A stretch of 64,000 bases of DNA from Moorella thermoacetica (GTDB lineage: Bacteria; Bacillota; DSM-521; Neomoorellales; Neomoorellaceae). Under the pieces are notes generated by a model, which had not been told where the DNA came from, searched no databases, and saw only the letters and a program-made list of their open reading frames with translations. The translations under genes and the position numbers were made by a program. Shown here in pieces: positions 1 to 64,000 of the stretch; position 1 is the first letter of the stretch; every line of letters begins with the position of its first letter. The DNA lies in assembly GCF_001267405.1 (NCBI RefSeq), contig NZ_CP012369.1, positions 2,072,001 through 2,136,000 of the forward strand, given 5' to 3'.

Positions 1-1
1 C

Positions 2-580
2 CTGGACCAAACCACCCGGGTAAGCGGGAAAATCGTAGTCAGCGACGTGGAAGGCCGTCACTATGAGCTGGAAACCGCCCGGGGGCGCCTGGTCCTGGTT
101 CCGGATAAGGGCTATCCTGTCGCAGCCCAGGATCTAGAAAAATACGCCGGCCGGGAGGTAATCGTAGCCGGGGTAATAAGCGGGGAACCCAGCATGTATA
201 TGCGCGGTCCCTTGCTGCGGGTCCGGTCCGTCACCCCGGCCGGTGGCATACCGGCCCCTGCCACCCAGCTTACCAGCTTTACCATTGCCAGGCCCAACCT
301 GGTGGTTAAGGGCCAGCATCTGGCCTGGGTGGAGATCTGGGCTATACCGACAGGAACGGGGATAACGGAGAAGGATTATACCCTTCTCGGCCAGGCCGGC
401 AAGCAAGCGGAAACCAGCGGTGAACAGGTCTGGATCTTCCCCATCCCTAAAGAAACCATCCTGGCTACCGCGCTCTTCGCCCGGGGCTATGATGAACAAG
501 GCCGCGATGCCGGCAGGGTTTCCCTGCCTGTCGAAGGCGTCACTGCATTGAATAAAGCCCTGGGGACTGTGAGCAATTAA
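2..580 (+). CDS. Hypothetical protein, 5' end cut by window edge
   Basis: The reading frame is open from the first complete codon of the window, so this is the C-terminal part (about 192 residues) of a longer protein; the GTG at 47 is internal rather than a convincing start and has no ribosome binding site. The visible part is rich in short beta-strand-like stretches (for example REVIVAGVISGE and KIVVSDVEG) with glycines and prolines, which resembles OB-fold or Ig-like surface domains, but no family is recognised. No transmembrane segment is visible. A strong hairpin terminator follows within 15 bases of the stop, so it is the last gene of its transcript. Function unknown. Confidence 0.7.
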   Translation: MDQTTRVSGKIVVSDVEGRHYELETARGRLVLVPDKGYPVAAQDLEKYAGREVIVAGVISGEPSMYMRGPLLRVRSVTPAGGIPAPATQLTSFTIARPNLVVKGQHLAWVEIWAIPTGTGITEKDYTLLGQAGKQAETSGEQVWIFPIPKETILATALFARGYDEQGRDAGRVSLPVEGVTALNKALGTVSN

Positions 581-593
581 CCATCTGGCTACT

Positions 594-631
594 AAAGCTT
601 TAGCTCCGGTCAACCGGAGCTGAAGCTTTTT
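594..631 (+). terminator. Rho-independent terminator
   Basis: AGCTCCGGT and ACCGGAGCT form a 9-bp stem around a two-base centre, extended outward by AAGCTT-type pairs, and are followed by a T run. It lies 14 bases after the stop of the truncated first gene. Confidence 0.85.
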
Positions 632-815
632 AGTTAACATGTTTGGCGGCGGCCTTGCCAGACAGATTCGCTGATAATACTTGAGCCCTTTACCCCTTTT
701 AACCGCCGTGCCGGTATAGTACAAAAACGCCAGGAAACAATCCGCAATAACTTTGCCAATTTAATAACATTTGTGCAATCGTTTTAAGGCAAAATAATTC
801 CTGGAAGGTGAAGCC

Positions 816-1070
816 TTGCCTGCCTTTAAATTGTTAACCGTTTTCGTCTTGATGATGGTGCTTCTCTGGCTGCTGGCCCCGCTGGCACCGGTAATTTTCG
901 GGAGTTCATGCCTCCTCGCTATCATTTACCGTCTCAGCCCGGCCGCCTTCGAATTATTTTATCGCCACATATGGGAGTACTGCCTGCCCCTCTACCCGAG
1001 TCTTTTAATAATCGCCGGTGTTTGCGGGATACCCCTGGCGCAATTAATCCTTGACCGTCGACTTCTTTAA
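816..1070 (+). CDS. Small two-helix membrane protein
   Basis: An 84-residue protein with two clear hydrophobic segments (about residues 5-37 and 56-78) joined by a short polar and aromatic loop, so it should sit in the cytoplasmic membrane. The TTG at 816 is chosen because GGAAGGTG stands about five bases upstream; there is no ATG near. No family is recognised. It stands alone between a terminator upstream and the SdpR promoter downstream. The hydrophobic pattern and the ribosome binding site argue for a real gene, but there is no motif to suggest a role. Confidence 0.5.
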   Translation: MPAFKLLTVFVLMMVLLWLLAPLAPVIFGSSCLLAIIYRLSPAAFELFYRHIWEYCLPLYPSLLIIAGVCGIPLAQLILDRRLL

Positions 1071-1137
1071 AGGAGGAGTGGCCGGTTAGACCACTAGCGC
1101 GCCCCCCTCTTTGTTGTTTTTCTAATAGCCATTTCCC

Positions 1138-1166
1138 TTGACAAACAAGCTGGCGAAAGTTATATT
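1138..1166 (+). promoter_or_regulatory. Sigma-A type promoter for sdpR-sdpI
   Basis: Perfect -35 TTGACA (1138-1143), 17-base spacer, -10 TATATT (1161-1166). It lies about 50 bases upstream of the sdpR start. Confidence 0.85.
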
Positions 1167-1174
1167 GTGGTTAA

Positions 1175-1190
1175 TTAGATTTGTTTCTAA
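1175..1190 (+). promoter_or_regulatory. Putative SdpR operator
   Basis: TTAGA (1175-1179) and TCTAA (1186-1190) are perfect inverted half-sites separated by six bases. They sit just downstream of the -10 box, at the expected start of transcription, where an ArsR-fold repressor would block its own gene. SdpR in Bacillus subtilis is an autorepressor; binding here is inferred. Confidence 0.55.
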
Positions 1191-1218
1191 ATATCCCGGA
1201 AGGGAAGGATGAAAGGCC

Positions 1219-1530
1219 ATGGGGTTAAACACCCTCTTCAAGGCCCTGGGCGATGACACCCGCCGGGAAATCCTGCGCCGGCTGGCCCGGGGGGATATGG
1301 CCGCCGGAGAGATTGCCGCAGCCTTCGACCTCTCCTGGCCGACCATTTCCCACCACCTCAATGTCCTTAAGGAGGCGGGGCTGGTGCAGGATGAGAAAAA
1401 GGGCCAGTACGTCATCTATTCCCTGAACACCACTGTTTTTCAGGACATTGCAGGATGGCTCTTCGACATGCTGGGGATAATAACGGAGCGACAGCCAGCC
1501 AGAAAAGGGGGAGTTAAAGATGGAAAATAA
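1219..1530 (+). CDS. sdpR: ArsR-family autorepressor, SdpR type
   Basis: A 103-residue winged-helix protein. Residues 1-80 carry the ArsR fold with the recognition segment DLSWPTISHHLNVLKEAGL and the following wing KKGQYVIYSL. No metal-binding CXC motif of classical ArsR/SmtB sensors is present, which fits SdpR-type members that respond to a membrane partner instead of a metal. The next gene encodes an SdpI-family membrane protein and overlaps by 11 bases. In B. subtilis SdpI sequesters SdpR at the membrane when the SdpC toxin is present, which turns on the operon. A consensus promoter and a palindrome precede this gene, consistent with autorepression. No SdpC toxin gene is visible here. Confidence 0.88.
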   Translation: MGLNTLFKALGDDTRREILRRLARGDMAAGEIAAAFDLSWPTISHHLNVLKEAGLVQDEKKGQYVIYSLNTTVFQDIAGWLFDMLGIITERQPARKGGVKDGK

Positions 1531-2191
1531 GTACCGCGTTAGCAAGGAAATGATAACCCGTGACTGGCCCGCCCTGATGGTCCTGGTGGCCATGCTGGTC
1601 GCCGGCATCCTGGTCTACCCCCATCTCCCGGACCTGGTCCCGTCCCACTGGAACTTCCGGGGTGAAGTGGATAATTACTTCAACCGCTTCTGGGGCGCCT
1701 TCGCCCTGCCCCTGATGACCGGGGGCATTTACCTGCTCCTGCTTTTTGTCCCTTACCTGGATCCCAAGCGGGAAAACTATCCCCGCTTTGACCGGGCCTA
1801 CCAGGTAGTGCGCCTGGGGATGGTCTTCTTTATGGGGGGGATTTATGCCACCACCCTGGTCGTGGCCCTGGGCGGCCCGGCCAACCTGGTCGGCCGGGTA
1901 GTACCCTTGGCGATAGGATTGCTCTTTATCCTGATCGGCAACTACCTGCCCCAGGCGCGTCTCAATTACTTCTTCGGTATCCGTACACCCTGGACCCTGG
2001 CCAATGAGGAAGTCTGGCGGCGTACCCACCGCTTTTCCGGTTATACCTTTATCCTGGCCGGGTTCATGTTTATCGTCGCGGCCTTCCTGCCACCGCCGGC
2101 AAACTTCATCCTGGGCATGGCCGGCCCGGCCATAGCCGTAGTTAGTACCACGGTTTATTCTTATCTGGCCTTCCGCAGGGTGTCGCGGTAG
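1520..2191 (+). CDS. sdpI: SdpI-family membrane immunity/signalling protein
   Basis: A 223-residue integral membrane protein with about six hydrophobic segments. The N-terminal part has the DUF1648 pattern (LPDLVPSHWNFRGEVD, residues about 34-50: the typical P-x-H-x-N/D-x-x-G-x-x-D signature), and the C-terminal part has the SdpI pattern (NYFFGIRTPWTLANEEVWRRTHR), both hallmark segments of the family. The start overlaps the sdpR stop, indicating translational coupling. Family members protect against SdpC-like toxins and act as receptor for SdpR; many genomes carry the pair without the toxin, as here, so the trigger is unknown. Confidence 0.88.
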   Translation: MENKYRVSKEMITRDWPALMVLVAMLVAGILVYPHLPDLVPSHWNFRGEVDNYFNRFWGAFALPLMTGGIYLLLLFVPYLDPKRENYPRFDRAYQVVRLGMVFFMGGIYATTLVVALGGPANLVGRVVPLAIGLLFILIGNYLPQARLNYFFGIRTPWTLANEEVWRRTHRFSGYTFILAGFMFIVAAFLPPPANFILGMAGPAIAVVSTTVYSYLAFRRVSR

Positions 2192-2247
2192 GGGCTGGCC
2201 ACATGGAACCGGCGTTTTTGCTGCTGCACCAGCCGGTCTTACCCCTT

Positions 2248-2991
2248 TCAGCTACACTGGCTGTCCCCCGGCAGGTCGCAGGTCAGCAGCGTCTCCGAGG
2301 CTTCATCAGCCATAACTACCAGGCCGCCCTCGGGGTCGGCGATCAGGCTGTTTCCCAGGCTCACCATACCGATGTGGCTGCCCACGGCGTTGGCCAGGAG
2401 GACGTAGCAGTGGTTCTCCACCGCCCTGGCGATGGGCAGGGCACGGTTTTTGGGCAGCTTCCAGCGGGCCTCGCCCGGTTGGTAGTAGTGGGCGGAAAGG
2501 ATGAAGAGGGCCCGTGCTCCTTCCGCCGCTATCTGCCGGGCCAGTTCGGGGTAATTCTGATCGCGGCAGATGATGACCCCGAATTTGCTCCCCTTATAGT
2601 TAAAGACCAGATGCCCGGTGCCCGGGGTAAAATAGCGGGCCTCGGCGTCCGTCAGGTAGATCTTGCGGTAGGTATGGACGCTGCCGTCGGGCAGGAACAC
2701 CGAGGCGGAGTTGAACAATCGTTCGCCGGCAAACTCGGCCCGGCCGACAATCAAACCCACCCCCAGGTCTGCTGCTCTCCTGGCAATCCTGGCCAGGGCG
2801 CCCTCCAGCTCTTCCTTAAACCCCGGCCGGCCCAGGGCAGCCGGGTTATACCCCGTCAGGCCCATTTCCGGGAAAACCAGCAGTTCCACGCCCCGCCCGG
2901 CTGCTTCCCCGGCCAGGCGCAAGATTGTCGCCTCATTGACCGCCATGCTGTCGGCGATAAACATCTGGGCCGCACCTAGACGCAAAATCAT
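2248..2991 (-). CDS. Carbon-nitrogen hydrolase (nitrilase superfamily)
   Basis: A 247-residue cytoplasmic amidase-type enzyme. The Glu-Lys-Cys catalytic triad of the superfamily is complete: Glu42 in LLVFPEMGLTGY, Lys110 in YRKIYL, and Cys142 in IICRDQNYPE. The length and motif order match the beta-ureidopropionase/NAD-synthase-amidase-like branches, which cleave C-N bonds of small amides or N-carbamoyl compounds. The substrate cannot be told. The ATG at 2991 is crowded by the GGGGGC upstream, so a TTG two codons on is possible. It is convergent with sdpI and has no operon partner. Confidence 0.85.
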   Translation of the reverse strand: MILRLGAAQMFIADSMAVNEATILRLAGEAAGRGVELLVFPEMGLTGYNPAALGRPGFKEELEGALARIARRAADLGVGLIVGRAEFAGERLFNSASVFLPDGSVHTYRKIYLTDAEARYFTPGTGHLVFNYKGSKFGVIICRDQNYPELARQIAAEGARALFILSAHYYQPGEARWKLPKNRALPIARAVENHCYVLLANAVGSHIGMVSLGNSLIADPEGGLVVMADEASETLLTCDLPGDSQCS

Positions 2992-3435
2992 CGCCCCCGT
3001 GGTATTTTCGCTCCCATCTTGCGGATACTACTCCACATCTGCAGGTTGTGCTCAGCGTAAGTCACCCGGCTTGTGATTATCTTTGGTTTACCCTTATCTT
3101 TTTAGCTATATTTCCCGGAGTACCCAGCTCTCTGGTTACTGCTTCCAGCATTATTAAACCTGCATTACTTCCGGCAGAAATTATTCCCCCGCTTAAATTA
3201 TAAAATCCTGGCAGCTAGCATATCAAGATGTTTAGATAATAACCCCGATTAATTATCGCTACCGCCCTCCCCATCATGCCGCCTCCCTGGCGCAGCCTGT
3301 ATTGTACCACAAAGGAAGACCTGCAGCGATCCTGGTGATCTTCTCCCTGAACCTGCACGTAAGATTTACAACCCCAAAAAAGGAAAAGATTGTCCCGCGT
3401 CGAATCCTTATCAAAAATTCAAGGAGGGAGCCGCC
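2992..3435 (-). other. Non-coding stretch with a possible degraded reading frame
   Basis: There is no convincing gene. On the minus strand a frame open from 3214 down to a stop at 3077 reads like protein (it contains NLSGGIISAGSNAGLI and LEAVTREL), but it is closed by a stop just upstream and has no start with a ribosome binding site. It may be the tail of a decayed enzyme gene. The rest is AT-rich with no clear hairpin. Confidence 0.25.
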
Positions 3436-4017
3436 GTGGGAAGCAAAAAGATCTTGATGCTGGTCGGTGATTATGTGGAAGATTACGAGGTGATGGTGCC
3501 GTTCCAGGCCTTGCTGATGGTCGGGCATGCCGTCCATGCCGTCTGCCCCGGGAAAAAGGCCGGTGAAAGGGTGCGGACAGCCGTCCACGATTTTGAGGGC
3601 GATCAGACTTACAGCGAAAAACCGGGGCATAACTTTACCTTAAATGCGTCCTTCGACGATATTAAGGCCGCAGAATTTGACGCCCTGGTAATCCCCGGGG
3701 GACGGGCGCCGGAATATATCCGCCTCAATCCTGAAGTTCTGGAAATCGTAGGCCACTTTGCCCGGGCTAACAAGCCGATAGCCGCCATCTGTCATGGTCC
3801 CCAGGTGCTGGCGGCCGCCGGCGCTCTCGCGGGCAAAGCCTGCACCGCCTATCCGGCACTGAAACCGGAGGTTGAAAACGCCGGCGGCAGGTGGGTGGAG
3901 GTAGAGGTAGATCAAGCGGTAGTAGATGGGAATCTGGTCACCGCACCGGCCTGGCCCGCCCACCCGGAGTGGCTGGCCAAATTTTTACATGTGCTGGGCA
4001 CGAAAATAGAACCCTGA
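3436..4017 (+). CDS. DJ-1/PfpI family protein
   Basis: A 193-residue class I glutamine amidotransferase-like protein. The nucleophile elbow [14 protein letters not shown] places Cys119 next to His120, as in PfpI/YhbO-type proteins, and the acidic partner lies near Glu18 (VEDYEV). [16 protein letters not shown] is the family's ligand-loop signature. Members act as deglycases, chaperones or small-molecule hydratases; which applies here is not visible. The GTG at 3436 is well supported by AAGGAGGG five bases upstream. It is monocistronic and followed by a terminator. Confidence 0.9.
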
Positions 4018-4063
4018 CCTCCACAGGGACTGATTAAACGAGGAACGAGATTTTTGGTAATGA

Positions 4064-4093
4064 AAGCCCCCTTGCCAGGCAGGGGGTCTTTTT
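4064..4093 (+). terminator. Rho-independent terminator of the DJ-1/PfpI gene
   Basis: CCCCCT and AGGGGG pair around TGCCAGGC and are followed by TCTTTTT. It lies about 50 bases after the stop. Confidence 0.75.
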
Positions 4094-4363
4094 GTGCGGG
4101 CGGCAACCGGTCCCCGAAAGACCTGCCGCAGGGCGTGATGCGCCACCGGAACCGCGCTCTGTCGCTGACCGGTTTAACCAGCCTGGTTATAAATCCTATT
4201 TACGATAAGTACCATCCCGGCGCAGGTCAGGACTATCATCCCGACAGTCAAACCCGTAAAGGGTTCCGGGGACAGGGACCGGGTACTGCTGACCACACGC
4301 GAGGCATCCGGCCTACTGCTGGCCGGTTATAAACAAAAGACGCCGGCCGGGGCAAAAAGGGTA
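4094..4363 (-). other. Intergenic stretch, possible gene remnant
   Basis: A minus-strand frame open from 4326 to a stop at 4174 encodes a hydrophobic tail (FTGLTVGMIVLTCAGMVLIV) that looks like one transmembrane helix, but an upstream stop leaves no room for a normal start. It may be a fragment, given the broken genes nearby. Nothing else is seen. Confidence 0.2.
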
Positions 4364-4400
4364 CAGAAAAAGGGCCACGTCCTTCCGGATACGTGGCCCC
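4364..4400 (-). terminator. Rho-independent terminator of the SLH protein gene
   Basis: On the minus strand, GGGCCACGT and ACGTGGCCC form a 9-bp stem followed by TTTTTCTG. It lies about 85 bases after the SLH gene stop. Confidence 0.85.
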
Positions 4401-4482
4401 CTAGTCCTTTTTGACCTGCAACGGCCGAATCACGCGCCGGCTGGGGCTTGAATATCCCGCTCTGCCGTTTATAGCCTCACCC

Positions 4483-5889
4483 TTACATCTGCTGGCTCCC
4501 GGATGATTTTGCATCCGGTTGTGAGGGTGTCAGGGGTACTTCCGGTGCCGTCAGGGCCTCGGCAGGCACCTGGATCTTTACGCCACTGTTATACTGAAAA
4601 TCCGTAACCTTCACGTTGATGGTCATTGTTTCCAGGGGCACAATTTCTTCCTGGTATTTATCCGCAAAAGCGACCAGGCTGGTCATTTCCGAGGCATAAG
4701 TAAGATTGTCCTCCACGCCGATGGCTTCCACACCCCAGAAGGAAATGGACTTCAAGACGCCGCCGGCCTGGTTCAGGGCCTGCTCCATCTCCGTGGTCAA
4801 CCCTCCGGGCAGGGCCTTTATCAGGGCCTGCCAGTCGTCAATCCGGCCGTAGTAGGCGATACGGTGAACCTTATGCCCGTTCTCTATACCCTCACCCAAG
4901 TACTGGAAATGGAAGCTGTCCTTTAGCCCCGGCGGTAACCCTGCCGAGTTCCTGCTCTGTTCCACCAAGGCTTCCAGGTCCGGCAGGGCTCCTTTGGGCA
5001 GCTTCATCCACTGGGGTTTTTCCATACCGGGAGCCTCTACCTTCTGGTACATCGTCCCGTCCACCAGGTACTGTTCCATGGTCATCTGCATCTTACCGCC
5101 CGTTGACAGGTCTTTACCGGGCAGTTTCTCTACCGGCAAGCGAAGGGTCATGTCCACCTTCTGGTGCAGGCTCAGGGGATAGCTGAACTCGCTCTCGATA
5201 TTGCCCTGCATGATATTGCCCTGCATGGAAAAAACTGCCGGCACTTCCCCGGCCACCCCCGGCCGCAGGCGCACGCTTATAGCCATGCTGCCGGCGAATT
5301 TCAGGTCTTTGACCTTAGCCTGGGCCTGCTGGGCGGCCTGAGCAATCTTTTCCGCCTCCGGATCGCTGCCAAAAACCCCGGCCAGGAAAGCAATGCCTTC
5401 GTCCACGGTAAGGAATCCCCCGGCGTCCTGGCCGGGCTGCAGCAGGCCGGCCCGTACCAGCCAGGCATAGGGGGTATAACCCCAGCTCTCCCGCCCCAGG
5501 GACCCCTTTACCTCCGGCGCGGCGACACCGTCCGGCAACCCCAGGACCCGGGAAACCATCACCGCCGCTTCCAGCAGGCTGACCGGCTGGTCGGTGTGCA
5601 GGCCGCCGTCGGGGTAGCCCCTGATGACGCCCTTCTCCTTCAAAGCCATTACTGCCGGGCTGTACCAGGCATCCCCCTGGATATCAGCCTGGTTACCCTT
5701 CACCTGCATCCCCGCCGCCCGGGCCAGCAGGGCGGCAAACTCACCCCGGGTTATGGTCTTCCCCGGCGCCGGAGCCTGGGGAAATACCTGGCGGAGCTGG
5801 TCGCCGGTGACCGTCCCGGCCAGGGCGGCCGGCGCCAGGGCCAGGATCAGGCCCACAGCCAGTATCAACGCCTGAAACCACTTTTTCAT
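4483..5889 (-). CDS. Secreted S-layer-homology domain protein
   Basis: A 468-residue exported protein. Residues 1-24 are a signal peptide (MKKW, hydrophobic core, cleavage after ALA). Residues about 45-170 hold SLH-type repeats with the usual TRGEFAALLARA and GVIRGYPDGGLHTDQPVSLLEAAVM patterns, which bind pyruvylated cell-wall polymer. Residues about 185-455 form a LolA-like domain of the type that follows lipoprotein-like anchors (DUF6612-like: KVDMTLRLP, YLVDGTMYQK, WMKLP), similar in style to the protein at 30125-30838. A tandem in-frame 15-base duplication gives the repeated pentapeptide QGNIM. It is probably on the cell surface; the ligand is unknown. Confidence 0.8.
   Translation of the reverse strand: MKKWFQALILAVGLILALAPAALAGTVTGDQLRQVFPQAPAPGKTITRGEFAALLARAAGMQVKGNQADIQGDAWYSPAVMALKEKGVIRGYPDGGLHTDQPVSLLEAAVMVSRVLGLPDGVAAPEVKGSLGRESWGYTPYAWLVRAGLLQPGQDAGGFLTVDEGIAFLAGVFGSDPEAEKIAQAAQQAQAKVKDLKFAGSMAISVRLRPGVAGEVPAVFSMQGNIMQGNIESEFSYPLSLHQKVDMTLRLPVEKLPGKDLSTGGKMQMTMEQYLVDGTMYQKVEAPGMEKPQWMKLPKGALPDLEALVEQSRNSAGLPPGLKDSFHFQYLGEGIENGHKVHRIAYYGRIDDWQALIKALPGGLTTEMEQALNQAGGVLKSISFWGVEAIGVEDNLTYASEMTSLVAFADKYQEEIVPLETMTINVKVTDFQYNSGVKIQVPAEALTAPEVPLTPSQPDAKSSGSQQM
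5197..5226 (-). repeat. Tandem 15-bp duplication inside the SLH gene
   Basis: The 15-mer GATATTGCCCTGCAT occurs at 5197-5211 and immediately again at 5212-5226 without mismatch. It adds five residues in frame and looks like a recent slippage event. Confidence 0.9.
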
Positions 5890-6005
5890 ACTTTTCCCTT
5901 CTCCCCTTTCGCTGTTCTTCCCCCTGTACCTCTCTTATTGTTTAATAATTCTCTACCCTGCCAGATTTCTCCTGCCGGCCGGGGAAATTTATAGCAGAGA
6001 ATATC

Positions 6006-6482
6006 CTATCCTACATCCCTCCGGCTGAACGCCCATGCGGCCAGCAGCCCGAAGGCCAGGTAGCAGATCAGGGATGCCAGCAGCAAGCCCATCAAGTAGT
6101 ACCAGGAATCTACACTTATACGATCCACCACCCACCTGATGACCGGGCGGAAAAAGGAAGAGAACGCCAGGGGTAAAGGGCCCAAAAGGGGTAACAGCAT
6201 CACATTAGAAGCGCGTTTATAATCCCAGGTAAAGAAGACCAGGAAAAACAATCCTTCCAGAACCAGCACCAGGGCCAGGGAGAAAGCCAGGGATATGATT
6301 AGACTGACCCCGCCCCGGGGCGCAAACCAGCCCAGCCAGTGCGCCAGGCCGCCCGCAGCGATTACCAGGAGGCTGCCGCCTATTGTTAGCAACAGGCCGC
6401 CGGCAAATTTGCTGGCCACAATGGCGCCGGGGCTTACAGGCAGGGAGCGCAGCAAGCCCAGGCCCCTGTCTACTTCATCCTG
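6006..6482 (-). pseudogene. ABC-2 type transporter permease, N-terminus missing
   Basis: About 150 residues with four to five hydrophobic segments. It begins in mid-domain at GLGLLRSLPVSPGAIVASK, the conserved cytoplasmic segment after the first two helices of ABC-2 permeases; a normal member has about 230-260 residues. The frame continues upstream only as far as about 6485, where sequence belonging to an oppositely oriented EcfT gene begins. There is no in-frame start with a ribosome binding site before the homology starts and no ATPase gene alongside. It is therefore called a 5'-truncated fragment. The C-terminus (AAWAFSRRDVG) looks complete. Confidence 0.75.
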
Positions 6483-6485
6483 ATA

Positions 6486-7025
6486 ACATATACGGCCAAT
6501 ACCAATAAAAAAGTTGTTTTTACCCTGGTACCAGGCACCGGCATCGGCCGCATCACCGACGTGGGACTCAAGGCCTGCACCATGCTCGCTTTAAGGATGC
6601 TGGCCATGACTTCCACCATTCCCGTTCTCCTCGCCACCACCCCGCCCAAGGATATGATTGTCGCCTTTGTGGAAAAACTCAAGGTGCCCTATACTTACGC
6701 CCTGATGCTGGTAACCTCTTTAAGGTTTATTCCTACCCTGCAGGAAGAATTGAGCCTGGTCATCCAGGCCCAGCGGGCCCGGGCCTACGACCTGGAAGGC
6801 CGTAATATTATCAAGCGCTATCTGGCCCTCATCCCCCTAGCCATCCCTCTCCTCCTCATGTCTGTCCAGCGGGCCCGGACCATGGCCATCTCCATGGAAA
6901 CCCGCGCTTTTGGCGCCGGCCCCCGTACCAGCCTGCACACCTCGACCTTCCAGTTACTGGACATAAAGGTAATCTCTTCGTGCCTGCTCCTGACAGCCGT
7001 TCTGGCGGTTGTATCGCTGCATTAG
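6486..7025 (+). pseudogene. ECF transporter T component (CbiQ/EcfT type), N-terminus missing
   Basis: The C-terminal two thirds of an energy-coupling-factor transmembrane protein. Both cytoplasmic coupling motifs are present (QAQRARAYDLEG and SVQRARTMAISMETRAFG), as is the preceding ALRMLAMTSTIPVLLATTPP segment. Members normally have about 250-270 residues; homology here begins near residue 80-90 of the family, right at the junction with the reverse-oriented permease fragment. The only possible start is a GTG at 6561 without a good ribosome binding site. No EcfA ATPase or substrate-binding S component lies nearby. A strong terminator follows. Called a truncated remnant. Confidence 0.8.
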
Positions 7026-7059
7026 CCCCGGTATCGTAACCGGGGCTAATGCGTTTTTT
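7021..7059 (+). terminator. Rho-independent terminator
   Basis: ATTAGCCCCGGT and ACCGGGGCTAAT form a perfect 12-bp stem with a six-base loop, followed by GCGTTTTTT. It overlaps the stop codon of the EcfT remnant. Confidence 0.95.
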
Positions 7060-7107
7060 GCAACAGGTATCGGGCGAGTTTTAATGTATAAGGATATTGG
7101 GGATTCC

Positions 7108-7136
7108 TTGACTGGAATTATTTTCAAGCATATACT
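7108..7136 (+). promoter_or_regulatory. Promoter of the toxin-antitoxin locus
   Basis: TTGACT (7108-7113), 17-base spacer, TATACT (7131-7136). It lies about 45 bases upstream of the antitoxin start. Confidence 0.8.
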
Positions 7137-7153
7137 TAAGGTAAACTTAAGTT
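7134..7153 (+). promoter_or_regulatory. Putative antitoxin operator
   Basis: ACTTAAG (7134-7140) is followed by the perfect palindrome AACTTAAGTT (7144-7153), giving two CTTAAG cores ten bases apart across the -10 and the transcription start. Phd/VapB antitoxins bind such paired sites to repress their own operon; binding is inferred. Confidence 0.5.
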
Positions 7154-7182
7154 CTAACTAATACCTTCTTGGGGGGAACGCA

Positions 7183-7443
7183 TTGGAATTTATTACCAGC
7201 AAGGAACTACGTGTTTATGCTGGAAAGATATTAGAGAAGGTTAGGGCCGGGGAACGTTTTGCCATTACACATCGGGGTAAGCCTGTGGCATGGCTAATAC
7301 CCTTTGAAAATGACACTCCCGAAGAATTTTCCCCTCTCCCCTATCATGAGGCGTGGGCAGATATTGAACGGGCCCTGGAAGCCAGCGAGCCATATTACCC
7401 CGAGTGGCACGAAGCTCTCAAGGAAAGCAGGCGGCAAAAGTGA
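7183..7443 (+). CDS. vapB: Phd/YefM-type antitoxin
   Basis: An 86-residue protein. Residues 1-45 match the Phd/YefM N-terminal DNA-binding fold (ITSKELRVYAGKILEKVRAGERFAITHRGKPVAWLIP); the acidic, aromatic C-terminal half is the toxin-binding tail. The TTG at 7183 is chosen because of GGGGGGAA about five bases upstream. The stop overlaps the start of the PIN-domain toxin by four bases (GTGA). Because the toxin is disrupted by an IS21 element, the antitoxin is now probably free of its partner but may still repress the promoter. Confidence 0.85.
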   Translation: MEFITSKELRVYAGKILEKVRAGERFAITHRGKPVAWLIPFENDTPEEFSPLPYHEAWADIERALEASEPYYPEWHEALKESRRQK

Positions 7444-7568
7444 TATTCGTAGATTCTGATGTATTACTAATCGACCTGCGCTATCGCCGTGACCCTAAGT
7501 ATAAAGAAAACGCTGCTTTTTTAGCCGGGCTCAAGCACGGCAAGCAACAGGGTATTACATCTATCTTC

Positions 7569-7574
7569 AATGTT
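7569..7574. repeat. Target-site duplication, left copy
   Basis: AATGTT directly precedes the left end of the IS21 element and recurs at 10033-10038 directly after the right end. Confidence 0.85.
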
Positions 7575-7601
7575 TGTAGATCGTAAAATAGAATTGACCC
7601 A
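7575..7601 (+). repeat. IS21 left terminal inverted repeat
   Basis: Begins TGTAGATCGTAAAATAGAA and ends TTGACCCA. It matches the right end with a one-base gap and a few mismatches; the last 15 bases are identical. Confidence 0.85.
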
Positions 7602-7675
7602 GGATCGTCAAATAAAACTGACCCACCTTGTGATAAAATCTCCCCTGAGAGGGGGAGGAAAAAGAGGTGGTCAGC

Positions 7676-9163
7676 ATGTACAAATGGCAGCGCATCAAGG
7701 CACTGCACGCTCAAGGGGTCGGCATCAGGCAAATAGCAAGGGATGTTGGGGTGTCCAGGAATACCGTCAGGAAGTACCTTAAAGAAGCCGGCCCTCCCCA
7801 GTTTAAAGCCAGGGAGTATACCAAAGAACTGGACAAGTTTCTGGAAGAAATAAAGGTTATGCTTGCCAAAGGATATATCGGCACAAGGATTTACAAAGAA
7901 CTGAAAGATAAGGGCTATCAAGGCTCCCTGGCCAGCGTCCACCGTTATCTTAGGGCCATCAAGGAAGATGACAGGACCGCTAAATTAGCCACCACCCGGG
8001 TGGAAACAGGCCCAGGTAAACAGATGCAGTACGATTGGAAGGTGTGGACGCTACCAGTTGACGGGAAGCTCGTGAAAATATATCTCCACGAAGTGGTCTT
8101 ATCCTACAGCCGGATGAAATTCTACACCTTCTCTTTAAGCATCACCACCGCCGATGTGATCCGGGTTCTGATTGAAGCCATTGACTTCTTCGGCGGTTAT
8201 GCCCCGGAGTTGGTGATAGACAACGGCAAGCAAATGGTTATCACCCACCAGAAGGACGGTATTGTCCGGTATAATGACGAGTTTTTAAAATTCTGCGGGC
8301 TGTATGGCATTGAGCCCTGTCCTTGCGCCAACTACCGTGCCCGGACCAAGGGAAAGGTAGAACGCCCCTTTTACTATGTCCAGGAACACCTGCTGCGGGG
8401 CCTGGAGGTGGGGAACTTAAACGAATTCGCTGTAAAGCTTTCCGAGTTCCAGGAAGCCTACAACAAAAGGCCCCACAGCACCTTAGGCCGGCCGCCGGAA
8501 GAAATGTTTGCCGAGGAAAAAGGGTGCCTTGTTAAAATACCGGCTGTCGAACCGGCCTTATTACACCATAAAGAACCCCGGAAGGTGAGCAATGACGGCT
8601 ATATATCCCATGACGGCAATCTCTACCCCGTACCCATGCGCTACTGCTTAAGGAGGGTGTGGGTCGAAAACATCTACGGCCGGCGCTTAAAGGTATATGA
8701 CGAGGAAGGTGCGCTTTTAGCGGAGTTTGACCTTGACCTTAAAAAACAAACCGCCCGTCCCCTTCACCCCGAACACGAAACCATCAACCGTCAATACCAG
8801 GAAAAGAAACTGAAGCTACGCTCGGCCCTGGTGGAGAAGTTCACCAGCGCCTTTGGCGAGGATGGCCAAAGGTATCTGGAAGGCCTGCGTGATAAAAATG
8901 GCGCCAACCTGTACTGGCACCTGGCGGAAATCTTAAGCTATCAGGAGATATATACCCCAGAAGATATCATAGCAGCCATCAAAGAATGCCTGAAAATCGG
9001 TTCTTATCACAAAAACAGCGTAAAAAGGCTTTTAGAGCGCAAGGAAATCGCTCCGCTTTCTTGTGCCTGTGACCCGGCAAGTGTCAATATGCCGCCAGGT
9101 AAAATCAAACGGGACCTCTCCTGTTATGCCCTAAAGGAGAGCGAGGTGGCGGCAGTATCATGA
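7676..9163 (+). CDS. istA: IS21 transposase IstA
   Basis: The DDE recombinase of the element, 495 residues from ATG 7676 (an in-frame GTG lies three codons earlier at 7667). Numbered from that GTG, residues 1-40 are a helix-turn-helix (GVGIRQIARDVGVSRNTVRKYL) and residues about 110-290 the RNase-H-like core with the acidic triad Asp123 (QYDWKVW), Asp185 (LVIDNGKQM) and Glu232 (KGKVERPFYYV). The C-terminal third contains the segment that contacts IstB. ATG 7676 is preferred because AGAGGTGG precedes it at good distance. The stop overlaps istB by four bases (ATGA), giving coupled translation. Confidence 0.95.
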   Translation: MYKWQRIKALHAQGVGIRQIARDVGVSRNTVRKYLKEAGPPQFKAREYTKELDKFLEEIKVMLAKGYIGTRIYKELKDKGYQGSLASVHRYLRAIKEDDRTAKLATTRVETGPGKQMQYDWKVWTLPVDGKLVKIYLHEVVLSYSRMKFYTFSLSITTADVIRVLIEAIDFFGGYAPELVIDNGKQMVITHQKDGIVRYNDEFLKFCGLYGIEPCPCANYRARTKGKVERPFYYVQEHLLRGLEVGNLNEFAVKLSEFQEAYNKRPHSTLGRPPEEMFAEEKGCLVKIPAVEPALLHHKEPRKVSNDGYISHDGNLYPVPMRYCLRRVWVENIYGRRLKVYDEEGALLAEFDLDLKKQTARPLHPEHETINRQYQEKKLKLRSALVEKFTSAFGEDGQRYLEGLRDKNGANLYWHLAEILSYQEIYTPEDIIAAIKECLKIGSYHKNSVKRLLERKEIAPLSCACDPASVNMPPGKIKRDLSCYALKESEVAAVS

Positions 9164-9918
9164 GCAACAAATTAACCGCTTACCTGGAAAGCCAGATGCA
9201 GGCCTTAAAACTAAAGGGGATGCTTGCCCATTACCAGGAGATAACAGAAAAAGCCTCGCAAAACAACCTTTCTTATACCGAATACCTCTCCCTTCTCTTC
9301 GAAGAGGAGTTAAAAAGGAAAAACGAAGGCACGGTCAAGACGAAAATCAATAAAGCGCGTTTCCCCTTTATCAAAACCCTGGAGGAATTTGACTTTAGCT
9401 TTCAACCCTCAATCCGGGAAAAAGAAATTATCTCTTTAAGCTCCCTGGATTTCGTGGAGAAAAAGGAGAATATCATCTTCCTGGGGCCGCCCGGGGTCGG
9501 CAAGACCCATCTATCAGTAGCCTTAGGTATCAAGGCCTGCATGGCCAAATACCGGGTAGTGTTTATTACGGCTCAGAAACTACTGGAAGAACTACTTTTG
9601 AGCGCCAAAGACGGCAGTCTCCTTGACAAGCTATTGGGTTACTCCCGGCTAAACCTTCTAATCATCGACGAACTCGGCTACATGCCTGTAACTAAAGAAC
9701 AGGCCAATCTTCTCTTCCGCTTGGTCTCCATGCGTTACGAGAAGGGGAGTATTATCCTGACCAGCAACTACAACTTCAACGAATGGGGGGAGATATTTTC
9801 CGACCAGGTGGTAGCCGCGGCCATAATTGACCGGCTTGTGCATCATGCCCGCATTTTCTATATTAACGGCACTAGCTACCGGCTCAAGGGTAAACTGAAA
9901 GCAGCCAACGACCGTTAA
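9160..9918 (+). CDS. istB: IS21 helper ATPase IstB
   Basis: A 252-residue AAA+ protein related to DnaA/DnaC that loads and targets IstA. Walker A is GPPGVGKTH (residues 109-117), Walker B LLIIDELGY (166-174), with sensor-1 segment IILTSNYNFNEW. The N-terminal about 70 residues are the helical IstB clamp region. The length equals that of typical family members and no frameshift is seen. Confidence 0.95.
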   Translation: MSNKLTAYLESQMQALKLKGMLAHYQEITEKASQNNLSYTEYLSLLFEEELKRKNEGTVKTKINKARFPFIKTLEEFDFSFQPSIREKEIISLSSLDFVEKKENIIFLGPPGVGKTHLSVALGIKACMAKYRVVFITAQKLLEELLLSAKDGSLLDKLLGYSRLNLLIIDELGYMPVTKEQANLLFRLVSMRYEKGSIILTSNYNFNEWGEIFSDQVVAAAIIDRLVHHARIFYINGTSYRLKGKLKAANDR

Positions 9919-10006
9919 ATCGGAGGCTACACCTTCATTCCCTTTAGCGCATGACTTGCAGCTTATTATTTTTGTTCCCCAGTGGGTCAATTTTATTTGC
10001 ACATAG

Positions 10007-10032
10007 TGGGTCAATTCTATTGACAATCAACA
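10007..10032 (-). repeat. IS21 right terminal inverted repeat
   Basis: Read on the minus strand it starts TGTTGATTGTCAATAGAA and ends TTGACCCA, the counterpart of 7575-7601. The right target duplication follows at 10033-10038. Confidence 0.85.
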
Positions 10033-10436
10033 AATGTTTTAGATGTATGTGGCATCCTTGCCTATAACTTAAACGAGCAGCAGCTATTAACCCTTTATTT
10101 TCATTTGCCGACCCATTACAACCTGCAAATTTATCCCCCCTCAAAGGAGTACCTGCCGCGCCTAGCAGTAAAAAGTATCCTGGCGATCATAAGCAAAAAG
10201 GCCAGCTTTGACGATGCGCTGATTATCTATACGGTACGAAACATGGGTCCACTGGTATCGCACTATGTTAGCTGGAACGCCAGGCATTTCCTCCAGCAGT
10301 TGTCCATACCTGCTTTGACGCCAGCAGAGGCCCTGGAAACTGGAATTCTGAAAAATGCTTGCCCTGAATGAAAAAAGATTGCCCCGGCCGTATAACTATA
10401 CCCTTTCCGGTAAAGGTTAATTAAGGGGTGCCATGC

Positions 10437-10889
10437 TTGGAAGAAAAGGACCTCATCCGCAGCCTTAACTGGTTCTACAGCCTGGAAATCGAGCAGGTAG
10501 ACCTCTATAAGAGCCAGGCCCGGGCAGCAACCGACATTTACCTGCGGCAGGTGCTGACCCGGGTAGCGGCTATGGAACAGGAACACGTAATCAACCTGGA
10601 AGCGGAAATCAGCCGCCGCGGCGCCACCCCGACCCGCCTGGGAGCCATCATTGCTCCCCTTCTGGGGGTGGCAACCGGGACTATCCTCAACTGGACCAAT
10701 ACCCGCACCCTCCTCTGGGCCAACATTACTTTAGAAGAAAAGGCCATGGCTGACTACAAACGGCTAATCCTGAAAGTTGCCGAAAAAACCCTTTTTAACC
10801 TCCTCTGGAGCCACCTCATTGATGAAGACCTGCATGCCGCTTGGTTCAGCAATAAGCTGAAAGAGCTGGACCGCCTGGCCCTGCATTAA
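10437..10889 (+). CDS. Ferritin-like / COQ7-type diiron protein
   Basis: About 150 residues forming a four-helix bundle. Possible diiron ligands occur in LEIEQVDLY, MEQEHVIN, LEEKAMADY and HLIDEDLHAAW, the paired Glu and ExxH spacing of ferritin-like and demethoxyubiquinone-hydroxylase-like proteins. Between the helix pairs lies a hydrophobic stretch (GAIIAPLLGVATGTILNW) as in the membrane-associated COQ7 type. TTG 10437 is preferred over GTG 10428 because AAGGGG is correctly spaced only from the TTG. The neighbour downstream is an Rrf2 regulator and cytochrome bd, so a role in handling oxygen or peroxide is plausible but inferred. Confidence 0.75.
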   Translation: MEEKDLIRSLNWFYSLEIEQVDLYKSQARAATDIYLRQVLTRVAAMEQEHVINLEAEISRRGATPTRLGAIIAPLLGVATGTILNWTNTRTLLWANITLEEKAMADYKRLILKVAEKTLFNLLWSHLIDEDLHAAWFSNKLKELDRLALH

Positions 10890-10909
10890 CAGGATGGTAA
10901 TAGAAAAAC

Positions 10910-10938
10910 TTGACAGGAAAAATAGAATGAGTTATTAT
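10910..10938 (+). promoter_or_regulatory. Promoter of the Rrf2 regulator gene
   Basis: Perfect TTGACA (10910-10915), 17-base spacer, TATTAT (10933-10938). It lies about 50 bases before the regulator's ATG. Confidence 0.85.
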
Positions 10939-10943
10939 TACTA

Positions 10944-10969
10944 TAAACTATACCAAATGAATATACTTT
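10944..10969 (+). promoter_or_regulatory. Putative Rrf2 operator, copy 1
   Basis: TAAACTATAC, eight positions, then ATACTTT, an imperfect dyad of AAACTATAC and GTATACTTT type. The same box with identical spacing occurs at 11432-11457 before cydA. This copy covers the predicted transcription start. Confidence 0.6.
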
Positions 10970-10988
10970 AGACTGGATGTAGTTTTAC

Positions 10989-11399
10989 ATGCGCTTAAAC
11001 CAGGCCACCGATTATGCCTTCCGCGCCGTCCTGTACCTGGCGAAACTGGAACCGGGCACCATCGCCGAAGCCCAGATGATTGCTTCCCGCGAAGATATCC
11101 CCATGCGCTTCTTGCTTAAAATCATGCGTTCCCTGGTACAGGCCGGAATAGTGCAATCCTACCGCGGTGTCAGCGGCGGTTTTGCCCTGGCCCGGCCGGC
11201 GCGGGAAATTACCCTGCTGGATGTCGTCGAAGCAGTAGAAGGACCGGTTAGCGTTAACCGCTGCCTTCTGGACCCGGAGTACTGTAATAAACACGGCGCT
11301 CCTTGTTGCCCGGTACACCGGGCCCTGGGCGCAGTCCAGGACGCCCTGCGCCGGGAACTGAAGCGTTACAACTTTGCCGAGCTGGCCGGGAAAAGTTGA
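10989..11399 (+). CDS. Rrf2-family transcriptional regulator
   Basis: A 136-residue winged-helix regulator. Residues 1-60 form the DNA-binding part (MRLNQATDYAFRAVLYLA, then FLLKIMRSLVQAGIVQSYRG) and residues 60-80 the conserved wing (GVSGGFALARPAREITLLDVVEAVEG). Four cysteines (Cys92, 99, 106, 107) stand in the region that binds an Fe-S cluster in IscR/RsrR/NsrR, so redox or NO sensing is likely. It is followed after 86 bases by cydA. A shared 26-bp box lies at its own promoter and before cydA, suggesting autoregulation and control of cytochrome bd. Confidence 0.88.
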   Translation: MRLNQATDYAFRAVLYLAKLEPGTIAEAQMIASREDIPMRFLLKIMRSLVQAGIVQSYRGVSGGFALARPAREITLLDVVEAVEGPVSVNRCLLDPEYCNKHGAPCCPVHRALGAVQDALRRELKRYNFAELAGKS

Positions 11400-11431
11400 G
11401 TAAAGCCTTGAAAGGAGGGATTATTTTCAAA

Positions 11432-11457
11432 TAAACTATACTATTTGGGTATACTTT
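11432..11457 (+). promoter_or_regulatory. Putative Rrf2 operator, copy 2 (before cydA)
   Basis: TAAACTATAC (11432-11441) and GTATACTTT (11449-11457) repeat the box at 10944-10969 with the same spacing. It lies 29 bases upstream of the cydA start; no clean separate promoter is seen here. Confidence 0.6.
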
Positions 11458-11485
11458 GATGTATTTTGAGGGGAGGAGAAAAGTT

Positions 11486-12871
11486 ATGGATGCACTCTTG
11501 CTGGCCCGTTGGCAATTCGGCATAACCTCGGTTTACCATTTCCTCTTCGTCCCCCTGACCCTGGGACTTTCTATTCTGGTGGCCATCATGGAGACCATCT
11601 ACGTCCGTACTGGTGATGAAACTTACAAGAACATGGCCCGCTTCTGGGGCCGCCTTTTCCTGATTAACTTCGCCATGGGTGTGGTGACCGGTATCGTTCA
11701 GGAGTTTCACTTCGGCATGAACTGGTCCGAGTACTCCCGCTTCGTCGGTGACATTTTCGGTGCCCCCCTGGCTGTGGAAGCCCTGGCCGCCTTCTTCCTG
11801 GAATCCACCTTCCTGGGCCTGTGGATCTTCGGCTGGGAAAAACTCTCCCCGGCCCTTCATGCTGCCTGTATCTGGCTAGTAGCCTTTGCCTCTAACCTTT
11901 CCGCCTTTTGGATCCTGGTGGCCAACTCCTTCATGCAGGAACCGGTGGGTTTTACCTTACGTAACGGCCGCGCCGAGATGACGGATTTCTTCGCCCTACT
12001 AACCAACCCCCACGTCCTTTACCAGTTTCCCCATACCGTCCTGGCCGGCTTTGTGACGGCGGCCTTTTTCGTCATGGGGATCAGTGCCTACCACCTGCTG
12101 CGGCAAAGCCAATTAGAGCCCTTCCGCCGTTCCTTCCGGCTGGCGCTTATCATGGGCCTCATCGGTAGCCTACTGGTGGCGGGTATCGGACACCTCCAGG
12201 GGCAGCACCTGGTCGCTACCCAGCCCATGAAAATGGCGGCGGCCGAAGCCCTCTGGGACAGTGCCGACCCGGCGCCCCTGGCCCTGGTAGCCCTGGTCGA
12301 CCAGGAAAACCAGCAAAACAACCTGGAGATTAAAATCCCTGCCCTGACGAGTTTCCTGGCTTACAATAGCTTCCGGGGCGAGGTGAAGGGCCTGAAGGAA
12401 CTCCAGGCCGCAGCCGCGGAGCAATACGGCCCGGGCAATTATATACCGCCGGTGGCCCCGGTATTCTGGAGCTTTCGCTTAATGATTGCCGCCGGGCTGT
12501 GGTTGATTTTGCTGTCCCTGTATAGCCTGTATCTATGGCGTAAGGGACTACTGGAAAGTAGGCCCCTGGTCCTCAAAGCCCTGCTCTGGAGTATCCCGAT
12601 CCCTTACCTGGCTAACACTGCCGGCTGGTTCGTGGCGGAAGTCGGCCGTTACCCCTGGATTGTTTACGGTTTGCAACGGCTCGAAGCAGCCGTCTCACCA
12701 GGGGTATCCGCTACCGCTATCTTGACGACCCTGGTGGCCTTTACCCTGCTTTACGGCCTGCTGGCTGTGGTGGATGTCTACCTCCTGGCCAAATACGCCC
12801 GCCAGGGTGTAGTAGAGCAGCCCCCTGCCGGTAAGATGCATCCTTCCGGGGAGGTGTCGTTATGGATCTGA
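11486..12871 (+). CDS. cydA: Cytochrome bd oxidase subunit I
   Basis: The quinol-oxidising, heme-carrying subunit, 461 residues with about nine transmembrane helices. His18 (ITSVYHFLFVPLTLG) is the expected high-spin heme b ligand; the GWEK segment, the conserved NPHVLYQFPHTVLAGF and GQHLVATQPMKMAAAEAL segments and the TAGWFVAEVGRYPW end are all present. The periplasmic Q-loop is short, as in Firmicute CydA, compared with the enterobacterial form. ATG 11486 is chosen over one ten codons upstream because GGGGAGGAGA precedes it. In an acetogen this oxidase reduces traces of O2. It is coupled to cydB by a 10-base overlap. Confidence 0.96.
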   Translation: MDALLLARWQFGITSVYHFLFVPLTLGLSILVAIMETIYVRTGDETYKNMARFWGRLFLINFAMGVVTGIVQEFHFGMNWSEYSRFVGDIFGAPLAVEALAAFFLESTFLGLWIFGWEKLSPALHAACIWLVAFASNLSAFWILVANSFMQEPVGFTLRNGRAEMTDFFALLTNPHVLYQFPHTVLAGFVTAAFFVMGISAYHLLRQSQLEPFRRSFRLALIMGLIGSLLVAGIGHLQGQHLVATQPMKMAAAEALWDSADPAPLALVALVDQENQQNNLEIKIPALTSFLAYNSFRGEVKGLKELQAAAAEQYGPGNYIPPVAPVFWSFRLMIAAGLWLILLSLYSLYLWRKGLLESRPLVLKALLWSIPIPYLANTAGWFVAEVGRYPWIVYGLQRLEAAVSPGVSATAILTTLVAFTLLYGLLAVVDVYLLAKYARQGVVEQPPAGKMHPSGEVSLWI

Positions 12872-13866
12872 ACATCCTATGGTTCATCCTGGTTACCGTT
12901 CTCTTTACCGGTTTCTTTTTCCTGGAAGGTTTCGACTATGGCGTCGGGATCCTGCTGCCTTTCGTGGGGAGAAACGACCTTGAGCGCCGAATGGTTATTA
13001 ATAGCATTGGCCCCTTCTGGGACAGCAACGAGGTATGGATGCTCACCGCCGGCGGGGCCATGTTTGCCGCCTTCCCCCACTGGTACGCCACCCTTTTCAG
13101 CGGTTTCTACCTGGCCCTGTTCTTGATCCTGGTGGCCCTGATCCTGCGCGGTGTGGCCTTCGAGTTCCGCAGCAAGGACGAAAAACCTGCCTGGCGCAAC
13201 CTCTGGGACTGGTTGCTCTTCGTGGGGAGTCTACTGCCGGCCCTCCTCTGGGGCGTAGCGATTACCAACCTCATCCGGGGTGTGCCTATTGACGCCAGGA
13301 TGCAATTTGCAGGAACCTTTTTCGATCTCCTCTCGCCCTACACCCTGCTGGGGGGGCTGGCCTTCCTCCTGGTCTTTACCCTGCAAGGAGGTCTTTTCCT
13401 GGCCCTGAAAAGTGAAGGTGAACTAAAGGAGCGTTCCCGGCAGGCGGCCCTGAGGGCTGGAGCCGGTGCGGCCCTGGCCCTCCTCCTGCTGGTAATTATG
13501 AGTTACGGGGTCACCGATATTTTCAGCCGGTTCCTCCCCGGGATCCTTCTCGGGAGTGCTTTCATTACCTTGCTCCTCTCCCTGGCCGGTCTTTATACCC
13601 GGCGCTACGGCCCGGGCTTCCTGATGAACGGCCTGACCGTAATCCTGGTCACGGCGGGATTTTTCAGCGGGCTCTTCCCGCGGGTGATGGTCTCCAGCCT
13701 GAATCCGGAATGGAGCATCACCATTTACCGGGCCGCCTCCAGCCCCTATACCCTTAAAGTTATGACCGTCGTCGCCCTGACTCTGGTACCCATAGTCCTG
13801 GCCTACCAGGGGTGGACTTACTGGGTCTTCCGCCAGCGCGTTAAAGCCAGGGACTTGGAGTATTAG
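12862..13866 (+). CDS. cydB: Cytochrome bd oxidase subunit II
   Basis: A 334-residue membrane protein with eight to nine helices. It shows the family's FFFLEGFDYGVGILLPF start, the GPFWDSNEVWMLTAGGAMFAAFP segment and the RGVAFEFR motif. It pairs with CydA to form the oxidase core. The start lies within the end of cydA (GGAGGTGTCGTT precedes the ATG), so translation is coupled. Confidence 0.96.
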   Translation: MDLNILWFILVTVLFTGFFFLEGFDYGVGILLPFVGRNDLERRMVINSIGPFWDSNEVWMLTAGGAMFAAFPHWYATLFSGFYLALFLILVALILRGVAFEFRSKDEKPAWRNLWDWLLFVGSLLPALLWGVAITNLIRGVPIDARMQFAGTFFDLLSPYTLLGGLAFLLVFTLQGGLFLALKSEGELKERSRQAALRAGAGAALALLLLVIMSYGVTDIFSRFLPGILLGSAFITLLLSLAGLYTRRYGPGFLMNGLTVILVTAGFFSGLFPRVMVSSLNPEWSITIYRAASSPYTLKVMTVVALTLVPIVLAYQGWTYWVFRQRVKARDLEY

Positions 13867-13911
13867 CGTTGAGAGGTTAGAAGTGAGAAGTGGGATCTAG
13901 GGGGAGAAGAT

Positions 13912-15822
13912 TTGCTGCTTAATCATGACCTGTTACGTGAGGCCGGCAGGGTACGCCGCCAGCTGGCCCTTACGGTGGAGCTGGGGTTGGGGGCCGGCCT
14001 CCTGGCCATTCTCCAGGCCTGGTTCCTGGCCCGGGTGGTCAACGGTGTCTTCCTGGAAGGGCGGGATCTGCCGGGGGTCTGGCCGTGGCTCTTAATCCTT
14101 CTGGGGCTCATTTTTCTGCGGGCGGCTTTCGCCTGGGGGATGGAAGTGGCCGGCCACCGGACCGCGGCCCGGATCAAGTATGACCTGCGTCGCCGCCTGG
14201 TGGCCCACCTCCTGGCCCTGGGGCCGGTACCTTTAAAGGATGGGCATACCGGGGAACTGGTTAACGTCCTGGTTGAGGGGGTTGAGGACCTGGAGACCTA
14301 TTTTGCCGGCTACCTGCCCCGCCTGGCCCTGGCGGCCCTGATGCCCATGGCTGTCCTGGGTTTTGTTTTTCCCCTGGACCTTTTCTCCGGCCTGTTCCTC
14401 CTTGGCACCGCCCCCCTGCTCCCCCTCTTTATGTTCCTTATCGGCGGGCAGGCGGAAAGGCTAACCAGCAACCAATGGGAGACCCTGGGCCGCCTGAGCG
14501 GCCACTTCCTGGATGTGCTACAAGGACTTACCACCCTGAAAATTTTCGGCCGCAGCAAGGCCCAGGCCGAGGTCCTGGCCCGCCTCAGTGACCGTTTCCG
14601 GTCCACCACCCTGGGAGTGCTACGGGTGGCCTTTCTCTCGGCCCTGGTCCTGGAGCTGGCGGCCACCTTAGGCACTGCCCTGGTGGCTGTTTCTGTTGGC
14701 CTGCGCCTCCTCTACGGCCGCTTGCCCTTTCAGGAAGCCCTCTTCCTTTTATTGCTGGCGCCGGAATTCTACCTGCCCCTGCGCCTCCTGGGCAGTCGGT
14801 ACCATGCCGGCCTGGCCGGCGTTACCGCAGCCGCCCGTATCTTTGACCTCCTCTCCCGGCCCCTTCCCGCCGGTGAAGGCGGTAAAGCAGGTAGCGCCGT
14901 CGGCCAGGATGAGGTGGTTGCGCCCTTCATAGCGGGCCATCCAGGCAGGGCGACAGAGCTATCGGAGGATAAAAAAATGGTGGCTGGCATTTGTCTGAAG
15001 CACGGGATCCGATCCGACGGGGAAAGCATCCCTGGCGCCGCCGGAGATGGAGGGCGCCCGGCTGGAGAAAAAGGCCTGCTCCGGCCCGGCCTTCATATTA
15101 TCCTGGAAGATGTTTATTATGCCTACGATCCGGGGAACCGGCCCGCCCTGCAGGGCCTTTCCCTGGAACTCCGCCCCGGGGAAAAAGTGGCCCTGGTCGG
15201 ACCCAGTGGCAGCGGTAAAAGCACCGTCGCCCACCTGCTCTTGCGCTTCCTGGAGCCCGATCGCGGGCGCATAACGGCCGACGGCCATCCTTTAGACCGG
15301 GTTCCCCCGGAAGATTGGCGCCGCCAGGTATCCCTGGTGCCCCAGCATCCCTACCTTTTCAGCGGCACTATAGCCGACAATATCCTCCTGGGACGCCCGC
15401 ATGCCTCGTGGGAGGAAATGGTGACGGCGGCCAGCCTGGCCGGCGCCCACGAGTTCATCAACGCCCTGCCGCAAGGTTACGCTACCCCCATAGGCGAAAG
15501 GGGCTTGCGTTTGAGCGGCGGCCAGGCCCGGCGCCTGGCCATCGCCCGCGCCTTCCTGAAGGAGGCGCCCTTACTGATTCTCGATGAAGCTACCGCCGGC
15601 CTGGACCCGGCCACCGATCAGATCATCCAGACCGCCCTGGAGCGCCTCCTTCGCGGGCGCACGTCCCTGATCATCGCCCATCGTCTGAGCGCCGCCGTCC
15701 GGGCCGACCGCATCGTTGTCCTGGACTCCGGCAGGGTAATAGAGGAAGGGCGGCATGAAGAGCTCCTGGCCCGCCGGGGTCTGTATTATCGCCTGGTTAC
15801 GGCCTCCAGGGGGGCGGCGTAA
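13912..15822 (+). CDS. cydD: ABC exporter half, CydD
   Basis: A 636-residue half-transporter needed, with CydC, to assemble cytochrome bd by exporting cysteine/glutathione or moving heme. Six helices lie in residues about 20-300. The ATPase domain starts near 395, with Walker A GPSGSGKST (430-438), signature LSGGQ (534-538) and Walker B LLILDEA followed by the H-loop IAHRL. Unusually, about 75 Gly-rich residues (320-394) separate the last helix from the ATPase domain, much longer than the normal linker. Start TTG 13912 has GGGGGAGAAG upstream. It follows cydB by 45 bases. Confidence 0.93.
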   Translation: MLLNHDLLREAGRVRRQLALTVELGLGAGLLAILQAWFLARVVNGVFLEGRDLPGVWPWLLILLGLIFLRAAFAWGMEVAGHRTAARIKYDLRRRLVAHLLALGPVPLKDGHTGELVNVLVEGVEDLETYFAGYLPRLALAALMPMAVLGFVFPLDLFSGLFLLGTAPLLPLFMFLIGGQAERLTSNQWETLGRLSGHFLDVLQGLTTLKIFGRSKAQAEVLARLSDRFRSTTLGVLRVAFLSALVLELAATLGTALVAVSVGLRLLYGRLPFQEALFLLLLAPEFYLPLRLLGSRYHAGLAGVTAAARIFDLLSRPLPAGEGGKAGSAVGQDEVVAPFIAGHPGRATELSEDKKMVAGICLKHGIRSDGESIPGAAGDGGRPAGEKGLLRPGLHIILEDVYYAYDPGNRPALQGLSLELRPGEKVALVGPSGSGKSTVAHLLLRFLEPDRGRITADGHPLDRVPPEDWRRQVSLVPQHPYLFSGTIADNILLGRPHASWEEMVTAASLAGAHEFINALPQGYATPIGERGLRLSGGQARRLAIARAFLKEAPLLILDEATAGLDPATDQIIQTALERLLRGRTSLIIAHRLSAAVRADRIVVLDSGRVIEEGRHEELLARRGLYYRLVTASRGAA

Positions 15823-15958
15823 ATGCCCGCAGGGGACAGGATAGCCGTGAAGGTTTAGTCGCTAGCATAATAGCACCTGGAGATGTTACTCCCCGGAAAG
15901 TTACCCGGACATCACGGTAGCCTTGCCCCGAGCTGGTTAGAAAGTTGAGGTAAGCCCT

Positions 15959-17812
15959 ATGGACTCTTTAACCCGCCAGGTTATGTTACCCCCGCCTCCC
16001 TCTGCTTCTCCCGCCGCCAGGGAGAATACAGATCCCGGGGGTCACCGAGCAGACTCTGGGGTTTCATATTCAAAGATTGACCCGGTCGGCACCTTCGTCC
16101 GCTTGCTGGGTTTAATAGCACCGGCCTGGCAGGCCGTCCTCGGCGCCACCCTTTTGGGTTCCGGTACCATCGCCAGTAACATTGGCCTCATGGCCACGGC
16201 TGCCTTCCTTATCGCCAGCGCTGCCCTCCACCCGCCGGCCGGAAAACTAATGCTGGCCATAGTCGGGGTGCGCTTTTTCGGCATCACCCGGGCCGTATGT
16301 CGCTACCTGGAACGTTATGTAAACCATAGTATAACCCTTGGCATCCTGGGCCGGTTGCGGGTTGCCTTCTACCGGACCCTGGAACCCCTGATCCCGGCCG
16401 GTTTGCAGGGCCATCACAGCGGGGATTTGCTTAGCCGCGCTGTAGCCGACGTTGCCACCCTGGAGAATTTTTACCTTCGCGTCCTGAACCCACCCCTGGT
16501 CGCCCTGCCGGTCGCCGCCGGGGTTTTCCTGTTTTTGGCCCATTTCGGCCGGACCCTGGCCCTGGCCTGGATGGGCGCTTTCCTGGCCGCCGGGGTTATC
16601 TTCCCCGTGGGCGTCACAATTGTCGGCCGGGGCGTCATGCGGCGCCAGGGCGAGGCCCGGGCGGCCCTGAATACCGCCCTGGTGGACACCGTCCAGGGCC
16701 TGGCCGACATCCTGGTCTTCGATCATGGGCGGCAACAACAGGAGTACATCGCCACCCTGGACCGTCAGTACCTGCATCTCCAGGGCCGTAAAGCCGGCCT
16801 GAACGGTTTGGCGAACGCCCTCACCAGCCTGGCAAGCAACCTGGCCCTGTGGGCCGTCCTGGTACTGGCCATCCCCCTGGTAAACAGGGGACAAATTGAC
16901 GGCGTCTACCTGGCCATGCTGGCCCTGACGGCCGCCGCCGCCCTGGAAGCCGCCAAGCCCCTGCCCATGCTCTTCCCCCACCTGGAAGGGAGCCTGGCCG
17001 CCGCCCGCCGTATCTTCGCCCTTAGCGACACCCGACCCGCCGGGGACCCGGCCGGCCCCGTTCCCCACCCCCGGGACTTTTCCCTCCGGGTCCAGGGACT
17101 GCGTTTCCGCTACGGCCCCGGGGAACCACCGGCCCTGGACGGCATCGATTTTGACGTCCCCTCCGGAGCGCGGATAGCCATCGTCGGCCCCAGCGGCGCG
17201 GGCAAAAGTACCCTGGTTAATTTGCTCCTGCGCTTCTGGGACTATGAAGAAGGAGCCATACTCCTGGGTGGCTACGACCTGAAGGCCTATCCACCGGAGG
17301 AGCTACAGCGTTTCATCGGAGTTGTGGCCCAGCCAACCCATCTCTTTCACGCCACCATCGCCGAAAACCTGCTCCTGGCCCGACCGGACGCGACCCGGGA
17401 GGAGATGGAGCGGGCGGCCCGGGAAGCCCGGCTGCATGAGTTTATCCAGGTCCTGCCCCGGGGCTACGACACCCTGATCGGCGAAGAAGGCTTTAAGCTC
17501 TCCGGCGGCCAGCGCCAGCGACTGGCCATAGCCCGGGCCTTGCTGCAAAACGCCCCCATCCTCATCCTCGATGAGGCTACGACCGGCCTGGATGCCGTAA
17601 CAGAACGAGAGGTAATGGATTCCATCCGCCACCTGATGGAGGGGCGCACCACCCTGGTCATCACCCACCGCCTGGTGGGCCTGGAAGACATGGATAAAAT
17701 CCTGGTCCTTGACAGGGGCAGGTTGGTCCAGCAGGGGCGGCATGCAGAACTTCTCCGGCAGGAGGGCCTTTACCGCCATTTGTGGCAACTGCAGCAGGAG
17801 GCGCTACCCTAA
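15959..17812 (+). CDS. cydC: ABC exporter half, CydC
   Basis: A 617-residue partner of CydD. About 40 N-terminal residues are Pro/Ser-rich and not part of the fold. Six helices follow (about 45-320), then the ATPase domain with Walker A GPSGAGKST, signature LSGGQRQRLAIARALL, Walker B ILILDEATTGLD and H-loop ITHRL. ATG 15959 is preceded by GAGGTAAG. It closes the cydABDC cluster; the gap of 136 bases to cydD holds no gene. The hairpin beyond the stop has its T run on the other strand. Confidence 0.93.
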   Translation: MDSLTRQVMLPPPPSASPAARENTDPGGHRADSGVSYSKIDPVGTFVRLLGLIAPAWQAVLGATLLGSGTIASNIGLMATAAFLIASAALHPPAGKLMLAIVGVRFFGITRAVCRYLERYVNHSITLGILGRLRVAFYRTLEPLIPAGLQGHHSGDLLSRAVADVATLENFYLRVLNPPLVALPVAAGVFLFLAHFGRTLALAWMGAFLAAGVIFPVGVTIVGRGVMRRQGEARAALNTALVDTVQGLADILVFDHGRQQQEYIATLDRQYLHLQGRKAGLNGLANALTSLASNLALWAVLVLAIPLVNRGQIDGVYLAMLALTAAAALEAAKPLPMLFPHLEGSLAAARRIFALSDTRPAGDPAGPVPHPRDFSLRVQGLRFRYGPGEPPALDGIDFDVPSGARIAIVGPSGAGKSTLVNLLLRFWDYEEGAILLGGYDLKAYPPEELQRFIGVVAQPTHLFHATIAENLLLARPDATREEMERAAREARLHEFIQVLPRGYDTLIGEEGFKLSGGQRQRLAIARALLQNAPILILDEATTGLDAVTEREVMDSIRHLMEGRTTLVITHRLVGLEDMDKILVLDRGRLVQQGRHAELLRQEGLYRHLWQLQQEALP

Positions 17813-17845
17813 CAAAAAGCCCGGAGAGGCAATCACCTCCGGGCC
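17813..17845 (-). terminator. Terminator of the guanylate-kinase-like gene
   Basis: GCCCGGAG and CTCCGGGC pair; on the minus strand the stem is followed by TTTTTGTT. It lies between the convergent cydC and guanylate-kinase-like genes and may serve both. Confidence 0.8.
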
Positions 17846-17882
17846 CCATATTAGTCGTGGACTACCAGAATTTAAACCATAC

Positions 17883-18515
17883 CTACTTGTGTTCAGAGTA
17901 GCTGTGGAGGATCCGGACCAGTTCCCCGCCGGCACGTTCAAGATCGTCATTGACGATGACGTGCCGGTATTTTTTCATATAGCCCATCTCCATTTCCACC
18001 CGCTCCAGCCTTTTGGCGACGACAGAAGCGTCCTTTTCCCTCCCGGCCAGGCGCTGGCGCAGTTCCTCCCGATCAGGCGGGGCGATAAAAATGGAAACGA
18101 CATTTTCGGGAAACCGCTCCATGACTTCCATACATCCCAGGACGTCCATGTCGGTGATAATGTCATAACCGTTGGCCAGGGCGTAAGTAATTGTCGGCAG
18201 GTGGGTGCCGTAATAATCGCCGGTATGGATCTTCTTCCACTCCAGGAAAGCTCCTGCGGCTATTAAGGCTTCAAAATCAGCCTTGGTGACAAAAAAATAG
18301 GGCGCGCCCTGGGTTTCCCCAGAACGCATCGCCCGGGTGGTTATGGAAGGCAGGTAATAAATCCCATCTACCCTGGGAAGAGCATAGTTGAGGAGGGTGT
18401 TCTTGCCCACCCCGGATGGCCCGGAGACGATGAAAAAGAGGCCCGGCCTCGGCCTGCGGTCCCGGGTTTGAAAATTGATGATGAGTCCGTCAATAAGTTT
18501 ACTCTCTTCTTCCAT
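17883..18515 (-). CDS. Guanylate-kinase-like P-loop protein
   Basis: About 210 residues with the GMP-kinase fold: Walker A GPSGVGKNT near residue 33, the GMP-binding SITTRAMRSGETQGAPYFFVT segment, and FLEWKKIHTGDYYGT. It has Asn where most guanylate kinases have Ser/Thr after the P-loop Lys, and MDVLGCMEV in place of the usual DIDVQGA. A 20-residue N-terminal extension precedes the fold. It may be a second, specialised guanylate kinase rather than the housekeeping Gmk. ATG 18515 or the adjoining TTG 18518 could be the start; no good ribosome binding site is seen. Confidence 0.75.
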   Translation of the reverse strand: MEEESKLIDGLIINFQTRDRRPRPGLFFIVSGPSGVGKNTLLNYALPRVDGIYYLPSITTRAMRSGETQGAPYFFVTKADFEALIAAGAFLEWKKIHTGDYYGTHLPTITYALANGYDIITDMDVLGCMEVMERFPENVVSIFIAPPDREELRQRLAGREKDASVVAKRLERVEMEMGYMKKYRHVIVNDDLERAGGELVRILHSYSEHK

Positions 18516-18609
18516 CAATGCTTATCACACCGTAAGAGTTATGAAAACATAGTCCTCTAATGTGTATACATTTTACCATACCTTATACGCAGGGGCAATT
18601 CCACTTTTC

Positions 18610-19662
18610 TCAAACCTTCCGGTGGCGGCGGCTGAAGTCGCGCACCGCCTGAACTATGGCCCGGAGGTTCTGGTTGGGTGTCCGCAGGGGCACGGCGCAT
18701 TCCGGGGCTACCATCTTGATACCCGCCTGTAACAGGCCTTCGATGGTTGCTCTAACTTCCTTCACTTTACCGTTCAGCAAGGTCTGGGGGTTGTTGATGC
18801 CACCGATGAGATTCAACCGGCCATTGGCCAGGGACAGAAGATCGCCGACCGGGTTGCGGGAGTCAAAATGAAAGGCGGTAAACCCAGCCCGGGCGAAATA
18901 AGCCACCCGGTCGGTAGCCCGGCCACAGGTATGCAAAATCACCGGACAACTACCGGCTAATTGCTCCATAGCCCTCTGGTGGAGAGGCAGGAGAAAATCC
19001 CGGTAAGCAGCAGCGCTGACCAGGTCGCTGGTAGCGTGATCAGCCCAGGTGAGGACATCAACCCCGGCTTCAATCTCAGCTACTGCCAGACGCAAAGGAA
19101 CGGCCAGCAACCGCTCTAAGAGTTCCCGGACGGCTTCCGGTTCCAGAACCAGCCCTAGGAGGAAGTCCTGAACCCCGCACAGATGGTAAGCCAGGGTCCA
19201 GGGGCCGATCACCTTACCCACCACGGCCACGCGCCTGCCATAGCGCTTTTTTAATAGTCTGATAGCAGCCAGGAGGGCTTTTACCGGTTGCCGATCCAGG
19301 AAATTGGCAGGCGGGCGCCAGTCCCACTTCCTCTCCAAAAGGTTCTTCAGAGGGTTAATTTTAATGGCTGGCATGGCGTCCACCGAGTTCAAGTCCACTT
19401 CGCACCCAAGGGCCGCCGCCTCAAGCAGGATGCTGAAATAAGGGGTGACGGTATCAAAGCCCAGTAATTCGTGGCCGGCCGCAGCCAGGGCGGCCATTTT
19501 ATAGGGGTCGGTGTGGGCCTCCGGGAAATAAACACCGGTGACGGTCATGCTTTCTACCGTCACCACCGAGGTCGGCGTAACCAGGGGGAAGCGGTCAACC
19601 TCCTGCCCCTGCACGGCTGCTATCACCCTCTCACTACCTGCCATTTGCTCGCTGGCGGACAC
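18610..19662 (-). CDS. MtaA/MtbA-type methylcobamide methyltransferase (UroD family)
   Basis: A 350-residue TIM-barrel enzyme of the uroporphyrinogen-decarboxylase superfamily. The zinc motif of MtaA/MtbA is intact: His246-x-Cys248 (VILHTCGRATD) and Cys323 (APECAVPL), counted from the longer GTG start at 19668. Relatives move a methyl group from a methyl-corrinoid protein to a thiol (CoM in methanogens); in acetogens the acceptor is thought to be tetrahydrofolate or unknown. GTG 19662 is chosen because AAAGGAGG is nine bases upstream. It is a paralogue of 21229-22245, with which it brackets a CdaR-type regulator. Confidence 0.8.
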   Translation of the reverse strand: MSASEQMAGSERVIAAVQGQEVDRFPLVTPTSVVTVESMTVTGVYFPEAHTDPYKMAALAAAGHELLGFDTVTPYFSILLEAAALGCEVDLNSVDAMPAIKINPLKNLLERKWDWRPPANFLDRQPVKALLAAIRLLKKRYGRRVAVVGKVIGPWTLAYHLCGVQDFLLGLVLEPEAVRELLERLLAVPLRLAVAEIEAGVDVLTWADHATSDLVSAAAYRDFLLPLHQRAMEQLAGSCPVILHTCGRATDRVAYFARAGFTAFHFDSRNPVGDLLSLANGRLNLIGGINNPQTLLNGKVKEVRATIEGLLQAGIKMVAPECAVPLRTPNQNLRAIVQAVRDFSRRHRKV

Positions 19663-19815
19663 TGACACCCACCTCCTTTGCCTGTTAATTAACTACCCGT
19701 GCTTAATTTTTGCAGCCTGGTCTTGATCTTCTTTGAAAGCATCCCGATAGCGCAGTAGGGTATGACCCTGTACATTACATTACCAGGGAGGTCTTCTTTC
19801 CGTCCCGAATAACTA

Positions 19816-20997
19816 TTACGCCTCATCCCGTGTCTGCACCAATCTCCTGTAGACGGCCAGCATTTTCAGCCAGAAAAGGGCGCGAAAACCCGTTCCCGGG
19901 TCCAGGCCCGTCAGGAGCTTGATTCTCTCCAGGCGATTGGTTACAGTGTTGCGGTGCAGGTATAGTTGCTCAGCCGTCTGCTTGATATTCATATTGTTGT
20001 CGATGCAGGCTTCCACCGTCTCCAGCAACTGGATACCTTCTTCGCCAGCCGCTACAATTTTCTGATAAAGGGGTTCCAGATATCTACCCCTCAACCGCCC
20101 CGGCAGGGAACACACCAGGGCCTCAAAAAGAATGTCTTCGAAATCAATATAGCCGCTATTATGACCGCAGGAATGGCCCAGGGCAATCAATTCGGCTGCC
20201 TCCTTATAGGACTGCCTTAAACCAGCGATTTCCGTGACAATGCTCCCGTAGGCCACCCGGACAGCAAAGAGACGGTTATCTTTGATCAACTCATACAGGT
20301 GCCGACAGATAACCTCCAGGGCCTGGTAGAGGCGGCCCATATTCTCTACTTCTAAAAAAGCCTTAAAAATGACCAGCATCTCTCTGCCATAATAAGCCAC
20401 TAGATCCTGGGCGGTCAGGTAAAGATCGCCCTTTATTTGCTCCAGGATTTCCTCCTTTAACTGCTCCTCTGTAACATCATACCCCAGGTGCAAATTAATG
20501 TTGAAGTAGCGGTTTTCCCTGGGTTCCAATTGTAATACTATAACCGCCCGGGGCAGGTTCAAGTCATAACCCGAATTCAGCGCCCTTACCTTTAATTCCT
20601 CAACCCGGGAGGCCGCCTCCCGGGCCAGAAGATCGGCAACCAGGGCTTCTTCCTCCCGGGCGGTGAAATACTGCTGATCCCGCCGCCTGGCCGCCGCCAA
20701 GATTTCCTCCAGAGCGGCCTGCAACAGGGTGGCAACTTCGCCCTTAACACCCCCCTGCCATACCAGCCAGCCGGCCACGCGGTCATTTATTACCAGGGGA
20801 AGATAGTAACTTTCACCTTGAACGCGAACTCCATCTTCCGTAAGTGAAAGTCCTAGCACCTCCGGATGGTAAAAATGCAACCGTGAAGGTTCCGAGCTGG
20901 CTACTACCTGACCCCCAGGGTCAACGACGTCAATGGCTGTTTGCCAGAGGGCTGCGGCCCGTTCCAGCAGGGGCTGGATTAATTCCTGGTTTAACAT
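19816..20997 (-). CDS. CdaR/PucR-type transcriptional regulator
   Basis: A 393-residue regulator with the sugar-diacid-regulator layout: N-terminal sensing region (about 1-130, AIDVVDPGGQVVASSEPSRLHFY), a degenerate GGDEF-like middle (150-290) and a C-terminal PucR helix-turn-helix (NNMNIKQTAEQLYLHRNTVTNRLERIKLLTGLDP). Such proteins usually activate neighbouring catabolic genes when a small carboxylate binds. It lies between the two MtaA-like genes and downstream of the MFS gene on the same strand, so it most likely controls uptake and demethylation of one substrate class. No ligand can be named. Confidence 0.85.
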   Translation of the reverse strand: MLNQELIQPLLERAAALWQTAIDVVDPGGQVVASSEPSRLHFYHPEVLGLSLTEDGVRVQGESYYLPLVINDRVAGWLVWQGGVKGEVATLLQAALEEILAAARRRDQQYFTAREEEALVADLLAREAASRVEELKVRALNSGYDLNLPRAVIVLQLEPRENRYFNINLHLGYDVTEEQLKEEILEQIKGDLYLTAQDLVAYYGREMLVIFKAFLEVENMGRLYQALEVICRHLYELIKDNRLFAVRVAYGSIVTEIAGLRQSYKEAAELIALGHSCGHNSGYIDFEDILFEALVCSLPGRLRGRYLEPLYQKIVAAGEEGIQLLETVEACIDNNMNIKQTAEQLYLHRNTVTNRLERIKLLTGLDPGTGFRALFWLKMLAVYRRLVQTRDEA

Positions 20998-21129
20998 AGG
21001 TATCCCCCTTTCCGGGAAGGAGATCCCTACTTTAGGAAAGAATCATTCGAGCCCGGTCGTCTTTTTATCGACTTTTTTCTGAACATCTGTATAAAAAATT
21101 CGCGATAGTTTCCTCTAATCCTGCCGGTG

Positions 21130-21169
21130 ACAAAAGAAAGCAAGGACCCCCGCATTAAGCCGGGGCCCT
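21130..21169 (-). terminator. Terminator of the MFS-methyltransferase operon
   Basis: On the minus strand GGCCCCGGC-TTAA-TGCGGGGGTCC forms a strong stem followed by a T-rich tract (TTGCTTTCTTTTG). It lies about 60 bases after the MtaA-like gene. Confidence 0.65.
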
Positions 21170-21228
21170 GCCGGATCCAGTACTTCATCTTGATTAGCCA
21201 TATTTTAAAGTACCTTTTCGCGTTAACA

Positions 21229-22245
21229 TTAATGGTTCCGGCAATATTCCTCCACTGCTGTAACAATGGCCTTCAAGTTGGCATTGGGAGTCCGCAAAGG
21301 CACGGCACACTCGGGAGAGATAATCTCGATACCTGCCTCGCAGTTGGCAAAGACCTCCCGGCGGACATCATCCGGCGTGCCATTAAAGAGGGTTTTCGGG
21401 TTATTGATACTGCCCGTCAAAGCAATACGGCCATTGACAATCTCGTGGGCCTGTCGCGGATTGACCTTGGAGTCAAAGTGGAAGCAGTTAAACCCCGCCT
21501 GGGCGATATAATCCAGACGGTCGGTGGTATTGCCGCAGATATGCAGGATAGTCGGTCCATTGAGCTGTCGTGTCATCTCCTGGTGAATCGGCAGGAGAAA
21601 GTCGCGGTAGCAGGTACCGCTTACCAGGTCGCCGGTGGCGTGGTCGGCCACCGTCACCACGTCGGCCCCGGCGGCAAACTGGGCGTTGGCGAATTTCACC
21701 GCCAGGTCCTTTAGCTTATCGAGGAAACGGCGCACTTTATCCGGTTCCAGGATGGTCTTAATGAGGAATTTTTGCACGCCGTGGAGATGGTAGGACAGGG
21801 TCCAGGGTCCCATGACCTTACCCACCAGGCAGACGTGATCGCCGTACTCTTTTTTGAGGATTTTCAGTGCCTCAAGTACGGTACGAATGGGCGGTCGCTC
21901 TAAAAAGTCAGCCGGGATGATAATGTCGTCTGGGTCTTCAAAGGGGTTCTCCAGGACATCTGGCATAGAGTCGACGGTGCCCCAGTTCATTTTAAGGCCA
22001 AAGGCCGCAGCTTCCTGCTGGACGCTGAAATAAGGGGCAATGGTGTCGAAGCCCAGGATTTCATACCCCGTCGCTGCCAGGGTGGCCATTTTCTCCGGGT
22101 TCAAATGGACATCAGGGAAATAGGCGCCGCAGGCTTCCATGGATTCCACCGTAGCTACTGATACCGGGTTACCTACCGGGATGCGGTCTACATGTTCGCG
22201 GTTTAAGGCACGCAAGAAACGCTCTTTGGGGGTCATGGCAGGCAA
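21229..22245 (-). CDS. MtaA/MtbA-type methylcobamide methyltransferase (UroD family)
   Basis: About 338 residues, with the same fold and zinc motif as the paralogue at 18610: His238-x-Cys240 (ILHICGNTTD) and Cys316 (SPECAVPL), numbered from the longest frame. The pterin/thiol-side VGKVMGPWTLSYHLHGVQKF segment is conserved in both. It follows an MFS transporter by only about 20 bases and is evidently cotranscribed. No substrate-specific MtaB/MttB or corrinoid MtaC gene is adjacent, so the methyl donor protein must be encoded elsewhere. TTG 22245 has GAGGTG at a suitable distance; ATG 22236 is the alternative. Confidence 0.8.
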   Translation of the reverse strand: MPAMTPKERFLRALNREHVDRIPVGNPVSVATVESMEACGAYFPDVHLNPEKMATLAATGYEILGFDTIAPYFSVQQEAAAFGLKMNWGTVDSMPDVLENPFEDPDDIIIPADFLERPPIRTVLEALKILKKEYGDHVCLVGKVMGPWTLSYHLHGVQKFLIKTILEPDKVRRFLDKLKDLAVKFANAQFAAGADVVTVADHATGDLVSGTCYRDFLLPIHQEMTRQLNGPTILHICGNTTDRLDYIAQAGFNCFHFDSKVNPRQAHEIVNGRIALTGSINNPKTLFNGTPDDVRREVFANCEAGIEIISPECAVPLRTPNANLKAIVTAVEEYCRNH

Positions 22246-22264
22246 AGTTCTCACCTCGAAAGGT

Positions 22265-23614
22265 TTATTCCGACAGGGAAATACTGTTGTTACTTATATC
22301 CTGCCGGTCTCTGACAATGGCAGAAGCAATTAAACCTGCAACTGCGCAAAAAGCAATAAAAGTCCAGGCATAGGTATAAGAAACACCTGCAGGTGTTTTA
22401 ATGATTAGGCGGCTCATAATAAGAGGAGCAAAAGCGGCCCCAAAATAGGCTATACCCGTCACAAAGCCGAGGGCCCGCCCATACATCTCCGGGCTAAAAA
22501 CGTCAGTCGGCCAGGCTAAAATAGGACCCCAGATCATATTGGCAAAAAATCCGGCTCCGGCTAGGATTAGCATCAGCCCCATATGGCTGATTCCCGGCCG
22601 GGACATAGCCAAAAGTAGGATAAAGGGGATAGTGCCGAGGAACGAAAGAATTATCATGGGCCGGCGGCGGCCATTAAAGAATTTATCGGAAATCCGGGAG
22701 CTCAAGAAGGCGCCGATGACACCGGCTGCAAAATAAATCGAAGCCCAGACGCCCATTTTCATCAGGTTAAATTTAAACACTTCACTTAAATAGCTTGGCG
22801 ACCAGGTTACTATCCCCCAGAAGGTCATCTGGCAGGCCAGGTAAGATAGCACTACTGCTATGAAGCTCTTGTTTAACAAGACATCGCGCAAGGGTATTTC
22901 GGCTTTTTTGGCCTGCTTGGCCAGGTTCTCACGGCTTATTGCCGCCTCTTTTAAGATGCCACTCTCAAGTTCGTCGGCGTAACTCTCTTTAACTTCCCTG
23001 TCGCTCAGCCAGCGTACCTGTTCGGGACGATCGTAAATGAAGAGAAGTACTATTACCAGGGGTACCAGGCCAAAAATACCTAGCCATATAAAAACAGGAC
23101 GCCAATCGTTAAAATAGGAGGCTAGAAACGTTGTTAGCAAAGGAGCCCACGCAGGGGTAATAATCCAGGACCAGGAGAGGACCCCCTGGGCCTGGGCCCG
23201 TTCTCTTTTAGGAAACCAGCGCGCGATCAAGCGTGCACTGGGTACAAATTCAGTACCTACAAAAATACCAAACAAGGCATTACGGATATACCACTCAGTT
23301 GCGTTCTGCATATACGCCATATATATCGTGAATATGCTCCAGGTGATCAGGGAGAATACCAAAACTTTTTTGGGACCAAAGCGATCGCAAAGAAATCCCG
23401 ATAATATCTGGGTTGGGCCATAAAAAATCATTAATAAAAACATGGCGTTACCAACATCGCTATGGGTCAGGTGCAAGCTCTGACTAATTAGCGGAACTAA
23501 CACTGTCGTTTTTACCCGGTCTAGGTACTGAATGCTATACCCGAAGAAAACAATAGCTGCCACCAGGTAACGATAACGCCACCATCCTGTTGAGGGTGAC
23601 AAGGATTTACTCAT
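22265..23614 (-). CDS. MFS transporter, anion:cation symporter type
   Basis: A 449-residue protein with twelve predicted helices and a long central cytoplasmic loop (about 205-245). Motif A GFLCDRFGPKK after helix 2 and QYLDRVKTTVLVPLIS in helix 1 resemble the ACS branch (glucarate, phthalate, 4-hydroxyphenylacetate permeases). Aromatic or sugar acids are therefore likely cargo. It is the first gene of an operon with an MtaA-like methyltransferase, which suggests import of a methylated, perhaps methoxylated, acid. GGGGAGG precedes ATG 23614. Confidence 0.82.
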   Translation of the reverse strand: MSKSLSPSTGWWRYRYLVAAIVFFGYSIQYLDRVKTTVLVPLISQSLHLTHSDVGNAMFLLMIFYGPTQILSGFLCDRFGPKKVLVFSLITWSIFTIYMAYMQNATEWYIRNALFGIFVGTEFVPSARLIARWFPKRERAQAQGVLSWSWIITPAWAPLLTTFLASYFNDWRPVFIWLGIFGLVPLVIVLLFIYDRPEQVRWLSDREVKESYADELESGILKEAAISRENLAKQAKKAEIPLRDVLLNKSFIAVVLSYLACQMTFWGIVTWSPSYLSEVFKFNLMKMGVWASIYFAAGVIGAFLSSRISDKFFNGRRRPMIILSFLGTIPFILLLAMSRPGISHMGLMLILAGAGFFANMIWGPILAWPTDVFSPEMYGRALGFVTGIAYFGAAFAPLIMSRLIIKTPAGVSYTYAWTFIAFCAVAGLIASAIVRDRQDISNNSISLSE

Positions 23615-23944
23615 AGACCTCCCCTTCCTTAAATTTAAATACTTGCGTCCACCTCAGCGGTGCCCTTTCTTCCCTCCTCCCTGCACCAGTTTTCTGAGTA
23701 TGGACTAAATATAATTTCTTCATCTTTATATAAAAACCAGTGGTTCCTATGCACATTCTTAATTGACAAAACACCACCCTGATGGGCGTAAGGCATAAGA
23801 TGAGCTTTTAAGGCATGGATCTTAAGAAAAATGTACCATCAGGCAATTTATTCGAGTTCCTGGCATTCAATGATGTCTGAAGGAGCATCCAGGTCTTTTA
23901 CTATTACTTTTTTCGACGATATAATATAAAAGCCATATTTTTTA
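23615..23944. other. Intergenic region, no gene seen
   Basis: AT-rich spacer between the divergent MFS operon and the c-di-AMP riboswitch. It must hold both promoters, but no clear -35/-10 pair was found for the MFS side. Confidence 0.5.
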
Positions 23945-24060
23945 GCACCGAATTCCCGGGTAGGCGGGAAACGGGGGATATTTTTGGGGTGAAGAGCCAA
24001 AGGCTCCGGGCTAACTCTCGGTCCGAACCCGTCAACTAACCTCGTAGGTGTGCGAGAGTG
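23945..24060 (+). ncRNA. c-di-AMP (ydaO/yuaA) riboswitch
   Basis: The aptamer landmarks are all there: an early CCCGGGTAGGCGGG region, ACGGGGGA, then GGGGTGAAGAGCC, and the hallmark CCGAACCCGTCAACTAACC followed by TCGTAGG. The closing P1-type helix pairs ACTCTCG (24014-24020) with CGAGAGT (24053-24059). The element ends about 15 bases before a cell-wall hydrolase gene, the classic target class; in known cases c-di-AMP lowers expression. The GGAGG of the gene overlaps the 3' edge of the element, so translation may be affected as well. Confidence 0.88.
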
Positions 24061-24074
24061 GAGGTCTTAGATAA

Positions 24075-24728
24075 TTGAAGAAGTGGTCGAAGTATTGCCT
24101 GACTGCCACCCTGGCCGGAGCTTTGAGCCTGGCCGCCGCCGGAGTGGCCCTGGCCCAGCCCTATGAAGTGAAAAAGGGTGACACCCTGTGGGCCCTGTCC
24201 CGGCGTTATGGAGTAACGGTAGAACAAATTAAAGCAGCCAATAACCTTGATTCCTCATTGATTTATATTGGTCAAATTTTGGAAATACCCACTAACAAAA
24301 CATCCCTTGCCAGTCGTTATGAAGCACCCACAGCCTCCCGCGGTATAAGCATCGATCCCTCTACTATGGGTGCCCGTATTGCCGCCATCGCCCGCCAGTA
24401 TGTGGGCAGTCCCTACCGCTGGGGTGGGACAAGCCCAAAAGGATTCGACTGCTCGGGCTTTACGCTTTACGTCTTTCAACGTGTAGGCATTAATCTCCCT
24501 CACTCGGCCAGCGACCAGGCCTCCCTGGGTACCCATATTGATAAAGGGGATCTCCAGCCGGGTGATTTAGTCTTTTTCCATACTTATTCCCAGGATATCA
24601 GCCATGTAGGTATTTACTTGGGCAACGGTAAATTTATCAGCGCTACCAATCGCGGCGTGGCCATCGACAGTATCGATGACCCGTACTATTGGGGACCACG
24701 CTATGTCGGTGCCAGGCGCGTAAGGTAG
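24075..24728 (+). CDS. LysM-NlpC/P60 cell-wall endopeptidase
   Basis: A 217-residue exported protein: signal peptide (1-27, ending ALAQ), one LysM domain (about 29-72, YEVKKGDTLWALSRRYGVTVEQIKAANNL), a short linker, and an NlpC/P60 domain (about 98-217) with nucleophile Cys126 (GFDCSGFT) and His177 (ISHVGIYLG). It cleaves peptide stems of peptidoglycan outside the membrane. Start TTG 24075 has GGAGG ten bases upstream. The c-di-AMP riboswitch before it links its expression to turgor and cell-wall signalling. Confidence 0.93.
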   Translation: MKKWSKYCLTATLAGALSLAAAGVALAQPYEVKKGDTLWALSRRYGVTVEQIKAANNLDSSLIYIGQILEIPTNKTSLASRYEAPTASRGISIDPSTMGARIAAIARQYVGSPYRWGGTSPKGFDCSGFTLYVFQRVGINLPHSASDQASLGTHIDKGDLQPGDLVFFHTYSQDISHVGIYLGNGKFISATNRGVAIDSIDDPYYWGPRYVGARRVR

Positions 24729-24796
24729 ATTAAGGTAGAGTAGTCTGTTCGGCGCGCCTAGAACTCTCATGTCGACTTACGCCACAGAAAAATAAG

Positions 24797-24841
24797 GAGA
24801 CCCCTTAACCTGTTGTTGCAGGATAAGGGGTCAATTTTTTT
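24797..24841. terminator. Bidirectional terminator between NlpC/P60 and guaA
   Basis: GACCCCTTA-CCTG and CAGG-TAAGGGGTC form a long stem. On the plus strand it is followed by AATTTTTTT; on the minus strand by a weaker T-rich stretch. It lies just after guaA's stop, so it can serve both genes. Confidence 0.85.
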
Positions 24842-24844
24842 ATC

Positions 24845-26395
24845 CTACTCCCACTCTATGGTCGCCGGGGGTTTGGAAGTGATGTCGTAAACGACCCGGT
24901 TGATATGACGCACCTCGTTGACGATCCGGGAGGAGATACGCTCCAGGAGGTCGTAGGGGAGCCTGGCCCAGTCGGCAGTCATGGCGTCATCGCTGGTCAC
25001 GGCCCGCAGGACGATGGGGTAGGCATAGGTCCGCTCGTCGCCCATAACACCCACACTCTTCATGGAGGGCAATACCGCAAAGGACTGCCAGATTTCCCGG
25101 TAGAGGCCGGCTCGCCGGATCTCCTCGGTGACAATGGCGTCAGCCTGACGTAAGATTTCCAGTTTCTCCGGGGTGACTTCCCCCAGGATGCGGATAGCCA
25201 GGCCCGGCCCCGGGAAGGGTTGCCGCCAGACAATCTCCTCCGGCAGGCCCAGTTCCTCCCCTACCCGGCGCACTTCGTCCTTAAATAAAAGGCGCAGGGG
25301 TTCAATTAATTCCAGTTCCATATCTTCCGGCAGGCCACCGACGTTATGGTGGCTCTTGATGACGGCGGCCGTTTCGGTACCGCTCTCAATGACATCGGGG
25401 TAAAGGGTGCCCTGGACCAGGAAATCCACCCGTCCCAGTTTCCTGGCTTCCTCCTCAAAGACCCGGATAAATTCATGGCCGATAATTTTGCGCTTTTCTT
25501 CCGGGTCTGTAACGCCGGTGAGTTTCTCCAGGAAACGCCGGCTGGCATCGACATAGACGATGTTCATGCCCATGGCCTGGCCAAAGGCCCGCTGCACCTG
25601 TTCGGCCTCCCCCTGGCGCAGGAGACCGTGGTTAACAAACACGCAGGTCAAGCGGTCGCCGACGGCCCGGTGGACCAGGGCCGCAGCCACCGAGGAATCG
25701 ACCCCGCCGCTCAGGGCGCAGAGGACCCGGCCGTTACCTACCTGCCGGCGAATGGCCGCCACCTGGTCTTCAATGAAGGAACTCACCGACCAGTCACCCC
25801 GGCAGCCGCATACCTGGAAGAGAAAACGACGCAGTATCTCCTGCCCCATGGGAGTATGCTTTACTTCCGGGTGAAACTGAACGCCATAAAGCTTCCTGGC
25901 CGGGTCGCTCATAGCCGCCACCGGGGTATAGGCCGAGCGGGCCGTCACCTGGAAGCCAGGCGGCGGGGCGCTGATATAGTCGCCGTGGCTCATCCAGCAC
26001 TGTATACTTTCAGGTAAACCGGCGAAAAGGGGATCTGCTGCTGTTATTTCCAGCTGGGTTTTACCATACTCCCGTCCCGAGGCCCCCTCTACCCTACCGC
26101 CCAGGTCATGGGCCATGAGCTGCATACCATAACAGATGCCCAAAATGGGAATGCCGCTTTCATAGAGGGCCCGGTCGATACGGGGTGCCCCGAGGCTATA
26201 GACGCTGGCCGGCCCGCCGGAAAAAATAATCCCCCGGGGTCGCCGGGCCAGGATCTTTTCCAGGGGCGTGTTATAGGGTATCATCTCCGAGTAAACCCCG
26301 GCTTCGCGGACCCGCCGGGCGATCAACTGGTTGTACTGGCCGCCGAAATCCAGCACCAGTACTATTTCTGCAAGCTGTTTGTTTTCTCCAATCAT
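24845..26395 (-). CDS. guaA: GMP synthase (glutamine-hydrolysing)
   Basis: A 516-residue two-domain enzyme that converts XMP, ATP and glutamine to GMP. The N-terminal class I amidotransferase has Cys88 (GICYGMQ), His175 and Glu177 (QFHPEVKHT). The ATP-pyrophosphatase domain has the P-loop SGGVDSS (229-235). The C-terminal dimerisation/XMP region ends in the invariant KPPATIEWE. It lies 13 bases after hpt, forming a purine nucleotide pair. Confidence 0.98.
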
Positions 26396-26408
26396 CTATC
26401 CAACCTCA

Positions 26409-26954
26409 CTATTTCTTCCGTCTGTAAACCTCTGGTTTTAAAACGCAGATATCCGGCAAGTGACGGTATTTCTGGGCGTAATCCAGGCCGTAACCAACGA
26501 CAAAGTAATCCGGAATGCAAAAACCGCTGTAATCAACATGAACATCTACCAGACGCCGTTCCGGTTTGTCCAGGATGGTGCAGGCTTTGACGCTCAAGGG
26601 CTGGCGGGCCTTGAGGTTCTCCAGCAGGTATTTCAGGGTCAAGCCGGTGTCGATAATATCCTCAACTATCAGAAGATGCTTGTCCTCCACCGGTACCTCC
26701 AGGTCCTTCAAGATCCGGACCGCCCCCGATGTGCTGGTGCCGGACCCGTAGCTGGAAACGGCCATAAAATCAAGCTGCAGGGGAATGGTGATCTCCCGCA
26801 CCAGGTCGGCCAGGAAAATAATCGCCCCTTTAAGAATACCGACCACCAGCAGGTCCTTCCCGGCGTAATCGCGGCTAATAGCCGCACCCATTTCCTTCAC
26901 CCTTTTTTGAATATCGGCGGCGCTGACCAGAACCTCGGCAATATCTTCGTGCAC
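26409..26954 (-). CDS. hpt: Hypoxanthine phosphoribosyltransferase
   Basis: A 181-residue salvage enzyme. The PRPP-binding loop is LLIVEDIIDTGLTLKYLL. The substrate region VDYSGFCIPDYFVVGYGLDYAQKYRHLPDI is typical of bacterial HPRT and its Lys-Phe-Val-type segment. It salvages hypoxanthine and guanine to IMP and GMP. First gene of hpt-guaA; divergent from the J-domain gene. Confidence 0.96.
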   Translation of the reverse strand: MHEDIAEVLVSAADIQKRVKEMGAAISRDYAGKDLLVVGILKGAIIFLADLVREITIPLQLDFMAVSSYGSGTSTSGAVRILKDLEVPVEDKHLLIVEDIIDTGLTLKYLLENLKARQPLSVKACTILDKPERRLVDVHVDYSGFCIPDYFVVGYGLDYAQKYRHLPDICVLKPEVYRRKK

Positions 26955-26999
26955 TCTTTTTTCCTCCCCCGGAGTAACCTGCTGTATTTAATATACCGC

Positions 27000-27028
27000 T
27001 TGACAGTTTACCATAACCTTGTTATCTT
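27000..27028 (+). promoter_or_regulatory. Promoter of the J-domain gene
   Basis: TTGACA (27000-27005), 17-base spacer, TATCTT (27023-27028). Confidence 0.65.
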
Positions 27029-27040
27029 CGCTATATAGCG
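27029..27040. promoter_or_regulatory. Perfect 12-bp palindrome
   Basis: CGCTATATAGCG directly follows the -10 box of the J-domain promoter, in the divergent hpt/J-domain interval. It has the form of an operator; the binding protein is unknown. Confidence 0.4.
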
Positions 27041-27090
27041 TTAAAATCCTGCCTGGTTAATTGCAAAAGCGTAAATTGAGGGCGATAAGA

Positions 27091-27396
27091 ATGAAGGCTT
27101 GCGCAGAAACCCTGGCCGCAAGGGCGCGAGAGGTGCTGGGAGTAAAAGAAGGCGACGACGTGCGCACCATCAAAAAGGCCTATCGCCGCCTGGCCAGGCA
27201 GTACCATCCTGATGCCAATGCCGGTGCCGGTGAAGACGCAAAGTTTTTGCTAATTACCGAACCCTACGAGTACCTCCTGCGCCACAAGCCGCCCGGCCGT
27301 AACTCCCTCCTGGCAGCCGGCCTCACCCTGGAAAAAGAGGACCCGGAGGATACTTACGTTCGCTGGTGGTTGGAGCATTACGGCGATTTTTTCTAA
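27091..27396 (+). CDS. Short J-domain protein
   Basis: About 101 residues. Residues about 10-60 form a J domain with the essential HPD tripeptide (RRLARQYHPDANAG), so it can stimulate a DnaK-type ATPase. There is no Gly/Phe region, zinc domain or C-terminal substrate domain; instead an acidic and aromatic tail (EDPEDTYVRWWLEHYGDFF) follows. ATG 27091 with GAGGG nine bases upstream is preferred over TTG 27061. It is likely a specialised co-chaperone; the client is unknown. Confidence 0.8.
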   Translation: MKACAETLAARAREVLGVKEGDDVRTIKKAYRRLARQYHPDANAGAGEDAKFLLITEPYEYLLRHKPPGRNSLLAAGLTLEKEDPEDTYVRWWLEHYGDFF

Positions 27397-27520
27397 AAGA
27401 GGGTGGCCTCGCCACGATGGCAGGGCAGCACGTTCCGGTATTCAAGCATCAGGCCGCCACAGAGGGTCCCGGTAATTTCACCGTCCGGGTTCTTTATTTC
27501 AATCCTTCGCCTTTTCCCCC

Positions 27521-27549
27521 TTGCCCTTCCACAGCATGTATGTTATAAT
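27521..27549 (+). promoter_or_regulatory. Promoter of the pabB leader
   Basis: TTGCCC (27521-27526), 17-base spacer, consensus TATAAT (27544-27549). It sets the transcription start near 27556, giving a leader of about 195 bases before pabB. Confidence 0.8.
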
Positions 27550-27571
27550 CAAAAAAGTGACAACTGAATAG

Positions 27572-27628
27572 GAGTCGAGGTTAGTCGCTAGAATCAGGCG
27601 AGATGAGAATAGTTGAGACGACTCGGAG
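27572..27628 (+). promoter_or_regulatory. Candidate TRAP-binding site: eleven (G/U)AG-like triplets
   Basis: Triplets start at 27572, 27577, 27582, 27589, 27595, 27600, 27605, 27610, 27615, 27620 and 27626. Nine are exact GAG or UAG; those at 27595 (CAG) and 27620 (GAC) are one base off. Spacers are two to four bases, with five triplets in a row on a strict five-base period (27600-27620). The trp RNA-binding attenuation protein is an 11-mer that binds eleven such triplets. A terminator follows 14 bases later and pabB follows that. Binding is inferred. Confidence 0.6.
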
Positions 27629-27642
27629 CTTTCGGGGTGAGG

Positions 27643-27669
27643 ACCAGCAGGATTCGTGCTGGTTTTTTT
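27643..27669 (+). terminator. Attenuator-type terminator in the pabB leader
   Basis: ACCAGCA (27643-27649) and TGCTGGT (27657-27663) form a 7-bp stem with a 7-base loop, running into seven T. It lies between the promoter and pabB, so transcription of pabB must read through it. Confidence 0.85.
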
Positions 27670-27750
27670 ATTATGTCGCCATGGCAACCCGGCCCCGGGC
27701 TCCTCGAAGTATGAGACGGCATTTTCCTCGACTCACAGGAGGCATGAGCA

Positions 27751-29151
27751 TTGCTGCCCGTTGTTATCGAGGTCAAAGCGCCTGCCGACCCGGAGGCCCT
27801 CTATGCTGCCCTCGCTGGCGGCCGGGAAAATAGCTTCCTATTGGAAAGCGCCCTCTTTCACCCCCGCCTGGGTCGCTATTCTTTCCTTGGTAGCGCACCG
27901 TTCCTGGTCCTAAAAACCAGGGGCAACGAGGCCTGGCTTTTCCGGCCCGGCGCAATGGTTGAAAGGATTCCCGGCAATCCCTGGGAGATCATCCGCTCCC
28001 TCCTGTCCCGTTACCGGTTACCGCGGCACGATCAACCTGTACCTTTTACCGGTGGGGCTGTAGGTTACCTGGCCTACGACCTGGGCCGTTACATCGAAAA
28101 GCTGCCGTCTCTGGCCGCCGATGACCTGCCCTTCCCGGAGGGTTACCTGGCCTTCTATGACACCATCGTGGCCATTGACCACCAGGAAGGGAGGGTCTAT
28201 GTCGCTGCCAGCGGTTTCCCGGCATCCAGCCCGGCCGCTGAAAAGGAAGCCCTGGCCCGGGCAAGGGAAACAGCCGCCCTCCTGGCAAAGGCTCGCCCCC
28301 TGCCGCCCCCTTCCCCCGCCAGCGGCGGACGGGCGCCCATCAGCTCCCTGTTTACCCGGGAAGCCTACTGCCGGGCCGTCGACAGGGCCAGGGAGTATAT
28401 TGCCGCCGGGGATATCTTTGAAGTCAACCTGTCCCAGCGCCTGCAGGCGCCCCCGGGCCTGGAGCCCTGGGAGCTGTACCGCCGCCTGCGGCGGGTCAAC
28501 CCGGCTCCCTTTGCCGCTTACCTGCCGCTCAGGGAAGGGACCATTGTTAGTGCCTCACCGGAAAGGTTTTTGCGGGTCAGCCGGGGCCAGGTGGAGACCC
28601 GGCCGATTAAGGGTACCCGGCGCCGGGGGCATACCCCGGCAGAGGATGACGCCCTGCGCCGGGAATTGTGGCAGAGCGCCAAGGACCGGGCGGAACTGGT
28701 GATGATCATCGACCTGGAAAGGAACGACCTGGGCCGGGTCTGCCGGGCCGGGTCGGTACGGGTGCCGGAACTCTTTGTTCTGGAGGAGTATGCCACCGTC
28801 TTTCACCTGGTCAGCACCGTAACCGGCACCTTGGAACCGGGAAAGGATATGGTGGATCTCTGGCGGGCCACCTTTCCCGGCGGCTCCATCACCGGCGCCC
28901 CCAAGGTCCGCTCCATGGAGATCATCGAAGAACTGGAGCCGGTGCGGCGTAGCGTCTATACCGGCGCCATCGGCTACCTGGGTTTTGACGGCGAAGCCGA
29001 CTGGAATATCGTTATCCGCACCTTTCTCCTGGCAAACAACCAGGCCTATTTCCAGGTCGGGGGCGCCGTCACAGCCGACTCCGATCCCGGGGGAGAGTAC
29101 GAGGAAACCCTGGACAAAGCCCGGGGCCTCATCCAGGCGCTGGAGTTATAA
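27751..29151 (+). CDS. pabB: Aminodeoxychorismate synthase component I
   Basis: A 466-residue chorismate-utilising enzyme that aminates chorismate to 4-amino-4-deoxychorismate for folate, using ammonia from a PabA partner. The PIKGT motif with Lys287 (ETRPIKGTRRRG) marks aminodeoxychorismate synthase rather than anthranilate synthase, which has Ala there. Other family segments are DIFEVNLSQRL, ELVMIIDLERNDLGRVC and FPGGSITGAPKVRSMEII. TTG 27751 is chosen because AGGAGG ends eight bases upstream; the ATG at 27744 is out of frame. pabC follows; no pabA is visible. A terminator and a TRAP-like triplet array lie in its leader. Confidence 0.93.
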   Translation: MLPVVIEVKAPADPEALYAALAGGRENSFLLESALFHPRLGRYSFLGSAPFLVLKTRGNEAWLFRPGAMVERIPGNPWEIIRSLLSRYRLPRHDQPVPFTGGAVGYLAYDLGRYIEKLPSLAADDLPFPEGYLAFYDTIVAIDHQEGRVYVAASGFPASSPAAEKEALARARETAALLAKARPLPPPSPASGGRAPISSLFTREAYCRAVDRAREYIAAGDIFEVNLSQRLQAPPGLEPWELYRRLRRVNPAPFAAYLPLREGTIVSASPERFLRVSRGQVETRPIKGTRRRGHTPAEDDALRRELWQSAKDRAELVMIIDLERNDLGRVCRAGSVRVPELFVLEEYATVFHLVSTVTGTLEPGKDMVDLWRATFPGGSITGAPKVRSMEIIEELEPVRRSVYTGAIGYLGFDGEADWNIVIRTFLLANNQAYFQVGGAVTADSDPGGEYEETLDKARGLIQALEL

Positions 29152-29268
29152 AATTGCAGGAACTGGACCTGAAAGGAAGGCCTGAAACTGTGACGGCTCC
29201 GGCAAAGACCAGGGGGCGAACGTAAAAAATCTGGCCGGCCAATAAACTATGTTCGGAGGAATACAACC

Positions 29269-30102
29269 ATGCCTGCAGCAGTCGTCTACTTTAATGGCTC
29301 CCTCCGGCCCCTGACAGAAACGGCAATTAACCCCGCCGACCCCGGTTTCCTGTACGGGGCGGGGCTATTTGAAACAATCCGCATCGAAGACGGCAGGGCC
29401 CTTTTTCTCACCGAGCATCTTGACCGTCTTACCAGCAGTTCCCGGCGCCTGGGTTGGCCTGTACCCGATTCTTCCGGCCTGCCGGCAGCCATCCAGGCTA
29501 CCATTGCCGCCAACCAGGTTACCAACGGGCGCGGTCGCCTGAACTTTTTCCAGGGTAGCCAGGGTTATAACCTGATGTTTACGGCCGAGAACGGTCTACC
29601 CTATACGCCGGAGGATTACCGGGAGGGTTACCGGGCTGTCATAGTCACCATCTGCCGCAACCAGCACTCCCCCCTGGCCGGCCTCAAGACCATGAACTAC
29701 CTGGAAAACCTCCTGGCCATGGCCGAAGCCCGGGAGAAGGGAGCTCGGGAGGCCCTGCTCTTAAACCTGGACGGCTACCTGGCTGAGGGTAGCCGCAGCA
29801 ACCTGTTTATCATACGGGAAGATACCCTTTTTACCCCCGACCTGGCCAGCGGCCCCCTTCCCGGCCTGGCCCGGTCCCGGGTCCTAAAACTCGCTGCCGC
29901 CCTGGGCCTGACGGTGAAGGAAGAACCATTAAAGCCCGAGGCTCTCCTGGCCGCCGGGGAGGCCTTCCTCACCAACAGCCTGATGGAAATCCTTCCCCTG
30001 ACATGGGTGGACGGCCGACCCATCGGCAACGGCCGTCCCGGCCCGATGACAACCCTGCTCCGGTCCCGTTACCAGGACGAAAAGGCTGCTTTACGGGGTT
30101 AA
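29269..30102 (+). CDS. pabC: Aminodeoxychorismate lyase (class IV PLP enzyme)
   Basis: A 277-residue fold-type IV PLP protein. Lys140 (AGLKTMNYLENLLA) is the PLP-binding lysine; EGSRSNLFII and FLTNSLMEILPLTWVDG are the usual cofactor-phosphate and C-terminal segments. Its place directly after pabB supports 4-amino-4-deoxychorismate lyase, making p-aminobenzoate and pyruvate, rather than branched-chain or D-amino-acid aminotransferase. CGGAGGAA precedes ATG 29269. The gap of 117 bases to pabB holds no gene. Confidence 0.88.
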   Translation: MPAAVVYFNGSLRPLTETAINPADPGFLYGAGLFETIRIEDGRALFLTEHLDRLTSSSRRLGWPVPDSSGLPAAIQATIAANQVTNGRGRLNFFQGSQGYNLMFTAENGLPYTPEDYREGYRAVIVTICRNQHSPLAGLKTMNYLENLLAMAEAREKGAREALLLNLDGYLAEGSRSNLFIIREDTLFTPDLASGPLPGLARSRVLKLAAALGLTVKEEPLKPEALLAAGEAFLTNSLMEILPLTWVDGRPIGNGRPGPMTTLLRSRYQDEKAALRG

Positions 30103-30103
30103 G

Positions 30104-30140
30104 GAATAAAAAATAAAAACCGCCCTACTGGGGTGGTTTG
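30104..30140 (-). terminator. Terminator overlapping the end of the anchored protein gene
   Basis: On the minus strand AACCACCC and GGGCGGTT pair around CAGTA, followed by TTTTATTTTTT. The 5' arm encodes the last codons and the stop of the gene at 30125-30838. Confidence 0.8.
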
Positions 30141-30838
30141 ATGTTGATACGCTTATTGAAGTCGTAAAAATCGACGGTCATGGTTAGTTTATCCTGGGGG
30201 TGTTCCCGGTGGGCGGCCTCCAATGATACCCGGCGGATGTAGTTACTGCCCCGCTCCACCCAGAATTGGTAGTTGAAGTCCTGCCAGTAGCTGTTCAGGA
30301 ATTGGTTATTGACCAGTGGTTTGCAGGTCAGGAGGTAGGGTCGCCCCGGGACCTTCTTCTGGCGGCCCAGGTACTGGAGATCGTTGACCTGCATGATCTT
30401 TAAAATGGACAGGGGGTTGATTTCGGCCATGAACTTTTCCTGTTCCAGGGGGCTGTTTCCCGGGGTAATCATCCAGCGCTTGGAAGCCGGGTCGCGAAAG
30501 TAGGTCGTATCCTTGATCTGGTAGATCTCCACCGGCTGGCCGGTCATCTGTCCCTTTAAATACAGGTTGCCGTCGCTGGCCCTTTCCCCGTCCAGGCTGC
30601 TCAGGGCCACCTTGTTGCCATTTGTAACCAGGCTGGCCTCCACGTGGAAACGGTAGCTGTCGGCCTGGTTGGTGGTATCCAGGGCCTGCACGATAAGCTC
30701 CTGGGGGTCGACCTTTACCTCCCGCAGGTAATAGGAATAGGCCCACCCTCCGGCCAGGGCCAGGACGGCGGCGACTAGAGGCAAGATAACCTGCCAGCGT
30801 AAAAACTTCTGAACCACTATACTACCCCTTCCAGCCAC
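30125..30838 (-). CDS. Membrane-anchored LolA/LppX-like protein of unknown function
   Basis: A 237-residue protein with one N-terminal helix (about 13-35, VILPLVAAVLALAGGWAYSYYL) and an extracellular domain. The domain has the LolA/LppX-like pattern of alternating strands: ADSYRFHVEASLV, NLYLKGQMTGQPVEIYQIKDTTYFRD, RWMITPG, and a final MTVDFYDFNKRINIKPP strand. The C-terminal domain of the SLH protein at 4483-5889 is similar in style. It may bind a lipid or act in envelope sensing; nothing more can be said. It is convergent with pabC. Confidence 0.7.
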   Translation of the reverse strand: MAGRGSIVVQKFLRWQVILPLVAAVLALAGGWAYSYYLREVKVDPQELIVQALDTTNQADSYRFHVEASLVTNGNKVALSSLDGERASDGNLYLKGQMTGQPVEIYQIKDTTYFRDPASKRWMITPGNSPLEQEKFMAEINPLSILKIMQVNDLQYLGRQKKVPGRPYLLTCKPLVNNQFLNSYWQDFNYQFWVERGSNYIRRVSLEAAHREHPQDKLTMTVDFYDFNKRINIKPPQ

Positions 30839-30928
30839 CTTCTGCTTCTCTTGCGGTTGGTGTCCTATCTACCGTCTTATTTAATGGTATGGCGGGCGGG
30901 AAGGGATATACCAGGATAATGCTGGAAA

Positions 30929-31963
30929 TCAATAAACGTCTCCATCGGCTACGGCCCGGTACAGGGCCCGGACGTTCTCCGGCGGCAGGGAGGCGTTTAA
31001 AATGCCGCAGGCGGTAGAAAAGATATACCCGCCGCCCGGGGCTGCTTCGGCCAGCAAACGCTCTGCCGCTGCAGTTATGGTCTCCGGGTCGCCAGAAACC
31101 AGGAGGTCCAGATCAAAGTTGCCTATGAGGCACAACTTTTCCCCGTATTCCTTTTTAAGGGTGCCGATATCCATGCCGGCAGTCGGTTCCAGGCCTTGAA
31201 GGCCATCCAGGGCGAGAGCCGCCAGGTCGGGCAAGAGGGCTTTCAGATTACCGTCGGAGTGATAGATGACCGGCAGGCCGAGGGCTTTAATCCCCTCCAC
31301 CTGGTGCCGTAAAAGGGGTAAAAAGAGCTCCCGCCAGATGTCCGGCCGGATGTAGGTACCCTGGCTGTAGGCGATATCGTCGCCGATGATAATAGCGTGG
31401 GCCCCGGCCTGGCGGCAGAGGCGGGCCAGTTCCAGGTTGAAATCCACGACGGCCGCGGCCAGTTCCTCGACGGCCTCTTCCCTGGCGGCCGTCGCCAGGA
31501 GAAAGGTGGTAAAATCAAAGAGCCTCCCGGTCCCCTGAAAGGGGCCGTCGACAAAAGCCATAACAAAAAAATCCGTTTCCTCCCGCCAGCGACGGATGGC
31601 CTCAAGGTCAAAGGTGCCGGGGTCCGGCAGGGTATAGCCGGCGGCGGACTGGATGTCCTGGATAGCAGGGGCCTGGAGTACCATCAGGCCGCCCCACTTC
31701 TGGTAACGGCAGCCCCAGACATCCCGGTAACTGCCGTCCCCCTGTTCCTCCAGGGGTGCCCCTGGCGTCAGGGCCAGGAGGTCCATCCCCAGGAGTTCCC
31801 TAGCGGCCGCCTCTTCGCTAAAGCCAACCGGGCCCTCCCGGCCCAGGAGGGCGGCAACCAGCCCCGGCTCAATGGCGAATTCCCCCCGGGGTACCCGGTC
31901 GGCCCGGCCCCGGGCCAGGGTTACCTGCACCCTTTCCACATGGTTCACAGGCCTCGCCCCCAT
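30929..31963 (-). CDS. UroD-family methyltransferase, probable substrate:corrinoid enzyme
   Basis: A 344-residue barrel protein of the uroporphyrinogen-decarboxylase family. The zinc motif of MtaA/MtbA (HxC...C) is replaced by His235-Ser-Asp237 (VIYHSDGNLKALLPD), with Glu259 and Cys319 as other candidate ligands. This HSDGN form is the one found with demethylase corrinoid proteins, where the methyltransferase I component (MtvB/OdmB/VdmB type) takes a methyl group from a methoxylated or other methylated substrate. It is the last gene of a six-gene operon with corrinoid protein, pterin methyltransferase and activator, which fits that role. The substrate is not known. Confidence 0.75.
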   Translation of the reverse strand: MGARPVNHVERVQVTLARGRADRVPRGEFAIEPGLVAALLGREGPVGFSEEAAARELLGMDLLALTPGAPLEEQGDGSYRDVWGCRYQKWGGLMVLQAPAIQDIQSAAGYTLPDPGTFDLEAIRRWREETDFFVMAFVDGPFQGTGRLFDFTTFLLATAAREEAVEELAAAVVDFNLELARLCRQAGAHAIIIGDDIAYSQGTYIRPDIWRELFLPLLRHQVEGIKALGLPVIYHSDGNLKALLPDLAALALDGLQGLEPTAGMDIGTLKKEYGEKLCLIGNFDLDLLVSGDPETITAAAERLLAEAAPGGGYIFSTACGILNASLPPENVRALYRAVADGDVY

Positions 31964-32030
31964 CAGTCAGTAATCAAAGGCAAAAAATCTGAAATAGTAA
32001 ACCGGCCTTTATGGGCTTCGCCCGTTATTT

Positions 32031-33878
32031 TCAGGGCAAGAGAAGGGATTTAACATATACTTCGTGGAAGGACGGCCGGGTCATGAGCTCAAGATAGCCG
32101 ACCTGCCTGGCAATGGCTTCGCCCCGCTTCCTCTCCGTCAGGGAAAGGAGGGCCAGCCGCGCTCCGGTGCCGGCGGCATTGCCAACCTGGCGGAAGGCGG
32201 TTAAAGGCAGGTTGGGAAACATACCGATGGTGATGGCGCTCTCCAGCTTAAGATGGGTGCCAAAGGCGCCGGCCACGACGACCTCCTCCAGGTCCTTTAC
32301 TGTTAACCCGGCTGCCTCCAGGAGCAGGAGGGTCCCGGTGGCTATGGCGGCTTTGGCCAACTGAATCTCATTGATGTCCTTCTGGGTCACCACCAGGTCG
32401 CCGTCGATGCCGGTTTCCGCCGCCGGTACCAGGAGGAATTCCGGCGGTCCACCTCCGGCAGGTCGCCTCACCCGCGGGTGGTTGAGGTCCAGCCGACCGC
32501 TGGCGTTGAGGATGCCGGTACGGTAAAGCTCGGCCACGGCGTCCAGGATGCCGGAACCGCAGATACCCAGGGGTGGTACGCCACCAATACTTTCCCAGAA
32601 AACATCCCGGCCGTCGTCGCTTAAGCGGACGGCGGCAATAGCCCCGGTAACGGCCCGCATCCCCTGGGCGATATGGGCGCCTTCAAAAGCCGGCCCGGAG
32701 GCACAGGAACAGGAGAGCATTTTACCGCCATAACTTAAGACAATCTCCGTATTGGTGCCGATATCCAGTCCCAGGGTGACCTTACGGGCTTCATCAATCC
32801 GGCTGCCCAGGATCATGGCCACATGATCGCCGCCAACAAAACCGGCGATTACCGGTTGCAGGTAAACAAAGGCCCCCGGGCTTAAGTTTAAGCCAAGGTT
32901 CCGGGTCTTTATTTCTACCGGTGTAGTCAAAGCGGGTACATAGGGCGCCCGGGCAAGCTGCTCTACCGGCAGGTGCAGAAGCAGGTGATGCATGGCGGTG
33001 TTACCGACAATGACGGCTTCCTCAATATCCGTCGTCGCCACCCCGGCCTTCGCCGCCAGGGTAGCGGCCAGGCGGTTCAATCCCTCGATCTCCACCTCCT
33101 GGATGCGCCGGTACTCTTCTTCGCCCTCCAGGGCATAGCCCAGCCGGGCCATGACATCCTCGCCGTAGGTAATCTGGGGATTCATAATACCGTCGGCCGC
33201 CAGGGTAGCACCTGTCTCCAGGTTTATGAGAAAGCCGGCCACCTTGGTGGTCCCCAGGTCGACGGCCAGACCCACCGGCGGCGGGGCCAGGCGGCCGGTA
33301 TAAATATTGATAACCTCCGGCCCGCGCACCGTTACCACGCATTCTCCCTCCGTAGCCATTGGCTTCCATTCCCGGGCCAGGCCAAAGTCCACGCCGGGCC
33401 GGTCCAGGCCGTAGGTGGCTTCCAGCTCGCCGGTCACCTGCTGCCAGAGGGGGAGGGGGTTTTCAATGGTCGTCTTACTTAGCGGCAGGTTGTATCTTTT
33501 AACAGGGGGCTCGGGAGTAACTGCAATATCCAGCCCCTCGACCTGAAGTTTCTGAACTCCGAGCATAGATTCCGGCGGGATCTCTACCTTGACGGGGCCG
33601 ATGACCGTTGCCTGGCAGGCCAGGCGATAACCCTTTTCCAGTTGAGCCGGTGTGAGGAAGCGCCGCTCCGCCGGGTTTACTTCCCCTACCTCCCCGGACG
33701 CAATCCGCACCCGGCAGCGACCGCACAGGCCCCGGCCACCGCAGGGAGCGGTCAGCCCCCCCGCCCCCAGGGAGAGACCGAGTTGCTGGATAGCAGACAA
33801 AATGGTCTGGCCGGCGTCAACCTCTACCCGCCGGCCCACTGGCTGGAAATCAACTAGTACTCTTGCCAAAGTGGGCAC
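32031..33878 (-). CDS. Reductive activator of corrinoid enzymes (RACE)
   Basis: A 615-residue ATP-dependent activator that reduces inactive Co(II) corrinoid to Co(I). N-terminal [2Fe-2S] ferredoxin domain with Cys46, Cys52, Cys55 and Cys88 (APCGGRGLCGRCRVRI ... LACQA); middle linker region; C-terminal ASKHA ATPase core (DUF4445-type) with VDLGTTKVAGFL, IVGNTAMHHLLL, LGLDIGTNTEIVL and VVAGAFGTHL. The layout matches RamA-independent activators such as AcsV and Orf of O-demethylase operons. GTG 33878 starts inside the end of the response-regulator gene (29-base overlap). Confidence 0.93.
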   Translation of the reverse strand: MPTLARVLVDFQPVGRRVEVDAGQTILSAIQQLGLSLGAGGLTAPCGGRGLCGRCRVRIASGEVGEVNPAERRFLTPAQLEKGYRLACQATVIGPVKVEIPPESMLGVQKLQVEGLDIAVTPEPPVKRYNLPLSKTTIENPLPLWQQVTGELEATYGLDRPGVDFGLAREWKPMATEGECVVTVRGPEVINIYTGRLAPPPVGLAVDLGTTKVAGFLINLETGATLAADGIMNPQITYGEDVMARLGYALEGEEEYRRIQEVEIEGLNRLAATLAAKAGVATTDIEEAVIVGNTAMHHLLLHLPVEQLARAPYVPALTTPVEIKTRNLGLNLSPGAFVYLQPVIAGFVGGDHVAMILGSRIDEARKVTLGLDIGTNTEIVLSYGGKMLSCSCASGPAFEGAHIAQGMRAVTGAIAAVRLSDDGRDVFWESIGGVPPLGICGSGILDAVAELYRTGILNASGRLDLNHPRVRRPAGGGPPEFLLVPAAETGIDGDLVVTQKDINEIQLAKAAIATGTLLLLEAAGLTVKDLEEVVVAGAFGTHLKLESAITIGMFPNLPLTAFRQVGNAAGTGARLALLSLTERKRGEAIARQVGYLELMTRPSFHEVYVKSLLLP

Positions 33879-35496
33879 CCCCTATTTTCCGGAAGACACT
33901 GGGCGTGTAGCCTTCCTGCTTTTTAAACACCTGCCCAAAATAGCGAGCATCACGATAACCAACGCGAGTGGCGATTTCCGCTACCGGGAGCTTGGTGTTC
34001 AGCAATAACTCCCTGGCCGCCTTGAGGCGTACCTTTGTTAGATAATCTATGAAATTCAAGCCCTTGAACTGCTTGAACAGCTTGCTGAAATAACAGGGGC
34101 TAAGATATACCTGCCGGGCGACCTCTTCCAGGGTGAGATCCTGGCTGAAATTGGCCTCAATATACTTGCTGGCCCGGTCAATAAGGGAGGAATTGCGCTG
34201 CTCCCGGGTTTCCGCCACCTGGGCCACCAGGGCCATTAAACGTTCCAGGATGCGCTCCCGCATATCAGCCAGGTTGTCCAGGGTAAGAAACTCAGTGCTG
34301 CTGGCCAGGGCAAGGTCGGAAACCGCCTCCGGGTCGGCACCGCCCTCCAGGGCGGCCCTGGCCGCCAGGGTATTCAGTTCCAGGAGTTTCATCTTCAATA
34401 TAGCCGGCCGTTTTTCCTGCTCCAGGAGGAGTTGCATCAAAATATTTTTAGCCTGGCGGTAGGCAGCCTGCCTATCACCCATACGGATGGCCTGGGTTAA
34501 TTCCTGCTCCTCGGGAGCCGGCAGGAACTGGCCGGCACTGGGCCGGGCAATAACGTCGTCAGCATGGATAACCTGGTCCCCGCCGTAAAATAGCCGGAAT
34601 TCTGCCGCCGCCACCGCCTCGGCGTAGGAACGGGCCAGTTCAGCAACCTTTGCCACCGGCCGGCCGATACCCACCGTTACCGTAGCCCTGGTATCCCGGC
34701 GTACCTGCCGGCAAATGCCTTCTCCCAGCTCGATGGCGGCCTGGTGGCTATCTGCACCCGGGGCCAGGTGGTCCAGGGGCAGGAGGATGGCGAACTCATC
34801 CCTGGTTACCGGGGCGACCAGGGCCCCGGGCCAGGACACAGTCGCCCTTTCCAGACTTTCCTTGACCTGTTGCTTTAAAATCTGCCGTTCTACCTCTGTC
34901 CCCTCCCGGGCCAGAGCGGCAAAATTATCAATATCCACCAACATGGCCAGACGGGGCAAGGTGGCGATCCCCAGGAAGCGCGCCCGGCTGACGGCTTCGG
35001 CGTCGGTGATATTACCGTTGATCAGGTCCATGATAAAGCCCAGGCGAATAAAGGGCTTCGCTTCCTCCAGAGCGGCCCGCAACCTTGCTGTCTCCTGCTG
35101 GCGCCGGCGAGCGGCGGCGACGCCGGCAGCCAGTTCATCCAGGAGGGGAAGCATTTCTTCGGCCGCCACCGGCTTTAGTAAATATTTGGATGCCCCCAGG
35201 GCAACAGCTTCCCGGGTATAATCGAATTCGCCATAGGCAGTAACAAAAATCAACCTGGCCTCGGGTAGGATTGCCCGAATCTCCCGACCGGCGGTCAACC
35301 CATCCATGACGGGCATCTTGATATCCAGGAAGACGATGTCCGGTCGCAACCTGGCAGCCAGTTTGACCGCCTCGCCTCCATTACCCGCTTCCCCGGCAAT
35401 CTGGTAATGAGGGCGCTCCCTGGCCAGCAAAAAGCGGATGGCCTGGCGCTCCAGGGGTTCGTCGTCGACAAGCAGGATCTTGATATCCGTGGCCAA
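33850..35496 (-). CDS. YesN/AraC-type response regulator
   Basis: A 548-residue regulator. Receiver domain 1-125 with phospho-acceptor Asp58 (DIVFLDIKMPVMDG) and the Lys of YLLKPVA; a degenerate GGDEF-like middle (about 170-320, including AVTVGIGRPVAKVAELARSY); AraC-type double helix-turn-helix at about 440-540 (LTLEEVARQVYLSPCYFSKLFKQ and LPVAEIATRVGYRDARYFGQVFKKQEGYTPS). The TTG start is preceded by GAGGGGGG. It follows the kinase gene by 42 bases and is the evident cognate partner. Its target is presumably this operon's own promoter. Confidence 0.92.
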   Translation of the reverse strand: MATDIKILLVDDEPLERQAIRFLLARERPHYQIAGEAGNGGEAVKLAARLRPDIVFLDIKMPVMDGLTAGREIRAILPEARLIFVTAYGEFDYTREAVALGASKYLLKPVAAEEMLPLLDELAAGVAAARRRQQETARLRAALEEAKPFIRLGFIMDLINGNITDAEAVSRARFLGIATLPRLAMLVDIDNFAALAREGTEVERQILKQQVKESLERATVSWPGALVAPVTRDEFAILLPLDHLAPGADSHQAAIELGEGICRQVRRDTRATVTVGIGRPVAKVAELARSYAEAVAAAEFRLFYGGDQVIHADDVIARPSAGQFLPAPEEQELTQAIRMGDRQAAYRQAKNILMQLLLEQEKRPAILKMKLLELNTLAARAALEGGADPEAVSDLALASSTEFLTLDNLADMRERILERLMALVAQVAETREQRNSSLIDRASKYIEANFSQDLTLEEVARQVYLSPCYFSKLFKQFKGLNFIDYLTKVRLKAARELLLNTKLPVAEIATRVGYRDARYFGQVFKKQEGYTPSVFRKIGGAHFGKSTS

Positions 35497-35538
35497 GGCT
35501 GGTTGCTGCCCCCCTCGGAAACTTACTCTTTCCCACGC

Positions 35539-37362
35539 CTAATCCACAGTATAAGGAAAAGTCAGCTGGACGCAAGTACCTTTTCCCGGTATACTGGCTA
35601 CATCCAGGGCGCAGTTGCTACCAAAATGGTGCTGCAGGCGCCGGTAGACATTGACTATCCCCAGGCCGCTTACCTGGCCTTTACCGCTCCGCCGGACTTC
35701 CAGGTCAAAGATCGCCTTTTTCACCTCCGGCGGTATTCCGACCCCGTCATCCTTGATTTCTACCCGGACCTGGTCGCCCACCAGGCGGGCGGATACGGTG
35801 ATTTCCCCTCCCTCCTCCTTGGGTTCCAGGCCATGGATAATAGCATTCTCCACCAGGGGTTGCAGGACCATGCAGGGCAGCCGGGCCTGCATGGCGGCCT
35901 CTTCTACTTTCACCCGGCTCCGGACCCGGTCTGAAAACCGCGTTTCCTGGATAAAAAGGTAGTCGCGCACGGCAGCTATTTCTTCTGCCAGGGAAACCGT
36001 TCCCTTGACCTGGTAGAGGCTGTAGCGCATGAGGCGGGCCAGGGCGCGGACCATTTTTTCCGTATTGGCCGCCCCTTCCAGGAGGGCCAGGCGGGCTACG
36101 GTATTTAAAGAATTAAAGAGGAAGTGGGGGTTGACCTGGGATTGGAGGGCCTTGAGTTCGGCGTCCTTCAGGGCCTGTTCCAGCTGGTGCTGCCGCTTAA
36201 GGAAGTGGATGAAGCTCGCCTGCTGGTCCTCCAGTTCCTTATTGACCAGTAAAACGGTGTTGAGCTGCATGATCTGGCCGGATACAAAGGAGAGAAGACC
36301 GCAAACAGCTTCCAGGTCCGTTAGGGATAAGACTGGGACGGCTGCCTTCAAATCGGCCGGGTCAGGGTCGCCTCTCAAGAGGCAATGGCCACAGAGGACG
36401 GCCCCCACCGTCCCATCCTCATTGGCCAGAGGGTAGGAAATTTCCACCAACCCGGCATGACAGCGATAAATAAAAGCTTCTTTAAAATTGCCCTGGAGGG
36501 TGGTGACATCTTGGGCTCTGGCCGGGTTTTCCTTAAGCAGGTGGCAATGGCGGGAACACTCCAGGAAACCGCCCAGGGAAGTCAATGGGCGGCCGGCGGC
36601 ATCCACCATGACCAGATGCAGGCCTGTCATCCGGGTAAAGGCACGCTGCAGGTCTTCCAGGGAACCCTCCCCGAAAAACAGGTCCAGGGTAGCCGGAGCC
36701 AGGACGGCCCGGCGCTTGCGGTCGGCACCGATCAGGCTCTTAATCAGAGGTATAGCCGCCGTGGCATCGGGGGCGTAGCCGTCAGCTCCCATCCTGGCGG
36801 CAATCTTTTCATTCAGGGGGGTGCCGCCTACGACAACCTTTACTTTATCCCGCCAGCCGGCCTCCCGCAGGGCAGTAATAGTTTCCTCCATACCCTTGCG
36901 GGTAGAAGAAAGGAGGGCCGAGAGGCAGAGGACATCGGGACGGTGCTTAATGACCGCCTCCACAAAGGTGCTGGGGGCTACGTTCACGCCCAGGTCGATA
37001 ACCTCAAAGCCCGATGCCTCGAGCATGATGGCGAGGAGATTCTTGCCGATATCATGGATGTCCCCCTGGACAGTACCGACAATGGCCCGCCCCACCGGTT
37101 GCACCTTACCGGCCAGCATCAGGGGCTTAAGTTCCTTGAGGCCGGTATGCATGGCCCGGGCGGTAATAATCAAGTCAGTTACGTAAATCTCGTTGCGTTC
37201 GAACCTTTCCCCCACTACATCCATGGCTGCCACAAAGCCATCGGTTATGATCCGGGCCGGTTCGATCCCCGCTGCCAAGGCCCTTTTTACTTCTTCCCGG
37301 ACCTTGACAGCGTTGCCGTCGATTACAGCCTGGATTAGATTTTCCAGGGAAAAGGATGCCAT
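35539..37362 (-). CDS. Corrinoid-binding/PocR sensor histidine kinase
   Basis: A 607-residue fusion without transmembrane helices. Residues 1-211 form a complete corrinoid protein: helical cap (1-88) and B12-binding domain with D101-x-H103-x-x-G106 (GDIHDIGKN), SAL (148-150) and GG (179-180), closely similar to the stand-alone corrinoid protein at 38250-38879. Residues about 225-375 are a PocR sensor domain with Cys269, 273, 301, 324 and 327. A short coiled coil (375-408) leads to a LytS/YesM-type kinase: phospho-His413 (NPHFLFNSLN), N box QPLVENAIIHGLEP and G box DDGVGIP. It likely reads the state of the corrinoid or the methyl supply and controls the operon through the adjacent regulator. 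Confidence 0.93.
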   Translation of the reverse strand: MASFSLENLIQAVIDGNAVKVREEVKRALAAGIEPARIITDGFVAAMDVVGERFERNEIYVTDLIITARAMHTGLKELKPLMLAGKVQPVGRAIVGTVQGDIHDIGKNLLAIMLEASGFEVIDLGVNVAPSTFVEAVIKHRPDVLCLSALLSSTRKGMEETITALREAGWRDKVKVVVGGTPLNEKIAARMGADGYAPDATAAIPLIKSLIGADRKRRAVLAPATLDLFFGEGSLEDLQRAFTRMTGLHLVMVDAAGRPLTSLGGFLECSRHCHLLKENPARAQDVTTLQGNFKEAFIYRCHAGLVEISYPLANEDGTVGAVLCGHCLLRGDPDPADLKAAVPVLSLTDLEAVCGLLSFVSGQIMQLNTVLLVNKELEDQQASFIHFLKRQHQLEQALKDAELKALQSQVNPHFLFNSLNTVARLALLEGAANTEKMVRALARLMRYSLYQVKGTVSLAEEIAAVRDYLFIQETRFSDRVRSRVKVEEAAMQARLPCMVLQPLVENAIIHGLEPKEEGGEITVSARLVGDQVRVEIKDDGVGIPPEVKKAIFDLEVRRSGKGQVSGLGIVNVYRRLQHHFGSNCALDVASIPGKGTCVQLTFPYTVD

Positions 37363-37431
37363 ATTACTCCTCCTAATAAAACAACCGCAGTAGGGAAACC
37401 TCCCTCCTGCGGCCGCAAGTTGCTTGCCAGA

Positions 37432-38232
37432 TCAGGCCTTAATCTTCCCGGCCCGGGCGGCAGATATATACTCCAGGCAGTATTCATCCTGGCCGTACAG
37501 GGCGGTGGCGGCCCGCAACAGGCCCATTAATGGCATATCCAGGGGATCAAGGATAAAGGAATCCATACCTTTAGTGAGGCACATAACCATAAAGGCCCGG
37601 TTCAGCAGTCGCCTTTCCGGCAGGCCATAGGAAACGTTGGAAAGGCCGCAGATGGTGTGAACCCCGGGGTATTTTTGCCGCAGGGCGGCAACCGATTCCA
37701 GAGCCTCCACGCCGTACTGGCTGTTAACTCCCAGGGGTTTAATCAGGGGATCAAGGTAGATATCGTCTTCCGGTATGCCGGCCTCTACCAGCCCGGGTAC
37801 CAGCTTACCAGCAACGCGAAGGCGGTCCTCTACCGAATCCGGCATGCCGCCGTCATCCATGCAAAGGGCGATAACCTTAGCCTTATATTTCTGCACTAAA
37901 GGCAAAACTTCCTCCCAGCGCTGCTTCTCGGCGGTGATGGAGTTTACCATTGCCTGGCCCTTATGGGCTGCCAGGCCGGCAGCCAGGGCCTCGGCGCTGG
38001 GGCTATCAATACACAGGGGAACATCAACGACTTCCTGGACGATATTCACGAGCCAGGTCATTACCTTATTTTCTTCGCCGATGCTTGTCCCGCAGTTAAC
38101 ATCGATAATATCGGCTCCGGCCTCGGCCTGCTTCCTGGCCAGTTCCTGGATATAATCCTTATCCCGGTTAGCAATAGCCTGGGCAATGGCTTTGCGGCTG
38201 GAGTTAATTAACTCTCCGACAACGAGCATCAC
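37432..38232 (-). CDS. Methyltetrahydrofolate:corrinoid methyltransferase (MtvA/AcsE-like)
   Basis: A 266-residue pterin-binding TIM barrel. MMLVVGELINSSRK at the start, ADIIDVNCGT (pterin-binding Asp/Asn), VPLCIDSPS, IALCMDDGGMPDS and HTICGLSNVSYGLPERRLLN are typical of AcsE and of the methyltransferase II (MtvA) of acetogen O-demethylases. It moves the methyl group between methyl-corrinoid protein and tetrahydrofolate, feeding the Wood-Ljungdahl pathway. It lies 17 bases after the corrinoid-protein gene. The symbol mtvA would fit but substrate specificity is unproven. Confidence 0.9.
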   Translation of the reverse strand: MMLVVGELINSSRKAIAQAIANRDKDYIQELARKQAEAGADIIDVNCGTSIGEENKVMTWLVNIVQEVVDVPLCIDSPSAEALAAGLAAHKGQAMVNSITAEKQRWEEVLPLVQKYKAKVIALCMDDGGMPDSVEDRLRVAGKLVPGLVEAGIPEDDIYLDPLIKPLGVNSQYGVEALESVAALRQKYPGVHTICGLSNVSYGLPERRLLNRAFMVMCLTKGMDSFILDPLDMPLMGLLRAATALYGQDEYCLEYISAARAGKIKA

Positions 38233-38249
38233 TTGGCCTCCCTTATATT

Positions 38250-38879
38250 TTACGAAGCGAGGAGTTGTGCGGCCAGGTCAACGGCCGACGCAGCATCGGG
38301 AGCGTAACCGTCGGCTCCGATTTCATCGGCAAACTTCTGGGTTACCGGGGCGCCGCCGACCATAATCTTGATCTTATCCCTGTAAGCAGCCAGACCTTCG
38401 ACAGTCTTCTTCATCTGCATCATGGTGGATGTCAGCAGGGCGGAAATGCCTACCAGCTGGGGTTTGTGCTCTTCCACCGCCTGGACGAATTTCTCTACCG
38501 GCACGTCAATACCTAGGTCGATAACCTTGTAGCCCGCGCCTTCCATCATCATGATGACCAGGTTCTTGCCGATATCGTGAAGGTCACCCTTGACCGTACC
38601 GATAACGAAGGTGCCTTTTTCCTTAATGTCGCCGCCGGCCAGGAGGGGCTTGACCACATCCATGCCAGCGTGCATGGCCCGGGCCGCTACCAGGACCTCC
38701 GGAACATAGACTTCATTATTCTTAAATTTGACACCAATAATGTTCATGGCTGCAATCAGGCCGTCGTTAATGATCGTCGTGGGCTCAATGCCTTCATCTA
38801 GGGCTTTTTGGGCCAGTTCCCGCACTTTGTTGGCGTTACCAGCCATCAAGGCTTCTTTCATTTCCTCCAGGACAGCCAT
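38250..38879 (-). CDS. Methyltransferase corrinoid protein (MtvC/MtaC-like)
   Basis: A 209-residue methyl carrier. Helical cap (about 5-85) followed by the Rossmann-like B12 domain with D99-x-H101-x-x-G104 (GDLHDIGKN), the SALLTS segment and MVGGAPVT. The His replaces the lower base of the cobamide (base-off/His-on). It is the first gene of the operon, with AAGGAGG and a consensus-like promoter upstream. It carries methyl groups between the UroD-family methyltransferase and the pterin enzyme. Its near-duplicate forms the N-terminus of the kinase at 35539-37362. Confidence 0.94.
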   Translation of the reverse strand: MAVLEEMKEALMAGNANKVRELAQKALDEGIEPTTIINDGLIAAMNIIGVKFKNNEVYVPEVLVAARAMHAGMDVVKPLLAGGDIKEKGTFVIGTVKGDLHDIGKNLVIMMMEGAGYKVIDLGIDVPVEKFVQAVEEHKPQLVGISALLTSTMMQMKKTVEGLAAYRDKIKIMVGGAPVTQKFADEIGADGYAPDAASAVDLAAQLLAS

Positions 38880-38919
38880 CTGTCATTCCTCCTTAAATAT
38901 TAAAGTTGGTTCATTTTTA

Positions 38920-38948
38920 AGTTTATTTTAAGATAAATTGAACGGCAA
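38920..38948 (-). promoter_or_regulatory. Promoter of the corrinoid demethylase operon
   Basis: On the minus strand TTGCCG (38943-38948), 17-base spacer, TAAACT (38920-38925). It lies about 40 bases before the corrinoid-protein gene. The imperfect boxes fit an activator-dependent promoter. Confidence 0.6.
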
Positions 38949-39357
38949 GGTTAAATTCTTGCCAAAGGTTTATTTTCTTGCCCTTTGGGGATGCCGGCGC
39001 CGTCTGGTGGGACGGGGGAATAATTAAACCAATCAAGCGTTAGTCGGTCATAAGGCTAGGGCTCTTAGCTGCCGCCAGCCGGCACTGCGACCCATAAAAA
39101 TAACCCCGTAAGCGGGGTCTATCATTGAATCGGCTAATGACACTCGCACCTAATGCCGCACCGTTAAGAGCTTAGAAGTGTTAGAAGAGCAGCGAACAAA
39201 TACTCTGGATTGCAGCCTCTTATCTGGAGGCAGAAAAGAGTTTTCATCGGATTAACGGCTATCGCGAACTGCCCCTATACTGAAAGAGGCGATGGGCAAG
39301 AAGTTGTTTCCAGAATCTTCCATTAGGAGCTATCACGGATTTATGCGGAATGTGGGT
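38949..39357. other. Intergenic region between demethylase operon and catabolic island
   Basis: It holds the terminator at 39093-39121 and otherwise no recognised gene or repeat. The base composition changes from GC-rich to AT-richer across it. Confidence 0.5.
39093..39121 (-). terminator. Terminator after carbamate kinase
   Basis: On the minus strand ACCCCG-CTTA-CGGGGT is followed by TATTTTTAT. It lies about 240 bases after arcC and ends the catabolic operon. Confidence 0.75.
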
Positions 39358-40296
39358 TTAAAGTACAATTCTAGTACCGGATTTTCCTTCAAGGGCAGCT
39401 ACTAATTCTGTTGGTGAGGTAATGATTCCTTCCTTACCGCCATTCTTAAGGTACCTTAGCAGGGCCGTAATCTTTGGACCCATGTTCCCTGGTGGAAAAT
39501 GCCCTGCAGCCATGTAGGCTTCGGCTTCGGCTATTGTTAACCTATCCAGTTCTTTCTGGTCGGGCCTGCCAAAATTTATAGCCACTTTATTTACTCCTGT
39601 AGATATTACAAGAACGTCTGCTTTAATCTCATTAGCTAACAAGGCGGAGGCATTATCTTTGTCAACAACAGCAGCAACTCCTTTCAGGTTGCCATCATGT
39701 TCTACTACAGGGATACCGCCACCTCCTGTACAAATGACAATATATCCATCCTCAATCAAATCTTTAATAGCTCTGATTTCAACAATGGCTTTGGGTTCGG
39801 GGGAGGGTACTACCCGCCGCCAGCCTCTGCCAGCGTCCTCCACTACCACCCAACCGTCTTCCTCAACATGCCGTTGAGCTTCTTCCCTGGTCATAAAACT
39901 GCCGATGGGTTTAGTGGGGTTCTGAAAAGCCTCATCGTTTTGATCAACTACTACTTGAGTCACAATGGTAATGGCCTGCCTTTTGATCCCTCTGCGGCGA
40001 AATTCATTCATTAATGACTGCTGGATCATATAACCTATTGCTCCCTGGGTATCGGCCACCGCAAACTCCAAAGGTATCAAGGGAAGTTCCCCACACGCCA
40101 ATTCCGCACGGCGAATTAAAAAGCCCACTTGTGGTCCGTTGCCATGAGTAATTACTACATTCCAGCCCTTTTCTACCATATCTGCAATATTACGGCAGGT
40201 TTCCCTCATCGTTGCTAGTTGGTCATACAAACTAATGAGCTTTTTGTTTTTAATCAACGAATTACCACCTATAGCTATTACTGCCAGTCTTTCCAT
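39358..40296 (-). CDS. arcC: Carbamate kinase
   Basis: A 312-residue amino-acid-kinase-fold enzyme that transfers phosphate from carbamoyl phosphate to ADP, releasing carbamate (CO2 and NH3). Family segments include AIGGNSLI, ITHGNGPQVG, IPLEFAVADTQGAIGYMIQ, VPSPEPKAIVE, VICTGGGGIPVV, VVDKDNASALLA and the C-terminal GNMGPKI. It is the last gene of a run with YlbF, FdrA and YlbE homologues, as in the allantoin/oxamate clusters where carbamate kinase harvests ATP. The gap of 266 bases upstream holds a small open frame. Confidence 0.95.
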   Translation of the reverse strand: MERLAVIAIGGNSLIKNKKLISLYDQLATMRETCRNIADMVEKGWNVVITHGNGPQVGFLIRRAELACGELPLIPLEFAVADTQGAIGYMIQQSLMNEFRRRGIKRQAITIVTQVVVDQNDEAFQNPTKPIGSFMTREEAQRHVEEDGWVVVEDAGRGWRRVVPSPEPKAIVEIRAIKDLIEDGYIVICTGGGGIPVVEHDGNLKGVAAVVDKDNASALLANEIKADVLVISTGVNKVAINFGRPDQKELDRLTIAEAEAYMAAGHFPPGNMGPKITALLRYLKNGGKEGIITSPTELVAALEGKSGTRIVL

Positions 40297-40562
40297 ATCT
40301 AATCCACTCTCCTGTTAAATTTTGTTTTTTTATTTTATTAACTATTTACTCAATAATAAGATGTTGGCTCTTCACTATATCATTTGTGTAGCTCCAAATA
40401 TATTCCAATAGCCGAAACCTGAAATTAGCCTCTTCCTGCCTATTACCAAGCAAGGTTAACAGGGCATTCTTCATGTCAAGGTTCTGCGCTTTGCTCCGAT
40501 TAAAGGCCGCAATTAGAGTTATAAAATCAAGTGTTTACCCACACGAAATAGCGAGGATCTCT
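40297..40562 (-). other. Spacer between NCS2 permease and arcC
   Basis: Apart from the small frame at 40346-40474 there is no feature; no terminator hairpin with a T run was found, so arcC may be cotranscribed with the permease. Confidence 0.4.
40346..40474 (-). CDS. Possible small protein or gene fragment
   Basis: The minus-strand frame is open from 40534 to the stop at 40346 (62 codons) and reads like protein: charged, with helical patterns such as MKNALLTLLGNRQEEANF and LLEYIWSYTNDIV. From the only ATG (40474) it would give 42 residues, but there is no ribosome binding site, and the coding look extends upstream of that ATG to a stop. It may use a rare start or be the tail of a lost gene. 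No family is recognised. Confidence 0.3.
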   Translation of the reverse strand: MKNALLTLLGNRQEEANFRFRLLEYIWSYTNDIVKSQHLIIE

Positions 40563-41879
40563 TTATTCTTCTTTCTGTCTGAGTGGCAATAGCTGATTAA
40601 GTATAATGGCCGTTATCCCCCCTACCGCAACACCGGATCCCAGGATAACTGTAAGGTAAGATGGTAAATGCTCTAGTGCACCTTCTGGATGCAACCCAAA
40701 ACCCATCCCCAGGGCAACTGAGATAGCAAAAATGAAAATCTCCCGTTCCCCAAAAACTTTTGCTTCGCGGAACTGTAAAATACCTGATCCTGCAATTGCG
40801 CCAAACATTACCAGGGCAGCACCACCAAGTACTGGCGCGGGCATACTTGCAATCAGAGCCGCAAATTTTGGTACGAGGCCCATAAGCAATAATATAATGC
40901 CACTGACAGCTACAGCAAAGCGACTGGCCACTCCTGTAATACTTATGACCCCAATGTTCTGGCTAAAGGAAGTGATTGATAACCCATTGAATAAAACTGC
41001 AATTGATGACAGCAAACCGTCAACACTGATTGCTCCGGATAACTCGCGCCGACCTATTTCCTTATGAGCTACTAAGCCTGTTGCATAAGTATCCCCTATA
41101 GTCTCCAGCATAGAGGCAAATTGTGCTACCAGAACCGCTAAAATAGCAGGAAACGAAAACTTTGGCAGTCCAAAGGAAAAAACTTTTGGTATAGCAAACC
41201 ATGTTGCCTCCTTGACCAACCCAAGATTCAAAACACCAGCGATACCAGCAGCCAGGTAACCTACAACAATGGCCAGAGCAACAGATATAGAAGGCCAAAA
41301 TCCTTTTGTAAATTGGTTAATCAAAATCAGTATAACTAAAACTAAACCACCGATAGCAAAACTTATTGGCTGACCAAACAGCGAGCTTTCCCCACCTGCT
41401 AGCCAAGTAAAACCTAGGGGCATCAATCCCATACCAATCAAGACAACAACGGTCCCTGTAACAACTGGAGGTACATATTTCTGAATACGCCAAACGAAAA
41501 AGCTAAAAACAAATTCAACGATACCACCAACAATAACTGCTCCAAGAATAGCCTGGATACCCAATTGAGAACCTACGCTTATAAATGGCGATATAAAGAC
41601 AAATGCTGTACCCATACATATAGGGAGGCGAGCACCCAGCCTACCAATACCAAGGGATTGGACTAATGTCCCAATCCCACTGGTTAAAAGCGAACCTTGA
41701 ACGAGAATAGTAATCTGTTCGCCGGGTAATTTTAATGCAGTGCCAACCATTAGGGGTACAGCTACGATACCGGCAAACATAGCCAGGACATGCTGGATCC
41801 CATACATAATTAAGTATGGGAGGGCAGGTTTTTCGTCCACACCAATAAAACGACTACTCACCGTTTTCCCCCTCTTCAT
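40563..41879 (-). CDS. NCS2-family nucleobase permease
   Basis: A 438-residue membrane protein with about fourteen helices, of the nucleobase:cation symporter-2 (uracil/xanthine permease) family. Marks are the MYGIQHVLAMFAG start, ATGLVAHKEIGRRELSGAISVDGLLS with the conserved acidic residue in the SMLETIGDTYATG segment, and SQNIGVISITGVASR. The substrate should be a uracil-, xanthine- or cyanurate-like ring. In this operon with a cyanuric acid/barbiturate ring hydrolase it most likely imports that ring compound. Confidence 0.92.
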   Translation of the reverse strand: MKRGKTVSSRFIGVDEKPALPYLIMYGIQHVLAMFAGIVAVPLMVGTALKLPGEQITILVQGSLLTSGIGTLVQSLGIGRLGARLPICMGTAFVFISPFISVGSQLGIQAILGAVIVGGIVEFVFSFFVWRIQKYVPPVVTGTVVVLIGMGLMPLGFTWLAGGESSLFGQPISFAIGGLVLVILILINQFTKGFWPSISVALAIVVGYLAAGIAGVLNLGLVKEATWFAIPKVFSFGLPKFSFPAILAVLVAQFASMLETIGDTYATGLVAHKEIGRRELSGAISVDGLLSSIAVLFNGLSITSFSQNIGVISITGVASRFAVAVSGIILLLMGLVPKFAALIASMPAPVLGGAALVMFGAIAGSGILQFREAKVFGEREIFIFAISVALGMGFGLHPEGALEHLPSYLTVILGSGVAVGGITAIILNQLLPLRQKEE

Positions 41880-41885
41880 AATTTC

Positions 41886-41905
41886 ATTACCTTAATTCAA
41901 GTAAT
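41886..41905. promoter_or_regulatory. Imperfect 20-bp dyad before the NCS2 permease gene
   Basis: ATTAC and GTAAT half-sites bracket a nearly symmetric centre, eight of ten positions pairing, just upstream of the permease start. It could be an operator or an internal promoter element. Confidence 0.3.
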
Positions 41906-41967
41906 TATGGCAATGCGAGTATACATGGTATAGTCTTTCGTTGACGATATTTGAACGGCAGGAGTGT

Positions 41968-42414
41968 CTACTTGTAAATTACTAAGTTTACACCAATTAA
42001 TAGAAGGATTATACCTATTAAACGCAGCGAGTTAAGAGCTATACGAGGAGCGCCTAATAGACCAAAATGATCGATTATTGCCGCCATAATAAGTTGACCT
42101 GTAATCGCCGCAGAAAGTACCCCTCCTGCACCGAGTTTGGGAATAATCGTCGTCATACCAAGTACGACAGCAGCACCGATTGCCCCTCCCATATAATATA
42201 CAGGGTTAACACGACTAAGTGCTGCGAAATCGAGGGGGTCTTTTGTTAACCATTGAGTAATCACAACTGATATTATTAGCAGCAATGAACCAATTAAAAA
42301 AGAAATTGTGGATGCCATCAGGGGGCCAGTTGATCGGGCCAACCCGGCATTTATCACCGGCTGAAGCGCCCATATAGCTCCGATACCAAGGGCCAAAAAG
42401 AAAAATACGAGCAT
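41968..42414 (-). CDS. YdcZ-type DMT-superfamily membrane protein
   Basis: About 149 residues with five hydrophobic helices (LGIGAIWALQPVINAGLAR, MASTISFLIGSLLLIISVV, YYMGGAIGAAVVLGMTTIIPKLGA, VLSAAITGQLIMAAIIDHFG, RLIGIILLLIGVNLVIY), the length and pattern of the YdcZ (DUF606) family. These are half-size drug/metabolite-type transporters that probably work as dimers; substrates are mostly unknown. ATG 42414 is chosen because AAAGGTGAAGG precedes it; the longer TTG start at 42450 has none. It is cotranscribed with the ring hydrolase and the NCS2 permease. Confidence 0.78.
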   Translation of the reverse strand: MLVFFFLALGIGAIWALQPVINAGLARSTGPLMASTISFLIGSLLLIISVVITQWLTKDPLDFAALSRVNPVYYMGGAIGAAVVLGMTTIIPKLGAGGVLSAAITGQLIMAAIIDHFGLLGAPRIALNSLRLIGIILLLIGVNLVIYK

Positions 42415-42492
42415 GACCTTCACCTTTAATCTAGTTATATTAAGCTGCAAGATGCCATTCAGGGGGCCATTGATAATGGCCCCCTTGCCTTC

Positions 42493-43596
42493 CTACACCC
42501 TGGCAATAACAGCAATTGGGCCACCGCCATCAGGCCCTTGATGCTCTGCACCACCGGAAACGTAGACCATAGGATCTCCTACCACGCTGGCAATAACAGC
42601 ATTTACTACTGCTCGCGCCGAGCGGGTATGATTGATATCAGAGTCATCAAGCATCGTGTTACGCCTACCCCTTACTGTACCAGAAGATGCGGCCTCAGCC
42701 TTGGCCAGTACATTAACGATCTTAGCAAGCTCTTCTGCTGGCGGGCAACAATCAAATTTTAAACCGGCATCTTTAAGGGCAGCACGTACTGCATCAGCGT
42801 CAATGGCATCCTTCATAACAGAGTGGCCTATAACCAAATCACTGGCACTATTGGTAGAGTTTCCTACTACGATAATTTCGTCATTAAGAAGTTCAACCCC
42901 CGCTGACGTCGAAGCCACACTAGAGTAGAGATTCCAGTCATGACAAATTGCTTCGTTGCTAATCTTATCCGCAGATATCTCGCCCAGTGCGAGGGCCACT
43001 CCGAGAGCTGAGGCGCCACGTGAGTAAGCCATTGATTTATAAGTGTCATTTACCACAACATCTTTCCCGCGTCGCTTGGCATCCTCAATTCTTTCAGCAG
43101 TCAAAAGCGGGCACTTTATCTGAACAAAGTGAACGTCGCGGGGATCATCTATTTGGGCGTCTTTCATAGCCTCTTTTACAGCTCGAGCCACTTCGTTTAC
43201 CTGTTCCATCCGGCCCAATTCTTCCGGCAGAAAGTCCCGCGTAAAAGCTACGCCTACTGCCAAGCGCTTTCCTGGCTTAGCTGGTTCCTGGACATCTTTT
43301 CGGACAAAGACAGTAATGTGCGGCGTCATAACACCCTCAGTACCGCCTGACATTATAAACGCAACTTTTTTTACAACTTCTTCGCGGCTTATTCCCAATT
43401 TTTCTGCTAGATACATTGCTAGAGATTGGGTAGCAAAACCGCGAGTAAAATCGTTAACACAACCATTACCTTCCGTCTTGCCCAGAATAGCTACAATTTC
43501 AGCCGGATTAATCTTCCCTGAGTCAATCAAAGTAGCCAACCCGCTGATATCATCAGGTGAGGCTGTTGGGATACGAAAGACTTCAACTTTTTGCAT
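42493..43596 (-). CDS. atzD: Cyanuric acid amidohydrolase / barbiturase family
   Basis: A 367-residue ring-opening amidohydrolase with three similar domains. The expected Ser-Lys pairs are present: Lys40/Ser83 ([16 protein letters not shown]), Lys161/Ser231 ([17 protein letters not shown]) and Ser347 ([16 protein letters not shown]) with a Lys near 292-299. The family hydrolyses cyanuric acid to carboxybiuret, or barbiturate to ureidomalonate. A thermostable cyanuric acid hydrolase is known from Moorella, which supports the first. Neighbours suggest that the ureido product is then cleaved by phosphate to carbamoyl phosphate. Confidence 0.92.
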
Positions 43597-43640
43597 GTTA
43601 AAACCCCCTCATTTTTTATAAACGCATCGTTCGCCACCTG

Positions 43641-45053
43641 TTAGGAAATAGTTTCAGCGAGACGATGCAGTGCTGCTACAAAACACTCCATAGGCGCCCG
43701 GACAAGACCGGCCCCTATCTGCCCCACACCTGCCTCACGGTGGGCAATACCTGTATTGATGATTGGATTAATGCCTGTTTCAACAACCTTTAAAACATCA
43801 ATCCCTGTTGGGGTTGGCCGAAAACCGAGATTAGGAATAGTGTAGGCAGGGTTTGAGGTCAAAGTAATATTGTACATCTCTAGGGTATAGTTAAGGGCAT
43901 CCTGAGGGGTACCACCTACAAACTGCACAATAGCTGGTGCCGCTGCCATAGCAAAGCCGCCAAGACCGCACGTTTCAGTAATAGCACTGTCTCCTAGATC
44001 AGGGTTAGCATCTTCATCGTTGTACCCAGGGAAATAGAGCCCTTTAACATATGGCGCCGGAGCTGTAAACCACTCATTACCAAGCCCGCTGACGCGAATA
44101 CCAAACTCTACCCCATTACGTGCCATAGCCGTAACAAGTGTACTTCCAGGGATTCCATGTGCGGCATCGAGGATTGCCTTACAGGCGGCCATGGAAATAT
44201 TAAGATAGAAATGATCGTTTTTGGCCAGGAAAGAAGCAACCTCCTCCAGTTTGTTAGGTGGACAGGTTTTAACTAATGCAGGCATCAAGGTACGTGTCAA
44301 TAAGGAAGTTGCCGCCAGGTTGCGATTGTGGCATTCGTCTCCCATCTGGAGAGCTTTGGCAGTAAGAGTCTTGAGGTCTACACCACCACATGCCAAAATG
44401 GCATTGCGTAACGCCGGTGCCAGGACATCACGAATCCAGCGCAAACGCTCTATAATTTCGGGAGAATTGGCACCGAAACGCAAGACCTTGCCCAAGCCTT
44501 CATTAAAGTTTGAGTATGCCCGGTTTCCAGCGGTTTCATTTTCAACAACAAAAACTGGCATAGAAGCTGAAATAATCCCGGACATAGGACCAACAGCGCT
44601 ATATTCGTGACAGGGAGCAAACTTTATTTCGCCACTAGCAGCCAATTTCTCGGCTTGCTCTGCATTATCTGCCAAGCCTTCATAGATAAGTGCACCAATA
44701 ACAGCACCCCGCATAGGCCCGCACATTTTACTCCATGTAATCGGCGGACCAGAGTGCAATATCATATTGCGCTCGAAGCCAGGTATTACCTCGCCAGCAA
44801 GCTTGATATCGATAAGCTTCGGTTGCGCTTCCAGTAAACGATTGATAGCTTTTTGATTGGCGGTGTTAATAACATCAATATTTTCTTCAATCAAGGCCAA
44901 CAGTCGGACAAGATGCGGGTCGCCATTGGCGGGCGGTCTCCATTCTACATGTATATTAGCGACGCCCAGCGAAGTCAAGTCATGGGCAAAAGACTCAAGC
45001 CCTACATTAACAACCTTGACAGGACCATTTATTAAATCTCTACTTAAAGTCAT
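43641..45053 (-). CDS. ylbE: YlbE/AllG-type carbamoyltransferase component
   Basis: A 470-residue cytoplasmic protein of the DUF1116 family, recognised by KMCGPMRGAVIGALIYEGLA, KFAPCHEYSAVGPMSGIISASMPVFVVEN, CHNRNLAATSLLTRTL, and the Gly-rich ETCGLGGFAMAAAPAIVQFVGG. In Escherichia coli YlbE (AllG), FdrA (AllF) and YlbF (AllH) together form oxamate carbamoyltransferase, which phosphorolyses oxalurate to oxamate and carbamoyl phosphate. All three are adjacent here. ATG 45053 has GGAGGG upstream and starts two bases after the fdrA stop. Confidence 0.92.
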   Translation of the reverse strand: MTLSRDLINGPVKVVNVGLESFAHDLTSLGVANIHVEWRPPANGDPHLVRLLALIEENIDVINTANQKAINRLLEAQPKLIDIKLAGEVIPGFERNMILHSGPPITWSKMCGPMRGAVIGALIYEGLADNAEQAEKLAASGEIKFAPCHEYSAVGPMSGIISASMPVFVVENETAGNRAYSNFNEGLGKVLRFGANSPEIIERLRWIRDVLAPALRNAILACGGVDLKTLTAKALQMGDECHNRNLAATSLLTRTLMPALVKTCPPNKLEEVASFLAKNDHFYLNISMAACKAILDAAHGIPGSTLVTAMARNGVEFGIRVSGLGNEWFTAPAPYVKGLYFPGYNDEDANPDLGDSAITETCGLGGFAMAAAPAIVQFVGGTPQDALNYTLEMYNITLTSNPAYTIPNLGFRPTPTGIDVLKVVETGINPIINTGIAHREAGVGQIGAGLVRAPMECFVAALHRLAETIS

Positions 45054-45055
45054 GA

Positions 45056-46618
45056 TTAAACCCTCCGGCTTTCGTGTAACTTGATAATCCTTCCCGCCGC
45101 CCGTGCTGCTTCCGCATTGGATGGTAAGACGAAAATCCCTTCTTTTTCGAGGACTTTGACCTGTTCACTAAGAGGTTGCGGGTCGGCTTCGGTACCACAC
45201 ACAAAGGCAATTACTGCCGGATTATTGCTCGGATAAGCATCCCGGGCACGGGCCACTGCGCGGGCCAGTTCCCCTGCCGGGTCAGCGTGACTCCCATAAC
45301 CTGTAACTACATCACAAAGGATAACGCCTACTTCCGGATCAGCATACTCCTGCATTAAACGTTCGTTGCGAGGAAGGGGATCTATCATAGGATGGGGACG
45401 CCCTCTTGTAAACTCGTCATCCCCTAAATCCACAATGGTATGCTTGTGGCTTTTCCTTGCTGAAGGTAATTTTAGTTCTGGTTTTAATGGGATATTGGAG
45501 AAGATATCACCGACGATATCGCTGAGTATCACCATTGCCTCGTCGGCTAGGGTGCCCCCTGTAAACAGGCCACGAATATAACGCTGGTTCGGGCCCAGCT
45601 GGCTTTCCAGCATGGCGATCTGTTTTGAGTAATCTCCCCAGTAATTTTCCGGCATGGCAACTGCTTCTTCTCCATTGGCCAAAGCGACTGCCTTGTAAGC
45701 CGCATCTTCGATGGTTGCGGCACCCACAACACCAGCTGACTGGATGGCATTTAAATCGCCTTTAAGCAAATTCACTACTACAGGTTTCTTACACTGCTTA
45801 ACCCTATCCAGTATTTTATTTGCCGTCCGTGGTCCGGCAGGTTTTGAGATCAATAAAATAACCTCTGTCGCAGGGTCATCTTCAAGAAGATCAATACCGA
45901 GAAGCATCATTTGCCCGCCAACTTCATCTAAGAGGTCCCTGCCTCCAGTGCCTATGGCGTGGGAAATACCTCCTCCCAAACGCTCGATCAGAACAGTGGC
46001 TTCTTGGATACCGGTTCCTGAAGCGCCAACAATCCCTATCTTGCCACGAGCAACAACGTTGGCAAAGGCAAGGGGCACCCCATCAATAATTGCCGTGCCA
46101 CAATCCGGCCCCATTACCAGCAGTCCTTTCTTAGTTCCGATTTGCTTGAGCCGGACCTCATCTTCAAGCGTAACGTTATCACTAAATAGATGCACGTTAA
46201 GTCCCAGGTTCAGTGCTTTAAGCGCCTCAGCTGCCGCATATGTTCCTGGTACAGAGATAAGGGCCAGATTTGCACCAGGTAAAGCCTCTACTGCACTTCG
46301 TAAGGTCTTAGGAAATTGCTGTTTAGTCTCACCCTGTTGCACTTCAGCACGGTTGAGAAGTTTTTCCGCCAACTCCACAGCCTTTTGTGCCTGCTCTTCT
46401 GTATCTACCGCCACGATTATCGCCAGATCATCGGCATTGGCAGCAGCTACTTCTGGCACCAACATACCTATATCCTGTAAAGTGCTCTTATTCATCTCCG
46501 TCGCCATAATCACAGATGCTTGCTTTACCCCGTCCTGCTTACGGAGTTCAGCAGATAACTTCATGAGTTTTACAGAATCCTGATACATCTTAGGTTTAAT
46601 TAGCCAGCGAATAACCAC
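45056..46618 (-). CDS. fdrA: FdrA/AllF-type acyl-CoA-synthetase-fold protein
   Basis: A 520-residue protein with the layout of succinyl-CoA synthetase alpha and beta pieces: a CoA-binding-like Rossmann domain (about 110-250, with LVMGPDCGTAIIDG and IGIVGASGTGIQEATVLIERLGGGISHAIGTGGRDL) and a ligase-like domain (about 345-510, with RGLFTGGTLADEAM and VILCDVVTGYGSHADPAGEL). In E. coli it is one of three proteins of oxamate carbamoyltransferase. The start overlaps the end of the DUF2877 gene by 23 bases, so the three components are coupled. Confidence 0.93.
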   Translation of the reverse strand: MVIRWLIKPKMYQDSVKLMKLSAELRKQDGVKQASVIMATEMNKSTLQDIGMLVPEVAAANADDLAIIVAVDTEEQAQKAVELAEKLLNRAEVQQGETKQQFPKTLRSAVEALPGANLALISVPGTYAAAEALKALNLGLNVHLFSDNVTLEDEVRLKQIGTKKGLLVMGPDCGTAIIDGVPLAFANVVARGKIGIVGASGTGIQEATVLIERLGGGISHAIGTGGRDLLDEVGGQMMLLGIDLLEDDPATEVILLISKPAGPRTANKILDRVKQCKKPVVVNLLKGDLNAIQSAGVVGAATIEDAAYKAVALANGEEAVAMPENYWGDYSKQIAMLESQLGPNQRYIRGLFTGGTLADEAMVILSDIVGDIFSNIPLKPELKLPSARKSHKHTIVDLGDDEFTRGRPHPMIDPLPRNERLMQEYADPEVGVILCDVVTGYGSHADPAGELARAVARARDAYPSNNPAVIAFVCGTEADPQPLSEQVKVLEKEGIFVLPSNAEAARAAGRIIKLHESRRV

Positions 46619-47513
46619 TACGCTGCATCTCCTTTCCGTTTTCTAGGGCCAACAGCAATCCAATAGCTGTATCTGTACCCGAAGATGCACCCCTTGCTAG
46701 TAATTTTTTCATGTTATTGCCAACTGCTTCTGGCTCCCCCCCCGCAATTGCCTTTAGCAAGGCTGTGAGCGGTTCCATATAGTACCCTCTACAAGCCCAC
46801 CTGATATGTGTTTGGCTAATTTCGTTTGTACGTGCAAGGGACGACAGCACGTTGGACTGCATCATTTTTTTAATCTCCCGGGCGCGGGAACTTATGGTCG
46901 ATATTAAATCCAACCCGCTCATGTAACCCACAAGCAGATCATCCCCCGAGGGAGTCAAACCTGGTCCCAAGCCCAAAAGAGTTTTTACTGCTACATCCGC
47001 AATAAACTGCCATTCGTCTCGGTTCCAGCTTATCCGGAGGAGTTCGATGCCCTGCTTACCCCTTTGTATCACAACCTTATCGATAGGGTCACTGGCAGGG
47101 GAAGCACTGCCGTTAAAGGCGCAAAGCATCGGTCCCTTACCGTAGGTAAATAAAAGCGACCACAAGGAATCCAGAGACACATGCTTCAGGCCAAAATCGC
47201 ATGGTGAGTAAATACGTACTGCATAAATGCAACGCCTCATTAATAATACCGTGTCAATGCTAGAAGTCGGACCTTTACTAAAAACTAATTGTTCCCCAAC
47301 CAGGATGCGATTGTATAAGGCGTTCCATTCATGTTCGCTCAGCAGCACATTAATGGGCCCGCGCCCTATAGACTGGCTACCTACGCACACGAGACCAGCC
47401 GGGGCTCGGCAATAAAGTGAACGTTTGGATATGGAGATTACTTCAGTAGAAGTCAGTCCTTCTAGAGTCGCCCAGGCTCCGATACCTACAGAAAGAGCCT
47501 CCAAGGTATGCAC
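46596..47513 (-). CDS. ylbF: DUF2877 protein, YlbF/AllH type
   Basis: A 305-residue cytoplasmic protein. The family signature LLGLGPGLTPSGDDLLVGYMSGL is in the second half, followed by TNEISQTHIRWACRGYYMEPLTALLKAI. It is the third component of oxamate carbamoyltransferase-type complexes in E. coli (AllH). It lies 11 bases after the transporter gene and overlaps fdrA. The catalytic role within the complex is not clear from sequence. Confidence 0.88.
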   Translation of the reverse strand: MHTLEALSVGIGAWATLEGLTSTEVISISKRSLYCRAPAGLVCVGSQSIGRGPINVLLSEHEWNALYNRILVGEQLVFSKGPTSSIDTVLLMRRCIYAVRIYSPCDFGLKHVSLDSLWSLLFTYGKGPMLCAFNGSASPASDPIDKVVIQRGKQGIELLRISWNRDEWQFIADVAVKTLLGLGPGLTPSGDDLLVGYMSGLDLISTISSRAREIKKMMQSNVLSSLARTNEISQTHIRWACRGYYMEPLTALLKAIAGGEPEAVGNNMKKLLARGASSGTDTAIGLLLALENGKEMQRSGYSLAN

Positions 47514-47524
47514 CCTTTCTTCAC

Positions 47525-48760
47525 TTAAAGGAAGAGACCTAATATGATAAGTAACACAAGGACTCCAAACACATATGGCGCATTATTGCGGACAACGCTT
47601 TCAATTTCCATTTCGAATGTCTGGGAGAGAGCAGCAACATTAATCTGTACAGGGCTCATCTGCGTACCCATACCGATAGCCAGGGCCACAAGTCCCATTT
47701 GCAAAGGAGTAAGGCCAACAGCAGCCAGAACGGGAACCACCAGGCTAATTACGCCAACGCTATACGCTCCAGCCGGTACAGCTACGATGAAGCCAGCCAA
47801 AATTGCTGTCGATACGAAGATAAAAGATGGGGCACTAGCCGCAATCTGAGCTATATATTTAAAGGTACCAATTTCTGAAAGGATATTAATGAAACCCAGG
47901 AAAACACCGATTGCAAACAAACGTGTGAGGATGAAAGAAGAACCTTGAATTAAGTTCTCCGCCATCTTATCCATAGAGGATTTTGTTAAAATTGTTGCTA
48001 GCACAAGAGTGCTGATCATGTTAAAAGGTGCTGTAAAGACATGATAACCACCAAATAGCATATTTAAATACTTACCGGCGACAACTACAATGATAAAGTA
48101 GAGAGGTGGAAGAGCAGTTCTTACTATCTGTCCCATGGACATGGGTTCATTATTTTCTTCGTTTAAAATACGTCCCCTTCGCCAAACTCCATAAGCCGCC
48201 AGGGTGATACCAATTATCCAAAATAAGATCGTAAATGGAAACATTTGATTAACATAGGTACCAACATCCATCTTTGCGATTTTAGAAATTGTGGCACTCT
48301 CGGCAGAAGCTGGGGATGTCTCAAAACTCGCTGCTGTTGCAATCGCCATACCTGCAATTAGTTCTGGAACTGCTCCTACCGCAGCAAATGCCAATGGGCC
48401 GGTTACCATTGTATTTCCTGCCCCAAGACCAGCAGCGTAAGTTGCTAGCGCCTGAATGAGCACGATAGCAGCAGCCACTAGATATACTCTATTGCCGGTG
48501 ATTTTCCGGCTAAGTCGAAGCAGAGCATCAAATCCTCCCGTCTTGGCAACAGCAAGGGCCGTCGCGGAATACATTATCGGTGTCGTCATAGACATCATGC
48601 CGGGAATAGCATCCATTATTATTTTTGTCGCCGACGCCAGGCCCATATGACCGATAATCATAGCAACAATTGCACCACTGATACCCGCGACTATCATATG
48701 CTTCCTCATAACAAGGACGGCGATGATAACAAGAAGCGGCAAAAGTACAATTGCACTCAT
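47525..48760 (-). CDS. Putative organic anion transporter, about 11-12 helices
   Basis: A 411-residue integral membrane protein with two similar halves, each with a polar re-entrant segment: AAGLGAGNTMVTGPLAFAAVG and ALAIGMGTQMSPVQINVAAL. This resembles GntP/CitMHS-type members of the ion-transporter superfamily. It is the first gene of the operon with the carbamoyltransferase components. It may export the amide product or import a ureido acid; the substrate is unknown. AGGAGGG precedes ATG 48760. Confidence 0.75.
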   Translation of the reverse strand: MSAIVLLPLLVIIAVLVMRKHMIVAGISGAIVAMIIGHMGLASATKIIMDAIPGMMSMTTPIMYSATALAVAKTGGFDALLRLSRKITGNRVYLVAAAIVLIQALATYAAGLGAGNTMVTGPLAFAAVGAVPELIAGMAIATAASFETSPASAESATISKIAKMDVGTYVNQMFPFTILFWIIGITLAAYGVWRRGRILNEENNEPMSMGQIVRTALPPLYFIIVVVAGKYLNMLFGGYHVFTAPFNMISTLVLATILTKSSMDKMAENLIQGSSFILTRLFAIGVFLGFINILSEIGTFKYIAQIAASAPSFIFVSTAILAGFIVAVPAGAYSVGVISLVVPVLAAVGLTPLQMGLVALAIGMGTQMSPVQINVAALSQTFEMEIESVVRNNAPYVFGVLVLLIILGLFL

Positions 48761-48893
48761 TTTTTTCCCTCCTAATAAGTATTAGTGGAACCGTCTATCA
48801 CTTCCATATTTTGTTATTATTAAAACTCCCTTCTTTACTAAGTAATTTTCCGGATTTTTGCCCAAAGCAAATCTCCACTGCAAAAGCATTTCT

Positions 48894-48913
48894 GGTAATT
48901 AGATCCAATTACC
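48894..48913. promoter_or_regulatory. Near-perfect 20-bp palindrome, likely PucR operator
   Basis: GGTAATT (48894-48900) and AATTACC (48907-48913) flank AGATCC, and only one base pair of ten breaks the symmetry. It lies about 135 bases upstream of the transporter gene, a typical activator distance. Confidence 0.55.
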
Positions 48914-49047
48914 TGTCCCCTACATTTGTAATTTAACATTAATGAGCCAACCGCCTCTATGTTAAATTTATACAAAAGATTGCCGTGTCAATTAGTCAAA
49001 TATCAACAAAGTTAAACAATCTCGCGCAAGTGAAGCATAACTTTTAG

Positions 49048-49078
49048 ATAAAAAACACCACCAATATAAGCGGTGGCT
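49048..49078 (-). terminator. Terminator of the pucR locus
   Basis: On the minus strand CCACC and GGTGG pair around GCTTATATT, followed by TGTTTTTT. It is about 15 bases after the pucR stop. Confidence 0.75.
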
Positions 49079-49090
49079 CCAAATTTCAAG

Positions 49091-50752
49091 TTAATTTCCT
49101 TTCATGTGCAGGATTTTAAGGGCAAGCTGCAGGCTCAGGCGATCATCCGGAGACTTTAAATCAAGGCCAGTAATTTGTTGTATCCGGTTTATGCGGTATC
49201 TCAAAGTATTATAGTGAATAAACAAGGCATCAGCTGTTTTCTGCAGGTTCATATCATTAGCAAATAACATCTCCAGCGTTGTAATTAGACCGGCTTTATT
49301 TTCTTCATCATAAGAGACCAGTTGGCCTAAGATATCGTCATAGAAACGTTGCATCTCTGCAGCATCAGAAGTCAATAAAATGCGGTAGACACCCAGGTCG
49401 TCAAAGTGAAAAACTTGACCCCGTTCGTAAGCACGTCTCCCTATTTCCAGTGCCTGGTGGGATTGGTTTATACCTTCGGCAATCTTCATGGGGTCGGCGA
49501 TAAAGCGGCTAATCCCGACGAGTATTCGTGTATCTAACCGCTTCGCTAGCTCTTCACAACAGGAACGGGCCAAAGTCTCGGAATTTCTCCGCAACTGTTT
49601 GATATCTTTTCCTGGCAGAGGGCGGTGCAACACCATTAACCGCCTCCCTCTCTCGACAACCGCTGACCCCGGAGATAACGAAACAACCGCTGTATTCACT
49701 ATCTCCATTATCTTAAGCCGTTTCTTGCGGGCAAATACTGGCTCCTGATCGTAAAGCGACTGCAAATCATCACATTCAAATAACATGACTGTAAAGCCGT
49801 TAGCAATCTCCCACCCAAATCTTTCGGCCAAAATAATCGCATCTTCCTTTGAGGTAATTTTACCATCCACGAGATACTCAATAAAGCTGCTTTTAAACCT
49901 GCTCTCGACATCAAAGACAGCCCGTTGCTTGCTTATTTCCAAAGCAATAACAGTAACCGCCTGCTCAATGCCGGTTATTTCCCGTTCAGAAATAGGCTTT
50001 TAGGGCCCCCAGATAAACAAGTATGCATAAATTTCCTCAGCAACTGTGACAGGGCGGCATATGGCATATAACCCACCAGCACAGTTAAATACCAATTGTT
50101 CCCTACCACACTTACAGGCTTCTGCCAGCTGTTTGCTGTCATTTACAAGTTCAGCCAGTGCCCGGTTATTATCAGCACCGAAATCGCGGGGCGCTAACCA
50201 TGAAGCTATCTTTCGGAAGGCAGGATCATGAATGGAGACTGGCAACCCCAGTAAGCCAGCTAGGGTCCGCGCGATCTCAGCCAGCCCTCCGCCATATAGT
50301 ACTATACCGGTTAGTGCTTTGCTAAGTTGTTCATTCCTTTGCAGGATGGCCGCCTGGCGGTTTAAAATTTCGGTTAAAATAGGGTTTATAATTTCGTTAA
50401 ATGAAGCGCTATTGGGCAATTTAATCAAGGGAAACTTGTATTTGTTGGCCTGCTTAATCATAATCTCTGGAATCTCACGGATATAGCGTTCCGGCTTTAT
50501 GGCCAGCGCGGCCAATCCGCATTTGTTTAATTCGGGTATCAAATTTTCCAGAGCTCTGATATCATCTTTAATAGGATACGCGGTTGTCAGCAAAAGCTCT
50601 GCGGGTTTTATATAATTTCCTATATCCGGTACTTCCATGATGTTCACAGAATTGATTATACGATCAAGTCCCTGTTCACCACCGACAAGTACTGCTCCCT
50701 CCAACTGAGGCAAGCGCAGCGCTTCTCTTACAGTAATTCCCATAATCAACAC
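49091..50752 (-). pseudogene. pucR: PucR-family regulator split by an in-frame stop
   Basis: The first part (50752-50000, 250 residues) is the PucR sensory region (MGITVREALRLPQLEGAVLVGG; SVNIMEVPDIGNYIKPAELLLTTAY). It ends in a TAA at 50002-50000. Reading on in the same frame gives an uninterrupted sequence (KPISEREITGIEQAVTVIALEISKQ) joining the C-terminal half, which ends in the PucR helix-turn-helix (NDMNLQKTADALFIHYNTLRYRINRIQQITGL). The whole would have about 553 residues, the normal size. The only start for the second part is a TTG at 49942 without ribosome binding site. So this is a nonsense mutation, a sequence error or readthrough. GTG 50752 is preceded by GGAGGAGG. Confidence 0.85.
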
Positions 50753-51095
50753 ATATACCTCCTCCCGACGAGTTGAGATGGAAGAGACCTAAGGCGTTAA
50801 GAAAATCATAATTTGGCGTGACCAATTTAATTTGAGAATCCGGGAGATTTTACTGCTTTCCTGACCTAATTTATTGTGAGAAATTTTTTGGGAATAAAGT
50901 GAGAATCTACAGTGTTCATCGAACAGTAGTTTTGCCTTTGGCATCCTCCAGATTCTGTTTCGCGGCGTACAACCTTGCCTTCTGTAAACGAGCTGTTCTG
51001 CTTCGCCAGTAGCGGACTTTCACCGCCAAGTCATAGTCCTTGCCGGGAGAACTAAAGACGGGGCGGCTTCTCCTGGCTGCCACCCCGTCCCCGCT
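50753..51095 (-). other. Interval between pyrE and pucR
   Basis: It includes the pyrE terminator and a 55-codon minus-strand frame (50916-51083, GTG start) encoding a basic, helical peptide (VRYWRSRTARLQKARLYAAK). The start lies inside the terminator hairpin, so a functional gene is doubtful; it may be a remnant. Confidence 0.3.
51052..51092 (-). terminator. Terminator of the pyrKDE operon
   Basis: On the minus strand GACGGGG-GGC and GCC-CCCCGTC form a long stem followed by TTTAGTT. The T run is short. It follows the pyrE stop directly. Confidence 0.65.
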
Positions 51096-51677
51096 CTAAG
51101 GCTTAAGCTGCCTGCTCCCCGGTTTAACCACCGGCACCCCCTGCCGGCATAAGGGGCAATCCCCGGGCTGATACGTCTCAATATCAAAGGTAATCAGAGG
51201 CTCCACGGGCGCGCCGACGTCGGCCCGGCCGCCGCTGCGGTCCACCAGCACCCCGACTCCCACCGGCACGGCTCCGTGCTGTTTCACTACCTCGATTACT
51301 TCCCGCACCGACCCGCCGGTGGTAATGACGTCTTCTACCACCAGAACCTTTTCCCCGGGTTCCAGGGTGAAGCTGCGGCGCAGGGTCATGACGCCGTTTT
51401 CCCGCTCGGTAAAGAGGCACCGGGCCCCCAGCTGGCGGGCCATTTCATAAGCCATGATAATAGCGCCGATGGCCGGGCCGATGACCGTGGTAATACCCCG
51501 GTCCTTAAACCTGGCGGCCAGCTCGTGGCAGAGAAGGGTATTTTCCTCTGGGAACTGCTGCACCCGGGCGCACTGGAGATAACGACCGCTGTGGAGACCG
51601 GAGGTCAAGACGAAGTGCCCCTCCCACAGGACCCCGGTGCGGCGGAAGATATCCAGGACTTCTTCACGACTTAACAT
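51096..51677 (-). CDS. pyrE: Orotate phosphoribosyltransferase
   Basis: About 193 residues. It attaches ribose phosphate from PRPP to orotate. The PRPP motif is VLVVEDVITTGGSVREVIEVV; FVLTSGLHSGRYLQCARV and GPAIGAIIMAYEMARQLGA are family segments. A C-terminal CPLCRQGVP pair of cysteines is common in Firmicute PyrE. ATG 51677 with GGGGTG at nine bases is preferred over GTG 51689. Last gene of pyrK-pyrD-pyrE. Confidence 0.95.
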   Translation of the reverse strand: MLSREEVLDIFRRTGVLWEGHFVLTSGLHSGRYLQCARVQQFPEENTLLCHELAARFKDRGITTVIGPAIGAIIMAYEMARQLGARCLFTERENGVMTLRRSFTLEPGEKVLVVEDVITTGGSVREVIEVVKQHGAVPVGVGVLVDRSGGRADVGAPVEPLITFDIETYQPGDCPLCRQGVPVVKPGSRQLKP

Positions 51678-51697
51678 AAATATTTTCACCCCAAGGT

Positions 51698-52756
51698 TTA
51701 AATTCGCAAGGCGCCTACCAGTTCGTTGACATCCTGCAAACCCTGTTCCTGCAGGTAGGCTTTAATCCCGTCAATCACTTCGATTATAGCCCGGGGATTC
51801 ACCAGGCCGGCTGTGCCTACCGCCACGGCCCTGGCCCCGGCCAGGAGGAACTCCAGGGCATCCCGGGCGGTCACGATACCGCCCATGCCGATTACCGGGA
51901 TCTTTACCGCCCGGGCCACCCGCCAGACGGCACAGAGGGCCACCGGTTTAATGGCCGGGCCGCTCAGGCCCCCGACGATATTGGCCAGGGCCGGCCGTCG
52001 GGTCTCCAGGTCGATGGCCATACCCTGAAGGGTATTGATCAGGGAAAGGGCATCGGCCCCGGCGTCCTCCACCGCCCTGGCCAGGACCGTAATATCGGTA
52101 ACATTGGGCGTCAGTTTAACTATCACCGGCAGGTGGGTTTGCCCTTTTACCGTTGCCGTCACCCGGGCGGCCATTTCCGGCACCGTGCCGAAGACAATAC
52201 CTCCCTCCCGGACATTGGGGCAGGAGATGTTGACCTCCAGGGCGGCAATACCCTCCGCCGCGCTTAGCCTGGCAGCCAGCTCGCCGTATTCCTCTACCGT
52301 CCTGCCGGCAATATTTACAATCAGCGGGGGAGTAAACCGGCGCAAATAAGGCAGTTTCTCCCGGAGAAAAACCTCCAGGCCCGGGTTCTGGAGCCCGATG
52401 GAGTTGAGTAAACCGGAGGGAGTCTCCATTAAACGCGGCGGCGGGTTGCCGGGGGTCGGCTCCAGGGTAATGGTCTTCACAACCAGGGCCCCCAGGCGGT
52501 TGAGGTCCAGAAAAGGTGCGTATTCCTCGCCAAAGCCGAAGGTACCGGAGGCCGGCATGACGGGGTTCGGCAGGGTCAGGTCCCCAAGCTGTACCTCCAG
52601 GTTGACCCCGGCACCGGTTTCCGGCTCTTGAGGAGTAGATCGTGACTTTAGCCCGGAACCGGCGCAGCCTGTTCCTGCAAGTCCCTTACCTCTGGCCCCC
52701 AACTTCTCGTCTTCTTCTTTAGGATTCACTCCGGGCCTCTTCTCAGCCTGCTCCAT
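51698..52756 (-). CDS. pyrD: Dihydroorotate dehydrogenase B, catalytic subunit
   Basis: A 352-residue FMN enzyme of the class 1B type. The catalytic Cys is in [16 protein letters not shown]-binding segments include [43 protein letters not shown] and [27 protein letters not shown]. The true start is ATG 52756, one base after the pyrK stop with GGGAGGG upstream, not the longer frame that shadows pyrK. Even so, about 48 polar, Gly/Lys/Glu-rich residues precede the barrel, an unusual extension. It needs PyrK to pass electrons to NAD+. Confidence 0.95.
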
Positions 52757-52757
52757 A

Positions 52758-53540
52758 CTAACCCTCCCAGCATACGGCAGCGACATCGAAGACCGGACCG
52801 CCGGTGCAGACATTTTCGTAATACTTCTCCCCCCGGCTGTCCCGGAGGGCGGTGACACAACCCCGGCAGGCGCCGAAGCCGCAGGCCATCCTCTCTTCCA
52901 GGGAAACCTCGGCCGGGACGGCCGCCGCTGCCGCCAGGCGGGCAAAGGCCGCCAGGGCCGGCCGGGGACCACAGGCGTAAGCCCGGTCGTAGTGGTTATC
53001 CTTTAACTGTTTTTCCCAGAGGGCCGTCACCGGTCCCCGGAAACCGGCGCTCCCGTCGTCGGTGGCGATAAACAACCGGATACCCAGGTCCTCTAAAGCC
53101 TCCAGCCGGTGCAACCCCCGACTGTTCCGGGCACCGTAAAAAAAGTCGACCTCGTTGCCCAGTTCCCTGGCCTGCCGGGCCAGGAAAAATAAGGGTGCCA
53201 TTCCCAGGCCCCCGGCTACCAGGGCCAGCCGCCGGCCGGACACCAGGGTAAAACCCCGGCCCAGGGGTCCCAGGAGATCTACCTTGCTGCCGGGATGCTG
53301 ACGGCTCAGCCAGGCCGTGCCCCGGCCTTTGACCTGGTAGAAAAGGGTTAATTCCCCGTCACCTGAGTCATGGATACTTAAGGGGCGCCGCAGGAGGGGA
53401 TCCAGGCCCTCTCCACAGCGCAGGTGGACAAACTGGCCCGGCCGGGCGGTAGCGGCGATAGCCGGGGCCTTCAACCGCAGCAGGCAGATGTCCGGACCTA
53501 TCCTGATGGAGGCCACTACTTCCGCTTCCAGTTTCTGCAT
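52758..53540 (-). CDS. pyrK: Dihydroorotate dehydrogenase B, electron-transfer subunit
   Basis: About 260 residues: FAD-binding barrel ([23 protein letters not shown]), NAD-binding domain ([20 protein letters not shown]) and a C-terminal [2Fe-2S] site with clustered cysteines ([13 protein letters not shown] ... [12 protein letters not shown]). It shuttles electrons from PyrD to NAD+. ATG 53540 is preferred over ATG 53549 because AAAGGA is better spaced. First gene of the pyr run. Confidence 0.94.
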
Positions 53541-53601
53541 GCACTTCATCCTTTACCAAAAATCTTTTCTATATTCGCCACCAAAATCCCTTTTCCTGCA
53601 A

Positions 53602-53636
53602 GAAAAAGCCCCCGCGTTTAAAAAACGCCGGGGCTT
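53602..53636 (-). terminator. Terminator of groESL
   Basis: On the minus strand AAGCCCC-GGCGTTT and AAACGC-GGGGCTT pair, followed by TTTTTC. It lies about 20 bases after groEL. Confidence 0.85.
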
Positions 53637-53652
53637 GTTGATTTTCTCGCCT

Positions 53653-55263
53653 TTACATGGGAGGCATACCGCCGCCGGGAACGGGCGGTTCTTCCTCCGG
53701 AATGTCGGCTATTAGACTCTCAGTGGTCAGGACCAGGGAGGCAATGCTGGCAGCATTCTCCAGGGCGGAACGGGTCACCTTCAAGGGATCGACAATACCC
53801 GCTTCAAAGAGGTTGACATACTCCCGGGTAGCGGCGTTAAAGCCCATGCTGTCACCGCTCTGGCGCACCTTCTCCACTACCACCGATCCATCAACGCCGG
53901 CATTGGCCGCAATCTGGCGCATGGGTTCTTCCAGGGCGCGGTAGACCAGACGCACCCCCGTCAGTTCGTCACCCTGGGCCTGGACACCATCCAGGGCCGT
54001 CTGGGCGCGTACCAGGGCGGTGCCGCCGCCGGGGACAATGCCCTCCTCCACCGCCGCCCGGGTGGCTGCGAGGGCGTCTTCGATGCGCATTTTCTTTTCT
54101 TTCATTTCCGTCTCGGTAGCGGCCCCGACTTTAATGACCGCCACACCGCCGGCCAGTTTGGCCAGGCGTTCCTGGAGTTTCTCCCGGTCGTAGTCCGAGG
54201 TCGACTCCTCGTACTCGCGGCGAATCTGGGCTATCCGGGCTTCAATGGCCTCTTCTTTGCCGCGACCTTCGACGATGGTGGTTTCCTCTTTACCCACCCG
54301 GACCTGGCGCGCCTGGCCCAGCATATCCAGGGTGGTGTTCTCCAGTTTCAAGCCGGCTTCTTCGGTAATAACCTGGCCACCCGTCAGGATGGCGATGTCC
54401 TGTAGCATGGCCTTGCGCCGATCGCCGAAGGCCGGCGCCTTGACGGCCACGCAGGTAAAGGTGCCCCGGATCTTATTGACCACCAGGGTGGCCAGAGCTT
54501 CACCCTCCATATCCTCGCAGATTATAAGCAGGGGTTTACCCGTCCGTACTACCCGTTCCAGGACGGGTACCAGGTCGGCCACGGCGGTAATCTTTTTATC
54601 GGTGATGAGGATGTAGGGCTCTTCCAGGACGGCTTCCATGCGCTCGTTGTCGGTGACCATATACGGAGAGATATAGCCGCGATCGAACTGCATGCCTTCC
54701 ACGACGTCCACGGCGGTTTCCATACCTTTGGATTCCTCCACGGTTATGACGCCGTCCTTCCCCACCTTTTCCATGGCGTCGGCCACCAGGGCGCCGATCT
54801 GGGGGTCATTGGCAGAAATGGAGGCTACCTGGCTGATGGAGTCCTTGGTTTCCACCGGCCGGGCCTGGGCCTTAAGGTTCTCCACCACGGCCGCCACCGC
54901 CTTTTCAATACCCCGCTTCATGAACATAGGATTGGCCCCGGCGGCCACGTTTTTCATGCCCTCCCGGACAATAGCCTGGGCCAGAACACAGGCGGTAGTA
55001 GTCCCATCGCCGGCGACATCATTGGTCTTGGAGGCTACTTCCCGCACCAGCAGCGCGCCCACATTCTCAAGGGGGTCTTCCAGCTCAACCTCCTTGGCAA
55101 TGGTCACGCCGTCGTTGGTAATGGTAGGGGCCCCGAATTTCTTTTCCAAGACCACGTTGCGTCCCCGGGGTCCCAGGGTGACCCGGACGGCTTCGGTGAG
55201 TTTGGTAATACCTTTTTCCAGGGCCTCCCTGGCTTCGCGGTCGAAAACTACTTGTTTGGCCAT
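53653..55263 (-). CDS. groEL: Chaperonin GroEL
   Basis: A 536-residue chaperonin subunit. [19 protein letters not shown] start, ATP site segments [25 protein letters not shown] and [15 protein letters not shown], and C-terminal VVEKV ... [40 protein letters not shown]. The tail is short and Pro/Gly-rich ([11 protein letters not shown]) rather than a long GGM repeat. It is cotranscribed with groES, 15 bases upstream, under CIRCE/HrcA control. Confidence 0.98.
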
Positions 55264-55278
55264 TATGTATCTCCCTCC

Positions 55279-55566
55279 CTATTCAACTACCGCCAGGATA
55301 TCGCGCTCGCTGAGGACCAGGTATTTGGTGTCGCCCTGTTTTAGTTCGGTGCCGGCATACCGGGCGTAGAGGACCCGGTCCCCTGCCTTGACTTCCATTT
55401 TTACCCGTTCCCCATTATCCAGCAAACGGCCGGGGCCAACGGCTATTACCTCCCCCTGCTGGGGTTTCTCCTTGGCGGTATCCGGCAGGACGATGCCAGC
55501 CGCTGTTTTTTCTTCGGCCTCAAGGGGTTTAATGAGGACGCGGTCGCCCAAAGGTTGAAAACTCAT
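55279..55566 (-). CDS. groES: Co-chaperonin GroES
   Basis: A 95-residue lid protein with the [40 protein letters not shown] segment that includes the mobile loop, and ending [10 protein letters not shown]. It caps GroEL. A CIRCE operator and a promoter precede it. Confidence 0.98.
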
Positions 55567-55589
55567 GCATTAGCCTCCTTTTTCGTCTG

Positions 55590-55616
55590 TTAGCACTTTA
55601 TTTTAGAGAGTGCTAG
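55590..55616 (-). promoter_or_regulatory. CIRCE operator (HrcA binding site)
   Basis: TTAGCACTT (55590-55598), nine-base spacer, GAGTGCTAG (55608-55616), close to the consensus TTAGCACTC-N9-GAGTGCTAA. It lies between promoter and groES, so HrcA repression at normal temperature is expected. Confidence 0.93.
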
Positions 55617-55628
55617 GTTACAGGTACT

Positions 55629-55657
55629 ATAATATGCTTTCTCGCCCTAAAATACAA
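55629..55657 (-). promoter_or_regulatory. Promoter of groESL
   Basis: On the minus strand TTGTAT (55652-55657), 17-base spacer, TATTAT (55629-55634), just upstream of CIRCE. Confidence 0.75.
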
Positions 55658-55776
55658 GTACCCCGGCAAAACTAGCCAAACCCGCTTGCCCGGAGGAACC
55701 AGATTTGCGGTTCAAAACGTCCGCCTGTCCCTGGTCTACATCTTGTTGCGCAAACTACTAAAGGCCATGTGCCGCT

Positions 55777-56772
55777 TTACCCCTCCTCCGGGTTCTGTAT
55801 CAGGCCATCCGCGGCCAGGATGCGGTAGAAGACCTCGACTATGCCAGGGTCAAACTGGCTGCCGGCGCAGCGCATTAGTTCCTTGACAGCCTCAGCCGGG
55901 GACAGGGCCGGCCGGTAAACCCGGTCCGTGGTCATGGCGTCAAAGCAGTCGGCCACACTTAAAATGCGGGCTTCCAAGGGGATGCTTGTACCTTTCAGCC
56001 CTCTGGGATAACCGCGGCCGTCATAGCGCTCGTGGTGATACAGGACTGCCCGGGCAATAACTTCTTCTCGACTGGTTACTTTTCTTATTATCTTGTATCC
56101 CAATCCGGGGTGGCGGCGGACGTTTTGCCATTCTTCCGGCGTCAGCAGGCCGGGTTTGTTCAGGCAGGCGTCATCAACGCCGATTTTCCCGATGTCATGG
56201 AGCAGCCCGGCCAGGTAAAGGCACTCCTGGTGGTACGGCGATAAACCTAAGCTGGCGGCTATCCGGCGCGCATAAATGGCTACCTGGCGTGAGTGCCAAC
56301 CGGTATACTGGTCGCGCATCTGCAGGGCCTCGAGCAAGGCAGCCGTCGTCAGTTGCAGATTACGCTGGAGCTGCTGCCGCTGCCATGCCAGGCGTCTCAA
56401 TAGCTCTATAGTCACCGGGTCGACCAGGTAAAAGCCGGTTACCACTAGAAAATCAACATAATCGCTGGGTTTAATAATAGAAAAAACTAAAGGGTTCGTA
56501 AGCATACGCAGGCTACCAGCCACCAGGGCAACCGCCAGGCCTTCGAGTAAAGAATTGAGGGCGGCGACGGTTACCGGGACGAGGTAGAGGAAGTCAAGGA
56601 GAAAGTGGAAAGGCAGGCCCCGGGCATAATGGTTTAAAATCGTAATAATAGCTAGAGATAAAACCGCCGCCCACCGGAAAAGGGTCTTTACTGCCGGGGT
56701 GGCTAAATTCAGGCGATTGATAGCCAACCTATCAATGATACCATCGCTGTACAGGCCTGCACTTCTGCCCAT
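55777..56772 (-). CDS. HD-GYP domain phosphodiesterase with membrane anchor
   Basis: About 331 residues from ATG 56772, which has ACGGGGGGC nine bases upstream (a longer TTG start at 56835 is possible). Three to four hydrophobic segments lie in the first 130 residues, followed by a short helical linker and an HD-GYP domain with LAGLLHDIGKIGVDD and LYHHERYDGRGYPRGLKG, the metal-binding and GYP signatures. Such enzymes degrade cyclic di-GMP. It stands alone between groES and the molybdopterin operon. Confidence 0.88.
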   Translation of the reverse strand: MGRSAGLYSDGIIDRLAINRLNLATPAVKTLFRWAAVLSLAIITILNHYARGLPFHFLLDFLYLVPVTVAALNSLLEGLAVALVAGSLRMLTNPLVFSIIKPSDYVDFLVVTGFYLVDPVTIELLRRLAWQRQQLQRNLQLTTAALLEALQMRDQYTGWHSRQVAIYARRIAASLGLSPYHQECLYLAGLLHDIGKIGVDDACLNKPGLLTPEEWQNVRRHPGLGYKIIRKVTSREEVIARAVLYHHERYDGRGYPRGLKGTSIPLEARILSVADCFDAMTTDRVYRPALSPAEAVKELMRCAGSQFDPGIVEVFYRILAADGLIQNPEEG

Positions 56773-57231
56773 TTTTAAACGCCCCCCGTAAGAAATATAG
56801 CTGTAAATACTAGCTACCTGATTTACAACCGGCAAGGCTCATATCTCAGAGCCAGCGGGTGTTCACAACCAGCGACCGTGGACGAGCACGGGGTAGTGTA
56901 ACCAAAAACTTTGATGGCGCAGGGAAAAGGGGGCTCTCCCTCTAATAACCAGCAGAAAAATCCACGAAGGGCAGTCCCGGCTAGGTAAGGTACGCGAAAA
57001 GGGGTTTTGTATGTGTGAGCTAGAGGATTAGTATTTTTTACAGTGATATTGAGATACTTCCTCTATTGGTATTTATTTTGGTAACAACGGCGTTTTCAAT
57101 CATGCCTGCAAGCCTTCTCAAAATTTTATTTTATTTTATTTTTTTATTCGACATAAGAAATTTATATCCTCCTTTGCCAAACATTTTTAGTGATAACCGT
57201 TGTGTAGTACTTTAAACCTGTTATATCAAAT
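56773..57231. other. Non-coding region upstream of the HD-GYP gene
   Basis: About 460 bases, very AT-rich between about 57040 and 57230, with homopolymer T/A runs. No gene, riboswitch signature or repeat was recognised. Confidence 0.5.
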
Positions 57232-57272
57232 AAAAAAGCCCCGCTATGCCCATGGCATAGCGAGGCTTCTTA
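57232..57272 (-). terminator. Terminator of the molybdopterin operon
   Basis: On the minus strand GCCTCGCTATGCC and GGCATAGCGGGGC pair around AT, followed by TTTTTTATTT. It lies about 30 bases after mog. Confidence 0.9.
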
Positions 57273-57302
57273 ATTACCGGAAGTGGCTACGGCGCCCTTC
57301 CC

Positions 57303-57791
57303 TTAAGGCTGCCCGCACTCGCCGGCCTCGCCCTTTAAGATGGCCAGGCCGTGGGGCAGGGCCGGCAATATTGCCGCCAGGTTTTCCCGCACCCCCTTGG
57401 GACTGCCGGGCAGGTTGACAATCAGGGACTTCCCCCGGATGCCGGCTATGGCCCGGGAGAGCATGGCCTGGGGGGTTACCTTTAGGCCGGCGGCCCGCAT
57501 GGCCTCAGGCAAGCCCGGTACCTCCCTATCGATGACATCCCGGGTGGCCTCGGGGGTGACGTCCCGGGGGCTAAAACCGGTACCGCCGGTAGTGAGGACC
57601 AGGTCGGCTCCCACCTCATCGCAGAACTCCCGCAGTTTAGCGGCCAGGAGCTGGCGTTCATCGGGAACGACCGCATAAGCCACCACTTCGCCGAGATCCG
57701 CCACCATCTCCCGTATAATGGTCGCGCTCTTATCCTCCCGCTCGCCCCGGGAGCCCTTATCGCTGGCCGTAAGGATTGCTACCCGGATCAC
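57303..57791 (-). CDS. mog: Molybdopterin adenylyltransferase (MogA/MoaB type)
   Basis: A 162-residue protein of the MoCF-binding fold: ILTASDKGSRGEREDKS at the start, DLVLTTGGTGFSPRDVTPEAT, and LIVNLPGSPKGVRENL. It adenylates molybdopterin so that MoeA can insert the metal. The four-base overlap with the MOSC gene (ATGA type) ties it into the operon; it is the last gene. Confidence 0.93.
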   Translation of the reverse strand: MIRVAILTASDKGSRGEREDKSATIIREMVADLGEVVAYAVVPDERQLLAAKLREFCDEVGADLVLTTGGTGFSPRDVTPEATRDVIDREVPGLPEAMRAAGLKVTPQAMLSRAIAGIRGKSLIVNLPGSPKGVRENLAAILPALPHGLAILKGEAGECGQP

Positions 57792-58225
57792 GAGGCCACC
57801 ACCTCGATATGGTCGCCCACCTGAACCGGTCCGCCCGTGAGGATGGCCACGAAGATACCTTCACGGGGCATGACGCAGTCGCCGGCCTGCTGGTAAATGG
57901 CGCAGCGGCTGTGACATTGTTTACCGATCTGGGTAACCTCGGCCAGGACACTCGGGCCGATCTTTAACCTGGTGCCCACCGGCAGGGAAACCAGGTCAAT
58001 GCCTTCGGTGGTCAGGTTCTCGGCGAAGTCGCCGGGACCGACCTTCAGGCCTTTAGCCTGCATTTTGGCGATGCTTTCCATGGCCAGCAGGCTCACCTGG
58101 CGGTGCCATGGCCCGGCGTGGGCGTCCCCCTTAAGGCCGTAGTTGGCAATGAGCATCCCCCGGCCGATATTCTTTTTTCGCTCACCCTTGTTGGCCGAGG
58201 TACAGACGGCTACGATTCTGCCCAT
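57788..58225 (-). CDS. MOSC-domain protein
   Basis: A 145-residue single MOSC domain, the C-terminal domain of molybdenum-cofactor sulfurases. [19 protein letters not shown] and [24 protein letters not shown] are characteristic, and the conserved Cys lies in [20 protein letters not shown]. It probably binds the cofactor or transfers sulfur to it. It overlaps moaC by 16 bases and mog by four. Confidence 0.9.
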
Positions 58226-58713
58226 GGCTGCTCCCCTTCCCGCAAGAAGTGGCCGCTGCGGCCACCAGTCTTTTCGATTAGCCTGATTTTATCGATAACC
58301 ATACCCCGCTCAACGGCTTTGCACATGTCATAGATAGTCAGGGCGGCCACGCTCACTGCCGTCAGGGCTTCCATCTCCACCCCCGTCTGGCTGACCGTCT
58401 TCACCCGGGCTTCGATTTCGACAGCCCCGGCCTCCGGGTCGGGGCGAAAATCGACGCTGACAGCGCTCACCGGGAGGGGGTGGCAGAGGGGGATCAGGCT
58501 CCCTGTCTGTTTGGCGGCCATAATGCCGGCCACCCGCGCCACGGCCAGGACGTCACCCTTGGGCATCCCACCCTCTATGATCAGGCTCAGGGTATCCTTG
58601 CTCATGAGCACCCGACCCCTGGCGACAGCCATCCTTTCGGTGACTGCCTTGGCGCCGACGTCAACCATGCGCGCCTGCCCTTTTGTATCGAGGTGGGTAA
58701 GAGGATTGCTCAT
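58210..58713 (-). CDS. moaC: Cyclic pyranopterin monophosphate synthase
   Basis: A 167-residue enzyme that converts the MoaA product to cyclic pyranopterin monophosphate. Signature segments: [61 protein letters not shown] and KTGGRSG. It follows moaA by 32 bases. Confidence 0.97.
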
Positions 58714-58745
58714 AGCGGAAGTTCCTCCCTCTCACTTCCCACGTT

Positions 58746-59717
58746 TCAGCCGCCTATCTGGGACATGGCCCGGGGCTGGCGCCAGCCGTTCTCCATGTGG
58801 TGTTCGGCGGGCTTCAAGCTGACGGCCCGGGCAAAAATAGCCGCCAGTTCGGTCTCCGGAGCCCCGGCACGCAAAGGCCCTTTGATATCTATCTCCCCGT
58901 CCCAGTAGAGGCAGGGCCTGAGCTTGCCGTCTGCCGTCAGGCGCAGGCGGTTACAGCGGGAACAGAAGTGATTGGACATGGGGGTGATAAATCCCACACT
59001 TCCCCGGCCGCCGACCAGCCTGAAATTGGCTGCCGGCCCGTTGGTTGCCAGGTCCGGGAAGGGTTCCAGGGGGTAAACCCGGCTGATCCGGCCCTTAATC
59101 TCCTCCGCCGGCACATAAGCGGTACCGGAGGCGGCCGCCGTACCAATGGGCATGAGCTCGATAAAACGGATATGCAGGGGTTCTTCCCTGGCCAGCCGGG
59201 CAAAATCCAGGATCTCATCGTCGTTAAAGCCCCGCGTAATGACGACATTGAGTTTAACCGGCGTCAGGCCAGCGGCCAGGGCCGCCCGGATGCCCTGCCA
59301 GACGCTGGTGATGTTGCCGCGGCGGGTGATATAGCGGTAGCGGTCCTTCTTCAGGGTGTCCAGGCTGATATTCACCCGCTTCAGTCCGGCCTCTTTTAAA
59401 GAAAAGGCCAGGGCCCCCAGGAAGATGCCGTTGGTTGTCAGGGAGATCTCCTCCAGGCCGGGAATGGCCGCCAGTTCCCGCACCAGGGTCACCACGTTTT
59501 TCCGGACCAGGGGCTCGCCCCCGGTGAGGCGAATCCGGCTGATACCAGTACCGGCAGCTACCCGGGCCAGGGTGGCGATCTCTTCCAGGCGCAGGATATC
59601 CTCGTGACCCTTCAAGGGCACCCCCGTGGCCGGCATACAATAACGGCAGCGCAGGTTACAGCGATCGGTAATGGCGATGCGCAGGTAGTTTATCTGGCGT
59701 TGAAAGGTGTCCTGCAC
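58746..59717 (-). CDS. moaA: GTP 3',8-cyclase
   Basis: A 323-residue radical-SAM enzyme. The N-terminal cluster is Cys20-x3-Cys24-x2-Cys27 (TDRCNLRCRYCMP); the second cluster is in NHFCSRCNRLRLTADGKLRPCL; the C-terminus ends in Gly-Gly (SQIGG), needed for activity. It carries out the first step of molybdopterin synthesis. The gap of 144 bases to moeA upstream holds no gene. Confidence 0.97.
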   Translation of the reverse strand: MQDTFQRQINYLRIAITDRCNLRCRYCMPATGVPLKGHEDILRLEEIATLARVAAGTGISRIRLTGGEPLVRKNVVTLVRELAAIPGLEEISLTTNGIFLGALAFSLKEAGLKRVNISLDTLKKDRYRYITRRGNITSVWQGIRAALAAGLTPVKLNVVITRGFNDDEILDFARLAREEPLHIRFIELMPIGTAAASGTAYVPAEEIKGRISRVYPLEPFPDLATNGPAANFRLVGGRGSVGFITPMSNHFCSRCNRLRLTADGKLRPCLYWDGEIDIKGPLRAGAPETELAAIFARAVSLKPAEHHMENGWRQPRAMSQIGG

Positions 59718-59861
59718 CGGTTTTCCCTCTTTCTGCCGGAAATGATCCTTGCCCGGGCTCCATGGTCCTGCCTCTAGACAAATACCGCCCGGGGCCTCCC
59801 TGCTAACGCATTCCCTGAAAATGCAACCTGCCAGCCCCCAATATATGTACCGGGCAGGGTG

Positions 59862-61085
59862 CTAGCGGCCTGATAGGGGCCGCAGGAGATTGACCGTTAC
59901 TTCCTGCCCGGCGGGGAAACCTTCGGACAAACGCGGGACCACCACTATGCCGTCGGCCCGGGCCAGGGCCATGATCGTTCCTGCCCCCCGCGAAGTAGGA
60001 GTAGCCACCAGCCTGTCCCCCTCCCATTCCAGGCGGACGCGGACAAACTCTTCCCGGCCCAGGGGGGAATGGATCTTACGGCCCAGGACGGCCCGCACCT
60101 GTTCCCGTGCCGGTGGTTTGATACCCTGGCGGTAATAAAGGACCGGCTTGGCGAAGAGTTCGGCGCAGAGGGCGGCCGATACCGGGTAACCGGGCACGCC
60201 GATCACCGGCTTATCCCTGACGATCCCCAGGATTACAGGTTTGCCCGGCCTGGTAGCCACACCGTGGGTCAGGAGGTGTCCCGTTTCTTCTACCAGGCGG
60301 GCCGTATAATCATCGCGGCCGGCTGAGGAACCGGCATTGATGAGCACCAGGTCCTTTTCCTCCAGGGCCCGGTCCAGGCGTTCTTTTAAAAGCTGGTAAT
60401 CGTCAGGGGTGATAGGGTAAACCTCCGGCACGCCGCCCCACTGGCTCACCAGGGCGGCCAGCATGGTGCCGTTGGATTCCAGGATCTCCCCGGGGGCCGG
60501 GTTGGGATTCGGCGGTACAATCTCCGTACCCGTGGGCAGGATGGCCACCCGCGGCCGGGGCCGGACGGTCACCCTGGTAACCCCGGCGGCAAGGAGGCCA
60601 CCCAGGTCATAAGGGGTCAGGCTGTGGCCTGCCGGCACCAGCATCTCCCCGGCGGTGATATCTTCCCCCACAGGCCGGACATTCTGCCCCGGGACGGCCG
60701 GTCGCTTGATAATGGCGGTAGTTTTATCCTGGAAGGCAACCTCTTCCACCATAATGACGGCATCAAAGCCTTCCGGCAGGGGGTCGCCGGTATCTACAAC
60801 CACGGCTTCCCGGTCCAGGGCCAGTTCCAGGGGTTCCTGTTCACTGGCGCCAAAGGTCGTTTCCGCCCGGACGGCGATGCCGTCCATGGCTGCGGCCGGA
60901 TAATGGGGCGAGGAGATGGCGGCATAGACAGGAGCCGCCGTCACCCGTCCCAGGGCCTGGGTAACGTCTATTTCTTCAGTCGGCAACCCGGCCAGGTAGC
61001 CGCTGGACCTTAAAGCTCCCAGAAATTCCTCCAGGGCCTCCTGCCAGGGCCGGCTGGGGACAAAGACCTTGCGTGCCAATAGCAA
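59862..61085 (-). CDS. moeA: Molybdopterin molybdenumtransferase, MoeA paralogue 2
   Basis: A 407-residue MoeA with the usual four-domain order. Motifs: SSPHYPAAAMDGIAVRAETT, VDTGDPLPEGFDAVIMVEEV, VRPVGEDITAGEMLV, ILPTGTEIVPP, INAGSSAGRDDYTARLVE and VIGVPGYPVSAALCAELF. It inserts molybdate or tungstate into adenylated molybdopterin. It differs clearly from the other copy at 61218-62447 (for example PGYP instead of PGHP). The TTG start has GGAGGAAGGG upstream. Confidence 0.9.
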   Translation of the reverse strand: MLLARKVFVPSRPWQEALEEFLGALRSSGYLAGLPTEEIDVTQALGRVTAAPVYAAISSPHYPAAAMDGIAVRAETTFGASEQEPLELALDREAVVVDTGDPLPEGFDAVIMVEEVAFQDKTTAIIKRPAVPGQNVRPVGEDITAGEMLVPAGHSLTPYDLGGLLAAGVTRVTVRPRPRVAILPTGTEIVPPNPNPAPGEILESNGTMLAALVSQWGGVPEVYPITPDDYQLLKERLDRALEEKDLVLINAGSSAGRDDYTARLVEETGHLLTHGVATRPGKPVILGIVRDKPVIGVPGYPVSAALCAELFAKPVLYYRQGIKPPAREQVRAVLGRKIHSPLGREEFVRVRLEWEGDRLVATPTSRGAGTIMALARADGIVVVPRLSEGFPAGQEVTVNLLRPLSGR

Positions 61086-61217
61086 CCCTTCCTCCAGGGG
61101 TTTAATACAACTTAATCAGACTTTCCGGACCCTCTCCGGTTTCTCTCCGCTTTCTCTCCGTTTTATGGACCATTGTATCATAAAGTAAAATTTAACAACT
61201 TTAACGGCATCAAGTAC

Positions 61218-62447
61218 CTAAAAGAGTTCCACCTCTACCTTCGTACCGGCTTCCAGGCCCTCTTCCTCCAGGGGAATGGTTACCAGGCCGTCGGCCTGGA
61301 TCATGGATGAGATTATACTCGAACCTCCTGGTACCGGTACGGCCAGGAACCCATCCGGGCCTGCTTCCAGGCGGACGCGGATATAGTCCTCCCGGCCGGG
61401 AGTAGAAGGAATTGGACTGCCCAGGGTCGCCGTGACCGTCCCCCTGCCGGCCGGGCCCTCATAACCGCCGTAACGTAGCAGGGGTTCGAGGAGGACCTTA
61501 AAGCTCACCATGGCGGAAACCGGGTGACCGGGCAGGCCGAAGACCATCTTTGTGCCGGCCAGGGCCGCCAGGGTTGGTTTACCCGGGCGAATGGCTAAGC
61601 CGTGGAAGAGGATACCCGGCTGTCCCAGGCCAGCCAGGACCTGCACGGTTAAATCCCGGGTGCCGACGGAACTTCCTCCGGAGAGGAGCACCAGGTGGTT
61701 TTCCGCCAGGGCTTCCTGGACCCGGGCTGTCAAGGTTTCCAGGTCGTCGGGGGCGATGCCGTAGAGGGTGGCTTCAGCACCGCAATCACGTACCAGGCCG
61801 TAAAGGGTATAGGAATTAATATCCCGCACCTGGCCGGGACCAGCCTGGACCTCCGGGGGGACGATTTCATTCCCCGTGGCCAGGATGCCCACCCGCCAGG
61901 GTTCGTATACCGGAACCCTGTTGATGCCCAGGCTGGCCAGTACGCCCAGGTCCTGGGGGCGCAGGCGATGGCCGGCCTCGAGGACGGTGGCACCGGCCCG
62001 GACGTCGGATCCCTGCCGTACCAGGTCCTGGCCGGGGGCTGCCGGCTTATAGACGGCGACCCGATCGTCCTCGAGGACCTCGGTGTTTTCGATCATAACC
62101 ACCGCATCCGCCCCGGGCGGTAGCATACTTCCTGTGGCCACGGCTACGGCTTCTCCGGGGTTAACCCTGACTCCGGCTTTTTGCCCCATGGGTACCTCCC
62201 CGGCCAGGCGCAAAAGGACGGGTTCACCTTCCCGGGCGCTAAAGGTATCAACCGCCCGGACGGCATAGCCGTCCATGGTGGCGCGGTCGAAACCGGGGAC
62301 ATCTTCCCCGGCCACCACCGGTCGTACCAGTTCCCGTCCCAGGGCTTCCGTCAGGGGTACAACCATCTCCCGCCGCCCAGGTAGGGGCCAGTAGCGCCCC
62401 AATTGCCTGCGGGCCTCCGCCAGGGTTATTACTTGAAAAAGTTCCAT
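61218..62447 (-). CDS. moeA: Molybdopterin molybdenumtransferase, MoeA paralogue 1
   Basis: A 409-residue MoeA. Motifs: EDVPGFDRATMDGYAVRAVDTF, VATGSMLPPGADAVVMIENTE, ILATGNEIVPPEVQ, LLSGGSSVGTRDLTVQVL and MVFGLPGHPVSAMVSFKVLL. It is the canonical copy. Two copies in one operon may serve molybdenum and tungsten separately, since acetogens of this kind use tungsten formate dehydrogenase; this is inference. It lies 13 bases after the small Cys protein gene. Confidence 0.93.
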   Translation of the reverse strand: MELFQVITLAEARRQLGRYWPLPGRREMVVPLTEALGRELVRPVVAGEDVPGFDRATMDGYAVRAVDTFSAREGEPVLLRLAGEVPMGQKAGVRVNPGEAVAVATGSMLPPGADAVVMIENTEVLEDDRVAVYKPAAPGQDLVRQGSDVRAGATVLEAGHRLRPQDLGVLASLGINRVPVYEPWRVGILATGNEIVPPEVQAGPGQVRDINSYTLYGLVRDCGAEATLYGIAPDDLETLTARVQEALAENHLVLLSGGSSVGTRDLTVQVLAGLGQPGILFHGLAIRPGKPTLAALAGTKMVFGLPGHPVSAMVSFKVLLEPLLRYGGYEGPAGRGTVTATLGSPIPSTPGREDYIRVRLEAGPDGFLAVPVPGGSSIISSMIQADGLVTIPLEEEGLEAGTKVEVELF

Positions 62448-62460
62448 GCCTCTCCCCCTG

Positions 62461-62646
62461 CTACTCGAAACACCCCAGCTGACACTGGATAATTTTTATC
62501 TTCAACTCATCGGCTGCCCGGCCTACTTCCCGCATTGGTACCTTAAGGCGGCGGGCAACCTCCTGGGCTACGGCGCAGGGCAGCTTGCCGCCGTGGCCGT
62601 CCGCTGCTTCTTTTACCGCCGCTCGAATGGCGTCCTGGTTGACCAT
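62461..62646 (-). CDS. Small conserved-looking Cys-containing protein
   Basis: A 61-residue protein, first gene of the molybdopterin operon, with GAGGAGG before ATG 62646. The pattern (ALKE-like helices, KLPCAVAQEVARRLKVPMREVGRAADEL) suggests a small helix-turn-helix-like bundle; Cys24, Cys55 and Cys59 (LPCAVA, IIQCQLGCFE) could bind metal or a cluster. No function is known to me. Location behind the Moco-type riboswitch suggests a role in molybdenum/tungsten cofactor handling or its control. Confidence 0.7.
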   Translation of the reverse strand: MVNQDAIRAAVKEAADGHGGKLPCAVAQEVARRLKVPMREVGRAADELKIKIIQCQLGCFE

Positions 62647-62782
62647 GATAAAAAGCCTCCTCTAAAATAACTCCTCCTTGGCTGGCCCTGTTTGCCTTCG
62701 AGCCGGGATCGCCTCCTACCAGCACATACCAGCCCGGGGTTTTCGTTCGTAGCAGGGCCGTTTAAACGGCTCGCAAAAAATT

Positions 62783-62812
62783 AAAGGCACCCGGAAAGGG
62801 TGCTGAAGCTAT
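62783..62812 (-). terminator. Riboswitch-associated terminator
   Basis: On the minus strand GCACCC and GGGTGC pair around TTTCC, followed by CTTTAATTTTTT. It lies 25 bases beyond the aptamer and about 140 bases before the first gene. Confidence 0.85.
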
Positions 62813-62835
62813 CCGGCCCGGTTGACCACCGGGTC

Positions 62836-62960
62836 AAATACTCCTTTCCCATTCCGGGAGGCAGGCCGGTTTCCCCGCCTACCCCGTCGCTGCCTGGCAA
62901 GCAGGCAGGAGGCCAGCAGCCATAGCCGAAAACCTTAGGCCCACTGGCTCGGAGGTTTAT
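62836..62960 (-). ncRNA. Moco (molybdenum/tungsten cofactor) riboswitch
   Basis: On the minus strand the element opens with CCTCCGAGCCAGTGGG and closes with GCCTCCCGGAATGGGAAAGG, which correspond to the conserved flanks of the Moco RNA motif. Between them an internal hairpin (CTGCCTG and CAGGCAG) fits the variable arm. It precedes a molybdopterin biosynthesis operon and is followed by a hairpin (GACCCGGT...ACCGGG) and then a terminator, a plausible expression platform. Whether it answers to Mo- or W-cofactor is not decided by sequence reading alone. Confidence 0.82.
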
Positions 62961-63126
62961 AGAGTTATGTTCATTTTAGCATAACCTAAAACGAGTGACA
63001 AGGGCGCTCTTTCCAAATGCCTGTCAATCCCGGCTCTTACAATTTATGGGCGGTGAGGGGCTGTCGGCCTTCTTTCCGCGGTGGAACGGTGCAATTTCTC
63101 ATGCCCTGCAAAAAATCAATCAAGCC

Positions 63127-64000
63127 TTACCTGGAGCTTCCCTTGGCCAGCAGGGCGCATAATCTTTCCGTAGCGTAGTAAGCTTCGGCTCCGGTAACTG
63201 CCCCGGCCGGATCGCTGCTCGTATGCTCCAGGGGCAGAAGTCCCTTTTCTCCAGCCATGGCCACGGCTGCTCCGGGGTCCAGAGTGCTGGCGTCTACCCC
63301 CAGGTAGGTCAAGAGAAGTTTGGCTGCGTCACCCCGGTTCAAGTTGCCGCCTTCCAGGTAGGGTTTTAAAACCTCCGCCCTGGCTGCCACCAGGTTGGCC
63401 CGGCCGGCCGCCCTCTTTAAGGCATTGGCCGTCATATAATAAAAACTGATACGGCTGATGGGGGTGTCCAGCTTCCAGTCGTTATTATAACCGGCGACAA
63501 TCAGGCCCCAGTGGTTGACAAATTTTAAACCTTCAAAGGCCCAGTGATTCTCCAGGGGGTTCTTTATATGATAATCCTTGAGGTAGGCCCCCATCTTCAC
63601 CAGTTTGTCCTGGATGGCCTTAATGTCCCGGGGGCTGGCCGCCAGTTCCCGAAAGTTCTTATTTACCTGCAGAGAATAAACGGCCGCCACCCCGGCGGCG
63701 TCGCCGGTAGCCATGCCAATGGGTACCACCCGGGCGCTGCCGGCAGCCAGGTGGGTGTAGCCGGCCGAACGCCCCACCACCAGGAGGTTATCGATTTTCT
63801 CCGGCACCAGGGAGCGGAAGGGAATGCTGTAGACCTCCGGCCGGCCGTAGACATAACCCGTATCCTCAGGCGAGGTGGCCTGGACGTCCACCGGGTAGGA
63901 GCCCAGGGCAATGGCATCGGGAAAGTAACGGTTAAAAAGGACGTCGTTCAAGTCCAGCTGGTAAAGGGCCTTGATATGCCGGGTTTCCCGGATATAGAGT
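63127..64000 (-). CDS. FAD-dependent oxidoreductase, N-terminus beyond window
   Basis: The frame is open to the window edge (ETRHIKALYQLDLNDVLFNR precedes the first Met), so only the C-terminal 290 or so residues are seen. YGRPEVYSIPFRSLVPEKIDNLLVVGRSAGYTHLAAGSARVVPIGMATGDAAGVAA is the FAD-binding end of FAD_oxidored-type proteins. After it comes a region with KGLLPLEH and NRGDAAKLLLTYLGV that resembles SLH repeats, so the protein may be exported and bound to the cell surface. The electron partner and substrate are unknown. Confidence 0.8.
   Translation of the reverse strand, partial: LYIRETRHIKALYQLDLNDVLFNRYFPDAIALGSYPVDVQATSPEDTGYVYGRPEVYSIPFRSLVPEKIDNLLVVGRSAGYTHLAAGSARVVPIGMATGDAAGVAAVYSLQVNKNFRELAASPRDIKAIQDKLVKMGAYLKDYHIKNPLENHWAFEGLKFVNHWGLIVAGYNNDWKLDTPISRISFYYMTANALKRAAGRANLVAARAEVLKPYLEGGNLNRGDAAKLLLTYLGVDASTLDPGAAVAMAGEKGLLPLEHTSSDPAGAVTGAEAYYATERLCALLAKGSSR

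Follow-up and report, generated by a model that had tools for sequence, protein, structure and literature searches.

How acetogens and related anaerobes choose among their many corrinoid methyltransferase systems is largely unknown, and the regulation of O-demethylase/methyltransferase systems, of which one strain has 26, is largely unexplored (PMC13222342). The locus described here raises the question of what is sensed by a histidine kinase that is encoded among the genes of such a system and itself resembles a corrinoid carrier at its N terminus. It was analyzed within a 64-kb window, the whole stretch of 64,000 nucleotides under study, from the thermophilic acetogen Moorella thermoacetica. 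Six genes on the minus strand make up the operon. ORF analysis and profile matches identify an MtvC/MtgC-like corrinoid methyl-carrier protein (CP; 38250 to 38879) and a pterin (tetrahydrofolate):corrinoid methyltransferase (MTII; 37432 to 38232). These are followed by the fused histidine kinase (HK; 35539 to 37362; 607 aa), a response regulator with REC, GGDEF-like, and AraC HTH domains in Pfam (RR; 33850 to 35496), a RACo/RamA-type reductive activator of corrinoid proteins with 2Fe-2S and ASKHA parts (32031 to 33878), whose ORF overlaps the end of RR by 29 nt, and a UroD-superfamily methyltransferase (30929 to 31963), the probable substrate:corrinoid methyltransferase (MTI). A UroD-carrier fusion is present elsewhere in the same Moorella genome (L007). 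The initial annotation had described six genes with these identities on one strand, and the ORFs and Pfam matches bear it out. Its gene positions hold as well, but the end it gave, position 38948, falls short of a regulatory element that reaches approximately 38986.

The kinase consists of three parts, all on the minus strand. Residues 6 to 204 (36751 to 37347) comprise a helical cap (B12-binding_2, residues 6 to 79, 4e-20) and a Rossmann B12-binding domain (residues 92 to 204, 3e-26), which together carry the DxHxxG (D101, H103, G106), SxL (S148, L150), and GG (G179, G180) motifs of a carrier module, as well as T154. End to end, residues 6 to 211 match the cobalamin-binding protein of PDB 1y80 (E = 8e-57), whose aligned part has the same sequence as the MtaC-type carrier of this Moorella genome. 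Residues 234 to 340 (36343 to 36663; 2e-17) form a PocR-type sensory domain, the most variable part of the protein; it scores 63.8 bits against PF10114 (curated cutoff, 23.9), and the match spans profile positions 7 to 116 of 162, leaving the last quarter unmatched. The C-terminal residues 401 to 604 (35551 to 36162) hold His_kinase (PF06580, residues 401 to 480, 5.9e-27) and HATPase_c (residues 497 to 604, 5.2e-17) domains, with the conserved, intact PHFLFN H-box (H413) and N-box (N506) of HPK7-type kinases. The protein is not filed as a carrier, because it misses the cutoffs of the curated models TIGR02370 (177.8 versus 215.3 bits) and MtgC NF047996 (204.9 versus 370 bits); the operon's own CP also scores below both (212.2 and 241.9 bits). 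Structure models of the kinase and of PocR, with pLDDT values of 52.6 and 62.5 from an eight-sequence alignment, were left unused.

The N terminus of HK had earlier been called a full copy of the carrier. It is indeed a complete module with an intact DxHxxG, but not one copied recently from the CP of the operon, with which it shares 48% identity. Recent duplication of that carrier into the kinase was rejected, as kinase B12 domains branch apart from operon carriers; phylogenetically, the domain is an old lineage separate from the operon's carrier. A second tree was built without three apparent carriers in the kinase clade of the first, which proved to be pieces of kinases truncated at the ends of loci or contigs. 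Two separate fusions, in the main clade and in family f30, are unsupported, with a single clade costing 3.95 log units (p-AU, 0.337).

Moorella retains the fusion throughout, and it also occurs in other genera of the same family and in no fewer than four additional families of the phylum. Over about 600 aa, the entire architecture is conserved in some 20 more genomes drawn from several families. Among the three domains, dN/dS is lowest for the B12 domain in each of the five pairs compared, and its values of 0.03 to 0.13 mark strong purifying selection. Given this constraint and the conservation across families, the fusion is more than a chance event in one genome. PocR diverges faster, with identities of 63, 55, 37, and 41% against 80, 76, 58, and 48% for the B12 domain in genomes G017, G016, G053, and G086. 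Among the far homologues, it scores 39 to 43 bits in G053 and G086 and 22.6 bits, just under the cutoff, in G237; in G105, representing one family, the profile search recovers the B12 and kinase domains but no PocR. Searches at order and class level, centered on two distant homologues, covered only three to four genomes and added nothing, and no plasmid record that would point to plasmid spread covers 80% of the query.

The promoter region indicates what the regulator may control. A conserved 46-bp element, AAAGGGCAAGAAAATAAACCTTTGGCAAGAATTTAACCTTGCCGTT (38941 to 38986, minus strand), was found by sequence comparison and is the predicted operator of the AraC-type RR. It overlaps a putative −35 box, TTGCCG (38943 to 38948), which lies 17 bp from a putative −10 box, TAAACT (38920 to 38925; TANACT in relatives), on the same strand; relatives maintain a spacing of 17 to 18 bp. 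The operator is present upstream of the operon, in one copy per genome, in all Moorella genomes that keep CP and MTII. A profile search recovers it once per Moorella operon (E = 1e-11 to 1e-14) and yields no second significant site in these genomes, weak partial matches (E = 0.02 to 0.09) being ignored. A weight matrix trained on 12 promoters places it ahead of the MTII or CP gene in D. copahuensis (L072), in L073, and twice in G053; beyond these sites, no weight-matrix match exceeds 14 bits. The pairing of RR with the element is one of co-occurrence, and contact between the two is predicted. As this candidate binding site, identified from sequence alone, overlaps the operon −35 box and also precedes the same genes in other families, autoregulation is implied, and the kinase probably switches on the methyl-transfer operon that encodes it.

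As to what the kinase reads, we lean slightly toward a model in which a cobamide-binding kinase integrates the state of its corrinoid with a ligand of PocR and thereby induces the methyltransferase operon to which it belongs. The architecture, the intact and constrained cofactor site, the gene linkage, and the unique conserved operator can be read directly from the sequences; the steps that connect them are predicted. HK would act as a cytosolic sensor; H103 of its carrier-like N-terminal module would ligate a corrinoid in the base-off/His-on mode beneath the helical cap. A change in corrinoid state, either in upper ligand or oxidation (methyl-Co(III), Co(II), Co(I)) or to an empty site, would alter the cap and His ligation, and this signal, merged with a ligand signal from PocR, would set autophosphorylation of H413. 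Phosphorylated RR would then bind the operator and activate the six genes, so that the cell induces the methyltransferase system when it has both substrate and a competent corrinoid. Such a design suggests a direct readout of B12 cofactor state by the cell.

The cofactor site is compatible with more than one kind of signal. None of D101, H103, G106, K107, S148, G179, or G180 varies among the 22 distinct kinase B12 domains or among 49 carriers, and every alpha-face ligand residue is retained. Plain sensing of cobamide occupancy accounts for this about equally well: the B12 domain would report cobamide availability only, PocR would supply the substrate signal, and methylation or redox state would be irrelevant. 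Such a gate would hold back the synthesis of corrinoid-dependent enzymes until cofactor is at hand to load them. The window contains no cobalamin riboswitch, so that cofactor supply would have to be sensed in some other way, and there is a precedent in Salmonella, where PocR couples cobalamin synthesis with propanediol use. We nevertheless consider occupancy sensing rather unlikely, since it leaves the retention of both the methyl-protecting cap and the ligand-relay Thr/Ser without an evident purpose. F54, V61, and L64 of the cap align with F708, L715, and V718 of Escherichia coli MetH, and T154, retained in nearly all kinase B12 domains, aligns with MetH S810. In addition, kinase-specific changes cluster by the upper face, with 7 of 24 kinase-versus-carrier differences in cap residues 54 to 67 (1.6 expected; P = 0.0002, for a residue range picked after the list was seen). 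Corrinoid supply is also rarely limiting in Moorella, which makes its own corrinoids from a B12 biosynthesis cluster (PMC13391211). Within the model of corrinoid-state sensing, we tentatively raise the possibility that the operon's methyltransferases act on the kinase B12 domain and that the kinase responds to the methylation or redox state of the protein-bound corrinoid, thereby reading metabolic methyl flux. The initial annotation had offered competition with the carrier as an alternative to such methylation, but nothing in the present data speaks for it.

Gene neighborhoods bear on a further explanation. The initial annotation had proposed tabulating the operon neighbors of B12-binding/PocR/His_kinase proteins, and the resulting linkage is strong and specific: CP, MTII, UroD, or RACo genes adjoin the fused kinase in 12 of the 13 genera with enough sequence, versus corrinoid-methyltransferase genes next to none of 16 PocR-only kinases. 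This linkage would also be expected if the B12 domain, a homologue of a protein whose docking partners are precisely these enzymes, brought the kinase to the activator or the methyltransferases, or competed for them, with the traffic of those enzymes as the signal and PocR as the sole ligand sensor. Docking is improbable, however, as it does not need invariance of all corrinoid ligand residues, and the kinase is kept without neighboring partners in G086, where it lies apart from any methyltransferase gene, and without a local CP or MTII in G005, which has lost both, along with the operator, and kept the kinase, regulator, RACo, and UroD genes. G086 and G005 also count against the preferred model of corrinoid-state sensing.

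We give still less credence to a bifunctional enzyme, in which the B12 domain is a working methyl carrier fused for co-expression and PocR alone signals. All carrier residues for alpha-face binding are present, and the L007 fusion offers a parallel, but the operon already supplies a dedicated carrier. Moreover, MtaC, MtvC, MtgC, PDB 1y80, and the MetH B12 module share the complete cap, Rossmann domain, and ligand residues with the kinase module, but the latter is fused to PocR and a kinase and shows fixed differences from the carriers at C146, R92, and the cap strip 55 to 67 (positions 55 and 62 to 65), including loss of P62, present in 46 of 49 carriers. An adenosylcobalamin photoreceptor coupling light to the kinase is scarcely credible: CarH/LitR and photocobilins belong to the same superfamily, likewise join a MetH-like B12 module as sensor to a signaling output, and include CarH structures that HK weakly matches, but HK lacks the W-(10)x-EH motif that PMC10979010 reports for B12 photoreceptors, has no Trp in residues 1 to 169, scores 36.2 bits against the CarH model NF052513 (cutoff, 400), has methyl carriers as closest relatives, and comes with a histidine kinase output in a methyltransferase operon of an anaerobic thermophile, a C1-metabolism context rather than one of light.

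In the mtv (M. thermoacetica), odm (Acetobacterium dehalogenans), and mta (A. woodii) operons, CP, MTII, activator, and MTI are encoded together, as here; the present operon differs in its dedicated kinase/regulator pair with an embedded carrier-like sensor. PocR-domain histidine kinases with AraC-type response regulators were reportedly described by Anantharaman and Aravind in 2005, and PocR domains are predicted in the literature to bind a small alcohol or hydrocarbon ligand. The 16 PocR-only kinases, unlike the fused kinase, have neither a B12 domain nor nearby corrinoid-methyltransferase genes. One PocR-domain kinase, MecA of the dichloromethane mec cassette, does lie within a corrinoid-methyltransferase cassette (PMC9768040). 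It too combines PocR, a histidine kinase, and an adjacent regulator, but its listed length of 430 aa (PMC9768040) is too short for a carrier module, PocR, and kinase. The claim that no two-component system of this design has been described agrees with the searchable open literature, in which we found no comparable system; the 46-bp operator at the operon promoter and the kinase-specific residues of the B12 domain are new here. The operon offers a concrete sensor, its cognate regulator, and a defined operator, all amenable to work with soluble proteins. A signaling role for the B12 domain would give cells a means of sensing the chemical state of a corrinoid instead of light, and would make the domain a ready biosensor of methyl-corrinoid flux; if the domain is methylated by the operon enzymes, a histidine kinase would read methyl flux through a resident organometallic cofactor.

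Published RNA data may already capture induction of this operon. By gene order and relative position, CP is most likely MtvC5 and MTII most likely MtvA3 of PMC13391211, a study that does not name the kinase. Transcripts of mtvA3 and mtvC5 are up on methanol (PMC13391211), and this methanol-induced pair most likely belongs to the operon studied here.

A series of six minus-strand open reading frames (ORFs) runs from 38879 to 30929. The first two encode a 209-aa corrinoid carrier (CP) and a 266-aa pterin:corrinoid methyltransferase (MTII). The 607-aa fused kinase comes third, followed by a 548-aa response regulator with REC, GGDEF-like, and AraC helix-turn-helix domains, a 615-aa RACo/RamA-like activator, and a 344-aa UroD-superfamily protein. 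ORFs and domains match the six same-strand genes of the initial annotation, and a single operon is likely because the intergenic gaps are short or overlapping. The operon sits at 83.5% of the 2.53-Mb, single-contig host genome, a position that fits Mothe_c21700/21690. A published study names these genes mtvC5 and mtvA3 and reports them raised on methanol versus glucose, in passages that make no mention of the kinase beside them (PMC13391211). Upstream on the same strand lies a cyanuric acid amidohydrolase gene (AtzD family; 42493-43596), near genes for a carbamate kinase and a xanthine-type permease. A c-di-AMP (ydaO) riboswitch (23936-24065, plus strand) and a Moco/tungsten riboswitch (62825-62966, minus strand) both exceed the Rfam gathering score.

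The kinase contains B12-binding_2 (residues 6-79), B12-binding (92-204), PocR (234-340), His_kinase (401-480), and HATPase_c (497-604) domains. A survey of one phylum, plus one pattern-based scan of named genomes, recovered full-length homologues from nine further Moorella genomes (a tenth, G006, has only part of the gene), from three more genera of the same family (G016, G017, and G015, where the gene is divided between contigs), and from Desulfotomaculum copahuensis, one Bacillota MAG, and families f30 (G048, G160, G213, G237, G368, G405), f35 (G053, G129), f49 (G105, G170), and f59 (G086). A response-regulator gene adjoins every homologue wherever the contig continues. Identities to the window's kinase across the B12, PocR, and kinase-core domains are 80/63/71% (G017), 76/55/72% (G016), 58/37/66% (G053), and 48/41/58% (G086); dN/dS is lowest in the B12 domain in five Moorella pairs (0.03 to 0.13), and in the G105 kinase the B12 and kinase domains were detected but PocR was not detectable. 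The middle domain therefore varies in sequence, whereas the corrinoid module does not. Within the PocR domain, the stretch 36343-36570 carries conserved cysteines C269, C273, C301, and C324, spaced unlike those of PocR-only kinases and possibly forming a metal or thiol redox site.

The initial annotation had proposed tabulating the operon neighbours of B12-PocR-kinase proteins. CP, MTII, UroD, or RACo genes directly flank the fused kinase in 12 of the 13 genera with enough flanking sequence, G086 being the sole exception. The phylum also supplied 16 PocR-only kinases for comparison: none has such a gene within approximately 6 kb on either side, and 15 have a detectable regulator nearby (Fisher exact for 12/13 versus 0/16, about 2.5e-7, with related genomes not fully independent). 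The methyltransferase-gene context is thus specific to the fused kinase. In G237, the order is CP-UroD-DUF1638-MTII-RACo-kinase-regulator, which places a DUF1638 protein (L107:6247-6927) within a corrinoid-methyltransferase operon carrying the fused kinase.

All 22 distinct B12 domains from kinases share residues D101, H103, G106, K107, S148, G179, and G180 with all 49 carriers, bearing out the intact DxHxxG motif reported for the kinase N terminus. That the operon's methyltransferases methylate this domain, with methylation or redox state as the signal, is a tentative reading of the sequence, and plain cobamide occupancy sensing by the domain is a possible, less likely alternative. In alignment with Escherichia coli MetH, H103, D101, and T154 correspond to H759, D757, and S810, and cap residues F54, V61, and L64 to F708, L715, and V718; these MetH residues serve in ligation, proton relay, and capping. 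MetH-type proteins change conformation with cobalt state using such a module of lower-ligand His, relay Thr, and cap. Because the kinase module has these parts, we favor, by analogy, a corrinoid state sensor: the module would sense cobalt state, its output would be combined with PocR, and the operon would be positively autoregulated through its operator. The Cap domain shields the reactive cofactor (PMC10567725).

Fixed differences separate kinase domains from carriers at 24 positions. C146 occurs in 22/22 kinase domains versus Gly or Ala in 49/49 carriers, and R92 in nearly all kinase domains versus 2/49 carriers. Position 55 is mostly E or Q in kinases (Lys in 82% of carriers), position 62 is T in 81% of the main kinase clade (Pro in 46/49 carriers), and position 63 is Asp in most kinases (Glu in 44/49 carriers). 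Cap residues 54 to 67 hold seven of the 24 (1.6 expected; P = 0.0002), a concentration that is only suggestive because this stretch was chosen after the list was seen. C146 aligns with MetH G802 and shares a strand with the serine of SxL, which follows two residues later; the C146 thiol may therefore point toward the nucleotide-tail pocket.

The N terminus had been described as a full copy of the carrier. The module is complete and keeps its cofactor residues, but it was not copied from the operon's CP: kinase B12 domains form their own clades, a main one (support, 90/91) and one from family f30 (100/100), and a single clade for all of them is not rejected (p-AU, 0.337). A different operon of the genome encodes a carrier (L006) that matches PDB 1y80, the corrinoid protein from M. 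thermoacetica described by Das et al. (2007), with full identity across the aligned stretch.

A 46-bp block upstream of CP (38986-38941; core, CAAGAAANNAAACNNNTGNCAATAATTTNNCCTTG), common to Moorella genomes, is the candidate operator. Two direct repeats of the GGCAAGAAWWT type lie within it, spaced by 19 bp, and the block overlaps a putative -35 element (TTGCCG, 38948-38943, minus strand), 17 bp from a putative -10 element (TAAACT, 38925-38920, minus strand), a layout like that of an AraC-type activator site adjoining RNA polymerase. A weight matrix built from 12 sites located the block in D. copahuensis (upstream of MTII), in the FK5 MAG (upstream of CP), and in G053 (upstream of each of its two CP genes); no further match exceeded 14 bits among the loci scanned. 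When 21 whole genomes were searched with a profile, every Moorella genome whose operon start is intact gave one strong site (E value, 1e-11 to 1e-14), in each case the one at this operon, and G012 and G018-G023 gave none. In M. thermoacetica DSM 21394 (G005), CP and MTII are missing along with the strong site, while the genes from kinase to UroD are kept. The single strong site per genome and this joint loss thus appear to link the regulator to the operon that encodes it and argue against a wide regulon. In DSM 21394, the kinase now adjoins apparent pyrimidine biosynthesis genes (L112, L047). In G006 (C100:13231-14202; L032, L146), a half operator closely precedes a fragment of the kinase that begins at residue 307, an arrangement that a deletion could have produced by bringing promoter and kinase core together, or that may stem from mis-assembly of the draft genome.

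In the window's genome, a gene for a PocR-AraC one-component regulator (L065:5243-6562; G000:C1, about 1138242-1139561) lies ahead of the methanol operon mtaA-mtaC-mtaB and is a PocR-only counterpart of the fused-kinase system; an in-frame TAG interrupts its coding sequence, through gene decay or an error in sequencing. The same genome encodes a 568-aa fusion of a UroD-methyltransferase to a C-terminal corrinoid carrier (L007/L063; G000:C1:1384189-1385751), with relatives in G005 and G017. This protein fits Mothe_c14370, described in PMC13391211 as "mtaA and mtaC fused," and resembles CmuA in its parts.
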